Part shown: piece after piece, positions 1-64,000 of the stretch
Layout: each line of letters starts with the position of its first letter
Numbering within the stretch: the stretch's first letter is position 1
Assembly: GCA_013044175.1 (NCBI GenBank)
Contig: JABEUY010000009.1
Span: 1-64,000, forward strand
Origin: Bacilli bacterium
Lineage (GTDB): Bacteria > Bacillota > Bacilli > Alicyclobacillales > SLC66
Length of the DNA stretch: 64,000 nucleotides
Direction of reading: 5' to 3'
Notes under the pieces: model-generated
The model's database searches: none
What the model was told of the DNA's origin: nothing
The model's input: the letters and a program-made list of their open reading frames with translations, nothing else
Made by a program: the position numbers and the translations under genes

Positions 1-713
1 GACTTGGCGAAGCCATGGCCTATCGCTTTGCCCACAACGATTACCACGTCATCGTCAATTACCGTACGACAAAAGAAGAGGCAGAGCGCGTCGTCGAGAC
101 CATTCGCCAAAACGGTGGGAAAGCGACAGCGCTACGAGCGGATGTGAGCGTCGAAGCGGACGTCGATCGCCTGATCACACAGACGCTTGCCTTGGAAGAT
201 CGCATCGACGTGTTATTGAACAATGCAGGGCTTAATCGCGATGGTCCATTCCTTACGATGAGCGTCGAAGATTTCACTCGCGTCGTCGATGTGAATTTGG
301 TAGGAACGTTTTTATGCACGCAAAAAGTGGCGCAAACGATGATCGAACGCCAGATCGCAGGCAATATCATCACCATATCGGCGAGCACAGCTCTACGCGG
401 ACGGCGCAACGGCGCAAACTATTGCGCGGCAAAAGCGGGCATCCTTGCTTTCACCAAATGCGCGGCCATTGAACTGGCACCGCATGTGCGCGTCAATTGT
501 GTGTTGCCAGGCTATATGGAGACGGACGAAGTGATGGAACGCTTTGCTCTGCACGATCCTGCCGTGCGCGAGACGTTAGAAGCGTCGATCCCGATGCAAC
601 GCATCGGACAACCGGACGAACTTGCTGCGATGGTCGAATTCCTATGTTCCGACAAAGCGAGTTATATCACTGGACAATCCTTTTTCGTCAATGGTGGCAA
701 TTATATGGGATAA
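1..713 (+). CDS. SDR-family oxidoreductase, 3-oxoacyl-ACP reductase (FabG)-like, 5' end cut by the window
   Basis: Short-chain dehydrogenase/reductase, probably an NAD(P)H-dependent ketoreductase acting in the cytosol. The reading frame is open to the window edge and reads LGEAMAYRF before the first ATG at 15. That is the tail of the glycine-rich TGxxxGLG cofactor loop, so the gene starts upstream and the ATG at 15 is internal. Counting from that ATG, NNAG lies at residues 69-72 and the catalytic pair is Y136/K140 (YCAAK), with the serine just before it in ISAS. The C-terminus has the usual ITGQ...VNGG ending. The substrate cannot be told from the sequence. The gene is followed closely by a terminator hairpin. 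Confidence 0.9.
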   Translation, partial: LGEAMAYRFAHNDYHVIVNYRTTKEEAERVVETIRQNGGKATALRADVSVEADVDRLITQTLALEDRIDVLLNNAGLNRDGPFLTMSVEDFTRVVDVNLVGTFLCTQKVAQTMIERQIAGNIITISASTALRGRRNGANYCAAKAGILAFTKCAAIELAPHVRVNCVLPGYMETDEVMERFALHDPAVRETLEASIPMQRIGQPDELAAMVEFLCSDKASYITGQSFFVNGGNYMG

Positions 714-751
714 AGCAAAAGCTGCCGGAGATAATCCCGACAGCCTGCAAG

Positions 752-774
752 AGGACGCGCTATGCGTCCTTTTT
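752..774 (+). terminator. Rho-independent terminator of the SDR gene
   Basis: A perfect 7-bp stem (AGGACGC / GCGTCCT) with a 5-nt loop is followed directly by TTTT on the plus strand, 38 bases after the SDR stop. The minus strand has no T-run at the corresponding side, so it serves the plus-strand gene. Confidence 0.75.
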
Positions 775-781
775 CGTATGC

Positions 782-1417
782 TTATTGATAGGTGGACGGT
801 TGATGCGACGGATAGTTCATCGCGCTTTGTTGCGCAAAGGACTGCATCATCGCTTGTTCCGTCGCTTGTTCAAAGGTCGGCACTTGATAATACCCCTGCT
901 GATTGAGGAAACTCCAGATATCATAAGCCATCTTATCGCATAGATGCGCACCTTGCATCAGGTACGTACGAAGTTGAGGATTGGTGCATTCTAACGCGAG
1001 CGTCGTCCATGCGACAGCGCCAAATTTGTGGATATTCAGCGCAACAGTAGCGACGGCACGTTCAGAAGGTGCAATTTGCGAAGAACGCTGCGCAGGATTG
1101 GCGTTCGGTGTATTTTGAAAACCGAATTTCGGTTGCACTTGTGACGAATACGACGAAGCATACGCGCCTTGATTCTGCCAAGCGTTATTACCTTGCGAAG
1201 CAGGATTGGTGCGTTGTTGATTTTGTACGATCTGCGATCCTTGCGCGTAATGTTGCGAAATCGCCTGCACTTGCTGTTCAAGAATCCGCGATAAGCGTTG
1301 ATTTTGCACTTCGTTGGCGAGAAACGACAGCACTTCGATATTCGCTTGCTTCGTGGACAGCGCTTCTTGGATGGCGATCAGTTCATGAGCGCCAAATCTT
1401 GCTGTGGATGTAGGCAA
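782..1417 (-). CDS. CotF-family spore coat protein
   Basis: 211-aa protein with two helical CotF-like segments: residues about 9-57 (GAHELIAIQEALSTKQANIE...) and 117-180 (PSERAVATVALNIHKFGA...), joined by a Q/N/S-rich linker (60-115). CotF-family proteins are deposited in the spore coat and often occur in multiple copies per genome. The start is TTG at 1417, chosen because GAAGGGGGT lies 8 bases upstream and the CotF domain begins at once; there is no better ATG. The exact coat layer and partners cannot be inferred. This gene is the best evidence that the organism forms endospores. Confidence 0.85.
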   Translation of the reverse strand: MPTSTARFGAHELIAIQEALSTKQANIEVLSFLANEVQNQRLSRILEQQVQAISQHYAQGSQIVQNQQRTNPASQGNNAWQNQGAYASSYSSQVQPKFGFQNTPNANPAQRSSQIAPSERAVATVALNIHKFGAVAWTTLALECTNPQLRTYLMQGAHLCDKMAYDIWSFLNQQGYYQVPTFEQATEQAMMQSFAQQSAMNYPSHQPSTYQ

Positions 1418-1484
1418 AGGTAGATACCCCCTTCAAGAGATTATCTACAGTTTGCGCCGCACCACGCTGCCTTATGCAAAAAAA

Positions 1485-2264
1485 TCACGTGCCCATCACG
1501 ATCGTTTTGCCATCATAGGCAAATTGCGCATGCGAAGGGATATACTCCCCATCACGAAAGCGATCGACCGCATGCGAAAGATGCGTGAACGTGACTTTTG
1601 GGATCGAAAGTTCTTTGGCTAACTCGACAGCCTCTTGCACATCATAGACAGAGCGTTTGGCGGTTGGCGTATGCGTCTCATGATAGTACGACGTACCCAT
1701 GATCAGATGATCACACCCATACAGCGGCTGCTTTTGCCCCATAGTAAGTTGAAAAGAATCGGGCAAATACGCCCACTTGAACGTATCATGGGTAAAAACG
1801 ATCGCATTCGCCATGCCATTATACCCATGCGACACCGGGTGAAACGTGATCGACACATCCTTCATCATCATTTCCCGCGTACCCACCATCGCCGTGCCGC
1901 GTTGTGGCTGAATGTAAGGAAAGCGTCTTTCGAGTGTCTCAATAACTTCAGGTGGTGCATACAATGTACTCGATAGCTGCTGCCAATAGCACAGATCACT
2001 ATAATCACCAAGCCCTGCAATATGATCATTGTGCGCATGCGTGATCAAGACGTGCGTCGGCAGTCGCTTAGCATCACCATACTGTAAAAATTGATGACGA
2101 AAATCGGGGGACACATCGATCAAGATCGTCTCCTCATCGATCATCACGAGAAGACTCGATCGCGTGCGAACTTGTTGGCTATCTTCGCAAACTTCACACG
2201 AACAAGCGATTCGCGGCACACCTTGTGCATCACTCGTTCCCAAGAAAGTGACGGATGTCGTCAT
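1485..2264 (-). CDS. MBL-fold metallo-hydrolase, PhnP-like phosphodiesterase
   Basis: 259-aa metallo-beta-lactamase-fold enzyme. The metal-binding motif THAHNDH covers residues 75-81 (H76, H78, D80, H81). Further His ligands are likely in HPVSHGY and in FTHLSHAVD near the C-terminus. The N-terminal LGTSDAQGVPRIACSCEVC places three cysteines (21, 23, 26) where PhnP-type phosphoribosyl cyclic phosphodiesterases carry a structural zinc site. The product is probably a phosphodiesterase, but there is no phn operon here, so the substrate is unknown. The frame is open further upstream; ATG 2264 was chosen because GGGGGGAAGG precedes it by 6 bases and the fold begins there. Confidence 0.85.
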   Translation of the reverse strand: MTTSVTFLGTSDAQGVPRIACSCEVCEDSQQVRTRSSLLVMIDEETILIDVSPDFRHQFLQYGDAKRLPTHVLITHAHNDHIAGLGDYSDLCYWQQLSSTLYAPPEVIETLERRFPYIQPQRGTAMVGTREMMMKDVSITFHPVSHGYNGMANAIVFTHDTFKWAYLPDSFQLTMGQKQPLYGCDHLIMGTSYYHETHTPTAKRSVYDVQEAVELAKELSIPKVTFTHLSHAVDRFRDGEYIPSHAQFAYDGKTIVMGT

Positions 2265-2334
2265 GACTACCCTTCCCCCCACATCGTTGTTCTCTAGCAT
2301 CATACCGTATCCAAAAAGGTGGCGCATCAAAAGC

Positions 2335-2643
2335 ATGCCAAGCGTTCAAACGAAAAATAAACGCAGCGCACCAAAGCCCACAGTCTCACCACGTTTTCTC
2401 ACGTCATCAGCACGTTTGACACCGACATCCTCACCGACGATTACATTACGTGAACTTCTTGAAGCCAAAATCCAAGCGGGCGACCCGATTACAGTACAAA
2501 CGAACGTAGGCACAGCCACCAGCGGTATTTTCCTTGCGACGCAAGGTTCCTTTCTGATCTGGCGACCTGAACACGCCTCCGGTGTCTGCTACCAAGAGAT
2601 CACCGGCATCGCCATCGTTTTGCACGACCATTCACAACCATAA
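2335..2643 (+). CDS. Small protein with a beta-rich C-terminal domain, paralogue of the facing gene at 2698-2880
   Basis: 102-aa protein not recognised by name. Residues 1-35 are basic and S/T/P-rich and probably disordered. Residues 38-100 form a compact, probably all-beta domain with the pattern L..G.PITV....G....GIFLA....LIWRP...V.....GIAIV. The same spacing of residues occurs in the convergent gene just downstream, so the two look like duplicates. AAAGGTGG lies 12 bases before ATG 2335, a rather long spacing, so the start is not certain. The upstream region is shared divergently with the metallo-hydrolase gene (70 bases between starts). No membrane segment or enzyme motif is visible. Confidence 0.6.
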   Translation: MPSVQTKNKRSAPKPTVSPRFLTSSARLTPTSSPTITLRELLEAKIQAGDPITVQTNVGTATSGIFLATQGSFLIWRPEHASGVCYQEITGIAIVLHDHSQP

Positions 2644-2683
2644 AAAAAGGCAACAAAGGTTGTCGACCCCCTCGTGCCTTTTA
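2644..2683. terminator. Probable bidirectional terminator between convergent genes
   Basis: An 8-bp stem, AAAAGGCA (2645-2652) with TGCCTTTT (2675-2682), encloses a 22-nt loop. The A-rich left arm and T-rich right arm would give U-runs in both directions, as expected between the two convergent small genes. The long loop weakens the call. Confidence 0.4.
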
Positions 2684-2697
2684 CCCTTCAATACGAT

Positions 2698-2880
2698 TTA
2701 GAACGTGACGCTGATTCCGTCACCTAAATGCAAGACTTGGCGCGTGCCACCCGTCGGTACCCAGACAAGGTACTGATCGGCCGATGAGATATACACACCC
2801 GTCGAGATCACCGTACCGTTTTCATACACCGTGATCGCTTGACCTGGCGTGAGATGTGAGGCGAGAAACGCTCCCATCAT
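2698..2880 (-). CDS. 60-aa beta-rich small protein, paralogue of the gene at 2335-2643
   Basis: This consists almost entirely of one small domain: LTPGQAITV..NGTVISTGVYISS.DQYLVWVP..G..QVLHLGDGISVTF. The placing of G, ITV, G.Y/F, L.W.P and the terminal I-V pattern matches residues 38-100 of the convergent neighbour. The start is ATG 2880, with AAAGGGGGTG six bases upstream; a longer reading to 2970 would add a poor basic extension without a better ribosome site. An Sm-like or OB-like small barrel is possible, but no function is assigned. Confidence 0.65.
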   Translation of the reverse strand: MMGAFLASHLTPGQAITVYENGTVISTGVYISSADQYLVWVPTGGTRQVLHLGDGISVTF

Positions 2881-2991
2881 ACTGTACACCCCCTTTCTTG
2901 CTCTTACTTTATGTAGAGGCAAAAAAGGTTTGTAGCGCAGATGATGGAGGTGATCTGTCACATGGGACAACCGCCACCCTGCCTCGACGCT

Positions 2992-4143
2992 CTAGCCAAG
3001 TTTCGTCAGTCCATCGGCGATCGTTCGAACCCCCGTCACCGTCGCAGATAGCTCTTGAAGCTGTGCCGCTTGTTCTTCCGAACTGGCCATGCTCTCTTGA
3101 ATCGAGCGTTGTACGGCCAACACTTCCCCCGTGATCTGCTCGACTTTATCCTCCACCTCTTGCGACGATTGCTTGACCGTTTGCGATAGACGACGAATCT
3201 CATCGGCGACCACACCAAAGCCACGACCCTGTTCACCGACACGCGATGCTTCGATCGCCGCGTTGAGTCCGAGCAGATTCGTTTGCGAAGCCACCTCACC
3301 GATCAACGCATTGATCGACGTAAGCGCTTTCGCATTTTCCGTCAGATGATTGATCGCCGAAGCGATCGCATCCACATTTTGCGCAAGCGTCGTGCCCGCT
3401 ACGGCAAGATCTTGCGACAGCGTATCGAGAATCGAGATCTGACCATCGAGTTCGTCCACACCTTGGCGAAGCTCCTCATGATGAAGGATCGGCATCGCCA
3501 CCGTAATCACCCCAATGAATTCATCCTCCCAAAAAACGGGTGAACCGATCGATTCATACGGAAAACCAAAAAGATTGGGATCCCCCTCTTCACGGACATG
3601 TTGCCGCGTGCGCCACGTCTTGGCCGTGATCGTATGCGAAAGCTTCGGATCATCCATCCGCTGGCCAATCGTAAACGGCAGTGGAATTCGCGTCGACTTT
3701 CGCGTGAAGCGAATGACACTTTGTGCATCGGTAAAAGCGATAAAACTGTCTTCATTCGCTGTTTGCACCGTATGCTCAAAAATCGCTTTCGCATAGGCAA
3801 TTGAAAATGACATTTCCCCTTTTGCCATACCATCACGTTCACTGATCAAGGCAACCAACCCTTCTTGGTCGAGACTTTCCGCTATCCACAGTTGAAGAAG
3901 ATGAATGACAGACTCATCGAAAACAAGCGAACCGTCCAACAATTGCTGTCGCAAAGAAAGCCCTTGCTCCAGAAATGACAGCGCACGTTGCCTTCGTGAA
4001 GAATCCGCAATCGCATCCCCCAAAGCACGCTTCCACTCTACCATAAACGCATCATAACTAGGAATAATCGTATCCAATCCCTGATTATTGCTATCTAAAT
4101 CCCTCAATTGTGTGATTTTGTCCAAAAGATCAACAGTAGCCAA
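2992..4143 (-). CDS. Soluble methyl-accepting chemotaxis protein
   Basis: 383-aa cytosolic chemoreceptor. It has no membrane segment. The N-terminal ~100 residues are helical, followed by a GAF/PAS-like sensory region around 110-220 (residues such as LPFTIGQRM and [17 protein letters not shown]). The C-terminal coiled coil carries the conserved CheA/CheW-contacting tip at about 278-320 ([29 protein letters not shown]). The coiled coil after the tip is short, so it is one of the small MCP classes. The start is TTG 4143, preceded by GGGGGGA five to six bases away. The ligand is unknown. No che genes are nearby. Confidence 0.88.
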
Positions 4144-4589
4144 CCTAGGTCCCCCCGTCCCGGTTATGCGAATTGATATTCGACTGGCGAAGCAAAAGGA
4201 AAGAAGAGCAAAGTAATCCCTTGCATCGACATAGCACAGAATTCAAGTAAGTACATTTGTTCTGAAAATTCTGCATTTATTGAAGCAACCGCCCAACCCC
4301 AACACCCCTACGCTTGATTCTTCCAGCTTCTATTGTAACTTTGCCGAAACGAATTGAAAAGAGTGAGGTGTAATTGAGAAGGTAATTAGGGAGTGATTGA
4401 GTGTTTTAGGGCAACTTCATTTTAAACCACTTCGATCATCAGCAATTAATTCACGAAAAGGAGATAATAAACCCTAAAATGGTTTTTTGAAACGGAGCTT
4501 CTATGATACTTGGATTGTCAACACTAAACTAGAAAGTTTTTATGGTGTGTTGAATTATACTCAACAGGAGACAAGTAGCTCAGATGATT
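4144..4589. other. AT-rich intergenic stretch, no gene seen
   Basis: About 450 bases upstream of the chemoreceptor gene without a credible reading frame. Base composition drops sharply in GC from about 4350 onward. It probably contains the chemoreceptor promoter and decayed insertion-sequence DNA leading into the IS3 relic. I see no structured RNA or clear promoter. Confidence 0.5.
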
Positions 4590-4984
4590 TAAGTAAATAA
4601 AGTGGACACCCCAAAACAGTGAATTTATAAATTTTAACATTGAGATATAACATCTGTTGTTGCTCCGTTTCCATATCTCTTTTGGATTGAATATATCTTA
4701 TTTCGAATTAGATCTGCGTTAGATAATTAATTGATGAATGAACTCTCTCCTGATTATACCAGACCTCGATGTATTACAATATTCGTCTCATTGCCTATTC
4801 TCTCGTTTCGAACTTTTCCAAGTATACGAGCACTCGCTTGAGAATGCTATGAAATGACGCAATGTACGCATTATCAAAACAATTGCCTTTGCGGCTCATT
4901 CTACCGGCCATCTCGTATTCTCGCAGTTTTTTCTTCTAATCATAAAAGTCGTATTGGCTACCACGATCTGAATGATGTAGTACG
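4590..4984 (-). pseudogene. Relic of an IS3-family transposase (OrfB integrase C-terminal part)
   Basis: Read on the minus strand from about 4984, the frame gives VLHHSDRGSQYDFYD, a stop, then [40 protein letters not shown], a stop, and YIEVWYNQERVHSSINYL. These are the second catalytic Asp region and the C-terminal end of the IS3/IS150 integrase, broken by at least three in-frame stops. The element end, with GTGGACACCCC reading inward, lies at about 4602-4612. Everything upstream of HHSDRG is missing. The break falls at 4982-4988, exactly where the CRISPR remnant begins, so the relic is truncated by, or joined to, that array. Confidence 0.8.
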
Positions 4985-5125
4985 GCTCCCCTGCGGGGAA
5001 CAGAAGCAACGTCAAAACGTTTACCGTTCGTCATAGGGATCATCCCCGCGCATGGGGGGTACGGTTGATCACGCCCCTCACGTTGTGTAGTGTGCGGGGA
5101 TCACCCCCGCGCATGCGGGGAACAG
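4976..5125. CRISPR. Degenerate CRISPR remnant, 28-nt repeats of type I-E appearance, no cas genes
   Basis: There are two full 28-nt repeats at 5037-5064 and 5098-5125, beginning GGATCA(C/T)CCCCGCGCAT; the second ends GCGGGGAACAG. A third, broken repeat occupies 4976-5003, of which only TGCGGGGAACAG matches. All three are in a strict 61-base register, leaving 33-nt spacers at 5004-5036 and 5065-5097. A 28-nt repeat with a CCCCGCGCATGCGGGG dyad and 32-33-nt spacers is the hallmark of type I-E arrays. The left repeat is cut by the IS3 relic, and an IS1634-like element begins 21 bases after the last repeat. No cas gene is in the window. Confidence 0.75.
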
Positions 5126-5146
5126 GAACATTTTGCATACGACGCC

Positions 5147-5175
5147 TTTAGCTCACCTTTGACAGTTTGAGTGCC
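5147..5175 (+). repeat. Left terminal inverted repeat of the IS1634-like element
   Basis: 29 bases that match the inverted right end at 7323-7353, with 15 of the first 18 outer bases or more identical and a short gap inside. Confidence 0.65.
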
Positions 5176-5344
5176 TTTTTTGAGTTATCCACAGGCAGAC
5201 AACCGCGACAATTCGCGGTTTTTCCCGTGTTTAGGCCGTTTCATTTTCGAAAATGTGGGTACAACTTATCAACATGTGTATAAGTTTTTTTATTGCCAAT
5301 ATTATATTCATATCGTATCATGGTGGGTGAGAACATGAACGGAT

Positions 5345-7228
5345 GTGATCCCCTTGTACGCTCAAGTTGTCACCACCAAAAAGCCCAATGGTCAGACCTA
5401 CAGATACCTGCGTATCGTCGAATCCTATCGCGACGGCAAGACCGTCAAGAAACGCCAGGTAGCAAGCCTCGGCAACATTGACGAGTACTCCGAAAAAGAG
5501 ATCCAGCAGATCATTCGCACACTCGAATCGCTCCTACCAAACCGCACTCTAGGTAGCGCCGAGGACCTGCAGCCCCTACATACCCTCCAATTTGGCGTTC
5601 CGCATGTGGTGCAAGTTTTGTGGGATCAGTTGGGCATGTCGTCTATCATCGAAACGGCCCTGCACGGCCGCCAAGTCACCTTCGATGTCGCCCGTTACCT
5701 GCAGGCCATGGTCATCAATCGTCTGGTCGATCCGTCAAGCAAACTCCGTTTGTTCCAGACCCTTGCGGACCTCTACCTCCCAGAAGGCGATCAGGAGCCA
5801 TGGCAACTTCAACACTTCTATCGGACCCTCGATCTGCTCATGGACATCAAGCCGCAGGTCGAAAAAGCAATTTACGCGCGCTTAACCGACTTGCTTAACT
5901 TCCGCTTGACGTTAGTCCTCTGCGATCTCACCAGCACCCAAGTGACAGGACACCATTGCCCCATCGCGAAACACGGATACTCGCGCACCCATCGGCCCGA
6001 TCTGGAGCAGGTGGAACTGGGCCTGCTTGTGACGCCAGAAGGATTGCCAATCACTCACGAAGTGTTTCCGGGCAATACCTCAGACAAGCAGACGGTGCCT
6101 GAGATTCTGGAGCAGTTGAAACGGGACTTTGCGGTCAATGAGTGTGTCTTTGTCGGTGATCGCGGGATGGTCACGAAGGAGAATCTGACCCTGCTTTGCG
6201 AAGCGGGGTATCCATACATTGTCGGGTATCATAAGCGTGGACGGATCGTGAGTGATCGATTGCTGGAACGATACCAGGACCTGTCCGCGTTCACTCCCCT
6301 GTACGATCAACTTGCTTATTTGGAGATCCCGGCGAGCGCGGTGGAGGATGAGGAGCAAGCGGTACAAAACGAGGAACGACCGCTGGTAGAGGACGCTGGG
6401 CTAATGGAGAAGGTTCGGTACGTTCTTTGCTACAATGCCAAAAAGGCGGAACACGATGCCGCGTATCGGAAGGCAGCGCTTGAAGAGGCGGAGAACGAAC
6501 TAAGTGACCTGGCGCAACGGTTGCAGACTCCGCGACGCGGTCGGAAGATCACGCCACAGGGTGTGATCGTCAAGGCGGCAGAGATCCTGACGCACCGGGG
6601 TATGGACGGGTTTTTCGAGGTGGATTTCGATGGTACGACCCTCACCTATCTGCGCAAAGAGGAGCGGATATTGCAGGAATCTTGGCGGGACGGCAAATTC
6701 ATCGTCAAGACAAACACAGAACTGCCAGCGGCCGAGGTAGTCATGTCCTACAAGACGCTGATGCGGATCGAGCAGGCATTTCGGCAGATCAAGAACTTTC
6801 TGGACGTCGGGCCGATGTACCACTGGAATGAGCGGCGGGTGCGGGGACATATCTTCGTGTGCGTGTTGGCGTATTTGTTTGAGCAGGAGCTACAGGTGCT
6901 GTACCGCCGCGCCTTGGACGCGGAGGTTGCGCGTGAAAAACAGGTAGCAGGAGAGGATCTGAAGAGTAGGCTCGAAGCCTTAGACGAGGAACGCTACACA
7001 GGGGAACTCATGGTCAAGGAACTGCAGCGATGGCAAGCGATGAAAGCCGAGTTCCTCGGGAAGACGTTCGTGAGCGTACCCCCTCCTCCGCCCATCGTGG
7101 AGGCGCTGCTGCGGCGCGTGGGAATGAAGAAGCCACCAAAAATGATTCTGATCCATGATAATCACCAGTCACGGGACGCGGGGAAGGAAAACTCCCCAAC
7201 GGATGGGCAAATGACCTTTGAGCTCTAG
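5345..7228 (+). CDS. IS1634-family transposase (DDE, IS4 clan)
   Basis: 627-aa DDE transposase that would cut and join its own element ends. The N-terminal region (YAQVVTTKKPNGQTYRYLRI, then VESYRDGKTVKKRQVASLG) is typical of IS1634-group enzymes. Catalytic positions are likely the Asp in LCDLTSTQ, the Asp in FVGDRGMVT and E476. Y469, E476 and K483 in YKTLMRIEQAFRQIK have the spacing of the YREK signature. The start is GTG 5345, preceded by a weak GGTGGGTGAG. Full length and without internal stops, so possibly still active. Confidence 0.88.
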   Translation: MIPLYAQVVTTKKPNGQTYRYLRIVESYRDGKTVKKRQVASLGNIDEYSEKEIQQIIRTLESLLPNRTLGSAEDLQPLHTLQFGVPHVVQVLWDQLGMSSIIETALHGRQVTFDVARYLQAMVINRLVDPSSKLRLFQTLADLYLPEGDQEPWQLQHFYRTLDLLMDIKPQVEKAIYARLTDLLNFRLTLVLCDLTSTQVTGHHCPIAKHGYSRTHRPDLEQVELGLLVTPEGLPITHEVFPGNTSDKQTVPEILEQLKRDFAVNECVFVGDRGMVTKENLTLLCEAGYPYIVGYHKRGRIVSDRLLERYQDLSAFTPLYDQLAYLEIPASAVEDEEQAVQNEERPLVEDAGLMEKVRYVLCYNAKKAEHDAAYRKAALEEAENELSDLAQRLQTPRRGRKITPQGVIVKAAEILTHRGMDGFFEVDFDGTTLTYLRKEERILQESWRDGKFIVKTNTELPAAEVVMSYKTLMRIEQAFRQIKNFLDVGPMYHWNERRVRGHIFVCVLAYLFEQELQVLYRRALDAEVAREKQVAGEDLKSRLEALDEERYTGELMVKELQRWQAMKAEFLGKTFVSVPPPPPIVEALLRRVGMKKPPKMILIHDNHQSRDAGKENSPTDGQMTFEL

Positions 7229-7322
7229 GAACAGAAAGAAGAGCAATAGATGTGCCCTGGGAGCCGAGCGATCCCGGGGCTAAGTGCTTTGTGGTGCCAA
7301 CTTGGCCCTACAAACCCGCGCT

Positions 7323-7353
7323 GGCACTGAGGCGGTGTCAAAGATGAGCTAAA
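7323..7353 (-). repeat. Right terminal inverted repeat of the IS1634-like element
   Basis: Inverted counterpart of 5147-5175, ending GAGCTAAA at 7346-7353. Sequence composition becomes AT-rich immediately after it. Confidence 0.65.
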
Positions 7354-7627
7354 TACAAAACCAAAGCAGATATAGAAATTTAGCACTATCGTAATTTATG
7401 TTTAAATAAAATCGAAATAAAATATGTATATATCATTCGATTTTAAAAATTTAGCCTTAAAATAGATATACATCCCACTTGGTACTAAGTCAATAGAATA
7501 TACACCCCAATCAGTGAATTTGTAAGTCTCAATATTCTGACACAGAAGTAACCAGCTTACTTCAGCCCGTTGTGTGTAAATATCAACACAAACATGTACA
7601 CTTTCGCTTGTTTAAGTATGTGCAAAA
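7354..7627. other. AT-rich spacer with an IS-end-like segment
   Basis: No gene. The segment 7499-7530 (TACACCCCAATCAGTGAATT...) resembles the IS3 relic end at 4604-4640 (GACACCCCAAAACAGTGAAT...) in the same orientation. It is therefore probably the end of a second, related element of which nothing else remains. Downstream lies the 3' end of the istB relic. Confidence 0.5.
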
Positions 7628-8332
<705 letters not shown>

Positions 8333-8492
8333 ATTAATAAAATTTATTAATAATTCAAAATATTGTGACCTATAATTGTTCAATGCTAATGATAATTCTT
8401 CATTAGCATCATAATATTTATACATTTTTTATTATGAAAATAAACAACTAAACTTTCCAGATAAATAATTTTGTTTACGAATTATTGCTTCG

Positions 8493-8587
8493 AATTGTAT
8501 CCCTTATAGGCAGGCTAATAACTCTATCGCGATATCTGACCGATTGATCCGATCATCATTGCAATCCCTCATAGGCAGACTAATAAC
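8493..8587 (-). CRISPR. Two degenerate 30-nt CRISPR-like repeats (type I-B/III appearance)
   Basis: Copies lie at 8493-8522 and 8558-8587. They match at 24 of 30 positions, with a period of 65 and hence a 35-nt spacer. Read on the minus strand each is GTTATTAG(T/C)CTGCCTAT, then (G/A)AGGGAT and a divergent tail (TGCAAT or ACAATT). This is close to the GTTxTTAxxCTxCCTATxAGG..ATTGAAAC class found with type I-B and III systems in thermophilic Firmicutes. No third repeat lies one period away on either side. Two copies only, so a chance direct repeat is not excluded. Confidence 0.5.
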
Positions 8588-8700
8588 CCCATTGTAGCCC
8601 GTCAAACAAGGAAAGTAAAGAATGCTTACAGCATCCATGAATTAGGAGATAATAAAACAATGTGCTGCGAACCCTTATCCCATGCGGATTCTTAAGGCGT

Positions 8701-8758
8701 TAACGATGTCGTCGACCTCCCGGGATTTTTGCATGATTGGAGGTCGACGACATCGTTA
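8701..8758. repeat. 20-bp perfect inverted repeat with 18-nt loop
   Basis: Arms at 8701-8720 (TAACGATGTCGTCGACCTCC) and 8739-8758 are exact reverse complements. There is no T-run on either strand, so it is not a standard terminator. It could be a relic element end pair, a recombination site or an RNA hairpin. Confidence 0.6.
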
Positions 8759-8847
8759 TGCACGTTAAACGTTATAGCGTAAACAAATCGCTTGATTGCT
8801 CTACCTCATGCCAACTGATCTTTACGTCATCCCTACTCCGATTACTC

Positions 8848-8877
8848 TTTTTCTCTTTCACCTTACTATCGTATAAT
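8848..8877 (+). promoter_or_regulatory. Possible sigma-A promoter of the EAL gene
   Basis: A perfect TATAAT lies at 8872-8877, 55 bases before the start codon. The -35 region (T-rich, around 8848-8854) is poor, so the call rests on the -10 box and position. Confidence 0.4.
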
Positions 8878-8932
8878 CAAAGCATTAGCTTGTACGGTAA
8901 GTGATCTATCGGTAAGCAAGGAGGAATACCGC

Positions 8933-9730
8933 ATGTTTTTTCCACGAAGGGAAAAGTCGAAGTGTGAACTGCGGATGCAGGATCTCGATTTCACGTTGAA
9001 GGATCAACGGTTTACCACGTTTCAGCAGGCGATTGTTCCGCTGTCGTCTTCGATCGTCGAGGCGATGACGACGGCGTATGGTTGTGAACTGCTCAATCGT
9101 CCGCAATTAACGGATAACTTTGCCTCGACGGATCAATTTTATGCGTTTGTCGGTGCGCATGGTAAATCGGCTCAAGTGGACACGCACACGGCAACGTTGG
9201 GTATACAGCGCTATGCGTCCAGTCGTTTTCACGCGGATCATCCCGCTCATCGCGTCTTTATCAATGTGCATCTCTCTACGCTGTTTTCTGAAGATTGGGA
9301 TCGCTTTCTCGCAAAATCGCTGATCATCTCACCGTCGCAGATCGTCCTTGAAATCGCAGAACGCGAAGGGCTTGATGCGTATCGTGAACATGATGTGGTC
9401 ACGAAGATGGACGCGATGCGTGCTCTTGGCTTTCAGATTGCAGTCGATGATCTGGGCATGGGCTATTCGGGACTCTATACGTTAGCGACCGTACATCCGC
9501 ATTTTGTCAAAATCGATCGGAAACTCGTTCGCTTTATCGAGCAAGATTCGTATCGACAACACATGATGCACGCGCTGATCGCTTACTGGCATAAGGAAAA
9601 GGTTCAAGTGATCGTCGAAGGCATTGAACGCCAAGAGGAAGTGGATTTTTTCCTGACCACAGGGGCTGCTTATGCGCAAGGCTACTACTATCATCGCCCG
9701 CAAAGCGTGGAACCTCTCCTCGTTCCCTAG
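8933..9730 (+). CDS. EAL-domain protein, probable cyclic-di-GMP phosphodiesterase
   Basis: 265-aa stand-alone EAL domain with no sensory, GGDEF or membrane part. The family hydrolyses c-di-GMP to pGpG. Key positions appear kept in variant form: ExLxR in CELLNRP, Asn in FINVHLS, Glu in VLEIAEREG, the Asp pair in VDDLGMGYSGL, Lys in VKIDRKL, Glu in IVEGIE and Gln in YAQGYYYHRPQ. The usual DDFG is DDLG here. Most metal and catalytic residues are present, so activity is plausible. The start ATG 8933 has AAGGAGGA seven bases upstream. It is single and unlinked to other signalling genes. Confidence 0.85.
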   Translation: MFFPRREKSKCELRMQDLDFTLKDQRFTTFQQAIVPLSSSIVEAMTTAYGCELLNRPQLTDNFASTDQFYAFVGAHGKSAQVDTHTATLGIQRYASSRFHADHPAHRVFINVHLSTLFSEDWDRFLAKSLIISPSQIVLEIAEREGLDAYREHDVVTKMDAMRALGFQIAVDDLGMGYSGLYTLATVHPHFVKIDRKLVRFIEQDSYRQHMMHALIAYWHKEKVQVIVEGIERQEEVDFFLTTGAAYAQGYYYHRPQSVEPLLVP

Positions 9731-9774
9731 TCGCACGGCAAAACACCCCACCCCCACATGGGGATGAGGTGCGA
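9731..9774. terminator. Hairpin between convergent genes, weak terminator
   Basis: Outer stem TCGCAC/GTGCGA (9731-9736 with 9769-9774), with a C-rich/G-rich inner part, sits right after the EAL stop. There is no good T-run, so function as a terminator is uncertain. Confidence 0.35.
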
Positions 9775-9800
9775 TCGAGTCTTTCCTTCCCGTGGACGGG

Positions 9801-11339
9801 TTACGCCATCGAGGTGATTTCACCATTCTTCGGATTTAAAAACACTTTCGGTGCGCGTGTACTACCGCTAAAGTCAAACATGTTATCGATCGTACCGGAC
9901 ATCGCGTCGTAGGACTGGTTGCCAAGACGACCGAGTTTCCAGTTATCTTCGATAAAGCGCAGGATCGACGACTGCGATGTGACCGTGTTATCGACGAAGT
10001 TTTGCTTGGCGTACGGCGAGATTACGAGCATCGGTAAGCGCGGGCCAAAGCCGGCACGATCGAGATACGTGCCTTTTTTCGGCGTTCCGGCATTACCTTG
10101 TCCGACGAGCACATCTTGGCTCGGATCGTTGGACATATTCACGATCGGACCCATTACATGATCATACCAGCCGTCCGAATCATCCCACGAGATAATCACT
10201 GCTGTGCTTGACCAAGTCGGCAATTTTTGCAACGTGTTGATCGTGTTCACTAAGAAACGCTGTTCATCGAGCGGATCGGAATAACCGGCATGACCGTCTT
10301 CATAGCCTGGCGCCTTTAAGAAACTGACGGCAGGCAGGTTGTTCGCTTTGGCGGCTGACCAGAAATCGGTCAGATCGTATTGATGATTCGCGCGATCCGT
10401 TTGACCGATCATCGCAACGGACGTCGGACGCAGATGCATCGGGTTCGCCGTGGATTGGTAGTATTGGAACGGTTCATGATGCGGGATATAATCGGTGATC
10501 AGCGCATTACCCACGTTGATGCTTTGCGCTTGCGGATGATCGAAGCCCCCTTCAAACCAACCCCACGTCACGTGTTTCGCGTTGAGGAGATCACCGACGT
10601 TTTTACCGACCATGCGAATCGTCGGGCCTTTGGACGCCATATCATAGTAAGGATCGACATCACTAAACAGCGTGCCGTTTTGATTGAGCGCCCAATTCGG
10701 ATATTGGTTGCTGTTCATCGATGTCACTTTCGTGCCATGTTCGGCGTAATTCTTGTTATAGGGGATAGCGCCGTGCGTTTGGCCGGCGATCAGGTTCAAG
10801 GCACCGGGTGTCGAAGGACCAAACGTCGAGCCGTACGAATTATCACTCATCGCAAAATGTTGGGCATAGTTCCATAGACCAGTTACCGTATTGCCATCAT
10901 AGTAATCCATCACGATTGGGTTGTTGTGCCCCGTCGACTGCACGAATTTATCCATCAATCCGCCGTCAAAGGCGGCTTGTTCCGCTTGATACCCGTGATC
11001 CATATCTTTAGTCATCGCTTGCGATGGCGATAAGCGCTTCGGATTATCCAAGTTCGGATTGTGTGTCAACAGTTCATGATCGAGACCGTTGACCGTCGGC
11101 GTGCCAGGCAACGCGTGAAACGGCGGTTCACCCGGTAGGTTTAACGCATGCGGATACGTGGCGAAGTAATGATCAAACGAGACATTCTCATCAAAAATCA
11201 CGACGACATGTTTGATCGGGGTCGTGGTCGCATATTGCATAGCCGAATCGGCTTGACTGGCGTTTGCGATCAACGGCGTCGCAAGCACACCAAGTGCCGT
11301 GAAGCAAGAAGCGAGGGAAAACAGCATTTTTTTGGCCAA
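9801..11339 (-). CDS. Secreted phosphoesterase (AcpA / phospholipase C-like)
   Basis: 512-aa exported phosphoesterase of the alkaline-phosphatase-like superfamily that includes acid phosphatase AcpA and phospholipase C. Residues 1-27 are a Sec signal peptide (basic start, hydrophobic core, cleavage near ANAS). The family start motif VVVIFDENVSFDHYF is at about 45-59, and metal-site motifs recur later (SWDDSDGWYDH). It probably scavenges phosphate outside the cell. The start is TTG 11339, with AAAGGATG eight bases upstream; an in-frame ATG four codons later is the alternative. No regulator is adjacent. The reaction type is well supported, the substrate is not. Confidence 0.85.
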   Translation of the reverse strand: MAKKMLFSLASCFTALGVLATPLIANASQADSAMQYATTTPIKHVVVIFDENVSFDHYFATYPHALNLPGEPPFHALPGTPTVNGLDHELLTHNPNLDNPKRLSPSQAMTKDMDHGYQAEQAAFDGGLMDKFVQSTGHNNPIVMDYYDGNTVTGLWNYAQHFAMSDNSYGSTFGPSTPGALNLIAGQTHGAIPYNKNYAEHGTKVTSMNSNQYPNWALNQNGTLFSDVDPYYDMASKGPTIRMVGKNVGDLLNAKHVTWGWFEGGFDHPQAQSINVGNALITDYIPHHEPFQYYQSTANPMHLRPTSVAMIGQTDRANHQYDLTDFWSAAKANNLPAVSFLKAPGYEDGHAGYSDPLDEQRFLVNTINTLQKLPTWSSTAVIISWDDSDGWYDHVMGPIVNMSNDPSQDVLVGQGNAGTPKKGTYLDRAGFGPRLPMLVISPYAKQNFVDNTVTSQSSILRFIEDNWKLGRLGNQSYDAMSGTIDNMFDFSGSTRAPKVFLNPKNGEITSMA

Positions 11340-11443
11340 CTTCGTCTCATCCTTTCGATCGCATTTCGTGAATTTGTTTTCACGTGCTTCTTAACGATAC
11401 GAAAATGACACGAAGCCTAGGTCAAGATTTCTTTAAAAAAACG

Positions 11444-12004
11444 TTAATTTTTCTGAAAGCAAAAACAGGTGGCGACATGGTCGTTCACCATACCCACCGC
11501 CTGCATGTACGCGTAGATGATCGTTGAACCGACAAACGTAAAGCCGCGCTTCTTCAAGTCCTTGCTGATCGCATCACTGATCGGTGTCTTCGCCGGTACG
11601 TCAGCCAGCGTCGCATAGCCGCCAAGGATCGGTTTCCCGTCCACAAATCGCCACAGATACTGATCGAACGAGCCGAATTCCTCTTGGATGCGCAAAAACG
11701 CCTTCGCATTTTGTACCGTACCGCGCACTTTCAGTCGATTGCGGATAATCCCTGGATTTAGTAGCAATTCTGCGATCTTCTCTTCCCCATACGTCGCCAC
11801 CTTCGCCGGATCGAACTGATCGAACGCCTCACGATACGTCGCGCGCTTACGCAACACGGTGATCCAACTAAGACCTGCTTGCGCACCTTCCAGGATCAGC
11901 ATCTCAAAAAGCTTCTGATCCTCATGAACGGGAATACCCCACTCATGATCGTGATACGCTTCGTACAGCACGTCGCCTTGTGCCCATCCACAACGTTCAA
12001 CCAA
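11444..12004 (-). CDS. tag: DNA-3-methyladenine glycosylase I
   Basis: 186-aa base-excision repair enzyme that removes 3-methyladenine from DNA. It begins RCGWAQGDVLYEAYHDHEWG, the family hallmark with the first zinc Cys and the YHDxEWG block. It continues with the helix-hairpin-helix-like GLSWITVLRKR segment and ends with the zinc residues in NDHVATCFC. Length equals the family norm. The start is TTG 12004 after AAAGGTTGTGG. It lies between a secreted phosphoesterase and a secreted protein, with no operon link evident. Confidence 0.95.
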   Translation of the reverse strand: MVERCGWAQGDVLYEAYHDHEWGIPVHEDQKLFEMLILEGAQAGLSWITVLRKRATYREAFDQFDPAKVATYGEEKIAELLLNPGIIRNRLKVRGTVQNAKAFLRIQEEFGSFDQYLWRFVDGKPILGGYATLADVPAKTPISDAISKDLKKRGFTFVGSTIIYAYMQAVGMVNDHVATCFCFQKN

Positions 12005-12054
12005 TTCGCCACAACCTTTCTTTCTTTACACTGAACACCAAAAGCAAATACGCC

Positions 12055-12086
12055 AAAAGCGCCTCGCTTCCAGCCAAGCGAGGCGC
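12055..12086 (-). terminator. Rho-independent terminator of the secreted-protein gene
   Basis: A perfect 11-bp stem GCGCCTCGCTT/AAGCGAGGCGC (12059-12069, 12076-12086) with a 6-nt loop is followed on the minus strand by TTTT. Confidence 0.85.
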
Positions 12087-12109
12087 CCACTACGATAAGA
12101 ATTAAAGGA

Positions 12110-12748
12110 TCAGTAGCCGTTCCCGGAAGAAGAACTACCACCCATCGAACTACCCATGGCGTTGTTCATGGAAGAACTTGCACCCATGCCAACGCTTTGG
12201 TTGTTTGCCATGCCATAATCCATCAGGAAATTGGAACTGGCAAACCACACTTTGATCGCTTTTTGCGTGCCAGGCCCGATCAGAATCACCGGATCGGCAG
12301 CACCTTTAGGCATCATCATCGACGTATTGAAAGTGAAATCGCCATTTTTCGATAACATCACCGGTGCAGTAATCACCGATTTGGCATTGGCAAAGGTGAT
12401 GGCAGCAACGACCGATTTCACACCAACCGTTGTACCAGCTATGGCTTTTGGAATCATCATGCCATTTTGCATATAACCTTGCTTGGGAACGACAAGCCAT
12501 TTCCCTGTCGCATAAAAATGATTAGACGTAAGACGATACGAACCTTGTACAACCCACGGCGCACCACCAGCTTGTACATTGCGCACGGTGACATTAGGGA
12601 TGTTACCAAACAATTTACCTTGCATCGACCATGTTGACGATGGCTTCATCGCGGCAAATGCAAAACCGTCTGCCGTCAATGTGACGGCTGTGATCACAGC
12701 GATGAGCGTCATCAAGGCGACGTTATTCTTCGGGTTACTCCTCCACAT
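12110..12748 (-). CDS. Exported protein with Met/Gly/Ser-rich tail, function unknown
   Basis: About 212 aa. Residues 1-33 are a signal peptide (basic start, hydrophobic LMTLIAVITAVTL, cleavage near FAFAA). The middle (35-180) looks like a beta-rich extracellular domain with several MM pairs. The last 30 residues are a low-complexity tail of M, G, S and N (GMGASSSMNNAMGSSMGG). Met-rich exported proteins sometimes bind copper, but there are no Cys or His clusters, so that is speculation. ATG 12748 was chosen because AAGGGTGG sits seven bases upstream; an overlapping TTG precedes it by one codon. It has its own strong terminator. Confidence 0.75.
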   Translation of the reverse strand: MWRSNPKNNVALMTLIAVITAVTLTADGFAFAAMKPSSTWSMQGKLFGNIPNVTVRNVQAGGAPWVVQGSYRLTSNHFYATGKWLVVPKQGYMQNGMMIPKAIAGTTVGVKSVVAAITFANAKSVITAPVMLSKNGDFTFNTSMMMPKGAADPVILIGPGTQKAIKVWFASSNFLMDYGMANNQSVGMGASSSMNNAMGSSMGGSSSSGNGY

Positions 12749-12887
12749 CAATTATCCACCCTTCCTCGTATGGGCAAGTCTATGAGAGCGTTTGTTGATG
12801 TTTATCTCTATAGTCCTATCCTACTACGTTTCGAGGTGGATGTAAAGGCTTTGTATAATATTTTTATTTACATTGTCAAAGGTTCGT

Positions 12888-14381
12888 TCACCAATACTGA
12901 TATACCGACAAACCTTTGGAAACCATTTGTTTCGCTTTAGACGCCGGTCGAACTTTCTCTGCGCTTTTGCGCGAGTTTCCTTTCACCAAATCAAGGATGG
13001 GTTCAGAATGAGCTGCAACAGGCTCTTGCGCTTCTTCTTTTGACGTCAATGAAGCATCTGTCTTCGTTCCAAACAAAATCTCAAAGATATCAGGTTCTGG
13101 CTGGTCCGCTTTACGCATCGACTGCGCAAAAGGAGACGGTTTTTCTTCTTCATAGCGGATCGACGCATCGCTTTCAAGGTTAAAATCCGGTAAAAGCGAA
13201 GTCGCTGTTTCTTGGAATGTCTTGTGTTCATCCGATGGCAGCTCGATAGGACTTGGCACCGAAGGCTTCTCTACCGCTTCCGCGGTCAGCAGCGATTGAA
13301 TCTCGCGATACCAGCCAATGATTCGCTCATCGAGCAGCATTTCAAGCTCGCGACTGGTCGACATCAGAATATGCACGTTACAATTACCTAACTGATCATG
13401 AAAGGAACTCGCTAAAATCGCTTCGCTAACTTGACCTTGCAAGTCTTTATCCTCATACGGCGCCTCAAATACACGCACGAAATCAGGATCTTCAATCAAC
13501 CAAGAATCGAGAGGATCATCGACCCATAAGCCATCCGATTGAAACATAATGCCTCTCGCCGCCTCTTGACAACGCTTCATAAGAACCGCCAAGCGAGTAT
13601 GCGATAGCCCCATTTCAAACCGCTCACCTTCTGCGGTCATGGTAGCCTGCTGTTTCTGATGAGCACGCACCCAATCATTGAGCGCGCGAAAACTCAGCGA
13701 GAGTAATTTCATCAGGTTATCGAGATTAAACGTATCTGCCGATGATGGTCTGACAAATCGTTCAAAAAACTGTTGCTTTCCTTCTTGCGCGTGCTTCTTA
13801 TACATCGTATAGACGGGCGAATCTTCATAGATGGTTGGATCATGATAGGCTTCTTCGCGCATCGACTCAATCGTTGCAATCGTACGACCCACATCTTGGG
13901 ATAAACGAATCGCGCCTTCATCGAGGATTGTATAAGCTACCGGTGCCTTCTCTTGCGAACGGCTTTGTTCCTTTATCTCTTCTTGTTGCTCAGCCTGTGC
14001 ATGCACGGGCGGCGGCAGATCATTTTGCGGGGGACTATGACGCGCTTCTTCAATGATCTTCGCGAGAATGCTTCGAACCTCTTGATCTGTTAAGCCAAGA
14101 TCTTCTTGAAAAGCAAACATCTCTTCTTCTTGGTACGTCGTCAGTACGCGTGACGTGATACCGAGATCGTTCATCATACCCGCAAAATCTTCATAGCACG
14201 CTAAAAGATGCCTCTCCATCTGCCGACAAGCATCTTGATCGAGATGCAACGCGCGCGCTTTGCGTAAAAGAATTTGACGACCTTGCGCAGTGCGATATTG
14301 ATCGGACAGAAAAAGACGACAGATCGTCTGTCTATACCGAGAAAACTTATCTTCTTCCACGGGTTGCGTCCTTTCTGCCAT
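12888..14381 (-). CDS. 497-aa protein of unknown function
   Basis: Not recognised. It is soluble, acidic and mostly helical. Residues 1-115 form a helical region, 116-145 a P/Q/E-rich linker, 150-370 a larger helical core (with an aromatic stretch GLWVDDPLDSWLIEDPDF around 285-305), and 371-497 a disordered, E/S/P-rich tail ending VSKGLSVYQYW. The start ATG 14381 has AAAGGACGC upstream. Codon use resembles the neighbours. The linker and tail suggest a scaffold or regulatory protein, but there is nothing to name it. The 266 bases upstream contain no further convincing gene. Confidence 0.75.
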   Translation of the reverse strand: MAERTQPVEEDKFSRYRQTICRLFLSDQYRTAQGRQILLRKARALHLDQDACRQMERHLLACYEDFAGMMNDLGITSRVLTTYQEEEMFAFQEDLGLTDQEVRSILAKIIEEARHSPPQNDLPPPVHAQAEQQEEIKEQSRSQEKAPVAYTILDEGAIRLSQDVGRTIATIESMREEAYHDPTIYEDSPVYTMYKKHAQEGKQQFFERFVRPSSADTFNLDNLMKLLSLSFRALNDWVRAHQKQQATMTAEGERFEMGLSHTRLAVLMKRCQEAARGIMFQSDGLWVDDPLDSWLIEDPDFVRVFEAPYEDKDLQGQVSEAILASSFHDQLGNCNVHILMSTSRELEMLLDERIIGWYREIQSLLTAEAVEKPSVPSPIELPSDEHKTFQETATSLLPDFNLESDASIRYEEEKPSPFAQSMRKADQPEPDIFEILFGTKTDASLTSKEEAQEPVAAHSEPILDLVKGNSRKSAEKVRPASKAKQMVSKGLSVYQYW

Positions 14382-14647
14382 AATCCCACATCCTTCGCGA
14401 ATCTGTTAGGCGATTCAGCAAATCCAAGATACGAAGATCGAGACAATTCCGTGAAGCGGTAGCCCTCTCCTTTGACAACCTGAGAAACACCCTTGTCAAA
14501 GACAGGGAAATCGAAACGATAACCATCCATACTTAACGATAACGCATTCATAGACGGGTAAGAGGTATAGTGATACGTTTATATGTACTACAGCCTATTG
14601 TATGACGATTTGTTCAAATTTCGCAAGACCAATTTTCATGATTTTGA

Positions 14648-15613
14648 TTAAAACATGCCAATTTCATCCCCAGGATGCGCTTTGCGAACTTGTTTATAGC
14701 GTTCACCATGCTTTTTGGTGAACGTAAGTTGTCCGATGCCCTTTTCGTCACAGACGACGACTTTACTATGCCCTTTGGCATGGATCGGATGACGCAAGAC
14801 GCGTGCAAAATCCCCGCCTTTAACCTCTTGTTTCACGACAGCAAGATACGAAAACTTTTCATCTTCATACGGCACTTCTCCCTCCTTGACTTGCCGATGA
14901 AGGGCGCTACGCGCAATGCGTGTCGTGAAATGGCACCAATCACCCTCAAGCATCGGACATGCACGTTCATGCGGACAAGGCGCTAGAATATGCGCCCCTT
15001 TGGCCAGTAAATAAGCTCGCGCTTCCATTAACTGCGCATAGGCAACTGGCGTACCCGGTTCGATGATCAATAAAACCTGATCGGTCGCCTGCCAAAGTGC
15101 TTGCCAAGCTTCTCGGCGCTTTTGCGGTTGTAATTCATTTAGCACATATGAAGCGATGACAAGATCGGCGTGATCAGTCAAGGTCGACGTGGTCAAATCA
15201 AAGGCATGCCATTTCATTTGTTGCCATGTAGGTACTACCTCAGCCATAAAATTTTCACCAGTCTGACGCATCGCCGCTTCACGCTCAAGACAGACAATTT
15301 GATCGAATGCAAACAAGGAACTCGCCGCAAACGTGGCAGCGCCTGTACCTGCCCCGACATCGAGTAATGTCTTAGGACTGATCATCCCCGAACCTAACGT
15401 CGCTGATAAGGCAGCGCGAACGGCTCCGTACGTCGCAGGCATGCGCATGATCGCATACGCGAGCGCATCATCAGCCGTCGTCACAAGCCTCTTGCCATGG
15501 CCACTTTCCGTCTGATAACGCACGCTAAGCGCTTGTGCGCCTTTTTTGAGTTGATCGCGTTCTATACGACTTGCTTCTTGTTCAATCTTGGCGATAACAG
15601 CATCGGGCAACAA
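14648..15613 (-). CDS. Rsm22-family class I SAM-dependent methyltransferase
   Basis: 321-aa member of the Rsm22 family, which is linked to the small ribosomal subunit in mitochondria and bacteria. The SAM-binding motif LLDVGAGTGAATFA is at about 83-96, and the post-I acidic residue is in VCLERE. The family cysteines CPHERACPMLEGDWCHF (about 217-233) are thought to hold a metal or Fe-S centre. The C-terminal region is beta-rich. The start is TTG 15613 (or TTG 15610), with AAGGAAGTGG upstream. It is transcribed divergently from the MFS gene, with starts 84 bases apart. Confidence 0.85.
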   Translation of the reverse strand: MLPDAVIAKIEQEASRIERDQLKKGAQALSVRYQTESGHGKRLVTTADDALAYAIMRMPATYGAVRAALSATLGSGMISPKTLLDVGAGTGAATFAASSLFAFDQIVCLEREAAMRQTGENFMAEVVPTWQQMKWHAFDLTTSTLTDHADLVIASYVLNELQPQKRREAWQALWQATDQVLLIIEPGTPVAYAQLMEARAYLLAKGAHILAPCPHERACPMLEGDWCHFTTRIARSALHRQVKEGEVPYEDEKFSYLAVVKQEVKGGDFARVLRHPIHAKGHSKVVVCDEKGIGQLTFTKKHGERYKQVRKAHPGDEIGMF

Positions 15614-15697
15614 AGATTTGCCACTTCCTTTTCGTTTGTTTCACGGTATCCATGTGCTACACTGAAGCGATCATCCGCATTCTTAGGAGTCTTACTT

Positions 15698-16891
15698 ATG
15701 CAGCCAACATCGCGCAAAACAGCTTGGTTAGGCGCTCTTTATGTCATCATCATGGCAGCTAATCTCCGTGCTGCCATCTCTGGTGTCGGTCCACTGACCA
15801 ACACCATCATACAACAAACCGGATTATCCGTAACGGTTGCTGGCCTGATGACAAGCCTTCCTTTAGTCGCATTCGCCATCTTCTCACCGCTTGCCCCGAT
15901 GATCGCAAGACGCTACGGGCTCGAACGGGTGCTCATCGGTGCACTGTTCCTGTTGATGATCGCGATCCTCGTCCGCAGCAGCGGATCGGCAACTTTACTT
16001 CTGCTTGGTATGTTTCTCGCTGGTGTCGCGATTGCGATCGGCAATGTCTTACTTCCAAGCCTGATCAAACGCGATTTTCCTCAACAAGTCGGTCTATTGA
16101 CCGGTATGTATTCGGTCGCGATGGGCATTTTTGCTTCCATCGCAGCAGGTATCACCATCCCGATGGCAAATATTCCTTGGCTTGGCTGGCGAGGTTCTTT
16201 AGGCAGTTGGGCACTCCTTGCAGGGATCGGATTTTTGTTCTGGCTACCTCTTTACAAGGAGCATCATCGTCCTGACAATGTCGCAAGGTATTCCGTGTGG
16301 CGATCTTCCCTCGCTTGGCAGATCACGTTCTTTATGGGGCTGCAATCCTTTTTATTTTACGCGACTTCCGCGTGGTTACCGACGCTCTTGCAAGATCGCG
16401 GTATGAATGCAACCACGGCAGGCTGGATGCTCGCGATCATGCAGTTTATCAGTTTACCTGCGTCGTTTTTTACCCCGATCCTTGCCGCAGCCTTACCACG
16501 GCAGCGAAGTATCGTGGCTGGTGTCGTCATCGGGTATCTGATGGGGTATGGCGGTTTGCTCGCATTTCCCGTCACATCACTCGTCTGGCTATGGGTTACC
16601 TTAATCGGCATCGCAGGCGGTGCGAGTATCAGTCTGGCGCTTACGTGGTTTGGCCTGCGCACCAAGACGAAAGAAGAAGCAGCCAAGCTTTCCGGCATGG
16701 CGCAATCGATCGGTTATCTGATCGCTAGCATCGGGCCTGTCTTGATCGGTTACGTTCATACGATCACAGGCAATTGGTCGACACCGCTTCTGATTTTACT
16801 GCTTGTGATCGTCGGTCTTGGTCTCAGTGGCATTCGCCCGGGAAGTGGCGGTTTTATCCGTGATCCTTCATCCTTGCCAAGGCGTTCCTGA
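15698..16891 (+). CDS. MFS transporter, CynX/NimT-type
   Basis: 397-aa inner-membrane transporter with about twelve hydrophobic segments. The N-terminal ANLRAAISGVGPL is characteristic of the CynX (cyanate)/NimT branch of the major facilitator superfamily. The substrate is unknown. ATG 15698 was chosen because AGGAG lies 7 bases upstream and the first membrane helix follows directly; the frame stays open for 67 codons upstream, but that part overlaps the divergent methyltransferase start. The 3' end overlaps the convergent SRPBCC gene by 24 bases. Confidence 0.88.
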   Translation: MQPTSRKTAWLGALYVIIMAANLRAAISGVGPLTNTIIQQTGLSVTVAGLMTSLPLVAFAIFSPLAPMIARRYGLERVLIGALFLLMIAILVRSSGSATLLLLGMFLAGVAIAIGNVLLPSLIKRDFPQQVGLLTGMYSVAMGIFASIAAGITIPMANIPWLGWRGSLGSWALLAGIGFLFWLPLYKEHHRPDNVARYSVWRSSLAWQITFFMGLQSFLFYATSAWLPTLLQDRGMNATTAGWMLAIMQFISLPASFFTPILAAALPRQRSIVAGVVIGYLMGYGGLLAFPVTSLVWLWVTLIGIAGGASISLALTWFGLRTKTKEEAAKLSGMAQSIGYLIASIGPVLIGYVHTITGNWSTPLLILLLVIVGLGLSGIRPGSGGFIRDPSSLPRRS

Positions 16892-17314
16892 GCCTGTCTC
16901 ACAATATGTCTTGAGACTTTCTAAGAAAAAATCCCAATCCTGTGCGCAGGAAGTGTAACAAGCACAGCGTGTCATCAATCCCTGATGTTCAAACTGTACG
17001 ATAACGCCCTCTTCTTGCCGTAGCAGTTGAAATACCATACAGGTATTTGTCCATTCAGGAAAAGCGGAATGCTCGATACATAGCCACAATAATCGTTCGT
17101 TTTCGATCGTCTCATGGATCGCAAGATCAATCTTGTGATTCGGGCCTTGAAAAAACAACTGCCATCGATCTTTGCTACGCTGCACTTGTTCTGACCACCA
17201 TCCTGCCAAACCTTCCTTGGTGGTCAGCGCGCGATAGACGCTCTCCCGTGAGGCTTGAATGGTTATTTCCTTGGTATAATCGGCAGCTTTCGCAGCATCT
17301 TTTGTCGTAGTCAT
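16868..17314 (-). CDS. SRPBCC (AHSA1/START-like) domain protein
   Basis: 148-aa lipid/hydrophobic-ligand-binding fold of the Aha1/START-like superfamily. It has ITIQASRESVYRALTTKEGLAGWWSE at the N-terminus, the repeated WW/W pattern, and a final helix (WDFFLESLKTYCETG). Such proteins often modulate or bind small molecules; no substrate is evident. ATG 17314 has AAGGAGAG seven bases upstream. It lies 21 bases after the stop of the MFS gene on the same strand, so the two form a likely operon. Confidence 0.82.
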   Translation of the reverse strand: MTTTKDAAKAADYTKEITIQASRESVYRALTTKEGLAGWWSEQVQRSKDRWQLFFQGPNHKIDLAIHETIENERLLWLCIEHSAFPEWTNTCMVFQLLRQEEGVIVQFEHQGLMTRCACYTSCAQDWDFFLESLKTYCETGSGTPWQG

Positions 17315-17335
17315 CGTAGTCTCTCCTTCAATCAT

Positions 17336-18586
17336 TCACTGTGAATCGGACGCGAGATCGGTAAACGTAAATCGACCTCGCCATTTTCCATACAAAAAAA
17401 TGAGCAACCCAATCAGGGTACTCACGGAACCAATGGCAAAAGACACGACCAGAGAATGAAAAAGCGAACCTAAGAAACTCGCCAATAGCACGATCAACAC
17501 TTCACTGATCGAACTGACTTGCACGATGATACTTCGAAATCTCCCTTGCAACGCTTCGGGCGTCTCACGTATCCGAAGCGTAACATACGAGGAGGTTGAA
17601 AGGCTCGATAAGATAAAGTACAAAGCAATCAGCACGGTAAGAGCCGTGACAGAAGAAAGAATCGGCAGTAAAAAGATACATAGTGCGACGCCGACATCCG
17701 CGATTACGATGAGCACCATCGTCTTGATCCGTTTGGCTAACCACGAAAATAAAGCACCTGAGATCATCATCGCAATCCCGACCACGATAGCAGGAAGCCA
17801 CATGGTGGACAATGAACCAACGCGAGCCGCCAAGACAAAGATCAGCGCCATCACGATCGCTGAACCGCCATTGCCGAGGCTGACTGACGCGGTGTAATAC
17901 ACGATAAAAGGGTTTTTCGCAAAAAGTCGAAACGATTCTTTGATTTCGCCAACCACTTGCGTAACCGATGTGAGCGCTGCCGGTTTTTCCCCTTGCGTCA
18001 AGCTGTCCTTAGGCAAGCGCAGTAAGATAAGTGCCAACACGAATGTCGTCACCGAGTCGGCGATAAAAAACCAGGTGATCGCAAGGTGATAAAACAAAAA
18101 GCCGCCATAACTTAGCGTGATGCCAAAAAGCAAAGCGCCTGAAGTGATCATCGTCGAGATCCCATCGGCACGAACGAGCCATTCTTTTTTTAAGAGATAC
18201 TTCTTATACCCAGGCACGGCGCCATTGCCAAATAACGCGATGCCTGACAGGATCAGATCAACGATAAGAATCATCACGAAAAACTCGCGTGTACTCGCAA
18301 AGAGCACAGGCAACCAACCGAATAAGGCGATCAGAAGATTCGCCACGACCATCACCGATTTACGCGCGTAACGGTCGATCACAAGGCCTGAGAAAAGCCC
18401 GACAAACACAAAGGAGACTTGTTCGAGAATACCCACCGCACCATTGATTAAGATGCTTTGCGTATGCATTTGTGTATAAAAGCGGATCGCAAAGTAACGC
18501 GCGATCGACAAACACATCGCCAAGCCATAGGCGAGTTCCATCGTCCAAAAAGCAAGGGGGAGTCGGTTACTTTCTTGTCGCTTCAT
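17336..18586 (-). CDS. MFS permease, EntS/multidrug-exporter-like
   Basis: 416-aa membrane protein with about twelve hydrophobic helices and the loop motif GLVIDRYARKSVMV between helices 2 and 3, as in the MFS_3 (EntS-like) exporters. Probable drug or siderophore-type efflux. ATG 18586 was chosen because GTGGAGG lies eight bases upstream; the ATG five codons earlier lacks a ribosome site. It leads an apparent two-gene operon with the SRPBCC protein. Confidence 0.85.
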   Translation of the reverse strand: MKRQESNRLPLAFWTMELAYGLAMCLSIARYFAIRFYTQMHTQSILINGAVGILEQVSFVFVGLFSGLVIDRYARKSVMVVANLLIALFGWLPVLFASTREFFVMILIVDLILSGIALFGNGAVPGYKKYLLKKEWLVRADGISTMITSGALLFGITLSYGGFLFYHLAITWFFIADSVTTFVLALILLRLPKDSLTQGEKPAALTSVTQVVGEIKESFRLFAKNPFIVYYTASVSLGNGGSAIVMALIFVLAARVGSLSTMWLPAIVVGIAMMISGALFSWLAKRIKTMVLIVIADVGVALCIFLLPILSSVTALTVLIALYFILSSLSTSSYVTLRIRETPEALQGRFRSIIVQVSSISEVLIVLLASFLGSLFHSLVVSFAIGSVSTLIGLLIFLYGKWRGRFTFTDLASDSQ

Positions 18587-18640
18587 CGATTGCGCCTCCA
18601 CTTTCGTGCCACTAGCCTATCATTTTTTCATGGAGGAAAC

Positions 18641-18672
18641 AAAAAAAAACGTTTGCGACCCATCGCAAACGT
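18641..18672 (-). terminator. Strong rho-independent terminator
   Basis: 10-bp perfect stem (18649-18658 with 18663-18672) and 4-nt loop, followed on the minus strand by eight or more T. It terminates the small gene at 18699-18989. Confidence 0.88.
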
Positions 18673-18698
18673 CTTCCTGTGCGCGAGAAAAATCGGGA

Positions 18699-18989
18699 TT
18701 ATTCGACACCGTCAGCAAAATTCTTTTTCGACTTTTCAAAACGATGTTCCCAATCTTCGATCGTTTTTTCAAGAATGTCCACCAATTCGGTGATGCTGCG
18801 ATCAATCACCGTGTGCACGGTGTGCATTTCTAACTCTTCTTTTTTCTTGAGAATTTCTTGTTGCAAGGTTGCCTCAAGATCACGCAATGCTCTGATACCA
18901 TGCTGTAAAAAATGATAAACTTCATGATGTGCGGCATCGCCGCCGATCGCTAGGATACGTCGTTCAAGGTCAGGAAGACGACTGGACAT
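18699..18989 (-). CDS. 96-aa coiled-coil protein, unknown
   Basis: Almost fully helical and highly charged protein with heptad patterns from about residue 30 to 90 (LRDLEATLQQEILKKKEELE, then ITELVDILEKTIEDWEHRF). No known domain recognised. ATG 18989 follows GGAGAG. It is a monocistronic unit with its own strong terminator, divergent from the SDR gene. Oligomerisation through the coiled coil is likely, the role is unknown. Confidence 0.7.
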   Translation of the reverse strand: MSSRLPDLERRILAIGGDAAHHEVYHFLQHGIRALRDLEATLQQEILKKKEELEMHTVHTVIDRSITELVDILEKTIEDWEHRFEKSKKNFADGVE

Positions 18990-19100
18990 CGCAATCTCTC
19001 CATTTCAAGGTAGTTTCTGCATTTCTTTCTCCTTGAAATAGTATATCAAGACTATGCAATCTAGTCCTTAATGAATTATGAGTAAAAAGGAGTGAGACGC

Positions 19101-20027
19101 ATGCAAGGCTTTCAAGTACAACCTATCCCCGATCAATCCGGAAAACGCGTGATCGTGACAGGTGCAACGAGTGGACTTGGCTTTGAAACGGCCAAAGCGC
19201 TCGCGCACCATGGTGCTCACGTCCTTATCGCAGTGCGCGATATCGCTAAAGGGGAACGCGCCGTAGAGCAGATTCGTGCGACTGCCCATCACGCCCAACT
19301 TGAGATCATTCATCTCGACTTATCCGATCTCGCTTCGGTCAAGGCATGCAGTCAGATCCTTCTTGGGCAAGATCGACCGATCGATGTGCTCATCAATAAC
19401 GCCGGTGTGATGGCTGTACCCACCCGACATACCACCAAAGATGGCTTTGAGTTGCAATTTGGTACGAATCATCTCGGCCATTTTGTTCTAACGGCAAACT
19501 TGTTGCCACTCTTGCGCCGCGCCAAAGCGCCTCGCGTCGTCTCGGTCAGTAGTATTGTTCACAAAAGTGGCAAGATCGATTTTGACGATCTGCCGTGCGA
19601 ACGCAACTACCGTCCCATGCGCGCTTATGGCCAGTCGAAACTTGCCGTCTTACTCTTTGCCAGGGAGTTACAAAGAAAAAGCGACCAATTCGGTTGGGGT
19701 CTCATGAGCATGGGTGCCCATCCTGGTTTCGCACGCACGGGACTACAGACGACGGGTCCGCAAATGGGCAAAGCCAAAAGCAAAGGCTTCGACCCGTATA
19801 CTGCCCTTTATTTTCTTTCGCAAGATGCTGCAAGTGGCGCATTACCTACCCTGTACGCTGCGACGAGTCCAGACGCTCGAAAAGGCGAATACTATGGTCC
19901 TCACGGTTTTTTCGAACTCAAAGGCCTGCCTAAAATCGCGAAACAATCCAAGCTCGCCAGTGATCCTGCGCTCTCCGCCAAGCTATGGGAAGTCTCAGAA
20001 CAACTCACCGGTGTCAAGTTTTCTTAA
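19101..20027 (+). CDS. SDR oxidoreductase, retinol-dehydrogenase-like
   Basis: 308-aa classical SDR of the larger RDH/WWOX-like branch. Cofactor motif [13 protein letters not shown] is near the N-terminus, NNAGVMAVP in the middle, the catalytic serine is in [11 protein letters not shown], and the catalytic Tyr/Lys are in YGQSK. NADP preference is suggested by the Arg in [10 protein letters not shown]. The physiological substrate is unknown. ATG 19101 has AAGGAG eight bases upstream; an in-frame GTG at 19092 overlaps that site and is less likely. Confidence 0.9.
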
Positions 20028-20047
20028 TCTTGACACCCTGTACACCA

Positions 20048-20914
20048 TCACTTTTGCGTCATTTCACGTAAATGATCCCATTGTTCATCCGTGACATGGC
20101 GCAAATCATTAAACTCGCCAGCTCCTTGTAACCATTCTCCACCATCGATCGTAATCACTTCTCCGTTGATAAATCCAGCAAAATCGGAAACGAGATAGGA
20201 AGCTAAGTTAGCCAGTTCCGTTGGATCACCCACCCGTTTCAAGGGAATACGATCTACCATATGATCGGCAAGTTCCGGTGTAGGTGCTAGACGTGACCAT
20301 GCGCCTTCTGTCGGAAAAGGTCCTGGTGCGATGGCGACGTGACGTATTCCATACGGAGCCCATTCGACAGCCAGTGAACGCGTCAACGCCAAGACACCCG
20401 CTTTGGCCATCGCCGAAGGAACGACATACGCTGAACCTGTCGATGCATAGGTCGTCACGATATTGAGCACCACACCGGATTGTTGATGCGCAATCCAACG
20501 CTTTCCGAGTTCAAGCGTCATATATGCCGTACCGTGCAAGACGATATTGAGCACCGAATCAATCGCTCTTGGCGATAAGCGCACGGTGGGACTGATAAAA
20601 TTACCTGCTGCGTTGTTGACGAGGATATCGATTTGCCCAAAGCGATGGATGATCCCATCGATGAGCGCCTCGATGGAAGCAGGATCGCGTACATCACAAG
20701 TCATCGCGAAGATGCGATCAGCGAACGTATGATCACCATCAGCCGTCGAAGCGCTCATTTCGCTGACCGCTTTTTCTAACACTGCCTCACGTCGACCACA
20801 AATGGCCACACGCGCGCCAAGTGACAAGAATCGTTGTGCCATCGTACGCCCGAGTCCCGTACCTCCGCCCGTGATCAGTACCACTTTGCCTGCCAGCAAA
20901 TCCGGTTGAAACAT
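20048..20914 (-). CDS. SDR oxidoreductase, 2,4-dienoyl-CoA reductase-like
   Basis: 288-aa SDR. ITGGGTGLG gives the cofactor loop. NNAAGNFISPTVRLSP, the SAMAKAGVLALTRSLAVEWA block (the usual Tyr is replaced, as is typical of dienoyl-CoA reductases), IAPGPFPTEGAWSRL and the final IDGGEWLQGAG are characteristic of the FadH-type SDRs that reduce 2,4-dienoyl-CoA in unsaturated fatty acid breakdown. ATG 20914 follows AGAGGGCGGGG by six bases; a TTG two codons earlier is possible. The 31-base gap to the aminopeptidase gene upstream suggests co-transcription. Confidence 0.85.
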   Translation of the reverse strand: MFQPDLLAGKVVLITGGGTGLGRTMAQRFLSLGARVAICGRREAVLEKAVSEMSASTADGDHTFADRIFAMTCDVRDPASIEALIDGIIHRFGQIDILVNNAAGNFISPTVRLSPRAIDSVLNIVLHGTAYMTLELGKRWIAHQQSGVVLNIVTTYASTGSAYVVPSAMAKAGVLALTRSLAVEWAPYGIRHVAIAPGPFPTEGAWSRLAPTPELADHMVDRIPLKRVGDPTELANLASYLVSDFAGFINGEVITIDGGEWLQGAGEFNDLRHVTDEQWDHLREMTQK

Positions 20915-20944
20915 CGTCAACCCCGCCCTCTCTTTACCGCTTGC

Positions 20945-22186
20945 CTACGCCAGAACAAATTTACCTTTTTGCAAAATCGGCACGACTTTCCCTTGTATCG
21001 TCGTTGCAGTGATATCCAGTTGATCCGATCCAATCATAAAGTCCACGTGCATCAAACTATCATTAAGGCCATGCGCCAGCCAATCTTTACGAGCTAGATC
21101 ACGCCCACCTTCAATTAACGGATACGCCTTACCGATCGCGAGATGGCATGAGGCGTTTTCATCAAATAACGTATTGTAAAAAAGCACACCGCGTTCTGCG
21201 ATCGGTGAATTGACGGGTACTAAAGCGATCTCACCAAGATAATGACTTCCTTCATCCGCTTCGATGATATGCGCGAGCGCATCGCGTCCTTTTTGCGCAT
21301 CATACTTCACGATGCGCCCATCGACAAATTCTAATTCGATTCCTTCGATCAAAGCACCAGCATGATTAAGGGGCATCGTGCTTGTCACCTTTCCGTTAAC
21401 CCCATGACGCAGCGGAACACTATACACCTCTTCCGTCGGCATGTTCGATACGTACTTAACGCCCTCTCGTGTCGAACCTCCCCCTGTGGCAAAAAAGTGC
21501 GTCTTGGGTAACTCGACAGTGAGATCGGTGCCAGGGCCTTCATAATGGAGCGTCTGAATGCGAAGTTCGTTCAGTTTGGTACAACGCGCACGCAAGGTTG
21601 TCAAGTGCTCTTGCCAAGCAGTCACCGGATCATCACCACTTGCGCGTGAACAAAAGAGGATATCTTCCCACAGCGCTTCAACTTGACGATCTTCAGGCAG
21701 TTCTGGATGAACTGTTGCCGCCCATGATGCTGTCGGTGCTGACACGAGCGACCAACTGTAATCGCCATTAGTCCGTTTAAAATTAAAAGCTTCATACGCT
21801 TCATTCCAGACGCGATCCACCGTGCCGATACGCGTCGCATCGAGACCTGCAAACAACGCAGGATCTCCTGCCGGTATCCGTAAAAAAGCTGCGCCTTCTT
21901 GGGCTAACTGCTCGACATAGGCCGCCTCAGCACGAAACTTCGCTTCTAACAATGAGAGCGATCCCTTTTGCACCGTTTGACGAAGCCATCCTTCATCACC
22001 ATAGTTAACATGGACAAAGCTCGCTCCCGCTTCGTACGCTTCCTCGACAAGCAGTCTTGCAAAGGCTACATGCTCAGGTAAGACAGGATCGTGCCAATAG
22101 CCGATCACCAGCGGTTGCCCAGGTTGCAGATTAACACCGACACGAATCGCTAGTCGCGCATAATTTCGTAACCGATCTTGATGCAT
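20945..22186 (-). CDS. M29-family aminopeptidase (AmpS/AmpT-like)
   Basis: 413-aa cytosolic metallo-aminopeptidase of family M29, the thermophilic aminopeptidases that use two metal ions. Likely metal ligands are in NMPTEEVYSVP (the Glu pair), IEGIELEFVDG, the H/Y of GSHYLGEIALVP, and the terminal MHVDFMIGS. Length matches the family. ATG 22186 was chosen because GGGAGTG lies six bases upstream; an ATG five codons earlier lacks a good site. It probably supplies amino acids from peptides. Confidence 0.92.
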   Translation of the reverse strand: MHQDRLRNYARLAIRVGVNLQPGQPLVIGYWHDPVLPEHVAFARLLVEEAYEAGASFVHVNYGDEGWLRQTVQKGSLSLLEAKFRAEAAYVEQLAQEGAAFLRIPAGDPALFAGLDATRIGTVDRVWNEAYEAFNFKRTNGDYSWSLVSAPTASWAATVHPELPEDRQVEALWEDILFCSRASGDDPVTAWQEHLTTLRARCTKLNELRIQTLHYEGPGTDLTVELPKTHFFATGGGSTREGVKYVSNMPTEEVYSVPLRHGVNGKVTSTMPLNHAGALIEGIELEFVDGRIVKYDAQKGRDALAHIIEADEGSHYLGEIALVPVNSPIAERGVLFYNTLFDENASCHLAIGKAYPLIEGGRDLARKDWLAHGLNDSLMHVDFMIGSDQLDITATTIQGKVVPILQKGKFVLA

Positions 22187-22280
22187 ATGCTTCACTCCCA
22201 TTCACCATGTTTTCGTCAACTTTCCACATCGAATAGCATAACAGGAAAAAACCCTGAAAGCGATATCATCCCACGGAAGC

Positions 22281-22322
22281 AAAAACGCCGTCGTCACTGT
22301 CCTCATGACAGCCACGACGGCG
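22281..22322 (-). terminator. Rho-independent terminator of the membrane chemoreceptor gene
   Basis: A 9-bp outer stem (22286-22294 with 22314-22322) plus an inner CTGTC/GACAG stem is followed on the minus strand by TTTTT. Confidence 0.85.
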
Positions 22323-22357
22323 CAACATGCTTAGATCCTCATGAAAATGGATCGGGT

Positions 22358-24199
22358 TCACGCTTCACTCGGTTCCTCTTGATGTGGTTCAGCTACTTGT
22401 TCATCCATCGCTTGCTGAACAATTTTCTCATTTATCGTAGGAGTATCTACTTCCAACTTTGTCGTTCGGATCTGTGCTGACTGTTCCGTAAGGTCGGAGG
22501 CTAATTCAGCAAGATGAGAACTTGATGCCGCGATTTCTTGCATCGCTAACGTCTGTTGATCAGCCGTCGTCGAAACCGATTGAATTTCTTGTGCCACCAT
22601 ATCAGAAAGATTAACCATCTCTTGCACAGCCGCTTGGACTTGCGAGGCTCTTTCTTCCATATGCGACGATGAGCGCGCCACCGCATGAATCTGTTCGATC
22701 ACCGTATCGACATGCTTGTTAATCGCATCAAATACACTACGTACTTGCGACATCGCTTGCGTTCCCAAATTGACTTGTCGCTTCTCTTCATCAGCACCTT
22801 GCACAGAGATCTCTGCTTCATGTTGCATTTCAACAACCAGTTTGGCGATTTTCTGCGCTGCCCCATGCGAATTTTCCGCAAGTAACCGCACCTCATCCGC
22901 AACGACCGCAAAGCCTCTTCCTTGCTCACCGGCGCGCGCTGCTTCAATCGCCGCATTTAAGGCAAGCAGATTCGTCTGTTCCGCAATTTCATTGATTAAC
23001 GAGATAATCGTACCGATTTCCGCAGCTCGCGTGTTCAGGCTCGAAATACGCGTAAACGTGTTATCCACATTTTTTTGAATCGCAGCGATTTGCGTAATCG
23101 CGTCAAGAACTGCTTTATCACCATGGGCACTTTGCGCCATTAATTCGTTCGCATACTGATTCGTTTCTTGCGTCGTCTGGTCAACATCACGAATCGTTTT
23201 CACCAACTGTTGAAGCGTTTGATCCATTTCATTCGCGCTTAAATTTTGTTTCGTCGAGATATCTGCAACCAGAGAAGCTGCACCGGCAAGATGAGAAGAA
23301 GAAGCTGCTACCTCTTGCGTAGTCGCTGTCAACTGTTCTGACGTAGCACCAAGTTCACTTGACGTCGATTGCAATCGTGTAATCAACGCCGAAACGGTAT
23401 GACGAAGTGAATCAAAGGCATCGGCCAACACTTGCGTTTCTCGTTGTTTTGCCGCGATTTTTTTACGACTTGAGAAATCACCCTGCACCATTAACTTTGC
23501 CTGTTCGACGAGTAAAGAGAGTGTTCCCCCGATTTGTCGGGATAAGATCAACCCGATCAAAACCGCCAACACAATCATCACGATGATCGCAATGATCTGC
23601 ACAGAATTCATCACCGCGATGTTGCCTTGTAAGCTGCTTTTATCCTGGTTCACCATCTTTTGCATCTGATTCACCATCAAGTTTAACGGATCGGTGACTT
23701 GCGCGACCGTCACTTGATCAAACGGCGTTTGCGCTGTAGTCATGATCAGCTTTAAGGTTACAGATGGCGCACTATCTTCCATCGTACTGATCCCAATCGC
23801 GATATTGGCGAGATACTCTGTCCAACGCGTTTGAAAATCGCTAATATCTTGGACATATTGGTTCGCATTCCGTAGACCAGACTGCTTGATTTCCTTTTGT
23901 AAAGCCGGAATCGCATTATTCACCAAAGCCACATCTTTACCGTACGCTAACAGGTCATTTTGCTGCTGTGTTGCTGTCAATCCATGCGAAAGCATGTAAC
24001 GTCCGGCATCACTGTCTGTCATTCTCGTGTCAAAAGCTAATGTCTGCGCTTCATTTTGAATCTTCGTATACACCGTAATGATTTGTGACGCTTGCCCCAT
24101 ATTGGCGCGTGATAAAAATGCGATATACGTCATGGTGATCGCGACGATCACGATTAAAATCAGAAAGCCTATATAAATTTGACCCCGTATGGTTTTCAA
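22358..24199 (-). CDS. Transmembrane methyl-accepting chemotaxis protein
   Basis: 613-aa chemoreceptor. The first membrane helix is about residues 9-29, an extracellular four-helix-bundle-type sensor spans about 30-200, the second helix about 201-222 ([18 protein letters not shown]), and a HAMP domain about 223-280. The long signalling coiled coil has the invariant tip [20 protein letters not shown] followed by [15 protein letters not shown]. It signals to CheA. The C-terminal tail is acidic. The start is TTG 24199, with AAGGAGGGATAGC directly upstream. The ligand is unknown; the adjacent sugar locus and the cre-like site suggest carbohydrate taxis, which is inference. Confidence 0.92.
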
Positions 24200-24387
24200 A
24201 GCTATCCCTCCTTACGAATAAAAACAGCAAGCAATTCGAATTTTTCCTCCTTTGTCATGGTATTGGGGATGGACTGCCGTGCTGATCATCTCCTCTAAAA
24301 GTCGATTTAATTTCAAAATTAAGTTAATTTATACTAAAAACTAAGTTGGAAACGGTTAAATGCCATAAAATATAACACTTTTAAAGA

Positions 24388-24401
24388 TGAAAACGTTTGC
24401 A
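24388..24401. promoter_or_regulatory. cre-like (CcpA operator) site
   Basis: TGAAAACGTTTGCA fits the Firmicute catabolite-responsive element consensus (TGNAANCGNTNNCA) at every fixed position. It lies about 190 bases upstream of the chemoreceptor start, which points to carbon catabolite control of that gene. It has not been tested against chance occurrence genome-wide. Confidence 0.5.
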
Positions 24402-24520
24402 CGATATTTTATCTAAAAAATTTTTATATTGTCTTTCTCTTTCTTTATCAATTTAAAACATTATTGCGCGAAATACAAGCATTCCTTCGAAAATGATTTA
24501 TTATTTTCGATTTTCATAAC

Positions 24521-24557
24521 AAAAAGACGCGATTATTATACGCTCGCGTCTACTTTT
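24521..24557. terminator. Terminator of the sugar ABC transporter operon (possibly bidirectional)
   Basis: An 8-bp stem AGACGCGA/TCGCGTCT (24525-24532, 24544-24551) has a T5 run on the minus strand and ACTTTTT on the plus strand. It lies 48 bases after the last permease stop. Confidence 0.75.
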
Positions 24558-24604
24558 TGCAATCTAATTGTAACTTAAAGTGCAGATTTGAGATAGAAAG
24601 TAAC

Positions 24605-25483
24605 TTAACCGTTAATACCTTCGCCACGCGAAATACCCCGAATGATGTATTTTTGCAGTAAAAAGAAAAGCACGATAACCGGTAACGTAGTAAAGATCGA
24701 TGCGGCTGAAAGTCTTCTCCAATCCACCGAATTATTATTCAAAAAGCGCGCTAACGCAACTTCAACCGGTTGTACGCCATGACTTTGCGTCACCATCAAG
24801 GGCCACATCAACGAATTCCAAGAGCCGATAAAGATAAAGAGGGCAATCGTAAAAAGAACTGGGCGACACAAAGGAATTGCGATCGACCATAAAAAACGCA
24901 AATGCCCTGCTCCTTCAAGATGAGCGGCTTCCCAATACTCCTTTGGCAAGGTCAGAAAAAATTGACGTAAAAGAAAAACGCCAAAAACCGAAGCACCATA
25001 GGGAAGAATTTGCGCAGCATACGTGTCCAGTAAATGTAACCATGACAAAATCACAAAATTCGGAATCAACTGAGCTTCACTCGGAATCATCATCACCAGC
25101 AAGATGAGGAAAAAGACGATTTCTCGCCCACGAAATTCGATAAAACTCAGCGCATACGCCGCCAGCACAGAAGTGGCTAAAGCCACTATAATCGTCGTCA
25201 GCGCGATCAAAACCGTATTACCCAAATACATCAACCATCGAAACATAGCCCAAGCTCGCGCATAGACATTCCATTGCCAATCAAAGGTTAGATGCGGTGG
25301 AAATTGAAATACATCCTTTGTCGTATCAAGCGACGTCACGAGTGTGATATAGATCGGGGCAAGAAAAAGCAGCGCCACAGCTAACGCTGCGATGCCACGA
25401 GGCAGGGTACGAGCCGTTTTAGCAAGCCGACGACCGATCAACTTAGGTTGACCATCTCTTTTTTCTTCGATTATTTTCGCCAT
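24605..25483 (-). CDS. Carbohydrate ABC transporter permease (MalG/MsmG-type)
   Basis: 292-aa inner-membrane permease with six helices and the conserved EAA loop (YWEAAHLEGAGHLRFLWSIA, then IPLCRP) that docks to the ATPase. It is the second permease of a CUT1-type sugar importer. The start ATG 25483 has GAGGTG seven bases upstream. It is third in the operon after the binding protein and first permease, and is followed by a terminator. No ATP-binding gene is present; as in msm systems of Bacilli, a shared MsmX-like ATPase is expected elsewhere. Confidence 0.93.
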   Translation of the reverse strand: MAKIIEEKRDGQPKLIGRRLAKTARTLPRGIAALAVALLFLAPIYITLVTSLDTTKDVFQFPPHLTFDWQWNVYARAWAMFRWLMYLGNTVLIALTTIIVALATSVLAAYALSFIEFRGREIVFFLILLVMMIPSEAQLIPNFVILSWLHLLDTYAAQILPYGASVFGVFLLRQFFLTLPKEYWEAAHLEGAGHLRFLWSIAIPLCRPVLFTIALFIFIGSWNSLMWPLMVTQSHGVQPVEVALARFLNNNSVDWRRLSAASIFTTLPVIVLFFLLQKYIIRGISRGEGING

Positions 25484-25500
25484 CGTACACCTCGTCAGCC

Positions 25501-26442
25501 TTACTGATAAAAAACGATTCGCTTGCCGATATACCGTTGAATGACCGTCAAGAGAATAATGATCAAAACCAAAATAACCGCCATCGCAGAAGCGTAAGAG
25601 AAATGATTGTAGACAAACGCTGTTTCATAGATCAGAAATAACGTCGTTGTCGTCGCATACTCAGGACCACCATTGCCTCCTGTTAGCGCAAAAATTTGCG
25701 AAAAACTTTGCAAAGTGCCTATCGTTGTGACGATCGTTATGAAAAAAAGTGTCGGTGAAATGAGCGGTAACGTAATTCGCCAAAAACGTTGCCAGGCATT
25801 AGCGCCATCAACGGCTGCTGCTTCTAAGACTGTTTTTTGCATACTGGCAATGGCCGACATGACGATAATGACATCAAAGCCCACACCATGCCATAAAGAA
25901 TAGATCGCAATCGCTGGCATCGCCATGCTTGGAGATTGTAACCATTGTGAAGTGGGTAAGCCAAGCGCATGCAATATACCGTTGGCGATTCCATACGTCG
26001 GATCAAAAATCCACAGCCAGCCTATCGCCGTTCCGACAACTGGCGTCACGTAAGGCAATAGGATGAACGTCCGAATAAAACTGTAGTACTTTGTTGTTTT
26101 ATTGATTAATAGCGCGATCAAGACAGAAAGAATAAGAATGCTCGGCACCATCATGATCGCAAAGTAGAAGGTATTGACTAACGATTGTTGAAAAATCGAA
26201 AACTGCAATGCGTCGGTAAAATTACTGATACCCGCCCACGTGGTATTTACGCCAGCCAGATGATAGTGCCAAAAAGCGAGACCAAGCGCCATCGCCGATG
26301 GCACATAGACAAAGACTGCCAGAAAGGCAATCGTCGGTAAAAGAAATAAGGCAGCGGTAATGCCATTTTTCCAACGACGATTGCGCTTTAGGCGAGTGTA
26401 GTACACCGTTTCTGAATTTGTTGCCACACTTAACGTACTCAT
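25501..26442 (-). CDS. Carbohydrate ABC transporter permease (MalF/MsmF-type)
   Basis: 313-aa permease with six hydrophobic helices and the EAA-loop sequence LEAAAVDGANAWQRFWRITL, then PLISP. It forms the channel with the permease at 24605. Its ATG overlaps the region of the binding-protein stop (one base between stop and start), indicating translational coupling. Confidence 0.93.
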   Translation of the reverse strand: MSTLSVATNSETVYYTRLKRNRRWKNGITAALFLLPTIAFLAVFVYVPSAMALGLAFWHYHLAGVNTTWAGISNFTDALQFSIFQQSLVNTFYFAIMMVPSILILSVLIALLINKTTKYYSFIRTFILLPYVTPVVGTAIGWLWIFDPTYGIANGILHALGLPTSQWLQSPSMAMPAIAIYSLWHGVGFDVIIVMSAIASMQKTVLEAAAVDGANAWQRFWRITLPLISPTLFFITIVTTIGTLQSFSQIFALTGGNGGPEYATTTTLFLIYETAFVYNHFSYASAMAVILVLIIILLTVIQRYIGKRIVFYQ

Positions 26443-26443
26443 C

Positions 26444-27733
26444 TTACAACCGCTGTTGTCCAGACATGAATTGATTGCCCGTCTTTGTCATATTCTGCAA
26501 CGCAGTCGTAATCGATTCCTGCCCGAGCAACCCTTTCATAAAGTCGCTCATCATCGCCGATTTCGCCGCATCAAAATTAGGATCGGTCGGTTTAAGTACC
26601 CACAGTTTGGGATTGGAAAAGGATGCAGCATACGCGGTATTTTTCTGATAGAAAGATTTCATCATCGCCTGACCTTGAGGACCAAGTGGCAGGTAGTTGG
26701 TGTGTTCATTCCAATATGTATTGGTTTGTGGTCCCGACATCCACTTAACAAATGTCCATGAGGCTTGTTTTTGTGCTTGCGTTCCTGTATTAAACATCGT
26801 TAAGGAAGCACCGTTAATATAGTTATACGCTTTTCCTGTCGGTCCCATCGGCGCAGCTTGAGCTAACATCGGGAACTTGCCCCCAACGGATCCTAAATCA
26901 TACGTATACCCTGCAGAAGCATCGATTAAAATGCCAACATGACCTGTTCCAAAGTCCAATTGATAATTATACCCTTGCGTCGGTACCATAATCTTCTTGG
27001 CGACCATTTGTCGAAGCATCGTCAATGCTGCAACTGCACCTTTATTATTCAAATTGAATTGTGTGCGTGCTGCATTGGTCCACACCGTTCCACCAAAGTC
27101 CATGGCCATCACAAAAAATTGACGAACAGAGGGCGTCCATTCAATCCCGTGATAACTCGAACCGAGATTCGTGATCTTCGTCGCATCCGTAACCACTTGC
27201 GCCCATGTTGTCGGCGCTTGACTAATATGCGCTTTTTTCATCAAATCTTCGTTATAATAGAGAACAACGGTCGATTTCTTTTCCAGTGGCATCAGATATT
27301 GTTGCCCGTTGGCACTTTGCATATCTTGCCAAATAACCGGAAAATAATCTTGTTGAATCTCTGCCGATGTCAATCCATTTTTCGCTTGAATATAGGGTTT
27401 GAGATTGAGTACAGCACCAGCATCGATAAACTTTTGTGCTGCATTGGTGGCGATCATCGCAACATTAGGCGCTTTGTGCGCAAGAAAAGCAGCAATCCCT
27501 TTCGCCGTTGCATGTTGCCCGATAAAGGTGACGTGAATATTCGGATGCGATTGATTAAAGGCGGCCGTTTCTGCGATCAACGCTTGATGAAGGGTGCCGG
27601 AATCATGGCCTGCCCAAAATACAAGGTCAGTCACTGGCTTCGTGGCTGCTGACGCACTCGTCATCGCGGATGAAAAAATCGAAGCTGCTGTGAACAAAAT
27701 CAATGGCAATACGGTAAGTTTTCGCGTGTTCAA
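26444..27733 (-). CDS. Sugar ABC transporter substrate-binding protein
   Basis: 429-aa extracytoplasmic binding protein of the type that feeds CUT1 importers. The N-terminal signal has a basic start, a hydrophobic core (LTVLPLILFTAASIF) and a cleavage site near SASAA; no lipobox Cys is visible, which is unusual for a Firmicute binding protein. The ligand-binding core includes FNQSHPNIHVTFIG and MSGPQTNTYW. TTG 27733 was chosen because GGAGGG lies seven bases upstream; the ATG at 27748 sits before that site and lacks one. First gene of the three-gene operon. Confidence 0.9.
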   Translation of the reverse strand: MNTRKLTVLPLILFTAASIFSSAMTSASAATKPVTDLVFWAGHDSGTLHQALIAETAAFNQSHPNIHVTFIGQHATAKGIAAFLAHKAPNVAMIATNAAQKFIDAGAVLNLKPYIQAKNGLTSAEIQQDYFPVIWQDMQSANGQQYLMPLEKKSTVVLYYNEDLMKKAHISQAPTTWAQVVTDATKITNLGSSYHGIEWTPSVRQFFVMAMDFGGTVWTNAARTQFNLNNKGAVAALTMLRQMVAKKIMVPTQGYNYQLDFGTGHVGILIDASAGYTYDLGSVGGKFPMLAQAAPMGPTGKAYNYINGASLTMFNTGTQAQKQASWTFVKWMSGPQTNTYWNEHTNYLPLGPQGQAMMKSFYQKNTAYAASFSNPKLWVLKPTDPNFDAAKSAMMSDFMKGLLGQESITTALQNMTKTGNQFMSGQQRL

Positions 27734-27866
27734 TCGGATACCCTCCATTTTCTCTACGCTTTAAAGACACGTTCACTATACCGTTTAATTGAATTCTTAT
27801 TATTTTAAAAACGTAATGATTGGATTAATGCTGCGTAAATGAAAATCTTGTCTGAGGTGATCATCG

Positions 27867-28667
27867 ATGCGCTTGACGAACGTTCCAATCGGAGCCACTT
27901 GCTCCTCAAGTCAAGAAGCCTTTTGGGAAAATCGCAAAGAACATCGTCATCGCCATCAAGCGCTTGAGATTGCCATCTTGCTCGACGGCCACGGTATGTT
28001 TTCTGCAGGCGGTCAGATGTTCGCTGTACGTGAAGGGGCGGTTTGCTTTATCGCACCGCAAACAGAGCATGCCTTTTCCGTTCTTTCGGCAGAGATGGTG
28101 TTTGCAACGATCCATACCAATGCGCTGCCTGCTGGGATCGATTCTCTTCCTCACTTCTTTCGGGCAGCCAACGCGTTCGCGCTTGCTCATATGCCTGCTT
28201 CTCGCTTAGCAGCGTTCGACTCGCTTTATCAGACGTGTCGCGCTTTATTGCCCCAAGATCCGCTCGCTTGTGAAGAATCACCATTGTGGGCTTCGAGTTT
28301 GCATCTTTTTACTGCCTTTTTGGGTCAAAATACAATAGAAGCGAGCGGAGGCTTTCATGAAAAGCTTCCACTCGCTCATCCTACTTTCACCGCTATGGAT
28401 CCAACACGTACCATCGCCGAAATCGCTGACCAAGCCGGTCTTTCAGAAGGTCATTATCGTCGTCTCATCAAACAAAACTATGGTATAGCTCCCAAAGAAC
28501 TATTAGCCAAAAAACGCCTTTCGCTCGCCAAAACAAGGCTTTGCGAAAACTATACGATCTCCGAAGTGGCTGAGATGACCGGATTTACTTCACTTTCGGC
28601 ATTTAGCCGCTGGTTCCATCAGCAAACCGGCATGGCGCCAAGTGCTTGGCGTGAAAACAATACTTAA
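27867..28667 (+). CDS. AraC-family transcriptional regulator
   Basis: 266-aa regulator. The N-terminal cupin-type sugar-binding domain (about 25-110, with HRHQALEIAILLDGHGMF) is followed by two helix-turn-helix units at about 175-262 (IAEIADQAGLSEGHYRRLIK, then ISEVAEMTGFTSLSAFSRWF). It is transcribed divergently from the sugar ABC operon with a 133-base intergenic region, the usual setting for local control of uptake genes. The ATG has GAGGTGATC upstream. Its stop overlaps the convergent glycosidase stop by 4 bases. Confidence 0.92.
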   Translation: MRLTNVPIGATCSSSQEAFWENRKEHRHRHQALEIAILLDGHGMFSAGGQMFAVREGAVCFIAPQTEHAFSVLSAEMVFATIHTNALPAGIDSLPHFFRAANAFALAHMPASRLAAFDSLYQTCRALLPQDPLACEESPLWASSLHLFTAFLGQNTIEASGGFHEKLPLAHPTFTAMDPTRTIAEIADQAGLSEGHYRRLIKQNYGIAPKELLAKKRLSLAKTRLCENYTISEVAEMTGFTSLSAFSRWFHQQTGMAPSAWRENNT

Positions 28668-31600
28668 CCTAAGATCACGCGAAGTTGCTTCGCTTCACCA
28701 GCGCGTATCTTTTCGGCGTAAGGCGCTGGGATCATCGCCGTCGTAAAAGTTGTCACTTCCCCATAGCGCCAAGTAACGATTACTTGCTGTAAGCTGACAG
28801 CATCTCGCCCAAACGTCGCTTTTCTCGCTTTATTTTCATACACGAGAGGGCATGAACCTAGCCACGTCGTGTGCAATTCACCGTCTTCGGTAAACCAAGC
28901 TCCTGGCAAAATCGGCGCAAACTGCAACGTCAATACACCATCATGCATGCGAAACGGTGCATGACCGAACATCATGATCGTCCACATCTGCAAAAATTCT
29001 ACCGTCGATCCACTCAACCTCGCGATAAAGCCACGACCATGAACCGCTTCATCCGGATTTGCACTACTTGCGATAAAGGACGAATGTTCGAGCGTACTCC
29101 GTCCATAGACAGAAGGATCAAGAAATGGCACTAACGCATGTTCGATCGCGGCAAAAAAAGCAGCATACAAGCCTTTTTGCAACAATGCCAGCAAGTATTT
29201 GTATTCGACATGCATAAAAATCGACTCATTTTCAAGCCAGCCAGGCGTAAATGCGCGAGCACGTCCGATCGCATGCGACATCGACAGAATTGACTCGCTT
29301 GATTTATACATCTGCAGTTTCTGATCATAAAGTGCTGAAGCTTTCACTCGCTGATGAAGTTCACCAGCTTCTTCGCCATCCGTGATCACTTTGAGCGCAC
29401 GCGCTTCACCTTCCAGAAAGAGGGGCAGACGCTGACGCGTAAAGGAAGTAATGCGCACCAAAGGATCACCGTTCCCGTCCATACATGGCTTGCCTTTGTG
29501 CAAAATCACTTCATACGTTTTTGCCTGATAATAAAAATACGTCGGATATAAACCGTCTCCGATCGCTTTCGCTCGCGCCATGGAGCCCGTTAATTTCTCA
29601 TGCACTATGTCTAACCAGCGAACGATCTGTTCTGTAGGCACCACGCTTTGTTCACCGGAAAAGCCCATGGCAATCGCTTGGCGATACGTCTCACGCGCCG
29701 TGGCTAATTGATGCCATACAGCTTCTTGTTCAGCATCTTCTGTGCTCATCGGATCACTCGTGGCTAAGGCTTGTTCGATCGCTTTCCACAACGTCACGCC
29801 TTCTTGAAAGACGAAGATAGCCTGATTTTCATGCGCAAAAAGCTGCCCTTGCAAAAAGCGAACGAGCCGTAACACTTCCACCAATTCACTAAAGCCTGAC
29901 CCAAATAGACCTGGTAGACCATTAAGTGAATCATTCCAACCGGGTTTCCCCGCTTCCATCTCGATCCCTAACCCATGCGGATCAAGCGTTGCTGTCTTGA
30001 TCCCAACCATCAAAAACAGTTTTGTAAACAAAGTTGTCGTGACGATCGCGCCTTGCCCTTCTTGATCGCGCATCCACAACGCATCGTGCTGACGTCGGCG
30101 CAGCAACGCTTCTTTATCGGGATTTTTGATGACCGCATGACGCTGACAAACTTCACCATGCTGAAGAACTGTCTTATGCGAACGATCGACCACTTGATAA
30201 GCAGAATCATAAAACCGATACGTCGCGTCTTCAAAGAGCAATGCCTTAGCGCGATCCGGATAGATCGCAAGATAATTTTCGATCAGATCGAGGTTATACG
30301 TGAAATGATCCACCCAAAAACCCTCACCATGCAGCGCACTTTGTTCTTGTGTCGACACGGCCAGTACCCGTTCGATAAACGTCGTCTGATCGACTCGCGG
30401 CACGATTTTTTCTTGCAAAAGATACGCTAGCAATTCTCCCGGTTCAAAAGAATGCTGCCAAAAAGTTTGAAGTTGATGAAAAGCTTCCTCCTCAATGAGG
30501 GAACGTAAGGCACTCGGATCTTGTACACGAAAGCGACTTCCTTCTACCACGAGCGGATTGTAGCCATCAGCCTGCCATAAATCGATGAACGTATGAATGT
30601 TATGCGTACCGACTTGTGGTTGGAAAAACACATCGAGGCGACGATTTTGGTTCACATCGCGAAAATTGCCGTTACCCTGTGCAAAGAACGTCGGACTGAT
30701 CGCAAAGAAATTATAATCTCGCTCTAAGTCGCCATGTTTTCGCGAGAACGCATGATACACATGCGGTTTATCCTGATGTTCATGCGCAAAAACATGCGGC
30801 AAACCACCACGCATTAGATTATCGAGAAAGCTCTGCCGACAATACGCATCAAACAACGGATTGCTCGTTTTCGTCGCGACGAAATCGGTCAATGAGGTGA
30901 CCAAAGCTTGCGCTTCTTCTTCTTTTTTCTGGACATGATGACGATTCATCCAAGCTTGCGCATGTGAAACGATCGTCGCATGATCAGCGACATGCCCGAT
31001 CAAGGTGGTCAGATGCACCGTCTTACCTGGCAGAATGCTTAAGGAAAGAGGCGTAAAGCCACAAGGAATTTTGTTCGTCGTCACCTGCTTTTGCGCGTTG
31101 AGTTCGTGCAAAGGATGCTGCATGAAGTTTTGTGCTTTTCGCATTGTCGTATCTTCGGCAAAGACCAAAGTCTTGTCAATGATCGGAGGAATAATGCGAC
31201 CATGATCTTGTTGGTGAAAGATCGAAAGGTAAAAATGCCCTGCCGTAACTTCTTGCACATCGACATCATCACTCGTACTAGCACGCAGATGATAAAAAGG
31301 AATGGTCGACACATGATCGATATCCGCCCAACTTTTTAGCGTAAAGCCAAGTTCCTTATACGCACTATGGTCCAAACCAAAGGGAAGAATCTCCGCCAAC
31401 CCGTCGAGCACTTCGAGATTTGCCGCCTCTATCCCTAGGTTAGTCACCTGCACGCGTCGCACTAGTGCGCCAAACGGTTCATTTCGCGCGATAAAATACG
31501 TGACTTCCACACGAAGTCCTCGATCAAAGTCCTGTGTCTTTATCCGTAATCGATTCGGTTCAACGATCATCGTCTGCACCGCTAGGTCGTCTTCCCCAAA

Positions 31601-31882
31601 AGGTTCCCAGACATCGTGCTCATCCACACGCTTGATGAACGTACGAAAACCCTGCAAGGGGGTCAATTGGTACGCTTTATGAGCCGGAAGAAACTCTGCG
31701 ATCGCACCGTTTTTATCTTTCACACCAAAACTCGCGATCCCTTGCCCGCGATTCACATAAAAAACCCAAAGGGGAATGCCCGAAAGCCCTGCGATGCCAG
31801 GTAGAAAACTTGCAAAGGGCGGCGCCTTTGCATACGCTTCAAACACATATTGATCGGGATTGACAAAGTAACTTTTCACCAT
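28664..31882 (-). CDS. Glycoside phosphorylase-like enzyme (clan of GH94/GH149/GH161)
   Basis: 1072-aa cytosolic enzyme resembling cellobiose-phosphorylase-type proteins: an N-terminal beta-sandwich domain (about 1-300), a helical linker and an (alpha/alpha)6 barrel (about 340-980). GNGNFRDVNQNRRLD is in the position of the catalytic RDxNQ block, and the family-like KPGWNDSLNGLPG follows later. The size suits the ~1100-aa beta-glucan phosphorylases rather than the ~800-aa GH94 enzymes. It would split an imported oligosaccharide with phosphate. ATG 31882 was chosen because GGGAGG precedes it by eight to nine bases; the frame stays open 34 codons further. Neighbouring importer and regulators support sugar use. 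The exact GH family is unsure. Confidence 0.78.
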   Translation of the reverse strand: MVKSYFVNPDQYVFEAYAKAPPFASFLPGIAGLSGIPLWVFYVNRGQGIASFGVKDKNGAIAEFLPAHKAYQLTPLQGFRTFIKRVDEHDVWEPFGEDDLAVQTMIVEPNRLRIKTQDFDRGLRVEVTYFIARNEPFGALVRRVQVTNLGIEAANLEVLDGLAEILPFGLDHSAYKELGFTLKSWADIDHVSTIPFYHLRASTSDDVDVQEVTAGHFYLSIFHQQDHGRIIPPIIDKTLVFAEDTTMRKAQNFMQHPLHELNAQKQVTTNKIPCGFTPLSLSILPGKTVHLTTLIGHVADHATIVSHAQAWMNRHHVQKKEEEAQALVTSLTDFVATKTSNPLFDAYCRQSFLDNLMRGGLPHVFAHEHQDKPHVYHAFSRKHGDLERDYNFFAISPTFFAQGNGNFRDVNQNRRLDVFFQPQVGTHNIHTFIDLWQADGYNPLVVEGSRFRVQDPSALRSLIEEEAFHQLQTFWQHSFEPGELLAYLLQEKIVPRVDQTTFIERVLAVSTQEQSALHGEGFWVDHFTYNLDLIENYLAIYPDRAKALLFEDATYRFYDSAYQVVDRSHKTVLQHGEVCQRHAVIKNPDKEALLRRRQHDALWMRDQEGQGAIVTTTLFTKLFLMVGIKTATLDPHGLGIEMEAGKPGWNDSLNGLPGLFGSGFSELVEVLRLVRFLQGQLFAHENQAIFVFQEGVTLWKAIEQALATSDPMSTEDAEQEAVWHQLATARETYRQAIAMGFSGEQSVVPTEQIVRWLDIVHEKLTGSMARAKAIGDGLYPTYFYYQAKTYEVILHKGKPCMDGNGDPLVRITSFTRQRLPLFLEGEARALKVITDGEEAGELHQRVKASALYDQKLQMYKSSESILSMSHAIGRARAFTPGWLENESIFMHVEYKYLLALLQKGLYAAFFAAIEHALVPFLDPSVYGRSTLEHSSFIASSANPDEAVHGRGFIARLSGSTVEFLQMWTIMMFGHAPFRMHDGVLTLQFAPILPGAWFTEDGELHTTWLGSCPLVYENKARKATFGRDAVSLQQVIVTWRYGEVTTFTTAMIPAPYAEKIRAGEAKQLRVILG

Positions 31883-32019
31883 ATCGGGTGCCTCCCTACG
31901 CGAGATACTTATTGCAATAGCGTAGCTTTTTTGGCTGAGAAAAGCGTTGGCGAAAACGTGCACAGACTTGATCAATTCGAACACAGGGGGAGTGGATGGC
32001 GTAAGATCGTTAATCGCGC

Positions 32020-34695
32020 TTAGACTCGTGTCAATAAGTTTTGCTCGCGTGCCTTTACCACCGCTTGCGCACGACTGGTCACGCCGAGTTTGCCATAAAG
32101 TTGATGAACATACACTTTTATCGTGCCAATCGATAAGCCGAGTAAACTCGCGAGATCCGCATTGGTCATTCCGATCGACAAACCATCGAGTATTTCAAGA
32201 TCGCGCTTTGTTAATGGTTCTGATAATTCCCTGTCGAGCGCTTTCGAGGACGTTTTTGTTTTTTCCTCGCTTTGTTGCGAAGTTCCTGTCGGGTTTATGG
32301 CTAAAGAACGCTGCGCTTCTTTTTTAACTGGATTGCTGCTGCCTTGCTCTTCGTACTTGGCAAGTATATCGTTCCCGTAGGCAAGTTCTTCTTGCGACAA
32401 ACCTTTTTGCTGCTTAAGCAATGGACGCAATAAACTAAACAACGCTTCACCTTGATCCAAAAACATACGTATATAGTTTTCTTGGCTACCCCAACGTAAA
32501 GCTTGAATAAGAATAGCTCGTGCTTCTTCGTCCTTTTGCAAATGATGATACGTAATCGCTTGCAATAAACCCACTTCGATTTTTATCATCAGTTGATCTT
32601 GCGTCTCAGCATAATGCATGATTTTAGCCAATAAACCGCTCGCATTTTTCCATTTTTTCATGAAGATAAAGACTCTTGCCAGCGTGATCATGCGAAAATC
32701 GCCGACCGCGGCAACCGTTTCATTTTGCTTATCCACATTCGCCTCATGATAAGCATAGACCGCCTCGTGCTGCTCTTCTCCCATCCACATCCTTACTTGG
32801 AAAGCCTTCAAGATATCTAGCCAATGTCCCTCCAATCCCTCTTGACGTAACCATTGTTCAAGTTCATCCAAATTGCGCCACATCGCTTCATGACGCCCAC
32901 TTATCCACAGTACTTTTGCATACAGCAAATACATCGGGACTAAGACGCCCGGATCTTGGGCTCTTTTACCCAATTCAATCCCGCGGGGGATAAAGTATTC
33001 AAGTTCAGATAATGCATTCCACTCATAATACAATTCACCTAAAATGATCGAACCATAGCCAAGAATCGCAAGACCGCTATATTTCCAAAGAACACGTAAT
33101 TTCGTATACAATTCATGCGCACTAAAAAGATAACCCCGCATACCGATGCGACTCGACAAGACGGACGGTTCCCCGCGATTAAATTGTAACCCATAACGAA
33201 AGAAACGACTGAATTTGGGGGAAAGTTGAACAGATTGGGTAAAGTTTTCGATCGCTACGCTTGTATGACGTTGCATCACAGCAATATACCCACGAAGTAC
33301 ATACATTTCGACTAGAAACTCATCACGTTGCGCCGAAGGCGGTATCTGTTGTACCGTTTGTTCAAGTTTCACCATCATTTGCAACGCCGGTTCGAAGCGG
33401 TTAAACATCGTTAAAACCCAACCATAGAAAATTGAAGCCATAACATGATGATCAATATGATCTTGGGATAATCGGGTAAACCAGGAAAGGAGCGTATCGC
33501 GTTCACCTTGACGCAATAATTGAGTGCAATTTTGTTCCAAAAGCACAATCACCAAATGGTCTTCTTGCGCTACTAAACCATGTTCAATCGCATTATGGAT
33601 ATCGCCATGCTTCTCATACCAATTGGCGGCACGAAGATGAAGCTGTCTCTCGCGGTCACGATCGGTCTGTTCCAAGCGTTGTCGTAAAAAGGAGGAAAAA
33701 AGGTGATGATAACGAAACCATTCGCCATTTTGGTCTAGCGCGATGATAAACGTATTCATCTGCTTGATCGTCTGCCATTTAAGGATAGCGTCCTCCTGCC
33801 CCGTGACCACTCGACACAAATCACCATTCATACGATCGAGAATCGATGTATCCATCAAAAATGCCTGAAGTTCAGGGGAGAGCGCCTCCATCACTTCTTC
33901 ATAAAGAAAATCATTGATCCATTGATGTCGTCCTGAAAACTCCATCCACTTTGATGCTACAATAGGTTCTTGTTGCAACACCATCGCAGCCATTTTCAGA
34001 CCCAAAATCCAGCCTTCTGTGAGCTTTCCAATCTGCTCGACGACTTTCGTCTGCATCGGTAACGGCACGAGTTGATAAAAGAAATCATGACATTCTGATG
34101 AAGTAAATCGCAATTCTTCCATACCGATGACGAGCACCGAGCCTTGAGCACGCAAACGGCTCAAAGAAAAGGGTAAACTTTGTCGTGATGCGATCACGAG
34201 TTGGCCATGTTCTGGCAGTTGACCTAATAATGTCGCCATCGCCTGATGAATCTGTGGATTTTGAATGACATGAAAATCATCGAACATCAACCGAAATGAC
34301 GCTTCCGATTCCCTAAGATCCGTAAGCAAAGCATACAACAACGCATCAAGTTCTTTCTCCACAGAAAAACCTAGCACAGCCAGCGTCCGTTTCATGTTAA
34401 TGGTTCCCATCAAAACGATCGCTTCAATTAATGTCGCAAAAAACCGCCAGGGATCATGATCGCTTTCTTCAAGCGAAACCCAAGCAGTTGGCCTATTGAT
34501 TTCTTCGATCATCAACGTTAAAAAAGTGCTTTTACCATAGCCTGCAGGCGCGGTCACAGCGACCAGTCGTTTGTCCCTCACTTGCGCAATCCATGATTTT
34601 AATCGCGGTCTTTCTAGCAGATCATGCTGCTTTTTCGGCGGAAATAATTTCGTCATTAAAACAGAACTTTGTTCTGAATTCTGTTGCCCTGCCAT
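32020..34695 (-). CDS. MalT-type ATP-dependent LuxR-family transcriptional activator
   Basis: 891-aa STAND-type regulator. N-terminal P-loop is APAGYGKST at 49-57, Walker B-like LMFDDFHV at about 136, and a tetratricopeptide-like region spans about 400-750. The C-terminal LuxR helix-turn-helix is at about 830-885 (LTKRDLEILDGLSIGMTNAD, then LASLLGLSIGTIKVYVHQL). MalT-like proteins are activated by a sugar and ATP. It sits directly upstream of the phosphorylase-like gene on the same strand, with 137 bases between, and probably controls it. ATG 34695 follows AAAGGGG. Confidence 0.92.
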   Translation of the reverse strand: MAGQQNSEQSSVLMTKLFPPKKQHDLLERPRLKSWIAQVRDKRLVAVTAPAGYGKSTFLTLMIEEINRPTAWVSLEESDHDPWRFFATLIEAIVLMGTINMKRTLAVLGFSVEKELDALLYALLTDLRESEASFRLMFDDFHVIQNPQIHQAMATLLGQLPEHGQLVIASRQSLPFSLSRLRAQGSVLVIGMEELRFTSSECHDFFYQLVPLPMQTKVVEQIGKLTEGWILGLKMAAMVLQQEPIVASKWMEFSGRHQWINDFLYEEVMEALSPELQAFLMDTSILDRMNGDLCRVVTGQEDAILKWQTIKQMNTFIIALDQNGEWFRYHHLFSSFLRQRLEQTDRDRERQLHLRAANWYEKHGDIHNAIEHGLVAQEDHLVIVLLEQNCTQLLRQGERDTLLSWFTRLSQDHIDHHVMASIFYGWVLTMFNRFEPALQMMVKLEQTVQQIPPSAQRDEFLVEMYVLRGYIAVMQRHTSVAIENFTQSVQLSPKFSRFFRYGLQFNRGEPSVLSSRIGMRGYLFSAHELYTKLRVLWKYSGLAILGYGSIILGELYYEWNALSELEYFIPRGIELGKRAQDPGVLVPMYLLYAKVLWISGRHEAMWRNLDELEQWLRQEGLEGHWLDILKAFQVRMWMGEEQHEAVYAYHEANVDKQNETVAAVGDFRMITLARVFIFMKKWKNASGLLAKIMHYAETQDQLMIKIEVGLLQAITYHHLQKDEEARAILIQALRWGSQENYIRMFLDQGEALFSLLRPLLKQQKGLSQEELAYGNDILAKYEEQGSSNPVKKEAQRSLAINPTGTSQQSEEKTKTSSKALDRELSEPLTKRDLEILDGLSIGMTNADLASLLGLSIGTIKVYVHQLYGKLGVTSRAQAVVKAREQNLLTRV

Positions 34696-34725
34696 ACAAA
34701 ATCCCCTTTAGAAAGGAACTCAACG

Positions 34726-35007
34726 ATGTTCATCTTCCTTGCAAGTTACTTTCTCATGATTAATCTTATTGGTTATAGCATGATGGGTTGGGATAAGCGC
34801 AAAGCAAAGCGCCATCTCTATCGTATCCCTGAAGCTACCTTATGGCAAATTGCTGGGATCGGCGGCGCAATCGGCGCGACAGTGGGCATGTTTCAGTTTC
34901 ATCATAAAACAAAACATCGTGGCTTTCGTTATGGCTTTCCACTACTTGCTCTTATCGATTTGCTACTCTTGCTCACGTTGGCAAAAATATTTCCTTTCTA
35001 CCCGTAG
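34726..35007 (+). CDS. DUF1294 small membrane protein
   Basis: 93-aa protein with two to three hydrophobic helices and the DUF1294 signature: NLIGYSMMGWDKRKAKR, RIPEATLW, GGAIGATVGM and HKTKH. Function unknown. ATG 34726 has AAAGGAAC upstream. It is divergent from the MalT-like gene, with starts 30 bases apart. Confidence 0.88.
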   Translation: MFIFLASYFLMINLIGYSMMGWDKRKAKRHLYRIPEATLWQIAGIGGAIGATVGMFQFHHKTKHRGFRYGFPLLALIDLLLLLTLAKIFPFYP

Positions 35008-35076
35008 GACATCCGCGCTATGTTCAGTACAATAGAGAAAAGTATTATGAATTGAGCATTGAATGAGGCGAGTGAC

Positions 35077-35775
35077 GTGACTGAACTTTTTTATGATAAA
35101 TCCGTAACCTGCATTGCATGTGGTCAAGCTTTCAAGACGAAAAGAATGCGCGTCAACAGTGTGCGCATCGAGAAAGTGGATGGCGATTTTTGCCCACACT
35201 ATACTGCCGAAAACCCTTTGTACTACGACGTGAATGTCTGTCCGCACTGCAAGCTTGCTTTCACCGATAATTTTAGCCCTCTTAGCCTAGCGAATAAAGA
35301 ACGATTAACCCAAGGTTATCTCCATAAAATTCAAGTCCATGATCTTTGTGGGGAACGGACTTGGCAAGATGCGTTACGCAGTTATGAATTGGCGCTCGTT
35401 ACCAGTCAACTCGTCAATGAAAAAATGCTGATGCAAGCTAATCTCGCCCTTCGTATCGCTTGGCTCTATCGTTACGAACATCGATCTGCCGACGAACAAC
35501 GCTTCTTGCGTATCGCCGTCGATTTGTATGTCAAAATGTATCAAGAACAAAACTACGACACCGAAGTCATGCCTGATGCCAAACTCATGTACATCATCGC
35601 CGAATTATTTGGTCGTCTCAAAGAGTGGAATAAGACCAAAGTCTGGTTTAGTCATCTTTTCACCGACCAGACTGCCGACGCCAAGTGGCGCGCCCGCGGC
35701 CGCGATCGCTGGCTGGAATTTAAGGCGATGATTAAAGAAGAAACAGAAGATCCTGATGGCTATGCAGGTACGTAA
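35077..35775 (+). CDS. DUF2225 protein with N-terminal zinc-binding cysteines
   Basis: 232-aa cytosolic protein. Two CxxC pairs (VTCIACGQAF and NVCPHCKLAF) about 50 residues apart probably hold one zinc ion. The rest is a helical TPR-like domain (ANLALRIAWLYRYEHR, YIIAELFGRLKEWNKT). The family is widespread in spore-forming Firmicutes; function unknown. The start was taken as GTG 35077 with GAGG eight bases upstream; TTG 35059 is an alternative. Confidence 0.85.
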   Translation: MTELFYDKSVTCIACGQAFKTKRMRVNSVRIEKVDGDFCPHYTAENPLYYDVNVCPHCKLAFTDNFSPLSLANKERLTQGYLHKIQVHDLCGERTWQDALRSYELALVTSQLVNEKMLMQANLALRIAWLYRYEHRSADEQRFLRIAVDLYVKMYQEQNYDTEVMPDAKLMYIIAELFGRLKEWNKTKVWFSHLFTDQTADAKWRARGRDRWLEFKAMIKEETEDPDGYAGT

Positions 35776-35814
35776 TGACGTTACTAAAACGAACATCGGC
35801 GCAACGAAAAGGTT

Positions 35815-36438
35815 TCATGCGCCTGTTTTCGTCGTTAGCACAACAGCTTGAAAGGTCAGCGCGTCATTGTGGGGGAATGATTGAAAAGAAAGAATCGTAA
35901 ACTTCTCTTGAAGTACTTTCTTTAACGCCTCATCCGTAAAAAAGGAAAAATATCTTTTGGGTTCATAATGATCGCTTTCCCAAACGCCTTCGGAATCGAC
36001 TCCCCCATATACGCCCATGAAAAATAAGCCTTCCGGTCGCAAGACACGACGCACTTCGTGTAAAACGGATGGTAAATCTTCTTTTTTTACATGCAACAAA
36101 CAATTTAACGCCCACACAGCATCAAACGAAGCATCCGCGAATTCGAGATGAGAGAAGTCCATCTCCTTAGCATTCAGACCTTTCGCAAGGCACAGTGCAA
36201 CCATTTGTGGTGTAAGATCCGTGCAAGTCACAGCAAACCCATTCTGTTGGAAATAAAGAGAGTCCCGACCATGACCAGCGCCGATTTCCAGTAAGGTTTG
36301 AAGGTTATGCGCCTTCATCGTTTGGGCAAACTCTTCACGAAGATCCATTTTCCATGGCTGCGTCTCTGCCTGTTCACGTTCTAAGGCATAACGTTGATAA
36401 GCAGTAACAAGATTATTTTTTATCTGCATAGTATCCAT
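35815..36438 (-). CDS. Class I SAM-dependent methyltransferase
   Basis: 207-aa methyltransferase with the SAM motif LLEIGAGHGRDSLYF, motif II around CTDLTP, FDAVWALNCLLH, and the later RRVLRPEGLFFMGVYGG, typical of the Methyltransf_11/25 groups. The substrate is unknown; small molecules are typical. ATG 36438 was chosen with ATAGGAA upstream. The frame is open 36 codons further, but that part overlaps the start of the divergent helicase gene. Confidence 0.85.
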   Translation of the reverse strand: MDTMQIKNNLVTAYQRYALEREQAETQPWKMDLREEFAQTMKAHNLQTLLEIGAGHGRDSLYFQQNGFAVTCTDLTPQMVALCLAKGLNAKEMDFSHLEFADASFDAVWALNCLLHVKKEDLPSVLHEVRRVLRPEGLFFMGVYGGVDSEGVWESDHYEPKRYFSFFTDEALKKVLQEKFTILSFQSFPHNDALTFQAVVLTTKTGA

Positions 36439-36466
36439 TGTATTCCTATTTCCACGCCTTTCCTTT

Positions 36467-38956
36467 ATGATTGGGACTATGAATATACTTAGTTTGATAC
36501 GGTCACAACTTTTAGAAGAATGTATCATCCACATGGAGGAAGCCAATGTTATTTACTTATTGGTTTCTTTTGTGATGCATTCTGGTGTACGTTTACTTAT
36601 GCAAAGTCTCAAGCAAGCCGCCGAGCGCGGAGTCGATATCAAGATACTTACCGGTGATTACTTGTATGTTACCGAACCCGAAGCACTGACACAACTCCTG
36701 CTCATCCACGAGAATCTCGAAATTCGCTTGTGGAAAAGCATGGGCAACTCATTTCATCCCAAAGCGTATCTTTTTCACAAATCCGGTGACCAACATACGG
36801 TGATTATCGGTTCGTCGAACTTATCCGCGTCTGCTTTACAAGATGGTGTGGAATGGAATCTTTCCGTAGCCGGAACGGATGACACGCTTATCTACAACGA
36901 AGCAGAACAACAATTTCTGTCTTTGTTCTATCATGAAAGAACCGTTCCTATCAATCCGATCACGATCAATGATTATCAACAATCTTATGCGAAATATCAT
37001 TTGAAGCATCCTCAGTTGCTTGAAACTTGGCTTTACCTTGAAAACTATCCTGAAATAAACTATCCCCAAGATCCTCAAGCTGACCAATCCTTTCCCGCTG
37101 AAGTTGTCGAAGCAACAGGCACCTATGTGACTACAATTAATCCTCGACCAGTACAACAGGAAGCGCTCGAACAGTTGAGAATCACACAAACAGAAGGCTA
37201 TGACAAAGCACTCGTCGTGATGGCCACTGGACTCGGTAAAACGATTTTGGCTGCTTTTTTTGCCAGAGAATTTAGACGTGTCTTGTTTGTTGCCCATCGC
37301 GATGAAATTCTTCAACAGGCACAACAAGCTTTCAATAAAGTTTCGCCTGATCGAAGCAGCGGTTTTTTTACAGGTCAGGAAAAAAACACAGAAGCAACGG
37401 TTATTTTCGCCTCTGTGTTTACCTTAGCGAGCAAAAGGCATCGCGCCAAATTCGATGCACACGCTTTTGATTTAGTGGTTATCGATGAATTCCACCACGC
37501 CTCTGCCTCGACGTACCAAAGTATCCTGCAAGGATTCCATCCCAATTTCCTGTTAGGTATTACAGCAACACCATATCGTACTGACGGTCGTGATATTTTC
37601 GCACTGTGTGATGGGAATCTTGCTTATAGCCTTGATTTTCTTGAAGCGATTGGACGAGGTTGGCTTGCTCCTTTTCACTATTATGGTGTCTACGATGATA
37701 CGGATTATTCTGCGATTCGTTGGCTAGGCAACGCCTATGATGAAGATGAACTGTATCGAGCTCAAACGCGCAAGACATTGGCTGATGCGATACTAGCTGC
37801 TTGGCGAGAGCATGCGCAATCAAGAGGGATAGCTTTTTGTTCCTCCGTTGCGCAAGCCCAATTCTTGAGCAATCATTTTCAACAACATGGTATCGCCGCT
37901 GATATTCTTCATGGAGGTAGCCCTGCAAGTAAACGTTCACAGGTGATTCAAAAATTAACGCAAGGCGAACTCACTCTTCTTTTTACTGTCGATTTGTTTA
38001 ATGAAGGTGTCGATATTCCTTGTATTGATACGTTATTATTTGTTCGCCCAACGGAATCACTCACCGTATTTGTCCAACAACTTGGAAGAGGATTACGAAT
38101 TCATGAAGGTAAAACACACTGTACGATCATCGATCTCATCGGCAACTATCGAAATGCAGACAGCAAGCTATCCGTTTTTTATAATAATCAACTTGATCAG
38201 CAGCCTCCAGTGCTTCAAGAAACCGCATTAACTGCAAGCGCGTTGCCACTAGGGTGTGAAATGCATCTTGCGACAAAAGTTATCGATTTACTCGAAATCA
38301 TGCGAACAAAAAAACACCCTCGAAAAGCGCTTTTGATCGCATCTTTCCATAAAGTTAAAGCGGATCTTGGTCGCAGACCGACTTACTTAGAAATGCATCT
38401 TCTCGGCTCTTGCGACAGCCGAGAATACAAGCAAGAATATGGAGGCTATTTTCACTTTCTTGCCGAAATCGGTGAATTAACAGAAGCGGAACGTTTAACA
38501 CTTGAATCGATAGGTAGTTGGTTAAGAGAAGTCGAAAGTACAAGTATGTCAAAAGCTTATAAAATGGTGCTTCTTCACGCCATGCTAAGTCGTGGCGAAG
38601 ACAAATGGTTTGAAGTGATCGAACCGACCGAAGCGGCTCTTCCATTTTATGCTTTTTACCATGAAAAGAAATACCGACTACAAATCGATTTCGCGACGAA
38701 AAATCCTGAACAATGGCATGTTTTCAACGAAAAGAGGATGGCTACCCACATCAAGCAAAATCCGATCAAGTTTTGGTCACAATCCAGTCAGGGCTTCGCT
38801 TTTCTTGAAGACGGTAAATTTGGGTTTCGCTTAACGCCAGATCCTGATGCCAAGTCACTTCTTCATGCCTGGACAAGCCAGGTCTGCGAATACCGCCTTC
38901 ACGCTTACTTTGAGCGAAAAGGCGCTACTAAAGAACAATCCATCGATAAAAGCTAG
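36467..38956 (+). CDS. PLD-domain and superfamily-2 helicase fusion protein
   Basis: 829-aa multidomain protein. An N-terminal phospholipase-D-type nuclease-like domain (about 1-160) has HPKAYLF (H97, K99) and GSSNLS (N118). A DEAD/DEAH-type helicase follows: P-loop VMATGLGKTILAAFFA near 250, DEFHHA near 340, a C-terminal helicase domain near 430-570 with the QLGRGLRIHEGK arginine-finger motif. A ~240-aa C-terminal region (DLGRRPTYLEMHLLGSC onward) is found in related helicases. Such proteins occur in repair and defence neighbourhoods. The start could be ATG 36467 or ATG 36479; no strong ribosome site is present. It has neither a partner methylase nor an obvious operon. Confidence 0.85.
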   Translation: MIGTMNILSLIRSQLLEECIIHMEEANVIYLLVSFVMHSGVRLLMQSLKQAAERGVDIKILTGDYLYVTEPEALTQLLLIHENLEIRLWKSMGNSFHPKAYLFHKSGDQHTVIIGSSNLSASALQDGVEWNLSVAGTDDTLIYNEAEQQFLSLFYHERTVPINPITINDYQQSYAKYHLKHPQLLETWLYLENYPEINYPQDPQADQSFPAEVVEATGTYVTTINPRPVQQEALEQLRITQTEGYDKALVVMATGLGKTILAAFFAREFRRVLFVAHRDEILQQAQQAFNKVSPDRSSGFFTGQEKNTEATVIFASVFTLASKRHRAKFDAHAFDLVVIDEFHHASASTYQSILQGFHPNFLLGITATPYRTDGRDIFALCDGNLAYSLDFLEAIGRGWLAPFHYYGVYDDTDYSAIRWLGNAYDEDELYRAQTRKTLADAILAAWREHAQSRGIAFCSSVAQAQFLSNHFQQHGIAADILHGGSPASKRSQVIQKLTQGELTLLFTVDLFNEGVDIPCIDTLLFVRPTESLTVFVQQLGRGLRIHEGKTHCTIIDLIGNYRNADSKLSVFYNNQLDQQPPVLQETALTASALPLGCEMHLATKVIDLLEIMRTKKHPRKALLIASFHKVKADLGRRPTYLEMHLLGSCDSREYKQEYGGYFHFLAEIGELTEAERLTLESIGSWLREVESTSMSKAYKMVLLHAMLSRGEDKWFEVIEPTEAALPFYAFYHEKKYRLQIDFATKNPEQWHVFNEKRMATHIKQNPIKFWSQSSQGFAFLEDGKFGFRLTPDPDAKSLLHAWTSQVCEYRLHAYFERKGATKEQSIDKS

Positions 38957-38957
38957 C

Positions 38958-40319
38958 CTATCTTGTCCTCCCGAGTAGCCATAGCCCATACACCACCATC
39001 GACACGATCATACCAAACAGAAAACCAAGTTGCGCTGTGCCAACTACGGTATCAGCCCACAAGCCGTTACCAAATGGCGTGCTCGTGAAAGCGAGATCGA
39101 CGAGAATGCCGAGAAGCCAAGCAAATAAAGCAGGAAAGCCAAACGCACGCGTTGGGCGATTTTTTTGACCAAAGCGCGTGAATAGACCTTCGATCAGCAT
39201 AATCCCCGCATACGGAGCAAGCGTACTGCCGACCACACTTAAAAAAGATTGTAATGTCGCCAAAAAAGGGCTGTTGCTCAATAAAAAATAAAGACCGATC
39301 GAGCCTGTCAGCACATACTCCACGATCGCGGTATAAGGACGAGCGATGCGCACATGCATCGCTTGTAACGTCAGGCCAGACGAGTAGATCGCAAGGATAT
39401 TTTCGGTGAGGAGTCCGACGGCAGCGGTGATCCAAAAAACAAGGAGCCAGCTTTGCGGAAGACTTGCGCCTAAAAGTGCTAAAGGATTCGCCGCCGTAGC
39501 CAAGGTCGGCAAAGAAGGCGTCAACAACATCCCTGTCACCATGATCACGACCAAGGGAATGGCCGCACCAAGCCAAGTTCGTGAGGCAATTCGCCAGGAA
39601 GAGGTCGGGGCTGGCATATATCTCGTATAGTCCGAAGCGGTCGTCACCCAACTCATGCCCGTGCCAAGGATGATCAACGATACGGCAGGTACGAACCCAC
39701 CAAGCCAAGAAGCGAGATGTGTGTTCCCGATCAGATGTCCTTGACCATGCCCGATAAGTTCGAGAAGAATTGCCAGCGTAGCGACGCCAAAAATCACACT
39801 GATCCACTTTTGGACATAAACGATCGTAGCGTGACCATACAAAGCGACCACAAAGACACTTGCCCCAAGCAGTAGAAAAAGAATCGTCGTCCCTGTTGAA
39901 TTTATCTGAATTTTGAGAATATCATGACACAAGGCGAGAATCGCATCGGTGGCGGTCACCCATATCACCGTTTCCCATCCCAGCAAATTAATCCACCCGA
40001 CAAGTGCGGGAAGTATAGTACCGATCGATCCAAACGGGCGGCGCGTCACGATCAGCATCGGTTCGCCGACGTTTTTACCAAACACGCCAAGTATGCCAAC
40101 GAGCAAAAATGAGGCGCTGCCACAAAGTGCCGCAAGAATGCCTTGCCACCACGTCAGTTGATACGACACGATGATCGCACCATATAGTAAACCGAGAAAG
40201 CCGATATTGGCCGCAAACCAAATCGCAAAAAGCTCGCGCGTCTTTCCATGGCGTTCGCTCAAGCCAACCGCTTCGATGCCACGCTGTTCCACGCGCCAAG
40301 GTTGATCATTACTTTTCAT
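38958..40319 (-). CDS. NCS1-family permease (cytosine/purine-type), B12-riboswitch controlled
   Basis: 453-aa inner-membrane transporter with about twelve hydrophobic segments. The N-terminal KTRELFAIWFAANIGFLG and the later RRPFGSIGTILPAL, GTGMSWVTTASDYTRYMP and NILAIYSSGLTLQAM match the nucleobase:cation symporter-1 family (cytosine permease/CodB branch). ATG 40319 overlaps the 3' end of the AIR-synthase-like gene by 11 bases, with GGAGG in that gene as ribosome site, so the two are translationally coupled and both lie under the cobalamin riboswitch. That points to transport of a B12 building block such as a benzimidazole or alpha-ribazole (inference). Confidence 0.85.
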   Translation of the reverse strand: MKSNDQPWRVEQRGIEAVGLSERHGKTRELFAIWFAANIGFLGLLYGAIIVSYQLTWWQGILAALCGSASFLLVGILGVFGKNVGEPMLIVTRRPFGSIGTILPALVGWINLLGWETVIWVTATDAILALCHDILKIQINSTGTTILFLLLGASVFVVALYGHATIVYVQKWISVIFGVATLAILLELIGHGQGHLIGNTHLASWLGGFVPAVSLIILGTGMSWVTTASDYTRYMPAPTSSWRIASRTWLGAAIPLVVIMVTGMLLTPSLPTLATAANPLALLGASLPQSWLLVFWITAAVGLLTENILAIYSSGLTLQAMHVRIARPYTAIVEYVLTGSIGLYFLLSNSPFLATLQSFLSVVGSTLAPYAGIMLIEGLFTRFGQKNRPTRAFGFPALFAWLLGILVDLAFTSTPFGNGLWADTVVGTAQLGFLFGMIVSMVVYGLWLLGRTR

Positions 40320-41115
40320 CACAAGCCTCCAGATCCCCCAGCCATACGCTAGGTAGTTGTGCAATTACTACTTGAAATTGTGGATTTTGCGAGAGTCTAG
40401 CTCCCGACACAAGCAACGCCGTCGCAGGTCCCGCCGATTTCGTGAAGATCGGTGCAAGCTCAACGGTTGTGATCAAATCTTTCGGACGAAAACGCAGTTT
40501 ATCCGTCGTTTCTGCCAACATCATCGCTTCCGCAAGTGCACCGCGCGAGCCGATCGGCAAGACCTCATGGACCGCCGCAAGAGCAAACAATTGTTGTACA
40601 TGTGAAAAAGATACATGCGTCGAATCCTCTCGCAAGACTTGATCATGCGGTGCGCTTTTGGGCACCCCGATTAACCAAACTTCATCGTCGACGCACGATG
40701 TTCCCACGCGAAAGGCACTTGGTGCAACCTGACCGATCACAGTGAGACTAAGCGTCGTGACAGGGATAGCGATATTGGTTTCCGAGCTACCTGTGATCGT
40801 AAAAGTAGGCGGCAAGGCCGCTTCGGCAACCGCGTCACGAATCCCAGTCAGCATCCGACGAGCATACGCATGCTCTTTCGGATCACCACCACTCATCGTA
40901 TCGATCAAAAGCATCGGCGTCGCACCAGACGCGATCAATTCCATCAACGCCACACGCGCTGTAAAGTAGCCCACCTCCTCAGGTGTCGCCCGCGCTTGGT
41001 CGAACGCAAGTTCGCCAATGCCAACCAGATTATCGGTGGCGAACACCAACCACTGCTCGTTCGCTAAAGGCCAAACGGTCAGATCGCGCATCGTCATCGT
41101 AGGTTTCAAGGTCAT
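40309..41115 (-). CDS. PurM/AIR-synthase-like ATP-binding protein, candidate alpha-ribazole kinase (CblS-like)
   Basis: 268-aa protein of the AIR-synthase/ThiL/SelD superfamily, which binds ATP through N-terminal acidic residues. FATDNLVGIGELAF and VGYFTARVALMELIASGATP are typical of the dimerising N-domain, and ITGSSETNIAIPVTTL of the C-domain entry. ThiL-like members phosphorylate small molecules. Its position behind a cobalamin riboswitch and terminator, coupled to a permease, suggests it phosphorylates a cobalamin precursor, as proposed for CblS in Listeria and Geobacillus; assignment is by context. ATG 41115 follows AAAGGGGGGTGG closely; the frame is open further upstream, but through the terminator. 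Confidence 0.78.
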   Translation of the reverse strand: MTLKPTMTMRDLTVWPLANEQWLVFATDNLVGIGELAFDQARATPEEVGYFTARVALMELIASGATPMLLIDTMSGGDPKEHAYARRMLTGIRDAVAEAALPPTFTITGSSETNIAIPVTTLSLTVIGQVAPSAFRVGTSCVDDEVWLIGVPKSAPHDQVLREDSTHVSFSHVQQLFALAAVHEVLPIGSRGALAEAMMLAETTDKLRFRPKDLITTVELAPIFTKSAGPATALLVSGARLSQNPQFQVVIAQLPSVWLGDLEACDEK

Positions 41116-41135
41116 CCACCCCCCTTTTTTGTCCA

Positions 41136-41174
41136 AAATAAAAAGATCCTCAGCACAAAAACGCTGAAGATCTT
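41136..41174 (-). terminator. Riboswitch expression-platform terminator
   Basis: A 12-bp stem (41143-41154 with 41163-41174, one G-U pair), 8-nt loop, is followed on the minus strand by TTTTATTTT. It lies between the cobalamin aptamer and the AIR-synthase-like start, so binding of cobalamin would be expected to stop transcription. Confidence 0.85.
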
Positions 41175-41209
41175 GCCATAACCTTCTTCCAAGCCTATCC
41201 ATCCCCGAT

Positions 41210-41385
41210 AGGTGGTTGTGTAACACAATCAGCAGGTCTCCTGACTACCGCGTCAACGCTCGATGTATTTCCTTCCCAGTCTCCCAGTGAAAATACGGCT
41301 CGACGGCTACAGTGGTGGGCACCGTGTCTTTTCAGACTTCCCTATTCTTCGCGAAAACTCGCGACACTGATCACGCACTATGCGA
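41210..41385 (-). promoter_or_regulatory. Cobalamin (B12) riboswitch aptamer
   Basis: On the minus strand the order AATAGGGAAGTC..GAAA, GGTGCCCACCACTGTAG, CACTGGGAGACTGGGAAGG and finally AGTCAGGAGACCTGC (the B12 box, 41232-41246) reproduces the cobalamin riboswitch core. The core GCCACTG appears as ACCACTG. Boundaries are approximate. It is followed by a terminator and then the AIR-synthase-like gene. Confidence 0.88.
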
Positions 41386-41466
41386 TTCTATTCATCCTCT
41401 ATGCCTCGTAAACAACGACCTTATCCTAGCGAACGTACGATTGGATTGTCAAGTACAAATGAGAAG

Positions 41467-44400
41467 CTAGAACAACTCTTCTTGCGTAATGCCTCCAGTA
41501 AGGCGAACGATTCGATCCAACACCTTGGGATCCAGATCACGAAAATACGCATGAGAAATATGGTGAATCGGTTCAACAATTTGTTTCCCTCTTCCAGAAG
41601 CGGCAACCCGCAGTCGACAACTATACACAATCGGGAAAAAATCCTCAAGAAACTTTCCTTCAACGTGCGCCGTCAAGGTAATCAACTGAAAGCCCAGTTG
41701 TTCGGCAATATAAAAGACCGGCGTCAACACATGATCACTAGAAGCTTTTCCAAAGGGGTTGTCCAAAAGCACAACGCGATGCGTCTTCATTGTACTTTGA
41801 ATCGGTTGTCGTTTCTTAGCTACATAATTCAAGATACCAAGAAACAAGGTCATATTCTTACTCCACATCTCACCGCCAGACCAGCGATTCGACTCTTCCC
41901 AAGAAAATGAAGCTGAACTCACTTGCTGTTCATTCGTCACTTTACGACAACTGATTCGAATCTTAGCCCCTTGCGGCATGATTTTTTGCAGTAATTGGCG
42001 ACTGTCAAACCACTTCTCCAGATCTTTTCGCACCAGTTGCGCATCTTCTTTGCCCGATGCATCACGATACTTCGTCTGACTTACTTGGGTTACGATCCAA
42101 TCGATATGATCGCGGATTCTCGCTCGACCTTCCGGTTCATTCCAAGTAGGTATTTTAAATTCAAAGATATCCTTGCTACCTGTAGCCGTACGCACACGAG
42201 TGCTTTTCGGCAACTCTTTCATTTCATCGACGATCATCATCATATGATCTTGTATATGCCTTATGAATTGTTCCAGCTTAGTATTTTCCGTTTGTAGCTG
42301 TTCCTTCATCACTTGAATAGCGTTCGTCAATCGTTTATCGATAAGATCAACAAATCCCAAAAGATCTTGATAATTTTCTACCGTTTCCACACCACGCTCA
42401 GCCATTTGTTGTAACCGTACATCATGAATTTCTCGTTGGCAAAATCGATTAAATTCGCGTAATTTTTTCGACTTAATCTCAGTTTGCTTATCAAAGACGT
42501 CTCTTTGCTCCGATAATTGTTGTATCAATCCCTCGCTTTGCTCTTGCAAATGATAACGGATCGTTTGTTCTTCTTGCTCGCTTATCGTAACGATGGTAAG
42601 AAGCGGATGATCCAATTGATGCTTTCCCATGATCTGATCCCACTGTTTACTCACTCGTTGCATGATTTCGATATTTTCTTCATTTTTACACACTAAGCGT
42701 TCACATTCCTCACGACGCTTATCTAGATGCTTCCTTTCTTCGTTAAGTACGACTGTGATTGTATTCAATGGTTCAGCAAAAACGATCATCGTAGCATCCT
42801 CATATTTTTTATGAAACTCATCGATAAGTACCTGGATCTCGCCAGCTTTTCGTTCACACTGCTTCTCTTTTTCATGCCAACGTTGATTGATTTCCTGCTC
42901 TTGCATTTCCTTATTTTTAACATCCATCACCGCATCGTCAATTTTCTTGTCAACATGCGTAGGAAATTGAAGATCGACATTGAGCTTAGGTTCCTCGACT
43001 TGTAAATTCCGCATCGTATGAGTTGCTTCTTTTTCTTGAGCGTGCAAATCCTGTAATTTACTCTCTAGCGCAGTTTTTTCTTGCATAATTCCAAGTCGCT
43101 GTTCCCGAAGTGATTCACGCAATGTAACTAATGCGCTATAAGGCATGTTCGTCTCGATGGGCAGCTCGTCTTCCACTTCCTTGAAAATATCGCGATCAAT
43201 CAAAGAACTCTGCTCCGATTCGCAAGACGCTTGCTGTTTGGCTATAGCAATCTTTTGCTCCTGAAGCTCTTCAAGTCGTTGCTCAATACCCTTGATTTCC
43301 CGCTCTACTTTATCGATCTGATCAGACAATAATCCGCTTTTTTGCAAAAGCTCTTGTCTTTTTCGTGTGATTTTTTGATATTCTTTACCATCACGAATAC
43401 AAATATTGGTATGGAGCATTTGTTGCGAAAGTTGCTTGTCCTCCTCATTCATCTTTTCAATCCCGCGTTCAGTCTGCAGCAACTCTTTATCAATTTCTCC
43501 TAGACGTCGTTCACTACGATCACACTTTTTCTGAATTTCTTTGTACAGGCTATCTTGTTCACTCACGACACCCAAAGGATATTGCATCAAAAAATCATCC
43601 AGCACCTGTAAAGCATCTCGCCAGCGCTTGCATTCCTGTTCCGCCATACTGCGTTCATTCTTAGCCTTTTGGGCAATCTGATTGACATGGATTTTCCAAC
43701 TTTCGAACCTATCCCTATAGGGTGAGATGGCAAAATGGGCAGGTTCTATCCACGAACGATTTTCCCATTCAAGTAATGGACCCGTGTTTTTCAAAATAGC
43801 TTGTGCTTCTTCGATCGTTAGGATGCGAATCGGAAATGATAGTAATTCTGCTTTCGCTAAGAGTTTGTCCATGAGTGCGTCTTTTTCTTTTTCCAACGTC
43901 ACGAGTGTTATCGCCCATAATCGAGCTTCGGTCAAAGGCTGCTCCCACGAAGAGATAAATTCAACACCTGTCTGTAACAACGTAAATTGATCACGCCAGT
44001 CATTGACCCATTTCATCACTTGCGGGTCAGCAAAAAATTCCTCTTGCTTTTCGTAATCATCAACATAACGAAAGGCGAGCCTTTCTTGATAGGCTAGCTC
44101 GTTATAGTAGTTATCTTTTTGATCGATCCCTTCATGCAATAATGAGAATATCGTGTCTTTCGTCTCATGAACAGAAGGTAATCGCTCCCATTCCTCCTTG
44201 CACAAAGAGAGCGTATGCTTCACTTTCACGAATGTTTTTTGATAATATTCTTGCCAACTTCGACATTCCGTCGCTTGCACATGTAACTGCTTATTTTCCT
44301 CTTCAAGTACAACCCGTTCTTGTTGCCATTGTTCTTTCTGTCGAATCGCTTCTTTTTTTAAACTTTGTAATTCTGCTAAGCGTTCTTCTTCTTGGATCTG

Positions 44401-44559
44401 CGCATGACACCAGATTTCCATTTGCTGATCAATCGATTGTACCTGTTTGTTTCCCAAAATATTCATAGCGATCGATTCTTGCTGACTCTCTAACATTTCT
44501 TGCTCTTTCCTATGCGATTGCAGCGAACCTTTCAACGCATCTCTTTCGTTATTCATCAT
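41467..44559 (-). CDS. jetC: JetC/MksB-like SMC ATPase, C-terminal part (frameshifted from 44549-45913)
   Basis: 1030-aa frame holding most of the coiled coil and the C-terminal ATPase half of an SMC-like protein. It has dense heptads from the start to about residue 850, the ABC signature NRWSGGEMWSKNM and Walker B VVLLDNPFGKASSD near the end. It lacks a P-loop, which lies in the preceding frame. The two frames overlap by 11 bases at ATGATGAATAA, and the join lies beside an A6 run at 44571-44576: one A fewer would fuse both into a protein of about 1480 aa. The gene may be broken, rescued by slippage, or made as two chains. ATG 44559 has no good ribosome site. Confidence 0.82.
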   Translation of the reverse strand: MMNNERDALKGSLQSHRKEQEMLESQQESIAMNILGNKQVQSIDQQMEIWCHAQIQEEERLAELQSLKKEAIRQKEQWQQERVVLEEENKQLHVQATECRSWQEYYQKTFVKVKHTLSLCKEEWERLPSVHETKDTIFSLLHEGIDQKDNYYNELAYQERLAFRYVDDYEKQEEFFADPQVMKWVNDWRDQFTLLQTGVEFISSWEQPLTEARLWAITLVTLEKEKDALMDKLLAKAELLSFPIRILTIEEAQAILKNTGPLLEWENRSWIEPAHFAISPYRDRFESWKIHVNQIAQKAKNERSMAEQECKRWRDALQVLDDFLMQYPLGVVSEQDSLYKEIQKKCDRSERRLGEIDKELLQTERGIEKMNEEDKQLSQQMLHTNICIRDGKEYQKITRKRQELLQKSGLLSDQIDKVEREIKGIEQRLEELQEQKIAIAKQQASCESEQSSLIDRDIFKEVEDELPIETNMPYSALVTLRESLREQRLGIMQEKTALESKLQDLHAQEKEATHTMRNLQVEEPKLNVDLQFPTHVDKKIDDAVMDVKNKEMQEQEINQRWHEKEKQCERKAGEIQVLIDEFHKKYEDATMIVFAEPLNTITVVLNEERKHLDKRREECERLVCKNEENIEIMQRVSKQWDQIMGKHQLDHPLLTIVTISEQEEQTIRYHLQEQSEGLIQQLSEQRDVFDKQTEIKSKKLREFNRFCQREIHDVRLQQMAERGVETVENYQDLLGFVDLIDKRLTNAIQVMKEQLQTENTKLEQFIRHIQDHMMMIVDEMKELPKSTRVRTATGSKDIFEFKIPTWNEPEGRARIRDHIDWIVTQVSQTKYRDASGKEDAQLVRKDLEKWFDSRQLLQKIMPQGAKIRISCRKVTNEQQVSSASFSWEESNRWSGGEMWSKNMTLFLGILNYVAKKRQPIQSTMKTHRVVLLDNPFGKASSDHVLTPVFYIAEQLGFQLITLTAHVEGKFLEDFFPIVYSCRLRVAASGRGKQIVEPIHHISHAYFRDLDPKVLDRIVRLTGGITQEELF

Positions 44560-45913
44560 TTTGAGATCGATTTTTTGATCCCTTTTCTGCTTTCTCTACG
44601 TCCGATATGCTTTGCAAAAGCGCTTTTACCCGCTCATCAAGACGTTGTTTTTCCCGCAAGAAGTATGCCCTAAGTTGTCCTGCGTTGGTCTTCCAAGCTA
44701 CATCAAGCTCCTCTTGCTCTTGTGTTTTATCCAAATCGGCGAGTTGTTGCTTCAAGATTTCAATCTTACAGCGAAGAGAACTTTGTTTTTCTTTCTCCTT
44801 CGCATATTTTAAGGAATCTCTATAGCGTTTGGCCGTTAGTAACTCTTCATGACAAATTGACTTTTTCTCGGTGAGCTCAGCCAATTCTTCCGACCATTGA
44901 TTTTCATTTTCTTTCTCTTTAGCGATAGAGAGTGTATCACGTTTCTGATGCCATACAAGATCTTCTTGTTGCCAAACTCCTATCTCTGCCTCTAATCGCT
45001 TCTTCTCTTGACGAAAGTCATTATCGATACACTCCACGAACGAACGGAATGCTTTCCCTTTTCGTCGCATGAGATCATACTGCTCTTTGGCATCATGAAG
45101 ATCACGATAGACTTTCACATACTTGTCTAATTCTTCACGTACATGTTGGTTTTCTTCAATCGTATCTCGCAGTTCTTTTGTTCGTTGAAAACCTTCTCGC
45201 TGCGCGACGAACATCTTGGTAAACTGTCCTTGCTCATGCCCGCTCATCGATTCCTCAATCATGGGAATTAACAATCGATCAACCAATTGCGTCGACGTCT
45301 TACATTCACTAAAAAACTGTTCAATGCCCCCTTCATTGGCATTGATTTTAGCAATCGCTTGCCATTCTGAACTGATGATCTGATAGTTCTCTTCAAGATA
45401 GAGCTGATATTCTTTTATCGTGGCAAAAACCTTTGCCTTTAAGGGATACTTTTGTTGCATTGAATGGTAATACTCTTGGATTTCTCCTCGATCTGTTACC
45501 CTTTTAAGTCCATTTTCCATATCCTTAGTTAACGGGATTTTAGCAATATCATGGTCATCCTTTTCGCTATACGTATAGCAATATCGCAACGAATCAAGAC
45601 CGGTCGAACTCATGAACAGACTCACACAAGTCACGAGATACTGTCGCTTCGGTTTCGTCGCGATGATCCATTCTATCGCGATATGTGCCGGACCATTTTC
45701 GAGCGTCAACGTATCTTTTATCTTTCGTCCTGCGACATCAGCATGAGGTAATACTGCTTGAATCGCGGCCTGGATAAAAACCGTCTTACCACCACCGTTT
45801 TCCAGAACAAGCGCACTATTTTGTCCTTCAAAGATAAACGTAGAGTCGGTATAGCGTTTCGCACCGCCTTCATAAACCACATTGGTAAAGCGAATTCTTG
45901 CCATTGACGGCAT
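44549..45913 (-). CDS. jetC: JetC/MksB-like SMC ATPase, N-terminal part
   Basis: 454-aa frame with the N-terminal head of a MukB/JetC-type SMC protein: P-loop LENGGGKTVFIQA at 37-49, then a coiled coil from about 220. Together with the downstream frame it gives a full SMC ATPase that would extrude DNA loops in a Wadjet/Mks complex. The start ATG 45913 has AGAGGG seven bases upstream and lies one base after the jetB stop. It ends at a TAA reached by a frame change beside an A6 run. Confidence 0.82.
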   Translation of the reverse strand: MPSMARIRFTNVVYEGGAKRYTDSTFIFEGQNSALVLENGGGKTVFIQAAIQAVLPHADVAGRKIKDTLTLENGPAHIAIEWIIATKPKRQYLVTCVSLFMSSTGLDSLRYCYTYSEKDDHDIAKIPLTKDMENGLKRVTDRGEIQEYYHSMQQKYPLKAKVFATIKEYQLYLEENYQIISSEWQAIAKINANEGGIEQFFSECKTSTQLVDRLLIPMIEESMSGHEQGQFTKMFVAQREGFQRTKELRDTIEENQHVREELDKYVKVYRDLHDAKEQYDLMRRKGKAFRSFVECIDNDFRQEKKRLEAEIGVWQQEDLVWHQKRDTLSIAKEKENENQWSEELAELTEKKSICHEELLTAKRYRDSLKYAKEKEKQSSLRCKIEILKQQLADLDKTQEQEELDVAWKTNAGQLRAYFLREKQRLDERVKALLQSISDVEKAEKGSKNRSQNDE

Positions 45914-45915
45914 CG

Positions 45916-46662
45916 TTATTCCCTCTTTTCGCTCCTTGAATCGTAACTATAGAGAAATTCCAAAATTCCACGGTTATATTCTCTCTCCATAAAATATCTT
46001 CCTACGATAATCTTCGTCGTATCGGTCAATGCGAGTTCATTAGCGCCAATTTGCACGAGAAGATTTTGATCAACCAAAAATTTACGTACCGTATCGAGAA
46101 AACTTAAGCGACTGATCGTCAGACCACTTTGTTTTTTTGCTGTCTCTTTCACATCATCCATCGCATCCCATTTCTCGATGATATCAGCAAAGTGATAAGC
46201 ATAATCCTGACTTTGTTGCTGTAGCGTCTTTTCATCGTGCGACCGTAAAGCATCGATACGCAGTTGTACCGATGTCATCCAGTCTTCGATCGTGAGAAAA
46301 TTACGGGTCGGTTCCATGGTTTGATAACTGTCATAAAATGCACCGATGAGAACGATGATCGTCATGTACATCAGATATAGATCCGCATTGACGGCGTTAT
46401 TGCGTAACGCAATTTTTTTGAGAGACTCATTGCTCATGTGAAACGGCGATAAACGTACCAACGGTACGAGAAGTAAGCGATCACCCGTACTTACAACAAC
46501 GCTATCGACTTCCGTCACAAACTGATCAAGTAGACCTCGGACGCGATCATCCGCCTCCACAGTACGTACACTTTCTTGATCTGCATACCCTTGTGTAGAA
46601 AGTTGTACATAGATCCGAAAGGCTTTCATGATATCTTCATGATGCTCATGCATCGACTTCAT
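45916..46662 (-). CDS. jetB: JetB/MksE-like subunit of the SMC complex
   Basis: 248-aa protein in the position and size range of the kite subunit (MukE/MksE/JetB). It is helical at the N-terminus, with probable winged-helix segments at the C-terminus (FLDTVRKFLVDQNLLVQIGA, TTKIIVGRYFMERE). No direct family match is recognised by eye, so the assignment rests on gene order and size. The start ATG 46662 with GGGTGGTGA overlaps the end of the 94-aa gene by 17 bases. Translational coupling of the whole operon is evident. Confidence 0.7.
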   Translation of the reverse strand: MKSMHEHHEDIMKAFRIYVQLSTQGYADQESVRTVEADDRVRGLLDQFVTEVDSVVVSTGDRLLLVPLVRLSPFHMSNESLKKIALRNNAVNADLYLMYMTIIVLIGAFYDSYQTMEPTRNFLTIEDWMTSVQLRIDALRSHDEKTLQQQSQDYAYHFADIIEKWDAMDDVKETAKKQSGLTISRLSFLDTVRKFLVDQNLLVQIGANELALTDTTKIIVGRYFMEREYNRGILEFLYSYDSRSEKRE

Positions 46663-46930
46663 TCACCACCCGTATCTTCATATCTTGAAGTAAAAATCGT
46701 TCATCTATGTTTAAAATTCGATCTACTTCTTCGACGATGAGCGTCCGTCCCTGTAAGAGACTTCGTAGCGCACCATAAAGATGTGCTTCTTCCTCTGAGG
46801 TCATTTCATGCGCGGAAACTGGCGTTATCGGACTTTTTTGATGAAGAATGATCCAACAAAAATAAAATTCACGGGTGCCTAACCATGCTGATCTCGACGC
46901 TTCCTGCCAAGTAGCCATCCATTCACTCAA
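46646..46930 (-). CDS. 94-aa protein embedded in the Wadjet-like operon, unknown
   Basis: Small protein not recognised. It has aromatic-rich residues 1-35 (WLGTREFYFCWIILHQ) and an acidic, helical remainder (SEEEAHLYGALRSLLQGRTL, VEEVDRILNIDERFLLQDM). It starts at TTG 46930, which overlaps the jetA stop (TTGA), and ends 17 bases inside jetB. The overlaps at both ends argue that it is translated as part of the operon and is not noise. It could be an extra kite/kleisin-binding subunit or regulator. Standard four-gene Wadjet descriptions do not include it, as far as I know. Confidence 0.65.
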   Translation of the reverse strand: MSEWMATWQEASRSAWLGTREFYFCWIILHQKSPITPVSAHEMTSEEEAHLYGALRSLLQGRTLIVEEVDRILNIDERFLLQDMKIRVVNEVDA

Positions 46931-48144
46931 TAAGGTCTCTTGGACCGAATTGTGATGAAGATACCGGAAAGCGCCTCAAGAATGCTCGTAAAATGAATAA
47001 CACGCAATGCCAAAAAATCACTTTCACTTGCTTTTTCGCCCATGATCTCCATGGGACTGGTCACGTTTCTTTCTCCCTCTTCACGATTCATTAAGGGCTG
47101 TTTGGCAAAAACAGTGAGTAGCGACCAGGTCTGCACCTGTTCAAGAGGAAGAAACGGAGCGACGACCGCACGAAGTGCCTCCGTCGGCAACGGAGTACTT
47201 ACCAGATATGAAACGATATCTTGATCAAAGTTAAAAGCATTCAACCCTGAGTAATACAATGATTCTCTTGCCGCTCGTAAAGCTGTATTCTGCAATTCCG
47301 TGCATTGAAACAACAACTCGCTATGTGCGTTATGAACATTTTCCAAAGCAAGCGCAATTTTAAAAATCAAAGCATAGGGACGTTGATCGGTCTGGTGTTC
47401 TCGTTCAGCATAATAATGATCTTGCGTTTCGCGTACAAACTTACGTAGCTCGTTAAATTCATCATTTTCACGCTCAAGGCGATGGATAATATCTTCAATC
47501 AAGGCTTGGTACCGTCTTAACGTATCTTCTGACACGATACTGCGTTTGATCTCATGTTCTACGGTGACGATGCGTTCTTGAAGTGACTCCACGTCAATAC
47601 GCATCTCATCGATTTGACGTAGCGCAAGGTGAAACTCCCCTTTTTCTAATTGTTTACGTAACAAAAGTTGATGAATGGATAATTGAAACTCCACATAAAA
47701 TTCTTTGGTTGCAAAAATCAATGCCAGTCCATCTTCATCGAGCGCATAATATTGCGTATTCGTCGCTATGTCATAAGAATCTGTTTTTAAGATCGAACTG
47801 TATAGAATCACTTCTTGTTTTTTCTCAAAATGATAGAAGGGAAATTCTCGTTTTTTCCCTGAAGAAGGACGAAAAACCTGAATGATTCGCCTCCCTATAT
47901 TCTCCCACTCTTCTGCTTCCAGATCATAAATATCGGATAACGAAGTCGAAAGATACTCGCTTAAATCTTTAACACTCGTCTTATGACTTCGCATCAATTT
48001 CTGCTCAAAGAAAAACAAAAGTGTCAGAAGGCCAAGTTCCATCATAGGCATGGCATTACCTTGTTGGTCGGTTCGTTTCTGTCGGGCAAGTTCAAAAAGC
48101 GGATCAAACAGTGCAAGCTTTCCCATTCGTTCATCAAAACCTGC
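46927..48144 (-). CDS. jetA: JetA/MksF-like kleisin subunit of the SMC complex
   Basis: 405-aa mostly helical protein, in the position of the kleisin (MukF/MksF/JetA) of bacterial Wadjet complexes, which bridges the SMC heads. An N-terminal helical domain (LFDPLFELARQKR, LGLLTLLFFFEQKLMRS) is followed by a central charged coiled coil (about 195-270) and a helical C-terminal domain. ATG 48144 was chosen because it overlaps the jetD stop by 11 bases and the conserved-looking domain begins there; the frame itself is open to 48285. The subunit role is inferred from gene order, size and coiled-coil content. Confidence 0.7.
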   Translation of the reverse strand, partial: AGFDERMGKLALFDPLFELARQKRTDQQGNAMPMMELGLLTLLFFFEQKLMRSHKTSVKDLSEYLSTSLSDIYDLEAEEWENIGRRIIQVFRPSSGKKREFPFYHFEKKQEVILYSSILKTDSYDIATNTQYYALDEDGLALIFATKEFYVEFQLSIHQLLLRKQLEKGEFHLALRQIDEMRIDVESLQERIVTVEHEIKRSIVSEDTLRRYQALIEDIIHRLERENDEFNELRKFVRETQDHYYAEREHQTDQRPYALIFKIALALENVHNAHSELLFQCTELQNTALRAARESLYYSGLNAFNFDQDIVSYLVSTPLPTEALRAVVAPFLPLEQVQTWSLLTVFAKQPLMNREEGERNVTSPMEIMGEKASESDFLALRVIHFTSILEALSGIFITIRSKRPY

Positions 48145-49288
48145 CATGAGATCCGGTAAGGAAAAAGATACATCTACTCGTCCCACGTAAATTCCTTTCG
48201 ATACGAACCAATTCCTCACGCTTAAGCGTTTCTTGGGGAATGTAGTGATCTTGTAACAGCATGCTTGTGATTTTATCCGCGTCATTCTCGGGAAATTGAG
48301 AAGTAAAAGCCTGCAAAGCTAGCTCATGCTTTCGCTGATTTTGTTTACCTGGTGTAGATGTTTTAGCAAGACAAGCACGATAAAACGGTATCGCCAGCAA
48401 AAGAGTAAAGTGAGCACCTTGGTTTCTTCGCTCTTTCGTTTGATCCTCTGATTGCGACGAATGGTGGACGTGAAATTTCTTATGAAGATCATGCCAAATC
48501 GCAATTCCTTCACGGTCGAGGTCTCCAAAATAATAGAGCGTTGTTGAAGATGTTTTTACAGGATATTGGTAGGGGAGCATGTCTAGGTTGCCTACAATTT
48601 TACGACCTGAGCCATAAATAACTGTAGTGAATGGAAGAGAAGGCAGATCCGTCATAAGCGCTTGAAAAGTCGTTTTATTCTCTACGATCAAATGACGCTG
48701 ATGTTCATTTTCCGAAGGGATTTTGGGATTAATCGCGAACATGAGTGGATCACTGACGGGGATCATGTTCATTTTTTCAACAAGACCTAGTCTTTCAAGA
48801 ACTGCATGACCGCCTCGATCAGTAATCCATTTCTCATCTTGAACAAGTTCATAACTTCGTTCAGGCGCAGGCGCAGGGATCTTCGGCCAATCATTCGTTT
48901 TTAGAAAAGCATCGATTTTTTTAATGTAAGGAAGGTCAGATTGAAAAATTTCTTGGTGCAAACCATAATAGGTTGCTAAATGAAGTTCTTTATGTAAAGT
49001 AGCACCTATTTGATGAAGCGTTCGAAAGTATTCCTCTTGCAATTTACTTTTATGGATTCGATATTGATAAGCAAGAGATACCCGTTTTCCAGTACGGCCA
49101 TGCGCTTTAACGGGTTCAAGGATCCCTTCTGTTTCAAACGCCAAAATCGCATGAGCAAACTGATCCTCAAGTACACGAGGCTGTAACTCCGGTGCTATAG
49201 AAATCGCTTCTTCAAGTTCAGACAAATTAATCTTTGCTTTCGAATAGGTACATAGATAATGAATAAGAATTTGTCGAATTTCCATCAT
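48134..49288 (-). CDS. jetD: JetD-like Toprim nuclease subunit of the Wadjet-like system
   Basis: 384-aa protein with an N-terminal winged-helix-like part and a C-terminal Toprim fold related to topoisomerase VI. RHLIVENKTTFQALM carries the catalytic Glu and YYFGDLDREGIAIWHDL the DxD metal motif. In Wadjet systems JetD cleaves DNA captured by the JetABC motor, so small plasmids are removed. It is the first gene of the operon here, whereas jetD is last in the commonly drawn arrangement. The start was taken as ATG 49288 (or 49285), with AGGT five bases upstream. Confidence 0.85.
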   Translation of the reverse strand: MMEIRQILIHYLCTYSKAKINLSELEEAISIAPELQPRVLEDQFAHAILAFETEGILEPVKAHGRTGKRVSLAYQYRIHKSKLQEEYFRTLHQIGATLHKELHLATYYGLHQEIFQSDLPYIKKIDAFLKTNDWPKIPAPAPERSYELVQDEKWITDRGGHAVLERLGLVEKMNMIPVSDPLMFAINPKIPSENEHQRHLIVENKTTFQALMTDLPSLPFTTVIYGSGRKIVGNLDMLPYQYPVKTSSTTLYYFGDLDREGIAIWHDLHKKFHVHHSSQSEDQTKERRNQGAHFTLLLAIPFYRACLAKTSTPGKQNQRKHELALQAFTSQFPENDADKITSMLLQDHYIPQETLKREELVRIERNLRGTSRCIFFLTGSHGRF

Positions 49289-49721
49289 AGTTACCTGCCA
49301 TGTTCTACTAGCTTTTCGATGCCTTACTCTATGCCTTTTTCTTCGCATTCTTGGTAGATTACTTGCGCGATTTTAGGCAATGTAGTGAACTCGGCCAGCT
49401 TTGCTGGCCATCGAAGAGAGGACACGGGAGTCTAAAGGATTCTTCGATCAAAAACTCTTTTCAGGTTTTTTCGTTGTTCATCATTTAATTTTTCATCACC
49501 GTATCCCTGATTCCTTCAGTATACCTTACCAGTATTAAGGTGCCAATCCTGCTCGATCCACCTTTTTGTTCGATCAAAGGAAGCAAGTTCACTTTTTACC
49601 TCCATTTTAGATGGTAAATGCCAAAACGAGCCGTTGCGTTTATTTCGTTTATTTCATATAATTTGATTACCTAATGGGAAAAATAAACATGCAGGATAAA
49701 AAATAAGAAAGGGTGTTCCAA
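49289..49721. other. Intergenic region upstream of jetD and the antitoxin gene
   Basis: About 430 bases without a gene. It has a perfect 7-bp hairpin with a 3-nt loop at 49393-49409 (GGCCAGC/GCTGGCC) and a longer-range TCGAAGA/TCTTCGA pair nearby. Both divergent operons must have their promoters here; I could not pick convincing -35/-10 pairs. Confidence 0.45.
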
Positions 49722-50192
49722 ATGGCTGAATCGTTCACAAATCTGATTGCGCCAGACGAGCATGATCATGAAAACATCAAGAAAGTCGCTGACAATTTGG
49801 TAGCAATCACGAACGAAAAGAAGTATTTTCTGGTCGATGAAGCTAACCATACTAAAACTGAGTTACCTCACACATTATTTCGCTTGCTTGTTGATGTTGC
49901 AAACCAGTTGGCTAAGGGCAATTCGGTTGCAATTATACACTATGAAGAAGAGCTAACTACGCAACAAGCCGCTGACTTATTGAGAGTTTCACGTCCATAC
50001 CTGATCAAACTTCTTGAGAATGGACAAATACGGTATCACAAAGTTGGCTCTCATCGAAGAATACGAATGAGGGACTTAATGGACTACAAAAATAGTCGAG
50101 ATAGTTTGCGCCGGGCAAACTTAAACGAAATGGTTCGCGTATCAGAAGCGTTAGGATTGTATGAATCTGACGAGTTCATAGATAAGGAGTAA
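49722..50192 (+). CDS. Excisionase-type HTH antitoxin of a PIN toxin module
   Basis: 156-aa protein. The N-terminal 80 residues are an unassigned domain. A MerR/excisionase-like helix-turn-helix follows (LTTQQAADLLRVSRPYLIKL, then LENGQIRYHKVGSHRRI) at about 83-122, then an acidic helical tail that would cover the toxin. Proteins of this build are antitoxins paired with PIN-domain RNases and repress their own promoter. ATG 49722 has AAAGGGTG six bases upstream. The partner gene begins 8 bases downstream but is damaged. Confidence 0.85.
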   Translation: MAESFTNLIAPDEHDHENIKKVADNLVAITNEKKYFLVDEANHTKTELPHTLFRLLVDVANQLAKGNSVAIIHYEEELTTQQAADLLRVSRPYLIKLLENGQIRYHKVGSHRRIRMRDLMDYKNSRDSLRRANLNEMVRVSEALGLYESDEFIDKE

Positions 50193-50200
50193 CTTGTTCT

Positions 50201-50600
50201 ATGGCTTTTGTTGCATTCTTAGACGCTTGTGTTCTGTTTCCACCTAACCTTCGGGATGTCATTTTAACCCTTGCAGAGGCTGGCATATGCCAAATACGAT
50301 GAGAAGGATAGACACGTATTAGCCGCCGCTATCGCTGGACGCGCTGATCTGCTCGTTACAGCAAACAGCAAAGATTTCAGATTTCCATCTGATTTTTGCC
50401 AAGTCGAAGTCCAACATCCAGATACTTTTTTGTGTAATCAACTGGATCTTGCCCCAAAGCCATTTTTTGATGCACTAAAAAACCTTGCAACGCAAAGACA
50501 TGAACCAATGAATACTCTACCTTCTATCTTAAAATCCTTACATAAAACTGTTCCTGATTTTTCAATACAAGCATTCGACACTATGAATAAGTATATATAA
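50201..50600 (+). pseudogene. PIN-domain toxin gene with an internal deletion
   Basis: ATG 50201 begins MAFVAFLDACVLFPPNLRDV, then ILTLAEAGICQIR, the classic PIN N-terminus with the first metal Asp. A stop follows at 50300-50302. The C-terminal part continues in another frame from about 50281 (AYAKYDEKDRHVLAAAIAGR, then ADLLVTANSKDF) to TAA 50600. Compared with intact toxins about 65-70 residues are missing between AEAG and DEKDRHV. The join lies at the palindrome GGCATATGCC (50282-50291). The toxin is almost certainly inactive while its antitoxin remains intact. Confidence 0.85.
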
Positions 50601-50633
50601 AACCAGATTTGAGAACCAAAAAATAAGGATAAT

Positions 50634-50703
50634 GGAGTAGGAGGGGGCGTCTAGCCCCCGACCTCTCACACAACCGTACATGCGGGTTCGCATACGGCGG
50701 TTC
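50634..50703 (-). mobile_element. Group II intron 3' fragment (domain V-VI-like), no reverse transcriptase
   Basis: On the minus strand GAACCGCCGTATGCG, a short loop, GCATGTACGGTTGTGTGAGAG and then GGGGGCTAGACGCCCCCTCC, followed by TACTC, match the 3' ends of bacterial group II introns: the catalytic domain V hairpin and the domain VI hairpin with its branch-point region. The rest of the intron and its maturase gene are absent, so this is a relic. Confidence 0.6.
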
Positions 50704-50871
50704 ATAAAGCACCACGAAGCTGCAAGGATGAGTTGTCCACCACGCAGGGCTATCTTATACACCAATTGCCTCCGAAACTGGTTTTACGTCAAGAACTTTT
50801 GATGCTTCGCCTATCGTCGCTAATCTGTCCATATGAATAGTATAGTTTTAAGTAGTTTCAATGAAAGCTGT

Positions 50872-53800
50872 TTAACCCCTTTCCAACTTCAAACGCGTGC
50901 CACGACCTGCGGGTAGTGCGGGCTCCACGATCAAGCGCCGATGCATGCGCTGTCGCAATTCAGGCACATGACTGATCAGTCCCACCACCAGATTATCGAG
51001 TTGTAATTTTTCTAACGAACTGATGACGACATCGAGCATATCAGGATCGAGTGTCCCGAATCCTTCATCCAAAAAGAAGAACTCTAAAGGATGTTCCCCA
51101 CGTAATTGGATATGCGCAGAAAGCGCAAGCGCTAGGGATAAGGAAGTCAAAAACGTCTCGCCACCCGACAGCGAAGTGACAGGGCGCGTAATACCTCCAT
51201 TATGATCGTCTTGCATCAAGAAATTTCCTTCCTCGGTTAACGTCAACGCATATCTTCCTTGCGTTAACGTAAGCAAACGTTCAGAAGCTTGACGAACGAC
51301 TAACGCCATTTGTTCACGAGCCACAAACTGCACAAAGCTATTACCACGCAAAACCGTTTGTAACGCGATAAGTCGCTTAACCATCACATCGGTCTTCAGC
51401 CTTTGCGCCTCCAGTTCTTGATAACGTTCATGGCGTTTCATCAGATCGTCTAATTGCTGCTGTGTCGAGCCACTTCGTTGTTGCGATAGGGCGTATTGCT
51501 CCTCCGACAGCGTAGCTAATCGGTCGATCTCAGCAACTTGCTCTTCATCCAGATACCTTCCCGCCAGACTCTTTTCGATCTCAGCGACTCGATGGTTGTT
51601 TTGACTACGCGCCTCTTCAAACGCCTTCACTTCGTTAGTGAATGCTTGTTGCTCATCGGCGCTCAACAACGCTTCTTCGACTTGTTCGACGCTCACCTTA
51701 TCGATGCGAACAAGCGCCTCTTGGCATTGGCGATCAGCCACCTCAACAGCTTTGACCTGCAAAGACCAAGCTGCTTGCGCTTTGACCACCGCTTCTTTGG
51801 CTGCTTGCGCCTGTTCTTGCGCCAACGAAAGAGCTTGACTCGCCGCTTTTTCAAGCTGTTGTCCATCACGCAGCGCCTTTTCGACAGCGTCCATCGCTTC
51901 TTTAACTGGTATACCGCCTGTCATCCGCTGCCATTGCGCTTTTTTGTCCGCGACTTCTTGCGACAAGCTTCCAACATGAAGCTTTTTCTCCTGCCACGCC
52001 AGTTGGGCTTGCTTCTCCGCTTCTTGCAGCATCTGAAGTTGTTCTTGCGCACGCGTCCATTTTTCATAGTGTTCCCGATACGCCGCTTGCGCTTCATTCG
52101 CATAGCGATCCGCTTCTTCGACCTGTAAAAAACGCGCTTCAAGACGCGCTATGATCGAGTCGGTCACGATCGGTTTCTCTGCTTCGTGGATCGTTGTCGC
52201 GAGATCGGTTGCCATCATCCCATCCCATAAAGCTAGCTTCGCCTGATCGGCCTCCGACTCGATCGTCGACAACGCTTGCTGCTGCATAGTCCTTTCCTCT
52301 TGCGCCGCTGTTTGCAACGTCAATGCCAAGGAATGCGCCTGCTGTGCTTGTACGAGCTCTTCTTGAAGCGCCGCGATATGCGCACGATGTTCCTCGCATT
52401 GCGCTTCCCACACCTTTCGCGCCTGCTGATTTTTCGCAAAAACGTCTTTGGCTCGGGCATGGTACGCTTGCCAAGCTGTCACATCGGTAAAGGCTTGAGG
52501 CTCTTCCAGCGTTTCGTGCGGTCTTTGTGTCGCATGGCTATACAGAGACGCCATCAGTTTTTGGTTTTGATCCTGCTTTCGTGCCACTTCTTCGGCAAGC
52601 ATCGCAACAACCGTTTCTTGTTGACCATGCATCCGTTGTGCTTGTCGCAACGTTTCTTCAGCCTCACGCCAAGCCGCTTGCGCCTGTTGCCATCTGGCTT
52701 CTTCCTCGTCGGTCAACGTCTCTTCATGATCCGCTTGCCAAGGCATCGCATCATGCAACGTCTTTTTCGGATGATGCAATGATCCGCATACAGGACATGC
52801 CTTGCCATCTTCCAGAGAGCTTGTCCATTGTGCCAACAAAGCTTGCTCATGAAGTTGTAAACGCGCTTGGCGTTTGGCATCCAACGCAAGCCAGTGCTGT
52901 TCCAAAGCCTTTCGCTCTTCGTCGGCGTCTAGACACTGTTTCGCCAAGTCCTGACACTGCAGCGATGCTTCTTGCCATCGTGCTGTACTTTCCAACGTCT
53001 CTTTTTCTACGACAAAAAGGGCATCGATCTGTGTTGCCATCGGCCAGAGCCAAGTTTGTATCGCTTGTTCTTCGTCCAAAGACCAAGATGACACATGCTC
53101 TTCGATCGCATAACGTCGTGTGTTGGCTTCATCGACGCGTTGTTGCTTGTCCTCAAACGTCTTTGTCGCATCAAGCACAGCTGTCATCGCTGCCTGCGCC
53201 TTCTTATCTCTCTCTTGCCAGGCTTTTTGTTCTTTTTTCAACATACGTTCGGCCGTTTTCCATGCTTCAAACGCTTTTTGCAACGCGCCACACCGTTGGC
53301 GCATAGCTGGTGAAATCGTATAATCACGAATCGTAGCTTGCGCCTCGTCACAACGCTTCGCGATGTCTGCGCAGATCTGCGTCGCAGACTCGCGCTCTTC
53401 CATCCGCTTCCTTCGCGTTGTTTCACTCTCGTCATACTGAGTTTTGGCTTCTTGCCACGCATGTTCTAGCTCATGCCATCGTTCTTCCACCGTAATCGCT
53501 TCTTGCAACCGACCTAGTTGTTGCAAGTATTGCGGTTCCTCGCTCGCACGTTTTGCTTGTACACTGAGCAACTTATCGTTTGCCATAGCCAAAATTTCAC
53601 TTGCACTTTGCATTTTCGTCAACGCTTGCGCTTGCGTTTGCCTAGCTTGTTCTTCATTCACGACCGCTTCGCGCCATGCTTCAATCAATGGCCACACCGC
53701 ATACGCCTGCTCACTTTGTACAAGCGCTTGTCGCATCCGTTCGATATCGCCTGCTTTTGCGTCTAACGCTTCGCGCTTGGTCAGCTCTTCACGTTGTTTT

Positions 53801-54585
53801 CGAAGAAGTTCAGCCACCTCGTCCGCTTCTTGTTTTTGCCTAAGCGCCTGTTGACGCGCCTTCGTCGCTTCATGAAGTTGCCTAAGCGCCTCATCACGCA
53901 CGCTGGTAGCTAACTCGATCGCATCGTCGGATGCATCGCCCAATTCACGTTGACTCGCTTCCAAGGCACGAAGATCCTCTTTCGTTTTGGCCACGCGCTG
54001 ATTGACATTGTCGGTCAACTTTCGCCCATAACGTTCAAGACCAAATAACCGTTCCATCATCGTATTGCGTTCCACGCCGGTCAACTGCAAGAACTCAGCG
54101 AACTTCCCTTGCGGTAACACGACAGCACGAGTAAAATCACTCTCATTTAGACCGATGATCCCCACGATCGCTTGATTAACCGCATTTTTCGTATCGGCGA
54201 TGACGATTACGCCTTCTTCTTGCCCTTGCCCCAACGATTCAAGCAAAAGCAATCGACTCGCCTGATGCTCGACAGAAAAGCCTTGGCCACGCTTATACAC
54301 ACGTTCAACCCGATACTGTTTGCGTTGTCCTTTCGCGCCGATCGCAAAATCGAACGTGACCGATAAGCGTTTTTCCGCATGATGCAAAATCGCCTGCGTG
54401 TTGCGTTCCGCGCGCGCCACATCGCCATAGAGCGCTAACGTAATCGCATCGAGAATCGTTGATTTACCGCTGCCTGTCGGACCAAAAATTCCGAATAACC
54501 CAAGTTCCGTCAGCGCCTGAAAATCGATTTCTTGTGCCTCCCGAAAACTGTGTAACCCTGCGATCATCAAACGTAACGGTTTCAT
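50872..54585 (-). CDS. sbcC: Exonuclease SbcC, ATPase subunit
   Basis: 1237-aa Rad50-like ATPase that works with SbcD to cut hairpins and process double-strand ends. P-loop GPTGSGKST is at about 35-43. Two very long coiled coils flank the zinc hook CPVCGSLHH at about 600. The ABC signature SLSGGETFLTSLSLALALS and Walker B FFLDEGFGTLD are near the C-terminus. Full length and intact. Its ATG overlaps the sbcD stop by 4 bases, so the pair is translationally coupled. Confidence 0.96.
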   Translation of the reverse strand: MKPLRLMIAGLHSFREAQEIDFQALTELGLFGIFGPTGSGKSTILDAITLALYGDVARAERNTQAILHHAEKRLSVTFDFAIGAKGQRKQYRVERVYKRGQGFSVEHQASRLLLLESLGQGQEEGVIVIADTKNAVNQAIVGIIGLNESDFTRAVVLPQGKFAEFLQLTGVERNTMMERLFGLERYGRKLTDNVNQRVAKTKEDLRALEASQRELGDASDDAIELATSVRDEALRQLHEATKARQQALRQKQEADEVAELLRKQREELTKREALDAKAGDIERMRQALVQSEQAYAVWPLIEAWREAVVNEEQARQTQAQALTKMQSASEILAMANDKLLSVQAKRASEEPQYLQQLGRLQEAITVEERWHELEHAWQEAKTQYDESETTRRKRMEERESATQICADIAKRCDEAQATIRDYTISPAMRQRCGALQKAFEAWKTAERMLKKEQKAWQERDKKAQAAMTAVLDATKTFEDKQQRVDEANTRRYAIEEHVSSWSLDEEQAIQTWLWPMATQIDALFVVEKETLESTARWQEASLQCQDLAKQCLDADEERKALEQHWLALDAKRQARLQLHEQALLAQWTSSLEDGKACPVCGSLHHPKKTLHDAMPWQADHEETLTDEEEARWQQAQAAWREAEETLRQAQRMHGQQETVVAMLAEEVARKQDQNQKLMASLYSHATQRPHETLEEPQAFTDVTAWQAYHARAKDVFAKNQQARKVWEAQCEEHRAHIAALQEELVQAQQAHSLALTLQTAAQEERTMQQQALSTIESEADQAKLALWDGMMATDLATTIHEAEKPIVTDSIIARLEARFLQVEEADRYANEAQAAYREHYEKWTRAQEQLQMLQEAEKQAQLAWQEKKLHVGSLSQEVADKKAQWQRMTGGIPVKEAMDAVEKALRDGQQLEKAASQALSLAQEQAQAAKEAVVKAQAAWSLQVKAVEVADRQCQEALVRIDKVSVEQVEEALLSADEQQAFTNEVKAFEEARSQNNHRVAEIEKSLAGRYLDEEQVAEIDRLATLSEEQYALSQQRSGSTQQQLDDLMKRHERYQELEAQRLKTDVMVKRLIALQTVLRGNSFVQFVAREQMALVVRQASERLLTLTQGRYALTLTEEGNFLMQDDHNGGITRPVTSLSGGETFLTSLSLALALSAHIQLRGEHPLEFFFLDEGFGTLDPDMLDVVISSLEKLQLDNLVVGLISHVPELRQRMHRRLIVEPALPAGRGTRLKLERG

Positions 54586-55871
54586 CGCACGCCCTCCTTC
54601 GTCCCTAGTTCTTGCGACCCATCCTCAGGCATGATCGACTCCTGCTCTTCGCTCAGTAGTGCCAAAAACAACTGCACGACCGCATCATCGGGTGGCACCC
54701 CGATTTTTCCTTGATAAAAACGACGAAAGATCTCTTCGATCGAAAGCGAGGCTTCGGCTTGTTGTTCGGTAGTATCCATAACTTCTTGTGTCGGTAAAAT
54801 CGGTCGAATGTGAACAAAGCCTGGATGAAGATCGCGTAACTGATGGATTTCTTCCAGTTGAAGGCTTGTCGTCACATGCACCTCAAGATCGATCCACGCA
54901 TTCGCATCGCGTCCTTCTTCTACCCACGCACGCACCTGCTCGATACCTTGCTTCGCTTTCCAGCACACCAAGGACTTGCCACTTTGTAAAGGAATCTCAC
55001 GCCAAGTGATCGGTTGACCTGGCGATGCGTCGAGTAAGACCACCGATTTTTGTTGCCCCGCCTCGGAAAAACTATAGCTTAACGGTGAACCGGCATAGCG
55101 AATGATCGGACCGAGCGCATCATGACCATGCGAAACAGCTTGCGGTCGATGCAGATGACCAAGCGCGACGTACTGCGCGCTCCTAGGAAAAACATCCGGA
55201 TCGACCGCGTATGCGCCGCCGATCTGAATTTGAATCTCCGAATCGCTCTCAAGCCCTCCACGCACATAGACGTGGCTCATCACAAGATTGATCGTGTCCT
55301 CGCGAAAGTGCGTCGCGGCTTGAGCAAAAAACGTGCGAATGCGGTCGTTATACTTTTCTTGTAGCGTTCTTTCATCGAGTGTATCGCTCAATACTTCTTG
55401 CCAACGCGACTCAGAAGGGTAGGGTAACGCAACGATCACCACAGACTCACTACACCCTGGTATCGCCAATTCCACATACCCCAAACCCGCTTGTACCCTT
55501 GCGACCTGTCCCGCAACGGACTGTGTACTTCCCAGAACCTCTTTGGGAAGACCGATCAGCGTGATACCGAGTTGGTCAGCTAGCGGTTTCGCCGCAGCGA
55601 TACGATCAGCATGATCATGATTGCCAGCGATCACCACTACACCGCGCGTACCGCCCGCCGATAACCCGTTGATCGTTTGGTAAAAAAGCGTCTCCGCCTC
55701 CGCGCTAGGATTCACCGTCTGATAGATATCCCCCGCGATCAGAACCAGATCCACTTGCTCCCTGTCACAAATTGTGATCAATTCGTGTGCAAACTGTCGC
55801 TGCTCTTCCAGCCGATTGCGTCCTTCGAGTGTTTTGCCAAAATGCCAATCCGCCGTATGGATGATACGCAT
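54582..55871 (-). CDS. sbcD: Exonuclease SbcD, nuclease subunit
   Basis: 429-aa Mre11-like calcineurin-fold nuclease. Metal-site motifs run in order: HTADWHFGK (residues 5-13), LIAGDIYQT, VIAGNHDHADR, LVMSHVYVRG and GHLHRPQ. The C-terminal capping domain that binds SbcC follows. ATG 55871 was chosen because the conserved protein begins MRIIHTADWH and GGGGG lies seven bases upstream; the open frame extends 33 codons further without support. It is divergent from glutaminase. Confidence 0.95.
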   Translation of the reverse strand: MRIIHTADWHFGKTLEGRNRLEEQRQFAHELITICDREQVDLVLIAGDIYQTVNPSAEAETLFYQTINGLSAGGTRGVVVIAGNHDHADRIAAAKPLADQLGITLIGLPKEVLGSTQSVAGQVARVQAGLGYVELAIPGCSESVVIVALPYPSESRWQEVLSDTLDERTLQEKYNDRIRTFFAQAATHFREDTINLVMSHVYVRGGLESDSEIQIQIGGAYAVDPDVFPRSAQYVALGHLHRPQAVSHGHDALGPIIRYAGSPLSYSFSEAGQQKSVVLLDASPGQPITWREIPLQSGKSLVCWKAKQGIEQVRAWVEEGRDANAWIDLEVHVTTSLQLEEIHQLRDLHPGFVHIRPILPTQEVMDTTEQQAEASLSIEEIFRRFYQGKIGVPPDDAVVQLFLALLSEEQESIMPEDGSQELGTKEGVR

Positions 55872-56028
55872 CATTACGCCCCCATAGGTATGCTCATCGC
55901 AACCTCGTATTTCCTTCATTCTATCAAACTCTATGGGACGTTTTTTGCTACCCCACGCAGAAAACCACAAAGTACGTTATGATGAGAAAAATACCTCTTA
56001 CACCGAAATTCATGCGAGGAGACTTAGT

Positions 56029-56997
56029 TTGACGATGCAACCTTGGCAAGAACAACTTCAAGCTTGGTTAACGATCTATCAGTCTTATACCGCCAAAGGA
56101 CATGTCGCCACCTATATTCCGGCACTTGCCCATGCCAATCCCCAAGCTCTAGGTATCAGTCTGTATCTGCCTGATCATCGCTTGATTGAAGCCGGCGATA
56201 CAACGACACTTTTTACCATGCAAAGTGTTTCAAAAGTCGTCAATTTTATGGCAGCCTGCGAAACTCGAGGTCTTGCCAAAGTATTAGAAAACGTTGATGT
56301 CGAACCTACCGGTGATTCGTTCGATTCGATGATTCGACTTGAAATCCACAAACCCGGCAAACCCTTTAATCCGATGATCAATGCAGGCGCAATCACGGTT
56401 GCTGCCTTATTACCCGGTGACCATGAACAGCAAAAAATCGATCACTTTCTCACGATGATGGAACGTTGCATCGGTCGAAAACCGAGAATCAATCCAGAGG
56501 TATACGCTTCGGAGATGAAAACCGCCCACCGCAATCGTGCCATCGCCCATTATCTAAAAGGTTCGGGATATCTCGACGCAGAAGTCGAAGATGCTTTGAA
56601 CGTCTATGTAAAAGAATGCGCTGTCGAAGTAACCACCAGAGATTTGGCTAAAATCGGATTGATCCTTGCCCACGATGGGTGCCACCCGATCACTGGTGAA
56701 CGCATCGTCACCAAAAAAACAGCGCAGGTGACCAATTCACTGATGTTAACCTGTGGCATGTATAATGCTTCAGGTAAAACTGCAGCCTTCATCGGGATCC
56801 CTGCAAAAAGTGGTGTTTCCGGCGGAATCTTGGCTAGCGTCGGCCGACGTAGTCCTCATACGTCCAATCCATTCCCAGATGGTTGTGGCATCGGTGTCTA
56901 TGGTCCAGCGATTGACGAATATGGTAATAGTGTTGCAGGGATCGCATTACTTCAACAGCTCTCAGAAGCGTGGGATATGAGTATTTTTTCTTCATAA
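56029..56997 (+). CDS. glsA: Glutaminase (GlsA family)
   Basis: 322-aa serine-dependent glutaminase that hydrolyses L-glutamine to glutamate and ammonia. The catalytic SxxK is in MQSVSKVVNF; FNPMINAGAI, CGMYNASGKTAAF and KSGVSGGILASV are the other family blocks. Length is typical. TTG 56029 was chosen because GAGGAG lies seven bases upstream; ATG 56035 is two codons later. Ammonia release can support acid resistance in some bacteria, which would fit an acidophile but is inference. recQ follows 24 bases downstream, so co-transcription is likely. Confidence 0.94.
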   Translation: MTMQPWQEQLQAWLTIYQSYTAKGHVATYIPALAHANPQALGISLYLPDHRLIEAGDTTTLFTMQSVSKVVNFMAACETRGLAKVLENVDVEPTGDSFDSMIRLEIHKPGKPFNPMINAGAITVAALLPGDHEQQKIDHFLTMMERCIGRKPRINPEVYASEMKTAHRNRAIAHYLKGSGYLDAEVEDALNVYVKECAVEVTTRDLAKIGLILAHDGCHPITGERIVTKKTAQVTNSLMLTCGMYNASGKTAAFIGIPAKSGVSGGILASVGRRSPHTSNPFPDGCGIGVYGPAIDEYGNSVAGIALLQQLSEAWDMSIFSS

Positions 56998-57021
56998 TGT
57001 GAAATAAGGAGTACGTTTACG

Positions 57022-58830
57022 TTGCCTTCCGATTGTATTTCACCCTTTGATCAAGCCAAAAAAGCACTCAAACATTATTTCGGCTATGAAACGTTTCGGC
57101 CTGGACAAGAACACATCATCCGTACGATGCTTGAAGGCAAAGATTCGGTAGGTATTATGCCAACGGGTGGCGGCAAATCGATCTGTTATCAGATACCGGC
57201 CATGATCTTCGACGACCTGACGATCGTGATCTCCCCCCTTGTTTCTCTCATGAAAGATCAAGTGGATAGTTTGACGGCGATCGGCATTCCCGCTACTTTT
57301 CTTAACAGCACCTTAACGGCCAGTGAATGGCGCATGCGTAGTGAAGCACTTGAAAAGGGGGACTATAAGCTGCTGTACGTCTCCCCCGAGCGCCTCGAAA
57401 CGGAAACGTTCGCACGCTGGTTAGATCAGCTACGTCCTTCTTTGGTCGCCGTCGATGAGGCGCACTGCCTATCGCAATGGGGTCATGATTTTCGACCGAG
57501 TTATCGTGCGATTGCCCCTTTTCTCGCCAGTTTGACCCAACGGCCGCTCGTCATCGCCCTCACGGCGACCGCGACGCCAGAAGTTACGCAAGACATCGTT
57601 ACGTCATTGCAGTTACGCCAACCTGACGTGTACGTCGCAGGATTTAGCCGCGATAATCTCGCCTTCTCTGTGTTATCGGGCGCGGATCGCTACGAATTTA
57701 TCGTGCGCTATCTCCAAGAACATCAAAACGACGCGGGCATCATCTATGCTGCGACGCGTAAAGAAGTCGATCAACTCTATGAGAATCTCTTCAAAAAAGG
57801 TTTCTCGATCGGCCGCTACCACGCCGGTATGAGTGATCATGAGCGTATCCAGAGCCAAGAGCAATTTCTCTATGATGATGTGCAAGTGATCATCGCCACG
57901 AACGCGTTTGGCATGGGCATCGATAAGTCAAACGTTCGCTTTGTCTTGCATCACAACATGCCAAAAAACATCGAAGCGTACTATCAAGAAGCCGGTCGCG
58001 CTGGTCGCGATGGCGATCCGAGCGAATGCATCTTACTGTATAGTCCCGAAGACGTACGCATCCAGAAATTTTTGATCGAACAAAGTGTCAGTAGTGAAGA
58101 ACGAAAGCGCATCGAGCTGAAAAAACTTTATGCGATGGTGGATTATTGCCAGACGACACAATGCCTGCAATCGTTCGTGTTGCGCTATTTCGGACAAGAA
58201 CCTGAAGCGAATTGTGAACGGTGCAGCAACTGCAAGCACACGTTTGATGTCGTCGATATTTCCGTGCAAGCGCAGCAGATTTTTTCCTGCATCTTGCGCA
58301 TGCGCGAACGGTATGGCATCAAGATGGTGGTGGGTGTCTTACGCGGATCCAAAGAGAAGAAAATTCTTGAAGCGAAGTTCCATGAACTGACCACGTATGG
58401 CTTAATGCAGCATCTTTCGGAGAAAGTCGTGATGGGATATGTGCGCTACTTACTCGCGGAAGGCTATCTGCGCATGAGCGAAGGACAGTATCCTTTACTC
58501 TTACTTACGAACAAAGCTGGTCCCGTGCTGAAAAAAGAGGAACGAGTCTCGATGCGCGTCTTACAAGTAAAGACGACTAAACGCATCCCGACCACGATGC
58601 ATCACGACTTGTTTGAGCGTCTGCGCCTCTTACGGCGCGAATTAGCGTTGCAGCAAAACGTACCGCCGTACGTGATTTTTCCTGATACCACGTTGCACGA
58701 ACTCGCGACCGTCTGTCCGACCGATCTTTCTTCTTTACTCCAGATCAAGGGCATCGGTGACGTGAAGGCCAAGCGATATGGCGAGCCGTTTTTGACTGAG
58801 ATTGCTGCGTATCTGGGATCATCATCCTAA
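57022..58830 (+). CDS. recQ: ATP-dependent DNA helicase RecQ
   Basis: 602-aa 3'-5' helicase for recombination and fork repair. P-loop [39 protein letters not shown] and the arginine-finger region [10 protein letters not shown] are present. Zinc-binding cysteines (CQTTQC..., NCERCSNC) lie near 375-410, then a winged helix and a C-terminal HRDC domain (from about 520). TTG 57022 was chosen with AAGGAG eleven bases upstream. The last 144 bases of the gene and 65 bases beyond are duplicated at 62226-62434. Confidence 0.96.
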
Positions 58831-58895
58831 ATCGTTGGGCAGCGAAAACCCGCAGGCTAGGCTTAATGACCTATAGGCAAGTTTCACTGCCCAAC
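58687..58895 (+). repeat. Direct repeat, copy 1: recQ 3' end and downstream hairpin
   Basis: 209 bases that recur at 62226-62434 with about six mismatches. It covers the last HRDC codons, the recQ stop and a GTTGGGCAG...CTGCCCAAC stem (58833-58841 with 58887-58895). Copy 1 ends exactly with that stem. Confidence 0.9.
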
Positions 58896-59044
58896 GGCGG
58901 TTTTATACCCTTTGCTTATCCGTTTATGTTTGCTGTCGGTGTACCTGTTGTGATGGGCATAAGAAAAGCACTTACGAATTGTAGATGCTTGAAAGTACTG
59001 CTTATATTAAATTTAAATAGTCCTGCGCGCCATAGGATCAAGTC

Positions 59045-59770
59045 CTAAGTGTGGTGTAAAATTCGTCCCGCGGCAGATATCGTGTTATGTCGACCTATTT
59101 TGCTCATCTTTGAGGTCTGTTCAGTCTGTTTTCGTTGCTCCTCACGCCATGCGAAATAGTCCTTCATGTCGAGATATTTGTGCCCTGATTGCCATTTCTC
59201 GTCCATCTCCATCAGTAGCCGCTCCAATCAGCCGAATGATGGAATCGCAATTGGGATAGAATTCGAATCACTCGGTCACGCCTACGTAACTCCTCTTTCA
59301 ATCGTTCCATACCATTTGTCGTCCGTAAGCGTTTTCTGTAACGTTCAAGCAAGGAAAGAACAGCCGTGATGTCATCGAATCCGTTCTCAAGGATCTGGAT
59401 AGCTTTGGGCGCCTTCTCGCTATAGTCTTGAGACCGTCTTGTCCATCAACAATCATGTCGTCAGCACATCTGGTGCATCGAGTATGCCGCGTACTTTATC
59501 ATGCAGTTCGTCATGCAAAATCTTTGGTCTTGCATCGAGGAAATTACGCGTGAAGTGGGTCCCACGTCGTTCCCTGGAATTATGCTTACAGAGCCTTCAC
59601 GAGCACACCGTGATTATCTGACACAATGACATCTACACCCCTTTAACGCCCAAGGGCAAGCGCTTTTTCTAATTTCCTTTGGTGTCCAGTCTTCTGTTCG
59701 TCGGGACACATCCCCGGTTACCATTACCGTCATGTCCAATTTGTATACTGTTAATCATCCATCTGCCAGT
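59045..59770 (-). pseudogene. IS256-family transposase relic (C-terminal half)
   Basis: Minus-strand pieces in several frames match the IS256 Mutator-type transposase in order: VSDNHG-like, THFTRNFLDARPKILHDELH, DKVRGILDAPDVLT, AIQILENGFDDITAVLSLLE, RYRKRLRTTNGMERLKEELR, RRDRVIRILSQLR and LLMEMDEKWQSGHKYLDMKD. Frameshifts and stops separate the pieces. The element end GTGTAAAATTCGTCCC lies at about 59054. The N-terminal half is missing or unrecognisable. Confidence 0.8.
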
Positions 59771-59851
59771 TGTCGTCATATAGGTTGTATCCCGTAGGTC
59801 CATTTTGTAGAAAAACGCGGCGTCGGAATTCGTTGTGTGGCGCAATTGGCT

Positions 59852-60247
59852 CTACACGTCAGGGTACCGGCCTTTGGTATGATTTGAAAGCCAATCCGCA
59901 ATGGTCTCTACGGATAAATGTCTCTCGGCAACACAAACGACAAAATCCTCAATCTCTTGATGTGCACTGGAAATAGAGATGCCATTTAAGTGCAGAAATA
60001 GACCTATAGCTGCGAATGCCGTCCGTTTGTTCCCATCATAAAACGGATGATTGAGTATTAATGAGTGAAGCAGGGTCGATGCTTTCTCGATTAATGTCAG
60101 GTAAGCATCGCTTCCGAACACGGTTGTTCGGGGACGTGCGACAGCTGATTCGAGTCCACCAATATCGCGCACACCATGCAGGCCGCCGAAGCGATCAATC
60201 ACCTGGAAGTGAATGTAAAGAACTTCCTCGGTGGTCAGGAACCTCAT
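59852..60247 (-). CDS. doc: Doc-type toxin (Fic-fold, death-on-curing family)
   Basis: 131-aa Doc toxin. The family phosphorylates elongation factor EF-Tu and halts translation. The Fic-fold active motif is HPFYDGNKRTA at about residues 66-76, preceded by the typical GLESAVARPRTTVFG and followed by GLFLHLNG. All active-site residues are present, so it looks functional. Its ATG overlaps the antitoxin stop by 4 bases. It sits inside the 3.5-kb island bounded by recQ-end repeats, where such a module could stabilise the island. Confidence 0.92.
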   Translation of the reverse strand: MRFLTTEEVLYIHFQVIDRFGGLHGVRDIGGLESAVARPRTTVFGSDAYLTLIEKASTLLHSLILNHPFYDGNKRTAFAAIGLFLHLNGISISSAHQEIEDFVVCVAERHLSVETIADWLSNHTKGRYPDV

Positions 60248-60483
60248 CGATCCGCCAGTCCTTTGAGAACGTCTCCATACTCGGTTACAAAACGGTCTAC
60301 AGCTTCGTAGAACTCTGGTGTGATGTCGGAACCCGATAACGGCATTGGGCGAACCACGATTTCCCCTTGTTCATTACGAGTAATTTGAACGGGTTGATCC
60401 TCCAGATGCATTTCACGTACCCACTCGGCGGGAATCGATACAGCGAAGCTGTTTCCGACTCTGAACACCTTTCTCACTTCCAT
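60244..60483 (-). CDS. AbrB/MazE-like antitoxin of the Doc module
   Basis: 79-aa protein. The N-terminal swapped-hairpin AbrB/SpoVT-type DNA-binding domain (MEVRKVFRVGNSFAVSIPAE, then WVREMHLE) is followed by an acidic C-terminal segment that would bind Doc (FYEAVDRFVTEYGDVLKGL). ATG 60483 was chosen because GGGGGA lies nine bases upstream and the domain starts there; the frame is open far upstream without support. It leads the two-gene operon and probably represses it. Confidence 0.88.
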   Translation of the reverse strand: MEVRKVFRVGNSFAVSIPAEWVREMHLEDQPVQITRNEQGEIVVRPMPLSGSDITPEFYEAVDRFVTEYGDVLKGLADR

Positions 60484-60671
60484 TACTTTGTATCCCCCTT
60501 GCCATCTTGTTATAACAATTATAACATACAAAGCAACAAATGATTCGTGATGCGTTAAGTGTCCTGTCTCCTTGAATCCACAACGATGGCGTATAATTAT
60601 CCAGAAATATGGAATTGGCCATTTTGGATAAACGGGCAGGTAACTGCACAACAAATAAGGGCGATTTGGTA

Positions 60672-61232
60672 ATGGATAGTATTCAAATTCGACGTTTACT
60701 TTCTGAAGAACAGCTTCCCATGTCACTGCTTTTACTTGCTGATCTTTCCAAAGATATGGTTGAAAGCCACATTCACCGTGGGCATTGTTTTGTTGCCGAA
60801 TCAAACGGTGAAATAGTTGGGGTGTATGTGCTCATTGATACACGTCCACTAACTGTCGAGCTAGTGAATGTTGCAGTTTTACACTCTGGAGAGAACAACA
60901 CGTACATGGCGGAAACTGAAACTGCTAAATATGTACTTCGTAGGTACAGACCAAGCAGGTTTACTTTGAACCAAGTTCGTGCAGAAGTTGCATGGATAGA
61001 TGGACTTTCAGAGTTTATTAAAATTCCTCGATTGAATAAAAATCGCTTCGGCGATCCCGTGTCTGTTTCAGATGATGATCACAGATATATTTATACCGTT
61101 TCAGAATTCATCGAAGGAGATTTGATTAGAAACCCAACAGAAGCCGATTATTACAAGCTGGGTCGCTTAATGCATGCACTACATCTAAATTCAGACCAGA
61201 GGCTTTGTCGCAGTTGCACCTTCGCTACGTGA
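60672..61232 (+). pseudogene. Chimeric remnant: GNAT N-terminus joined to APH-kinase fragment
   Basis: The frame is open for 186 codons but is made of two unrelated pieces. Residues 1-68 (IRRLLSEEQLPMSLLLLADL, SHIHRGHCFVAESNGEIVGV) are the front of an acetyltransferase of the AAC(6')-like GNAT type, before its acetyl-CoA site is complete. From about 70 (VLHSGENNTYMAETETAKYV, LRRYRPSRFTLNQVRAEV) it is the start of an aminoglycoside-phosphotransferase/homoserine-kinase-II-like protein, cut after MHALHLNSD, before the catalytic loop. It ends in a different-frame piece. No function is expected. Confidence 0.75.
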
Positions 61233-61470
61233 CGTTGAAAGTTTAATGTTACTCTAGGACAAGTTTGCTCCTAAAGTACGAGGGTATTTCATAGTCGGCG
61301 AAAAAGACACTCGCAGTGTAGAATTAACGTCGAAAATAACTGAACTCATGGAGTCACAAGGATTGCAGTTTCACGTTGAAATGCACAGCAACTTAGGTCA
61401 CGAATTTCCCACGACATTTTCAGAAAATCTAGTGAATGCACTGAGTTTTATTGATAAGGATTTGGACTAG
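61207..61470 (+). pseudogene. Alpha/beta-hydrolase C-terminal fragment
   Basis: From about 61207 the frame gives VAVAPSLRDVESLMLL, a TAG at 61255, then DKFAPKVRGYFIVGEKDTRS, VELTSKITELMESQ and the catalytic-His region HSNLGHEFPTTFSENLV, ending at TAG 61470. This is the C-terminal third of an alpha/beta hydrolase (acid loop GEKDTR, His in GHEFP); the nucleophile half is missing. It is fused directly to the end of the APH fragment. Confidence 0.65.
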
Positions 61471-61550
61471 TTGTTAGCAGTTTAGCAAGAGTTCTCTTTA
61501 GCGTTGCTTATAAATGACACTCCGAGAACTCCCGAACACGCGGCGGATAC

Positions 61551-61790
61551 ATGGACGTATACGTGAGCCCAACGAGCGAAAGTGAGTGGCTCAACGCTGT
61601 AAATACGTTCCTTAAAGGCTTACATGCAGTCGAGGGTTTTATAGATGATTTGGATACAACTGTGGTTGCACGGCAGGGGCGGTCTCGTGCAGAATTGATT
61701 GGCATGTTGGTAGGACACAATAGTTATCATTTGGGACAAATCGTATTCCTACGACAAATCCTGGGTGCCCGGGCACCTTCTTTTCGGTGA
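61551..61790 (+). pseudogene. DinB-like protein, C-terminal fragment
   Basis: 79 codons. Residues 1-40 (SESEWLNAVNTFLKGLHAVE) and the metal-site helix MLVGHNSYHLGQIVFLRQIL match the last half of DinB/YfiT-type four-helix metalloproteins (His pair in GHNSYH). The N-terminal helices with the first His are absent. Continuity upstream in another frame is uncertain. Confidence 0.6.
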
Positions 61791-61924
61791 CACGTGGTGA
61801 TTGTTTGCCCATAGTTGTATGAATATTCACTTTTAATGTGTAACCGTTATTGGGCGTTTGGGCAACATCCACAAGATACCAATCGACTGTTATCTATCAC
61901 TTGTAGGTAAATTCGTGGTGATCA

Positions 61925-62231
61925 AGTCCTTTTTTGTGTGTAAATTCGTCCCTCAGCAGTTTTGCGTTATCTCAACGGATTTGATGGATTTTTGCCGTTG
62001 CTTTTGCCTTGTCGTCCTGCTCATTCTTCCACGCCAGGTATTCCGCCCTATCCAGATACTTGTGATCACTTTGCCATTTCCCATCCATTTCCATAAGCAG
62101 TGCGCCAACAAGCCGAATCACGGAATCGCGGTGAAGTTGCGCATAAAGTGTGTCTGCACCGTTGCCACGTACAGCCTTGAAACTGCCTCTTAAGTGCCTT
62201 TACAAGTCCAGCCTGACTGTCTGGCACCACC
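61925..62231 (-). pseudogene. Second IS256 relic with internal deletion
   Basis: On the minus strand VVPDSQAGLVKALKRQFQGC, then TWQRCRHTLCAT (the IS256 WQRC region) joins through frameshifts to RDSVIRLVGALLMEMDGKWQ and SDHKYLDRAEYLAWKNEQDD, the transposase C-terminus. The central part is deleted. The end GTGTAAATTCGTCCC at about 61939 matches the end of the relic at 59054. It is cut at 62226-62231, where the second recQ-end copy starts (shared ACCAC). Confidence 0.75.
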
Positions 62232-62434
62232 TTGCACGAACTCGCGACCGTCTGTCCGACCGATCTTTCTTCCTTACTCCAGATCAAGGGCATCGGTGAC
62301 GTGAAGGCCAAGCGCTATAGCGAGCCGTTTTTGACTGAGATTGCTGCGTATCTGGGATCATCATCCTAAATCGTTGGGCAGAGAAAACCCGCAGGCTAGG
62401 CTTAATGACCTACAGGCAAGTTTCACTGCCCAAC
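62226..62434 (+). repeat. Direct repeat, copy 2: displaced recQ 3' end
   Basis: About 97% identical to 58687-58895 at a constant offset of 3539. It includes the recQ C-terminal codons, the stop and the downstream hairpin, but no upstream recQ sequence. It abuts the IS256 relic. Confidence 0.92.
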
Positions 62435-62451
62435 AGAAGTATCATGAGATG

Positions 62452-63172
62452 TTACATCTTTTTTTGTGATTCCTTGGCCAAAAGAGGTTTCGCGATCACA
62501 ATGGCAACGACAGCCGCAAAAATCCCTGCTACAAGGACACCAGGCAAACCATGATTGATCCGCACATGATACCAAGTCGTACTACTTGGGTATAGGATCA
62601 ATGCTGCCATTACGCCTAAAAGCAACCCTAGCGTATTGAGACGAAAACGACAAAAGCGATCTTGTACTTGGGCTTTGACCGTATGTCACCAATCACCCGT
62701 CACGGATTGTTTCACTTTATTGAAATTTCCCCAAATATGAATAGCCAGCAAAGGAAGCCACAAGATAACACTACCTGCGTGTATCACCTTAAACAGTCCT
62801 GCATGAGCCGGCCCCACAACAACAAGACCAAATCCACTAATAAAGACCAATACGGTGAGAATAACGAGAAACGGTGCAGAGAGTCTAAGCCAAAAAAATC
62901 GGTGGACCCTTTTCGACGAAATCTGGATTTTTTGTATAATAACCAAAAAATCGATAGCCAACGCTACTCATCTTCACCACAATTGGACCCGTCAAAAGCA
63001 CACCCACAAAGATATGCAGGGATAAAAATTGATTCAAATTCGCGGTGATGACAAGCTCGACGATCACAATGAGAAAAATAATCGCGCCAGCCCACGCTGT
63101 CAATCGTTCGTTTCGGATAACTACCGATTGTGTCTTATCGCGATTTCCTTGCTTTTTCATCCTGTTTTGCAC
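62452..63172 (-). pseudogene. Polytopic membrane protein gene with frameshift and in-frame stop
   Basis: Collinear pieces of one protein with about five hydrophobic helices, resembling small cytochrome-b/DUF4405-like membrane proteins. Frame 1 (63172 to 62885) runs AWAGAIIFLIVIVELVITAN ... YTKNPDFVEKGPP. One base too many in a 7-base A/T run (62892-62898) shifts the frame. With six the reading would continue IFWLRLSAPFLVILTVLVFI ... VKQSVTGDW. A TGA at about 62686 then interrupts, and the same frame goes on HTVKAQVQDRF ... LLLGVMAALILYPSS ... KPLLAKESQ to TAA at 62452. The start may be GTG 63172 or ATG 63160. Confidence 0.75.
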
Positions 63173-63248
63173 TCCAGTTCATGGCGAGATTTCATGGTTT
63201 GAGCATAAACTGGACGTATAAACGCGAAATAAATCAACGTTAAACTTT

Positions 63249-63962
63249 TTATAAACTGGTGGATGAACCCTTGAATCGATACCCTGCACCCCAGACGGTT
63301 TGAATGTATTGGGGATTAGCGGCGTCTTGTTCTATTTTTTCACGAAGACGATTGATATGAACGGCAACCGTCGCACTATCCCCTAGCGCATTATAGCCCC
63401 ATATCCGCTCATAAAGTGCCTCTTTGCTAAACACCAAATCCATGTTCATGACGAGAAAATGAAGCAACTCATATTCTTTATTTTTTAATTCGATTTCCCT
63501 CCCCTTAACGAATACGCGCCGAGAACCCGTTTGCATACATAAATCACCCGCGTAAAATTCACGTTGCTGCGTCTGACCACGTTGTTTTAGTCGCTCATAC
63601 TGCGATAGATTGGCCTTTACACGAGCAATGATAACATGAGGAGAAAAAGGTTTAGTTATATAATCATCAGCGCCCGTTCCTAGTCCCTTAATCATGTCGA
63701 TCTCTTCTTGCTTGGCTGTCACCATAATGATCGGAATATCCAGTTTTTCGCGTAATTTTTTGCAAATAGCAAAGCCATCCATGCCAGGTAGCATCACGTC
63801 AAGGAGAATCAAAGCAAAAGATTCGCTAAAAGCTTTTTGCAAGCCTTCATCGCCCGTATACGCTATGTCAACATCAAATTCATGCACGAGGAGATAGTCT
63901 CTTTCAATCATAGCAATTTGCGGATCATCTTCGATGATCAAAATCCTTTTCATCTTCATCAT
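63249..63962 (-). CDS. OmpR/PhoB-family response regulator
   Basis: 237-aa two-component regulator. The receiver domain has the acidic pair in IIEDD, the phosphoacceptor Asp in ALILLDVMLPG and the switch Lys in YITKPFS. The C-terminal winged-helix DNA-binding domain (about 135-232) has KEYELLHFLVMN and VAVHINRLREKIE. ATG 63962 or 63959 follows GAGG. It lies 77 bases upstream of the broken membrane protein gene on the same strand, so it may once have regulated it. A sensor kinase is not visible in the window and may lie beyond the window end or elsewhere. Confidence 0.93.
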   Translation of the reverse strand: MMKMKRILIIEDDPQIAMIERDYLLVHEFDVDIAYTGDEGLQKAFSESFALILLDVMLPGMDGFAICKKLREKLDIPIIMVTAKQEEIDMIKGLGTGADDYITKPFSPHVIIARVKANLSQYERLKQRGQTQQREFYAGDLCMQTGSRRVFVKGREIELKNKEYELLHFLVMNMDLVFSKEALYERIWGYNALGDSATVAVHINRLREKIEQDAANPQYIQTVWGAGYRFKGSSTSL

Positions 63963-64000
63963 GCTTGCCTCATTTCAGGGATTTCTATGACGATACGCAA

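Follow-up and report, generated by a model that had tools for sequence, protein, structure and literature searches.

A two-gene unit in an acidophilic member of the Alicyclobacillales is probably a B12-repressed module for salvage of the cobamide lower ligand, in which a permease of the NCS1 family stands in the place of CblT, next to a CblS-like kinase, and CobT is bypassed. The core of this reading, namely a lower-ligand salvage module with NCS1 replacing CblT, is well supported, and the substrate that we infer is alpha-ribazole rather than a free base. The pathway and the kinase family are already known from CblT-CblS salvage of alpha-ribazole, reportedly in Listeria innocua and Geobacillus kaustophilus (Gray and Escalante-Semerena 2010 and Mattes and Escalante-Semerena 2017, as cited by others), and what is likely new is an importer of an unrelated family.

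In the proposed mechanism, scarcity of cobamide would cause the riboswitch to let transcription pass the terminator, the polarity of this switch being presumed. The permease would then import alpha-ribazole, which is the nucleoside of DMB, or another alpha-riboside like it, with both substrate and direction predicted, and the CblS-like kinase would convert alpha-ribazole to alpha-ribazole phosphate. Finally, CobS would join this phosphate to a CobU-activated corrinoid, so that CobT is bypassed.

Layout of the locus and its surroundings

The unit lies within a 64,000-nucleotide stretch of DNA that was analysed as a whole (the window). All of its elements are on the minus strand, in the following order:

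41423..41452, minus strand: promoter-like site TTGACA-18-TAGGAT upstream of the riboswitch (a consensus scan match only)
41214..41386, minus strand: cobalamin riboswitch aptamer (RF00174; cmscan, 72.8 bits)
41143..41174, minus strand: intrinsic terminator serving as expression platform between the aptamer and the first gene (14-pair hairpin, then TTTATTTT)
40309..41115, minus strand: cblS-like gene for a 268-aa protein of the PurM/AIRS fold, a predicted kinase of alpha-ribazole (start ATG at 41115; Pfam AIRS, 37.2 bits)
38958..40319, minus strand: gene for a 453-aa NCS1 permease, predicted to import alpha-ribazole or a different lower ligand of B12 (start ATG at 40319; Pfam Transp_cyt_pur)

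The aptamer matches the full RF00174 model (positions 1–189; E 5e-16) well above its gathering score of 31.5 bits, and the start of the NCS1 gene overlaps the upstream cblS-like gene by 11 bases. A sequence-only reading of the window had described a riboswitch, a terminator, a PurM/ThiL-like gene, an NCS1 gene and this overlap, and all were confirmed in place. The same two-gene order recurs at 10 other loci of the order, with identities of 34–62% for the permease and 33–54% for the kinase; chance adjacency of the two genes was therefore rejected.

Directly upstream of the riboswitch unit is a Wadjet-like type III system (41467–49348, minus strand), in which JetB3 and JetC3 were recognized by PADLOC. 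Two ORFs upstream of these (46927–48285 and 48134–49348) occupy the positions expected for a putative JetA and JetD. JetC3 itself comprises two ORFs (44549–45913 and 41467–44559) that overlap by 11 bases and match successive parts of the profile (positions 1–447 and 451–1470), so that it appears to carry a frameshift or to be produced as two chains. Convergent with the permease gene is a plus-strand gene (36467–38956) whose 829-aa product combines PLD-like, ResIII and helicase C-terminal domains and has “type IV methyl-directed restriction enzyme” as its best PADLOC match. Together with the Wadjet-like genes, this protein hints that the B12 module is surrounded by a defence island.

Families of the kinase and the permease

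On sequence grounds, the 268-aa protein is a member of the CblS family, not a ThiL, and is predicted to be an alpha-ribazole kinase. In a tree with two confirmed ThiL proteins (337 and 315 bits) as the outgroup, a 100/100 branch parts both of them from all CblS rows, including that of the window; a repeat of the tree left out one row (L053_OUT) that represented a wrong ORF. The CblS side also holds Listeria and Lactiplantibacillus homologues. The window kinase shares 28% identity over 85% with a Listeria monocytogenes protein that starts a CblS-CobU-CobS-CobC run, and 32% over 85% with the protein in the CblS position on L. plantarum plasmid pMF1298-5, which carries a CblT-CblS-CobS-CobC operon (PMC6722938). 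Since the ThiL model TIGR01379 gives only 24.4 bits against a cut-off of 184 and the tree splits ThiL off, identity as ThiL was rejected. The sequence-only reading had pointed to CblS and ThiL as the families to compare, and it is with the CblS proteins of Listeria and L. plantarum that the window kinase groups.

Fifteen positions are invariant in 43 CblS sequences, of which the window kinase is one, and all are kept in it (D28, G34, D39, V55, E59, E112, N114, G150, P152, G189, S190, G192, E196, G229 and P230). An alignment of all 20 kinases held no usable stretch, and one of seven sequences was usable. The AlphaFold2 model of the kinase (pLDDT 94.6) has a PurM-superfamily fold, and its best Foldseek matches (SelD, ThiL, HypE, PurL and PurM) are about equally distant at 10–17% identity. 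A search of PDB sequences with the kinase profile gave no matches, and a single-sequence search of the genome contigs with the window kinase found no relatives.

The downstream protein is an NCS1 permease, with 134.8 bits to Pfam Transp_cyt_pur (PF02133; cut-off 23.5). Its model (pLDDT 86) has a LeuT-type fold for which the best Foldseek matches are Mhp1 and CodB (TM 0.70–0.82). The same two proteins were reached among PDB sequences by the NCS1 profile, and a search with the single permease gave no matches there. The window permease is like Mhp1 (hydantoin) and CodB (cytosine) in family, in fold and, by profile alignment, in keeping the tryptophan of TM3 (W115). It is unlike them in its low identity (17–18%), in a small residue that the profile alignment puts at the place of the TM6 aromatic, in its link to B12 and in its predicted substrate. 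In CodB the base is sandwiched by Trp108 and Phe204, and in Mhp1 by Trp117 and Trp220. By profile alignment, as opposed to structure superposition, the TM6 aromatic falls on position 221, where every B12-linked or nucleoside-linked permease has a small residue (G, S or A), as do a few NCS1s of other context; to judge from the residues, a ligand of greater size would then fit. Position 306 in TM8 (window numbering), which profile alignment places near the sodium and substrate sites, is Glu in 11/11 CblS-paired permeases and Gln in 3/3 that are CobT-paired or riboswitch-only. Because this pattern largely follows the tree, it is treated as a lead only and is not relied on.

The NCS1 tree gathers every B12-linked permease, along with the nucleoside-linked ones, in a single group (99/98) that is distinct from the order's remaining NCS1s. 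The sequence-only reading had left room for a tight clustering with cytosine transporters, and the window permease stands apart from the cytosine/allantoin-type NCS1s of the order. With its counterpart at locus L031 it forms a 100/100 pair on a long branch, and these two loci occupy a long separate branch in the kinase and permease trees alike. Like CytX and the NCS1s next to thiamine genes (TIGR02358), the window permease is a predicted cofactor-precursor permease adjoining a kinase. It differs from them in its weak score to that model (80 bits; cut-off 310) and in a context of B12, not thiamine.

Outside the order, members of the wider NCS1 group adjoin genes for ADP-ribosylglycohydrolase and PfkB, or for purine nucleoside phosphorylase, or for TenA and ThiD, and no cobalamin riboswitch was found near them. 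Loci with ADP-ribosylglycohydrolase, permease and PfkB presumably correspond to yegT-yegU-yegV of E. coli. Although close relatives of the window permease reside in such nucleoside loci, these differ from the window unit in having no CblS and no detected B12 riboswitch.

CblS partners and cobamide genes in the order

A CblS profile matched 95 of 399 Bacillota genomes. At 89 loci examined across the phylum, CblT adjoined CblS in 82, neither importer did in seven, and NCS1 did in none. The CblT profile, built from ECF S-component proteins adjoining CblS, one of which was verified against Pfam (PF12822), found no CblT in any of the 59 genomes of the window's order that were examined. There, NCS1 is directly downstream of CblS at 11 loci in 10 genomes, with gene ends that often overlap or nearly touch, and several of these loci are inside cobamide-assembly operons. 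The sequence-only reading had called for a survey of NCS1 genes beside cblS-like genes and had NCS1 taking the transporter's place, and within these genomes the survey came out in favour of that idea. At the window locus, likewise, the neighbour of the kinase is an NCS1, where a CblT-CblS module would have an ECF S component. A single origin of the NCS1-CblS pairing, as one clade, was not rejected (AU p 0.545). Within the stretches fetched, a riboswitch was seen at six of the 11 pair loci and not at five.

The operons of relatives place the pair among cobamide genes. For example, in G001 a riboswitch precedes BtuF, BtuC, CobU, CbiB, CobS, an aminotransferase, CblS, NCS1, CobC, PduO and an ABC ATPase; in G009 it precedes CblS, NCS1, CbiP, CobC, PduO, BtuF and BtuC; and in G040 it precedes CbiA, CbiP, CblS, NCS1, CobC, BtuF, PduO and CbiZ. 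A shorter run (riboswitch, CblS, NCS1, PduO, CbiZ) occurs in Alicyclobacillus mengziensis (G053), which, like Alicyclobacillus sp. ALC3 (G054), belongs to the sister family of the window's own within the order. The cobalamin operon of G049 and G054 is longer and encodes a fusion of a NAD-binding domain with CblS, followed by NCS1, CbiP, CobC, PduO, CobU, CbiB and CobS. The fused domain, behind which CblS lies in Alicyclobacillus-type operons (L037 6051–7475, L041 and L051 6118–7545), is of the siroheme/precorrin-2 type (PF13241). The labels BtuF, BtuC, CobC, PduO and CbiA/CbiP were assigned on Pfam domains and gene neighbourhood rather than on equivalog models.

This NCS1 lineage is found in two further arrangements, namely riboswitch-CobT-NCS1 (G032 and G051) and riboswitch-NCS1 (G010, which has CobT). 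In G032, the riboswitch has CobT-NCS1 on one flank and a second, divergent NCS1 (L090 10986–12359, minus strand) on the other. In both G051 and G032, a CblS homologue neighbours an aldehyde dehydrogenase within a locus for phenylacetate degradation (paa; L045 2707–3597, minus strand; L046 4752–5666, plus strand), away from cobamide genes and from the NCS1 that adjoins CobT. Among other CblS-bearing genomes of the order, the locus of G006 is cut by a contig end. The CobT-bearing G003, which has the genus code of Sulfoacidibacillus thermotolerans, holds a CblS remnant of ~78 aa (L227 1477–1707; G003:C31), an apparent loss of the salvage kinase.

The window genome is a 2.54-Mb draft of 156 contigs, 91.6% complete, from a family that includes S. 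thermotolerans (G015). Three cobalamin riboswitches were found in it, ahead of MetE, of NrdA-NrdB and of the cblS-NCS1 pair. Its B12 users are NrdJ and one 1168-aa B12-binding protein that is MetH-like by size and domain; in view of these, MetE and NrdAB seem to be substitutes, repressed by B12, for enzymes that depend on it. The pair stands alone in this genome, outside any cobamide operon. Elsewhere, CobS and CobU are adjacent (L088), and the ORF after CbiB (358 aa) appears by eye to be CobD-like (threonine-phosphate decarboxylase). The sequence-only reading had allowed for a complete cobT/cblT route elsewhere in the genome. In this draft, CobT gave no PF02277 match and CblT was not detected with the profile built here, although at 156 contigs and 91.6% completeness their absence is not certain. 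The genome thus has CobS, CobU and CbiB for building the nucleotide loop and no detected CobT, and the one missing activity, alpha-ribazole phosphate synthesis, is what CblS would supply.

Across the order, CobT is also present in six of the 10 pair-bearing genomes, and the pair occurs in the remaining four (G000, G001, G009 and G040) with no detectable CobT. The 100% complete G040, for instance, has CblS-NCS1, CobS and CbiZ and neither CobT nor CblT. Among 102 CobS-bearing relatives, CblS was found in 9/10 genomes lacking CobT vs. 11/92 with CobT (Fisher p 7e-7, with kinship ignored).

Candidate substrates and relation to known systems

Genomes that lack CobT need the nucleoside and not the base, which favours alpha-ribazole for the CblS-paired permeases. 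An unlikely alternative, and the strongest of those considered, is that NCS1 imports a free base (DMB, benzimidazole or a purine) and that the kinase uses alpha-ribazole from elsewhere, such as the breakdown of imported cobamides. Bases are the best-known NCS1 substrates, and a passage of PMC6167548 that summarises Mattes and Escalante-Semerena 2017 has CblT bring in DMB; other work, however, credits the CblT-CblS systems of Bacillota with salvage of alpha-ribazole (PMC4086397). Members of the same NCS1 lineage have the base-using CobT as their partner in G032 and G051, and in the CobT-bearing G010 one follows a riboswitch with no partner gene, yet the four pair-bearing genomes named above have no detectable CobT with which to use a base. 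Also against a free base are the nucleoside-linked relatives inside the same NCS1 clade and, by profile alignment, the small residue at the base-stacking TM6 position of CodB and Mhp1. Since close relatives do adjoin CobT, some members of the lineage may carry the free base, as this context suggests. A tentative extension is that one NCS1 lineage is a dedicated importer of B12 lower ligands that switches partner, with CblS for alpha-ribazole and CobT for the free base.

It is very improbable that the pair salvages nucleosides for DNA synthesis while B12-dependent NrdJ is idle, with NCS1 uptake and a PurM-like nucleoside kinase working alongside NrdAB. The B12 riboswitches ahead of NrdAB and MetE in the same genome and the nucleoside enzymes beside related NCS1s would fit such a role. 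Relatives, however, carry the pair inside cobamide-assembly operons and not nucleotide operons, the kinase groups with CblS, and to our knowledge no PurM-fold enzyme is a deoxynucleoside kinase. Least probable, and already disfavoured, is an ordinary thiamine-precursor or cytosine permease beside a ThiL-like neighbour under a riboswitch without functional meaning, for although the CytX and ThiL models match weakly and two distant permease relatives adjoin TenA or ThiD genes, ThiL is excluded by score and tree, and the pair occurs in 10 genomes, often with cobamide genes and in four with no detectable base-activation gene.

The preferred reading, salvage of alpha-ribazole through NCS1 and CblS, shares with CblT-CblS the kinase family, the pairing of importer and kinase, the link to CobU/CobS/CobC and a B12 riboswitch, and the replacement of CobT. 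It differs in that the window importer is a LeuT-fold NCS1 secondary transporter, not an ECF S component, in an order where no CblT was found. In the open-access literature, no paper was found to connect NCS1 with either alpha-ribazole or cobalamin riboswitches, or to describe an NCS1-CblS pair; judged on that literature, this importer arrangement is likely, though not certain, to be new.

Alpha-ribazole is released into the environment and has been putatively detected in bacterial exometabolomes and in the water of phytoplankton blooms (PMC5643483). The exchange of lower ligands shapes which microbes in a community can use which form of B12, and CblT is the one type of transporter known for the import of alpha-ribazole. 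An additional importer from an unrelated family, if true, would raise the number of genomes in which salvage of alpha-ribazole is predicted, and labels such as “cytosine permease” would be corrected. It would also offer a compact case for testing how the pocket of an NCS1 protein could adapt to a ligand the size of a nucleoside.
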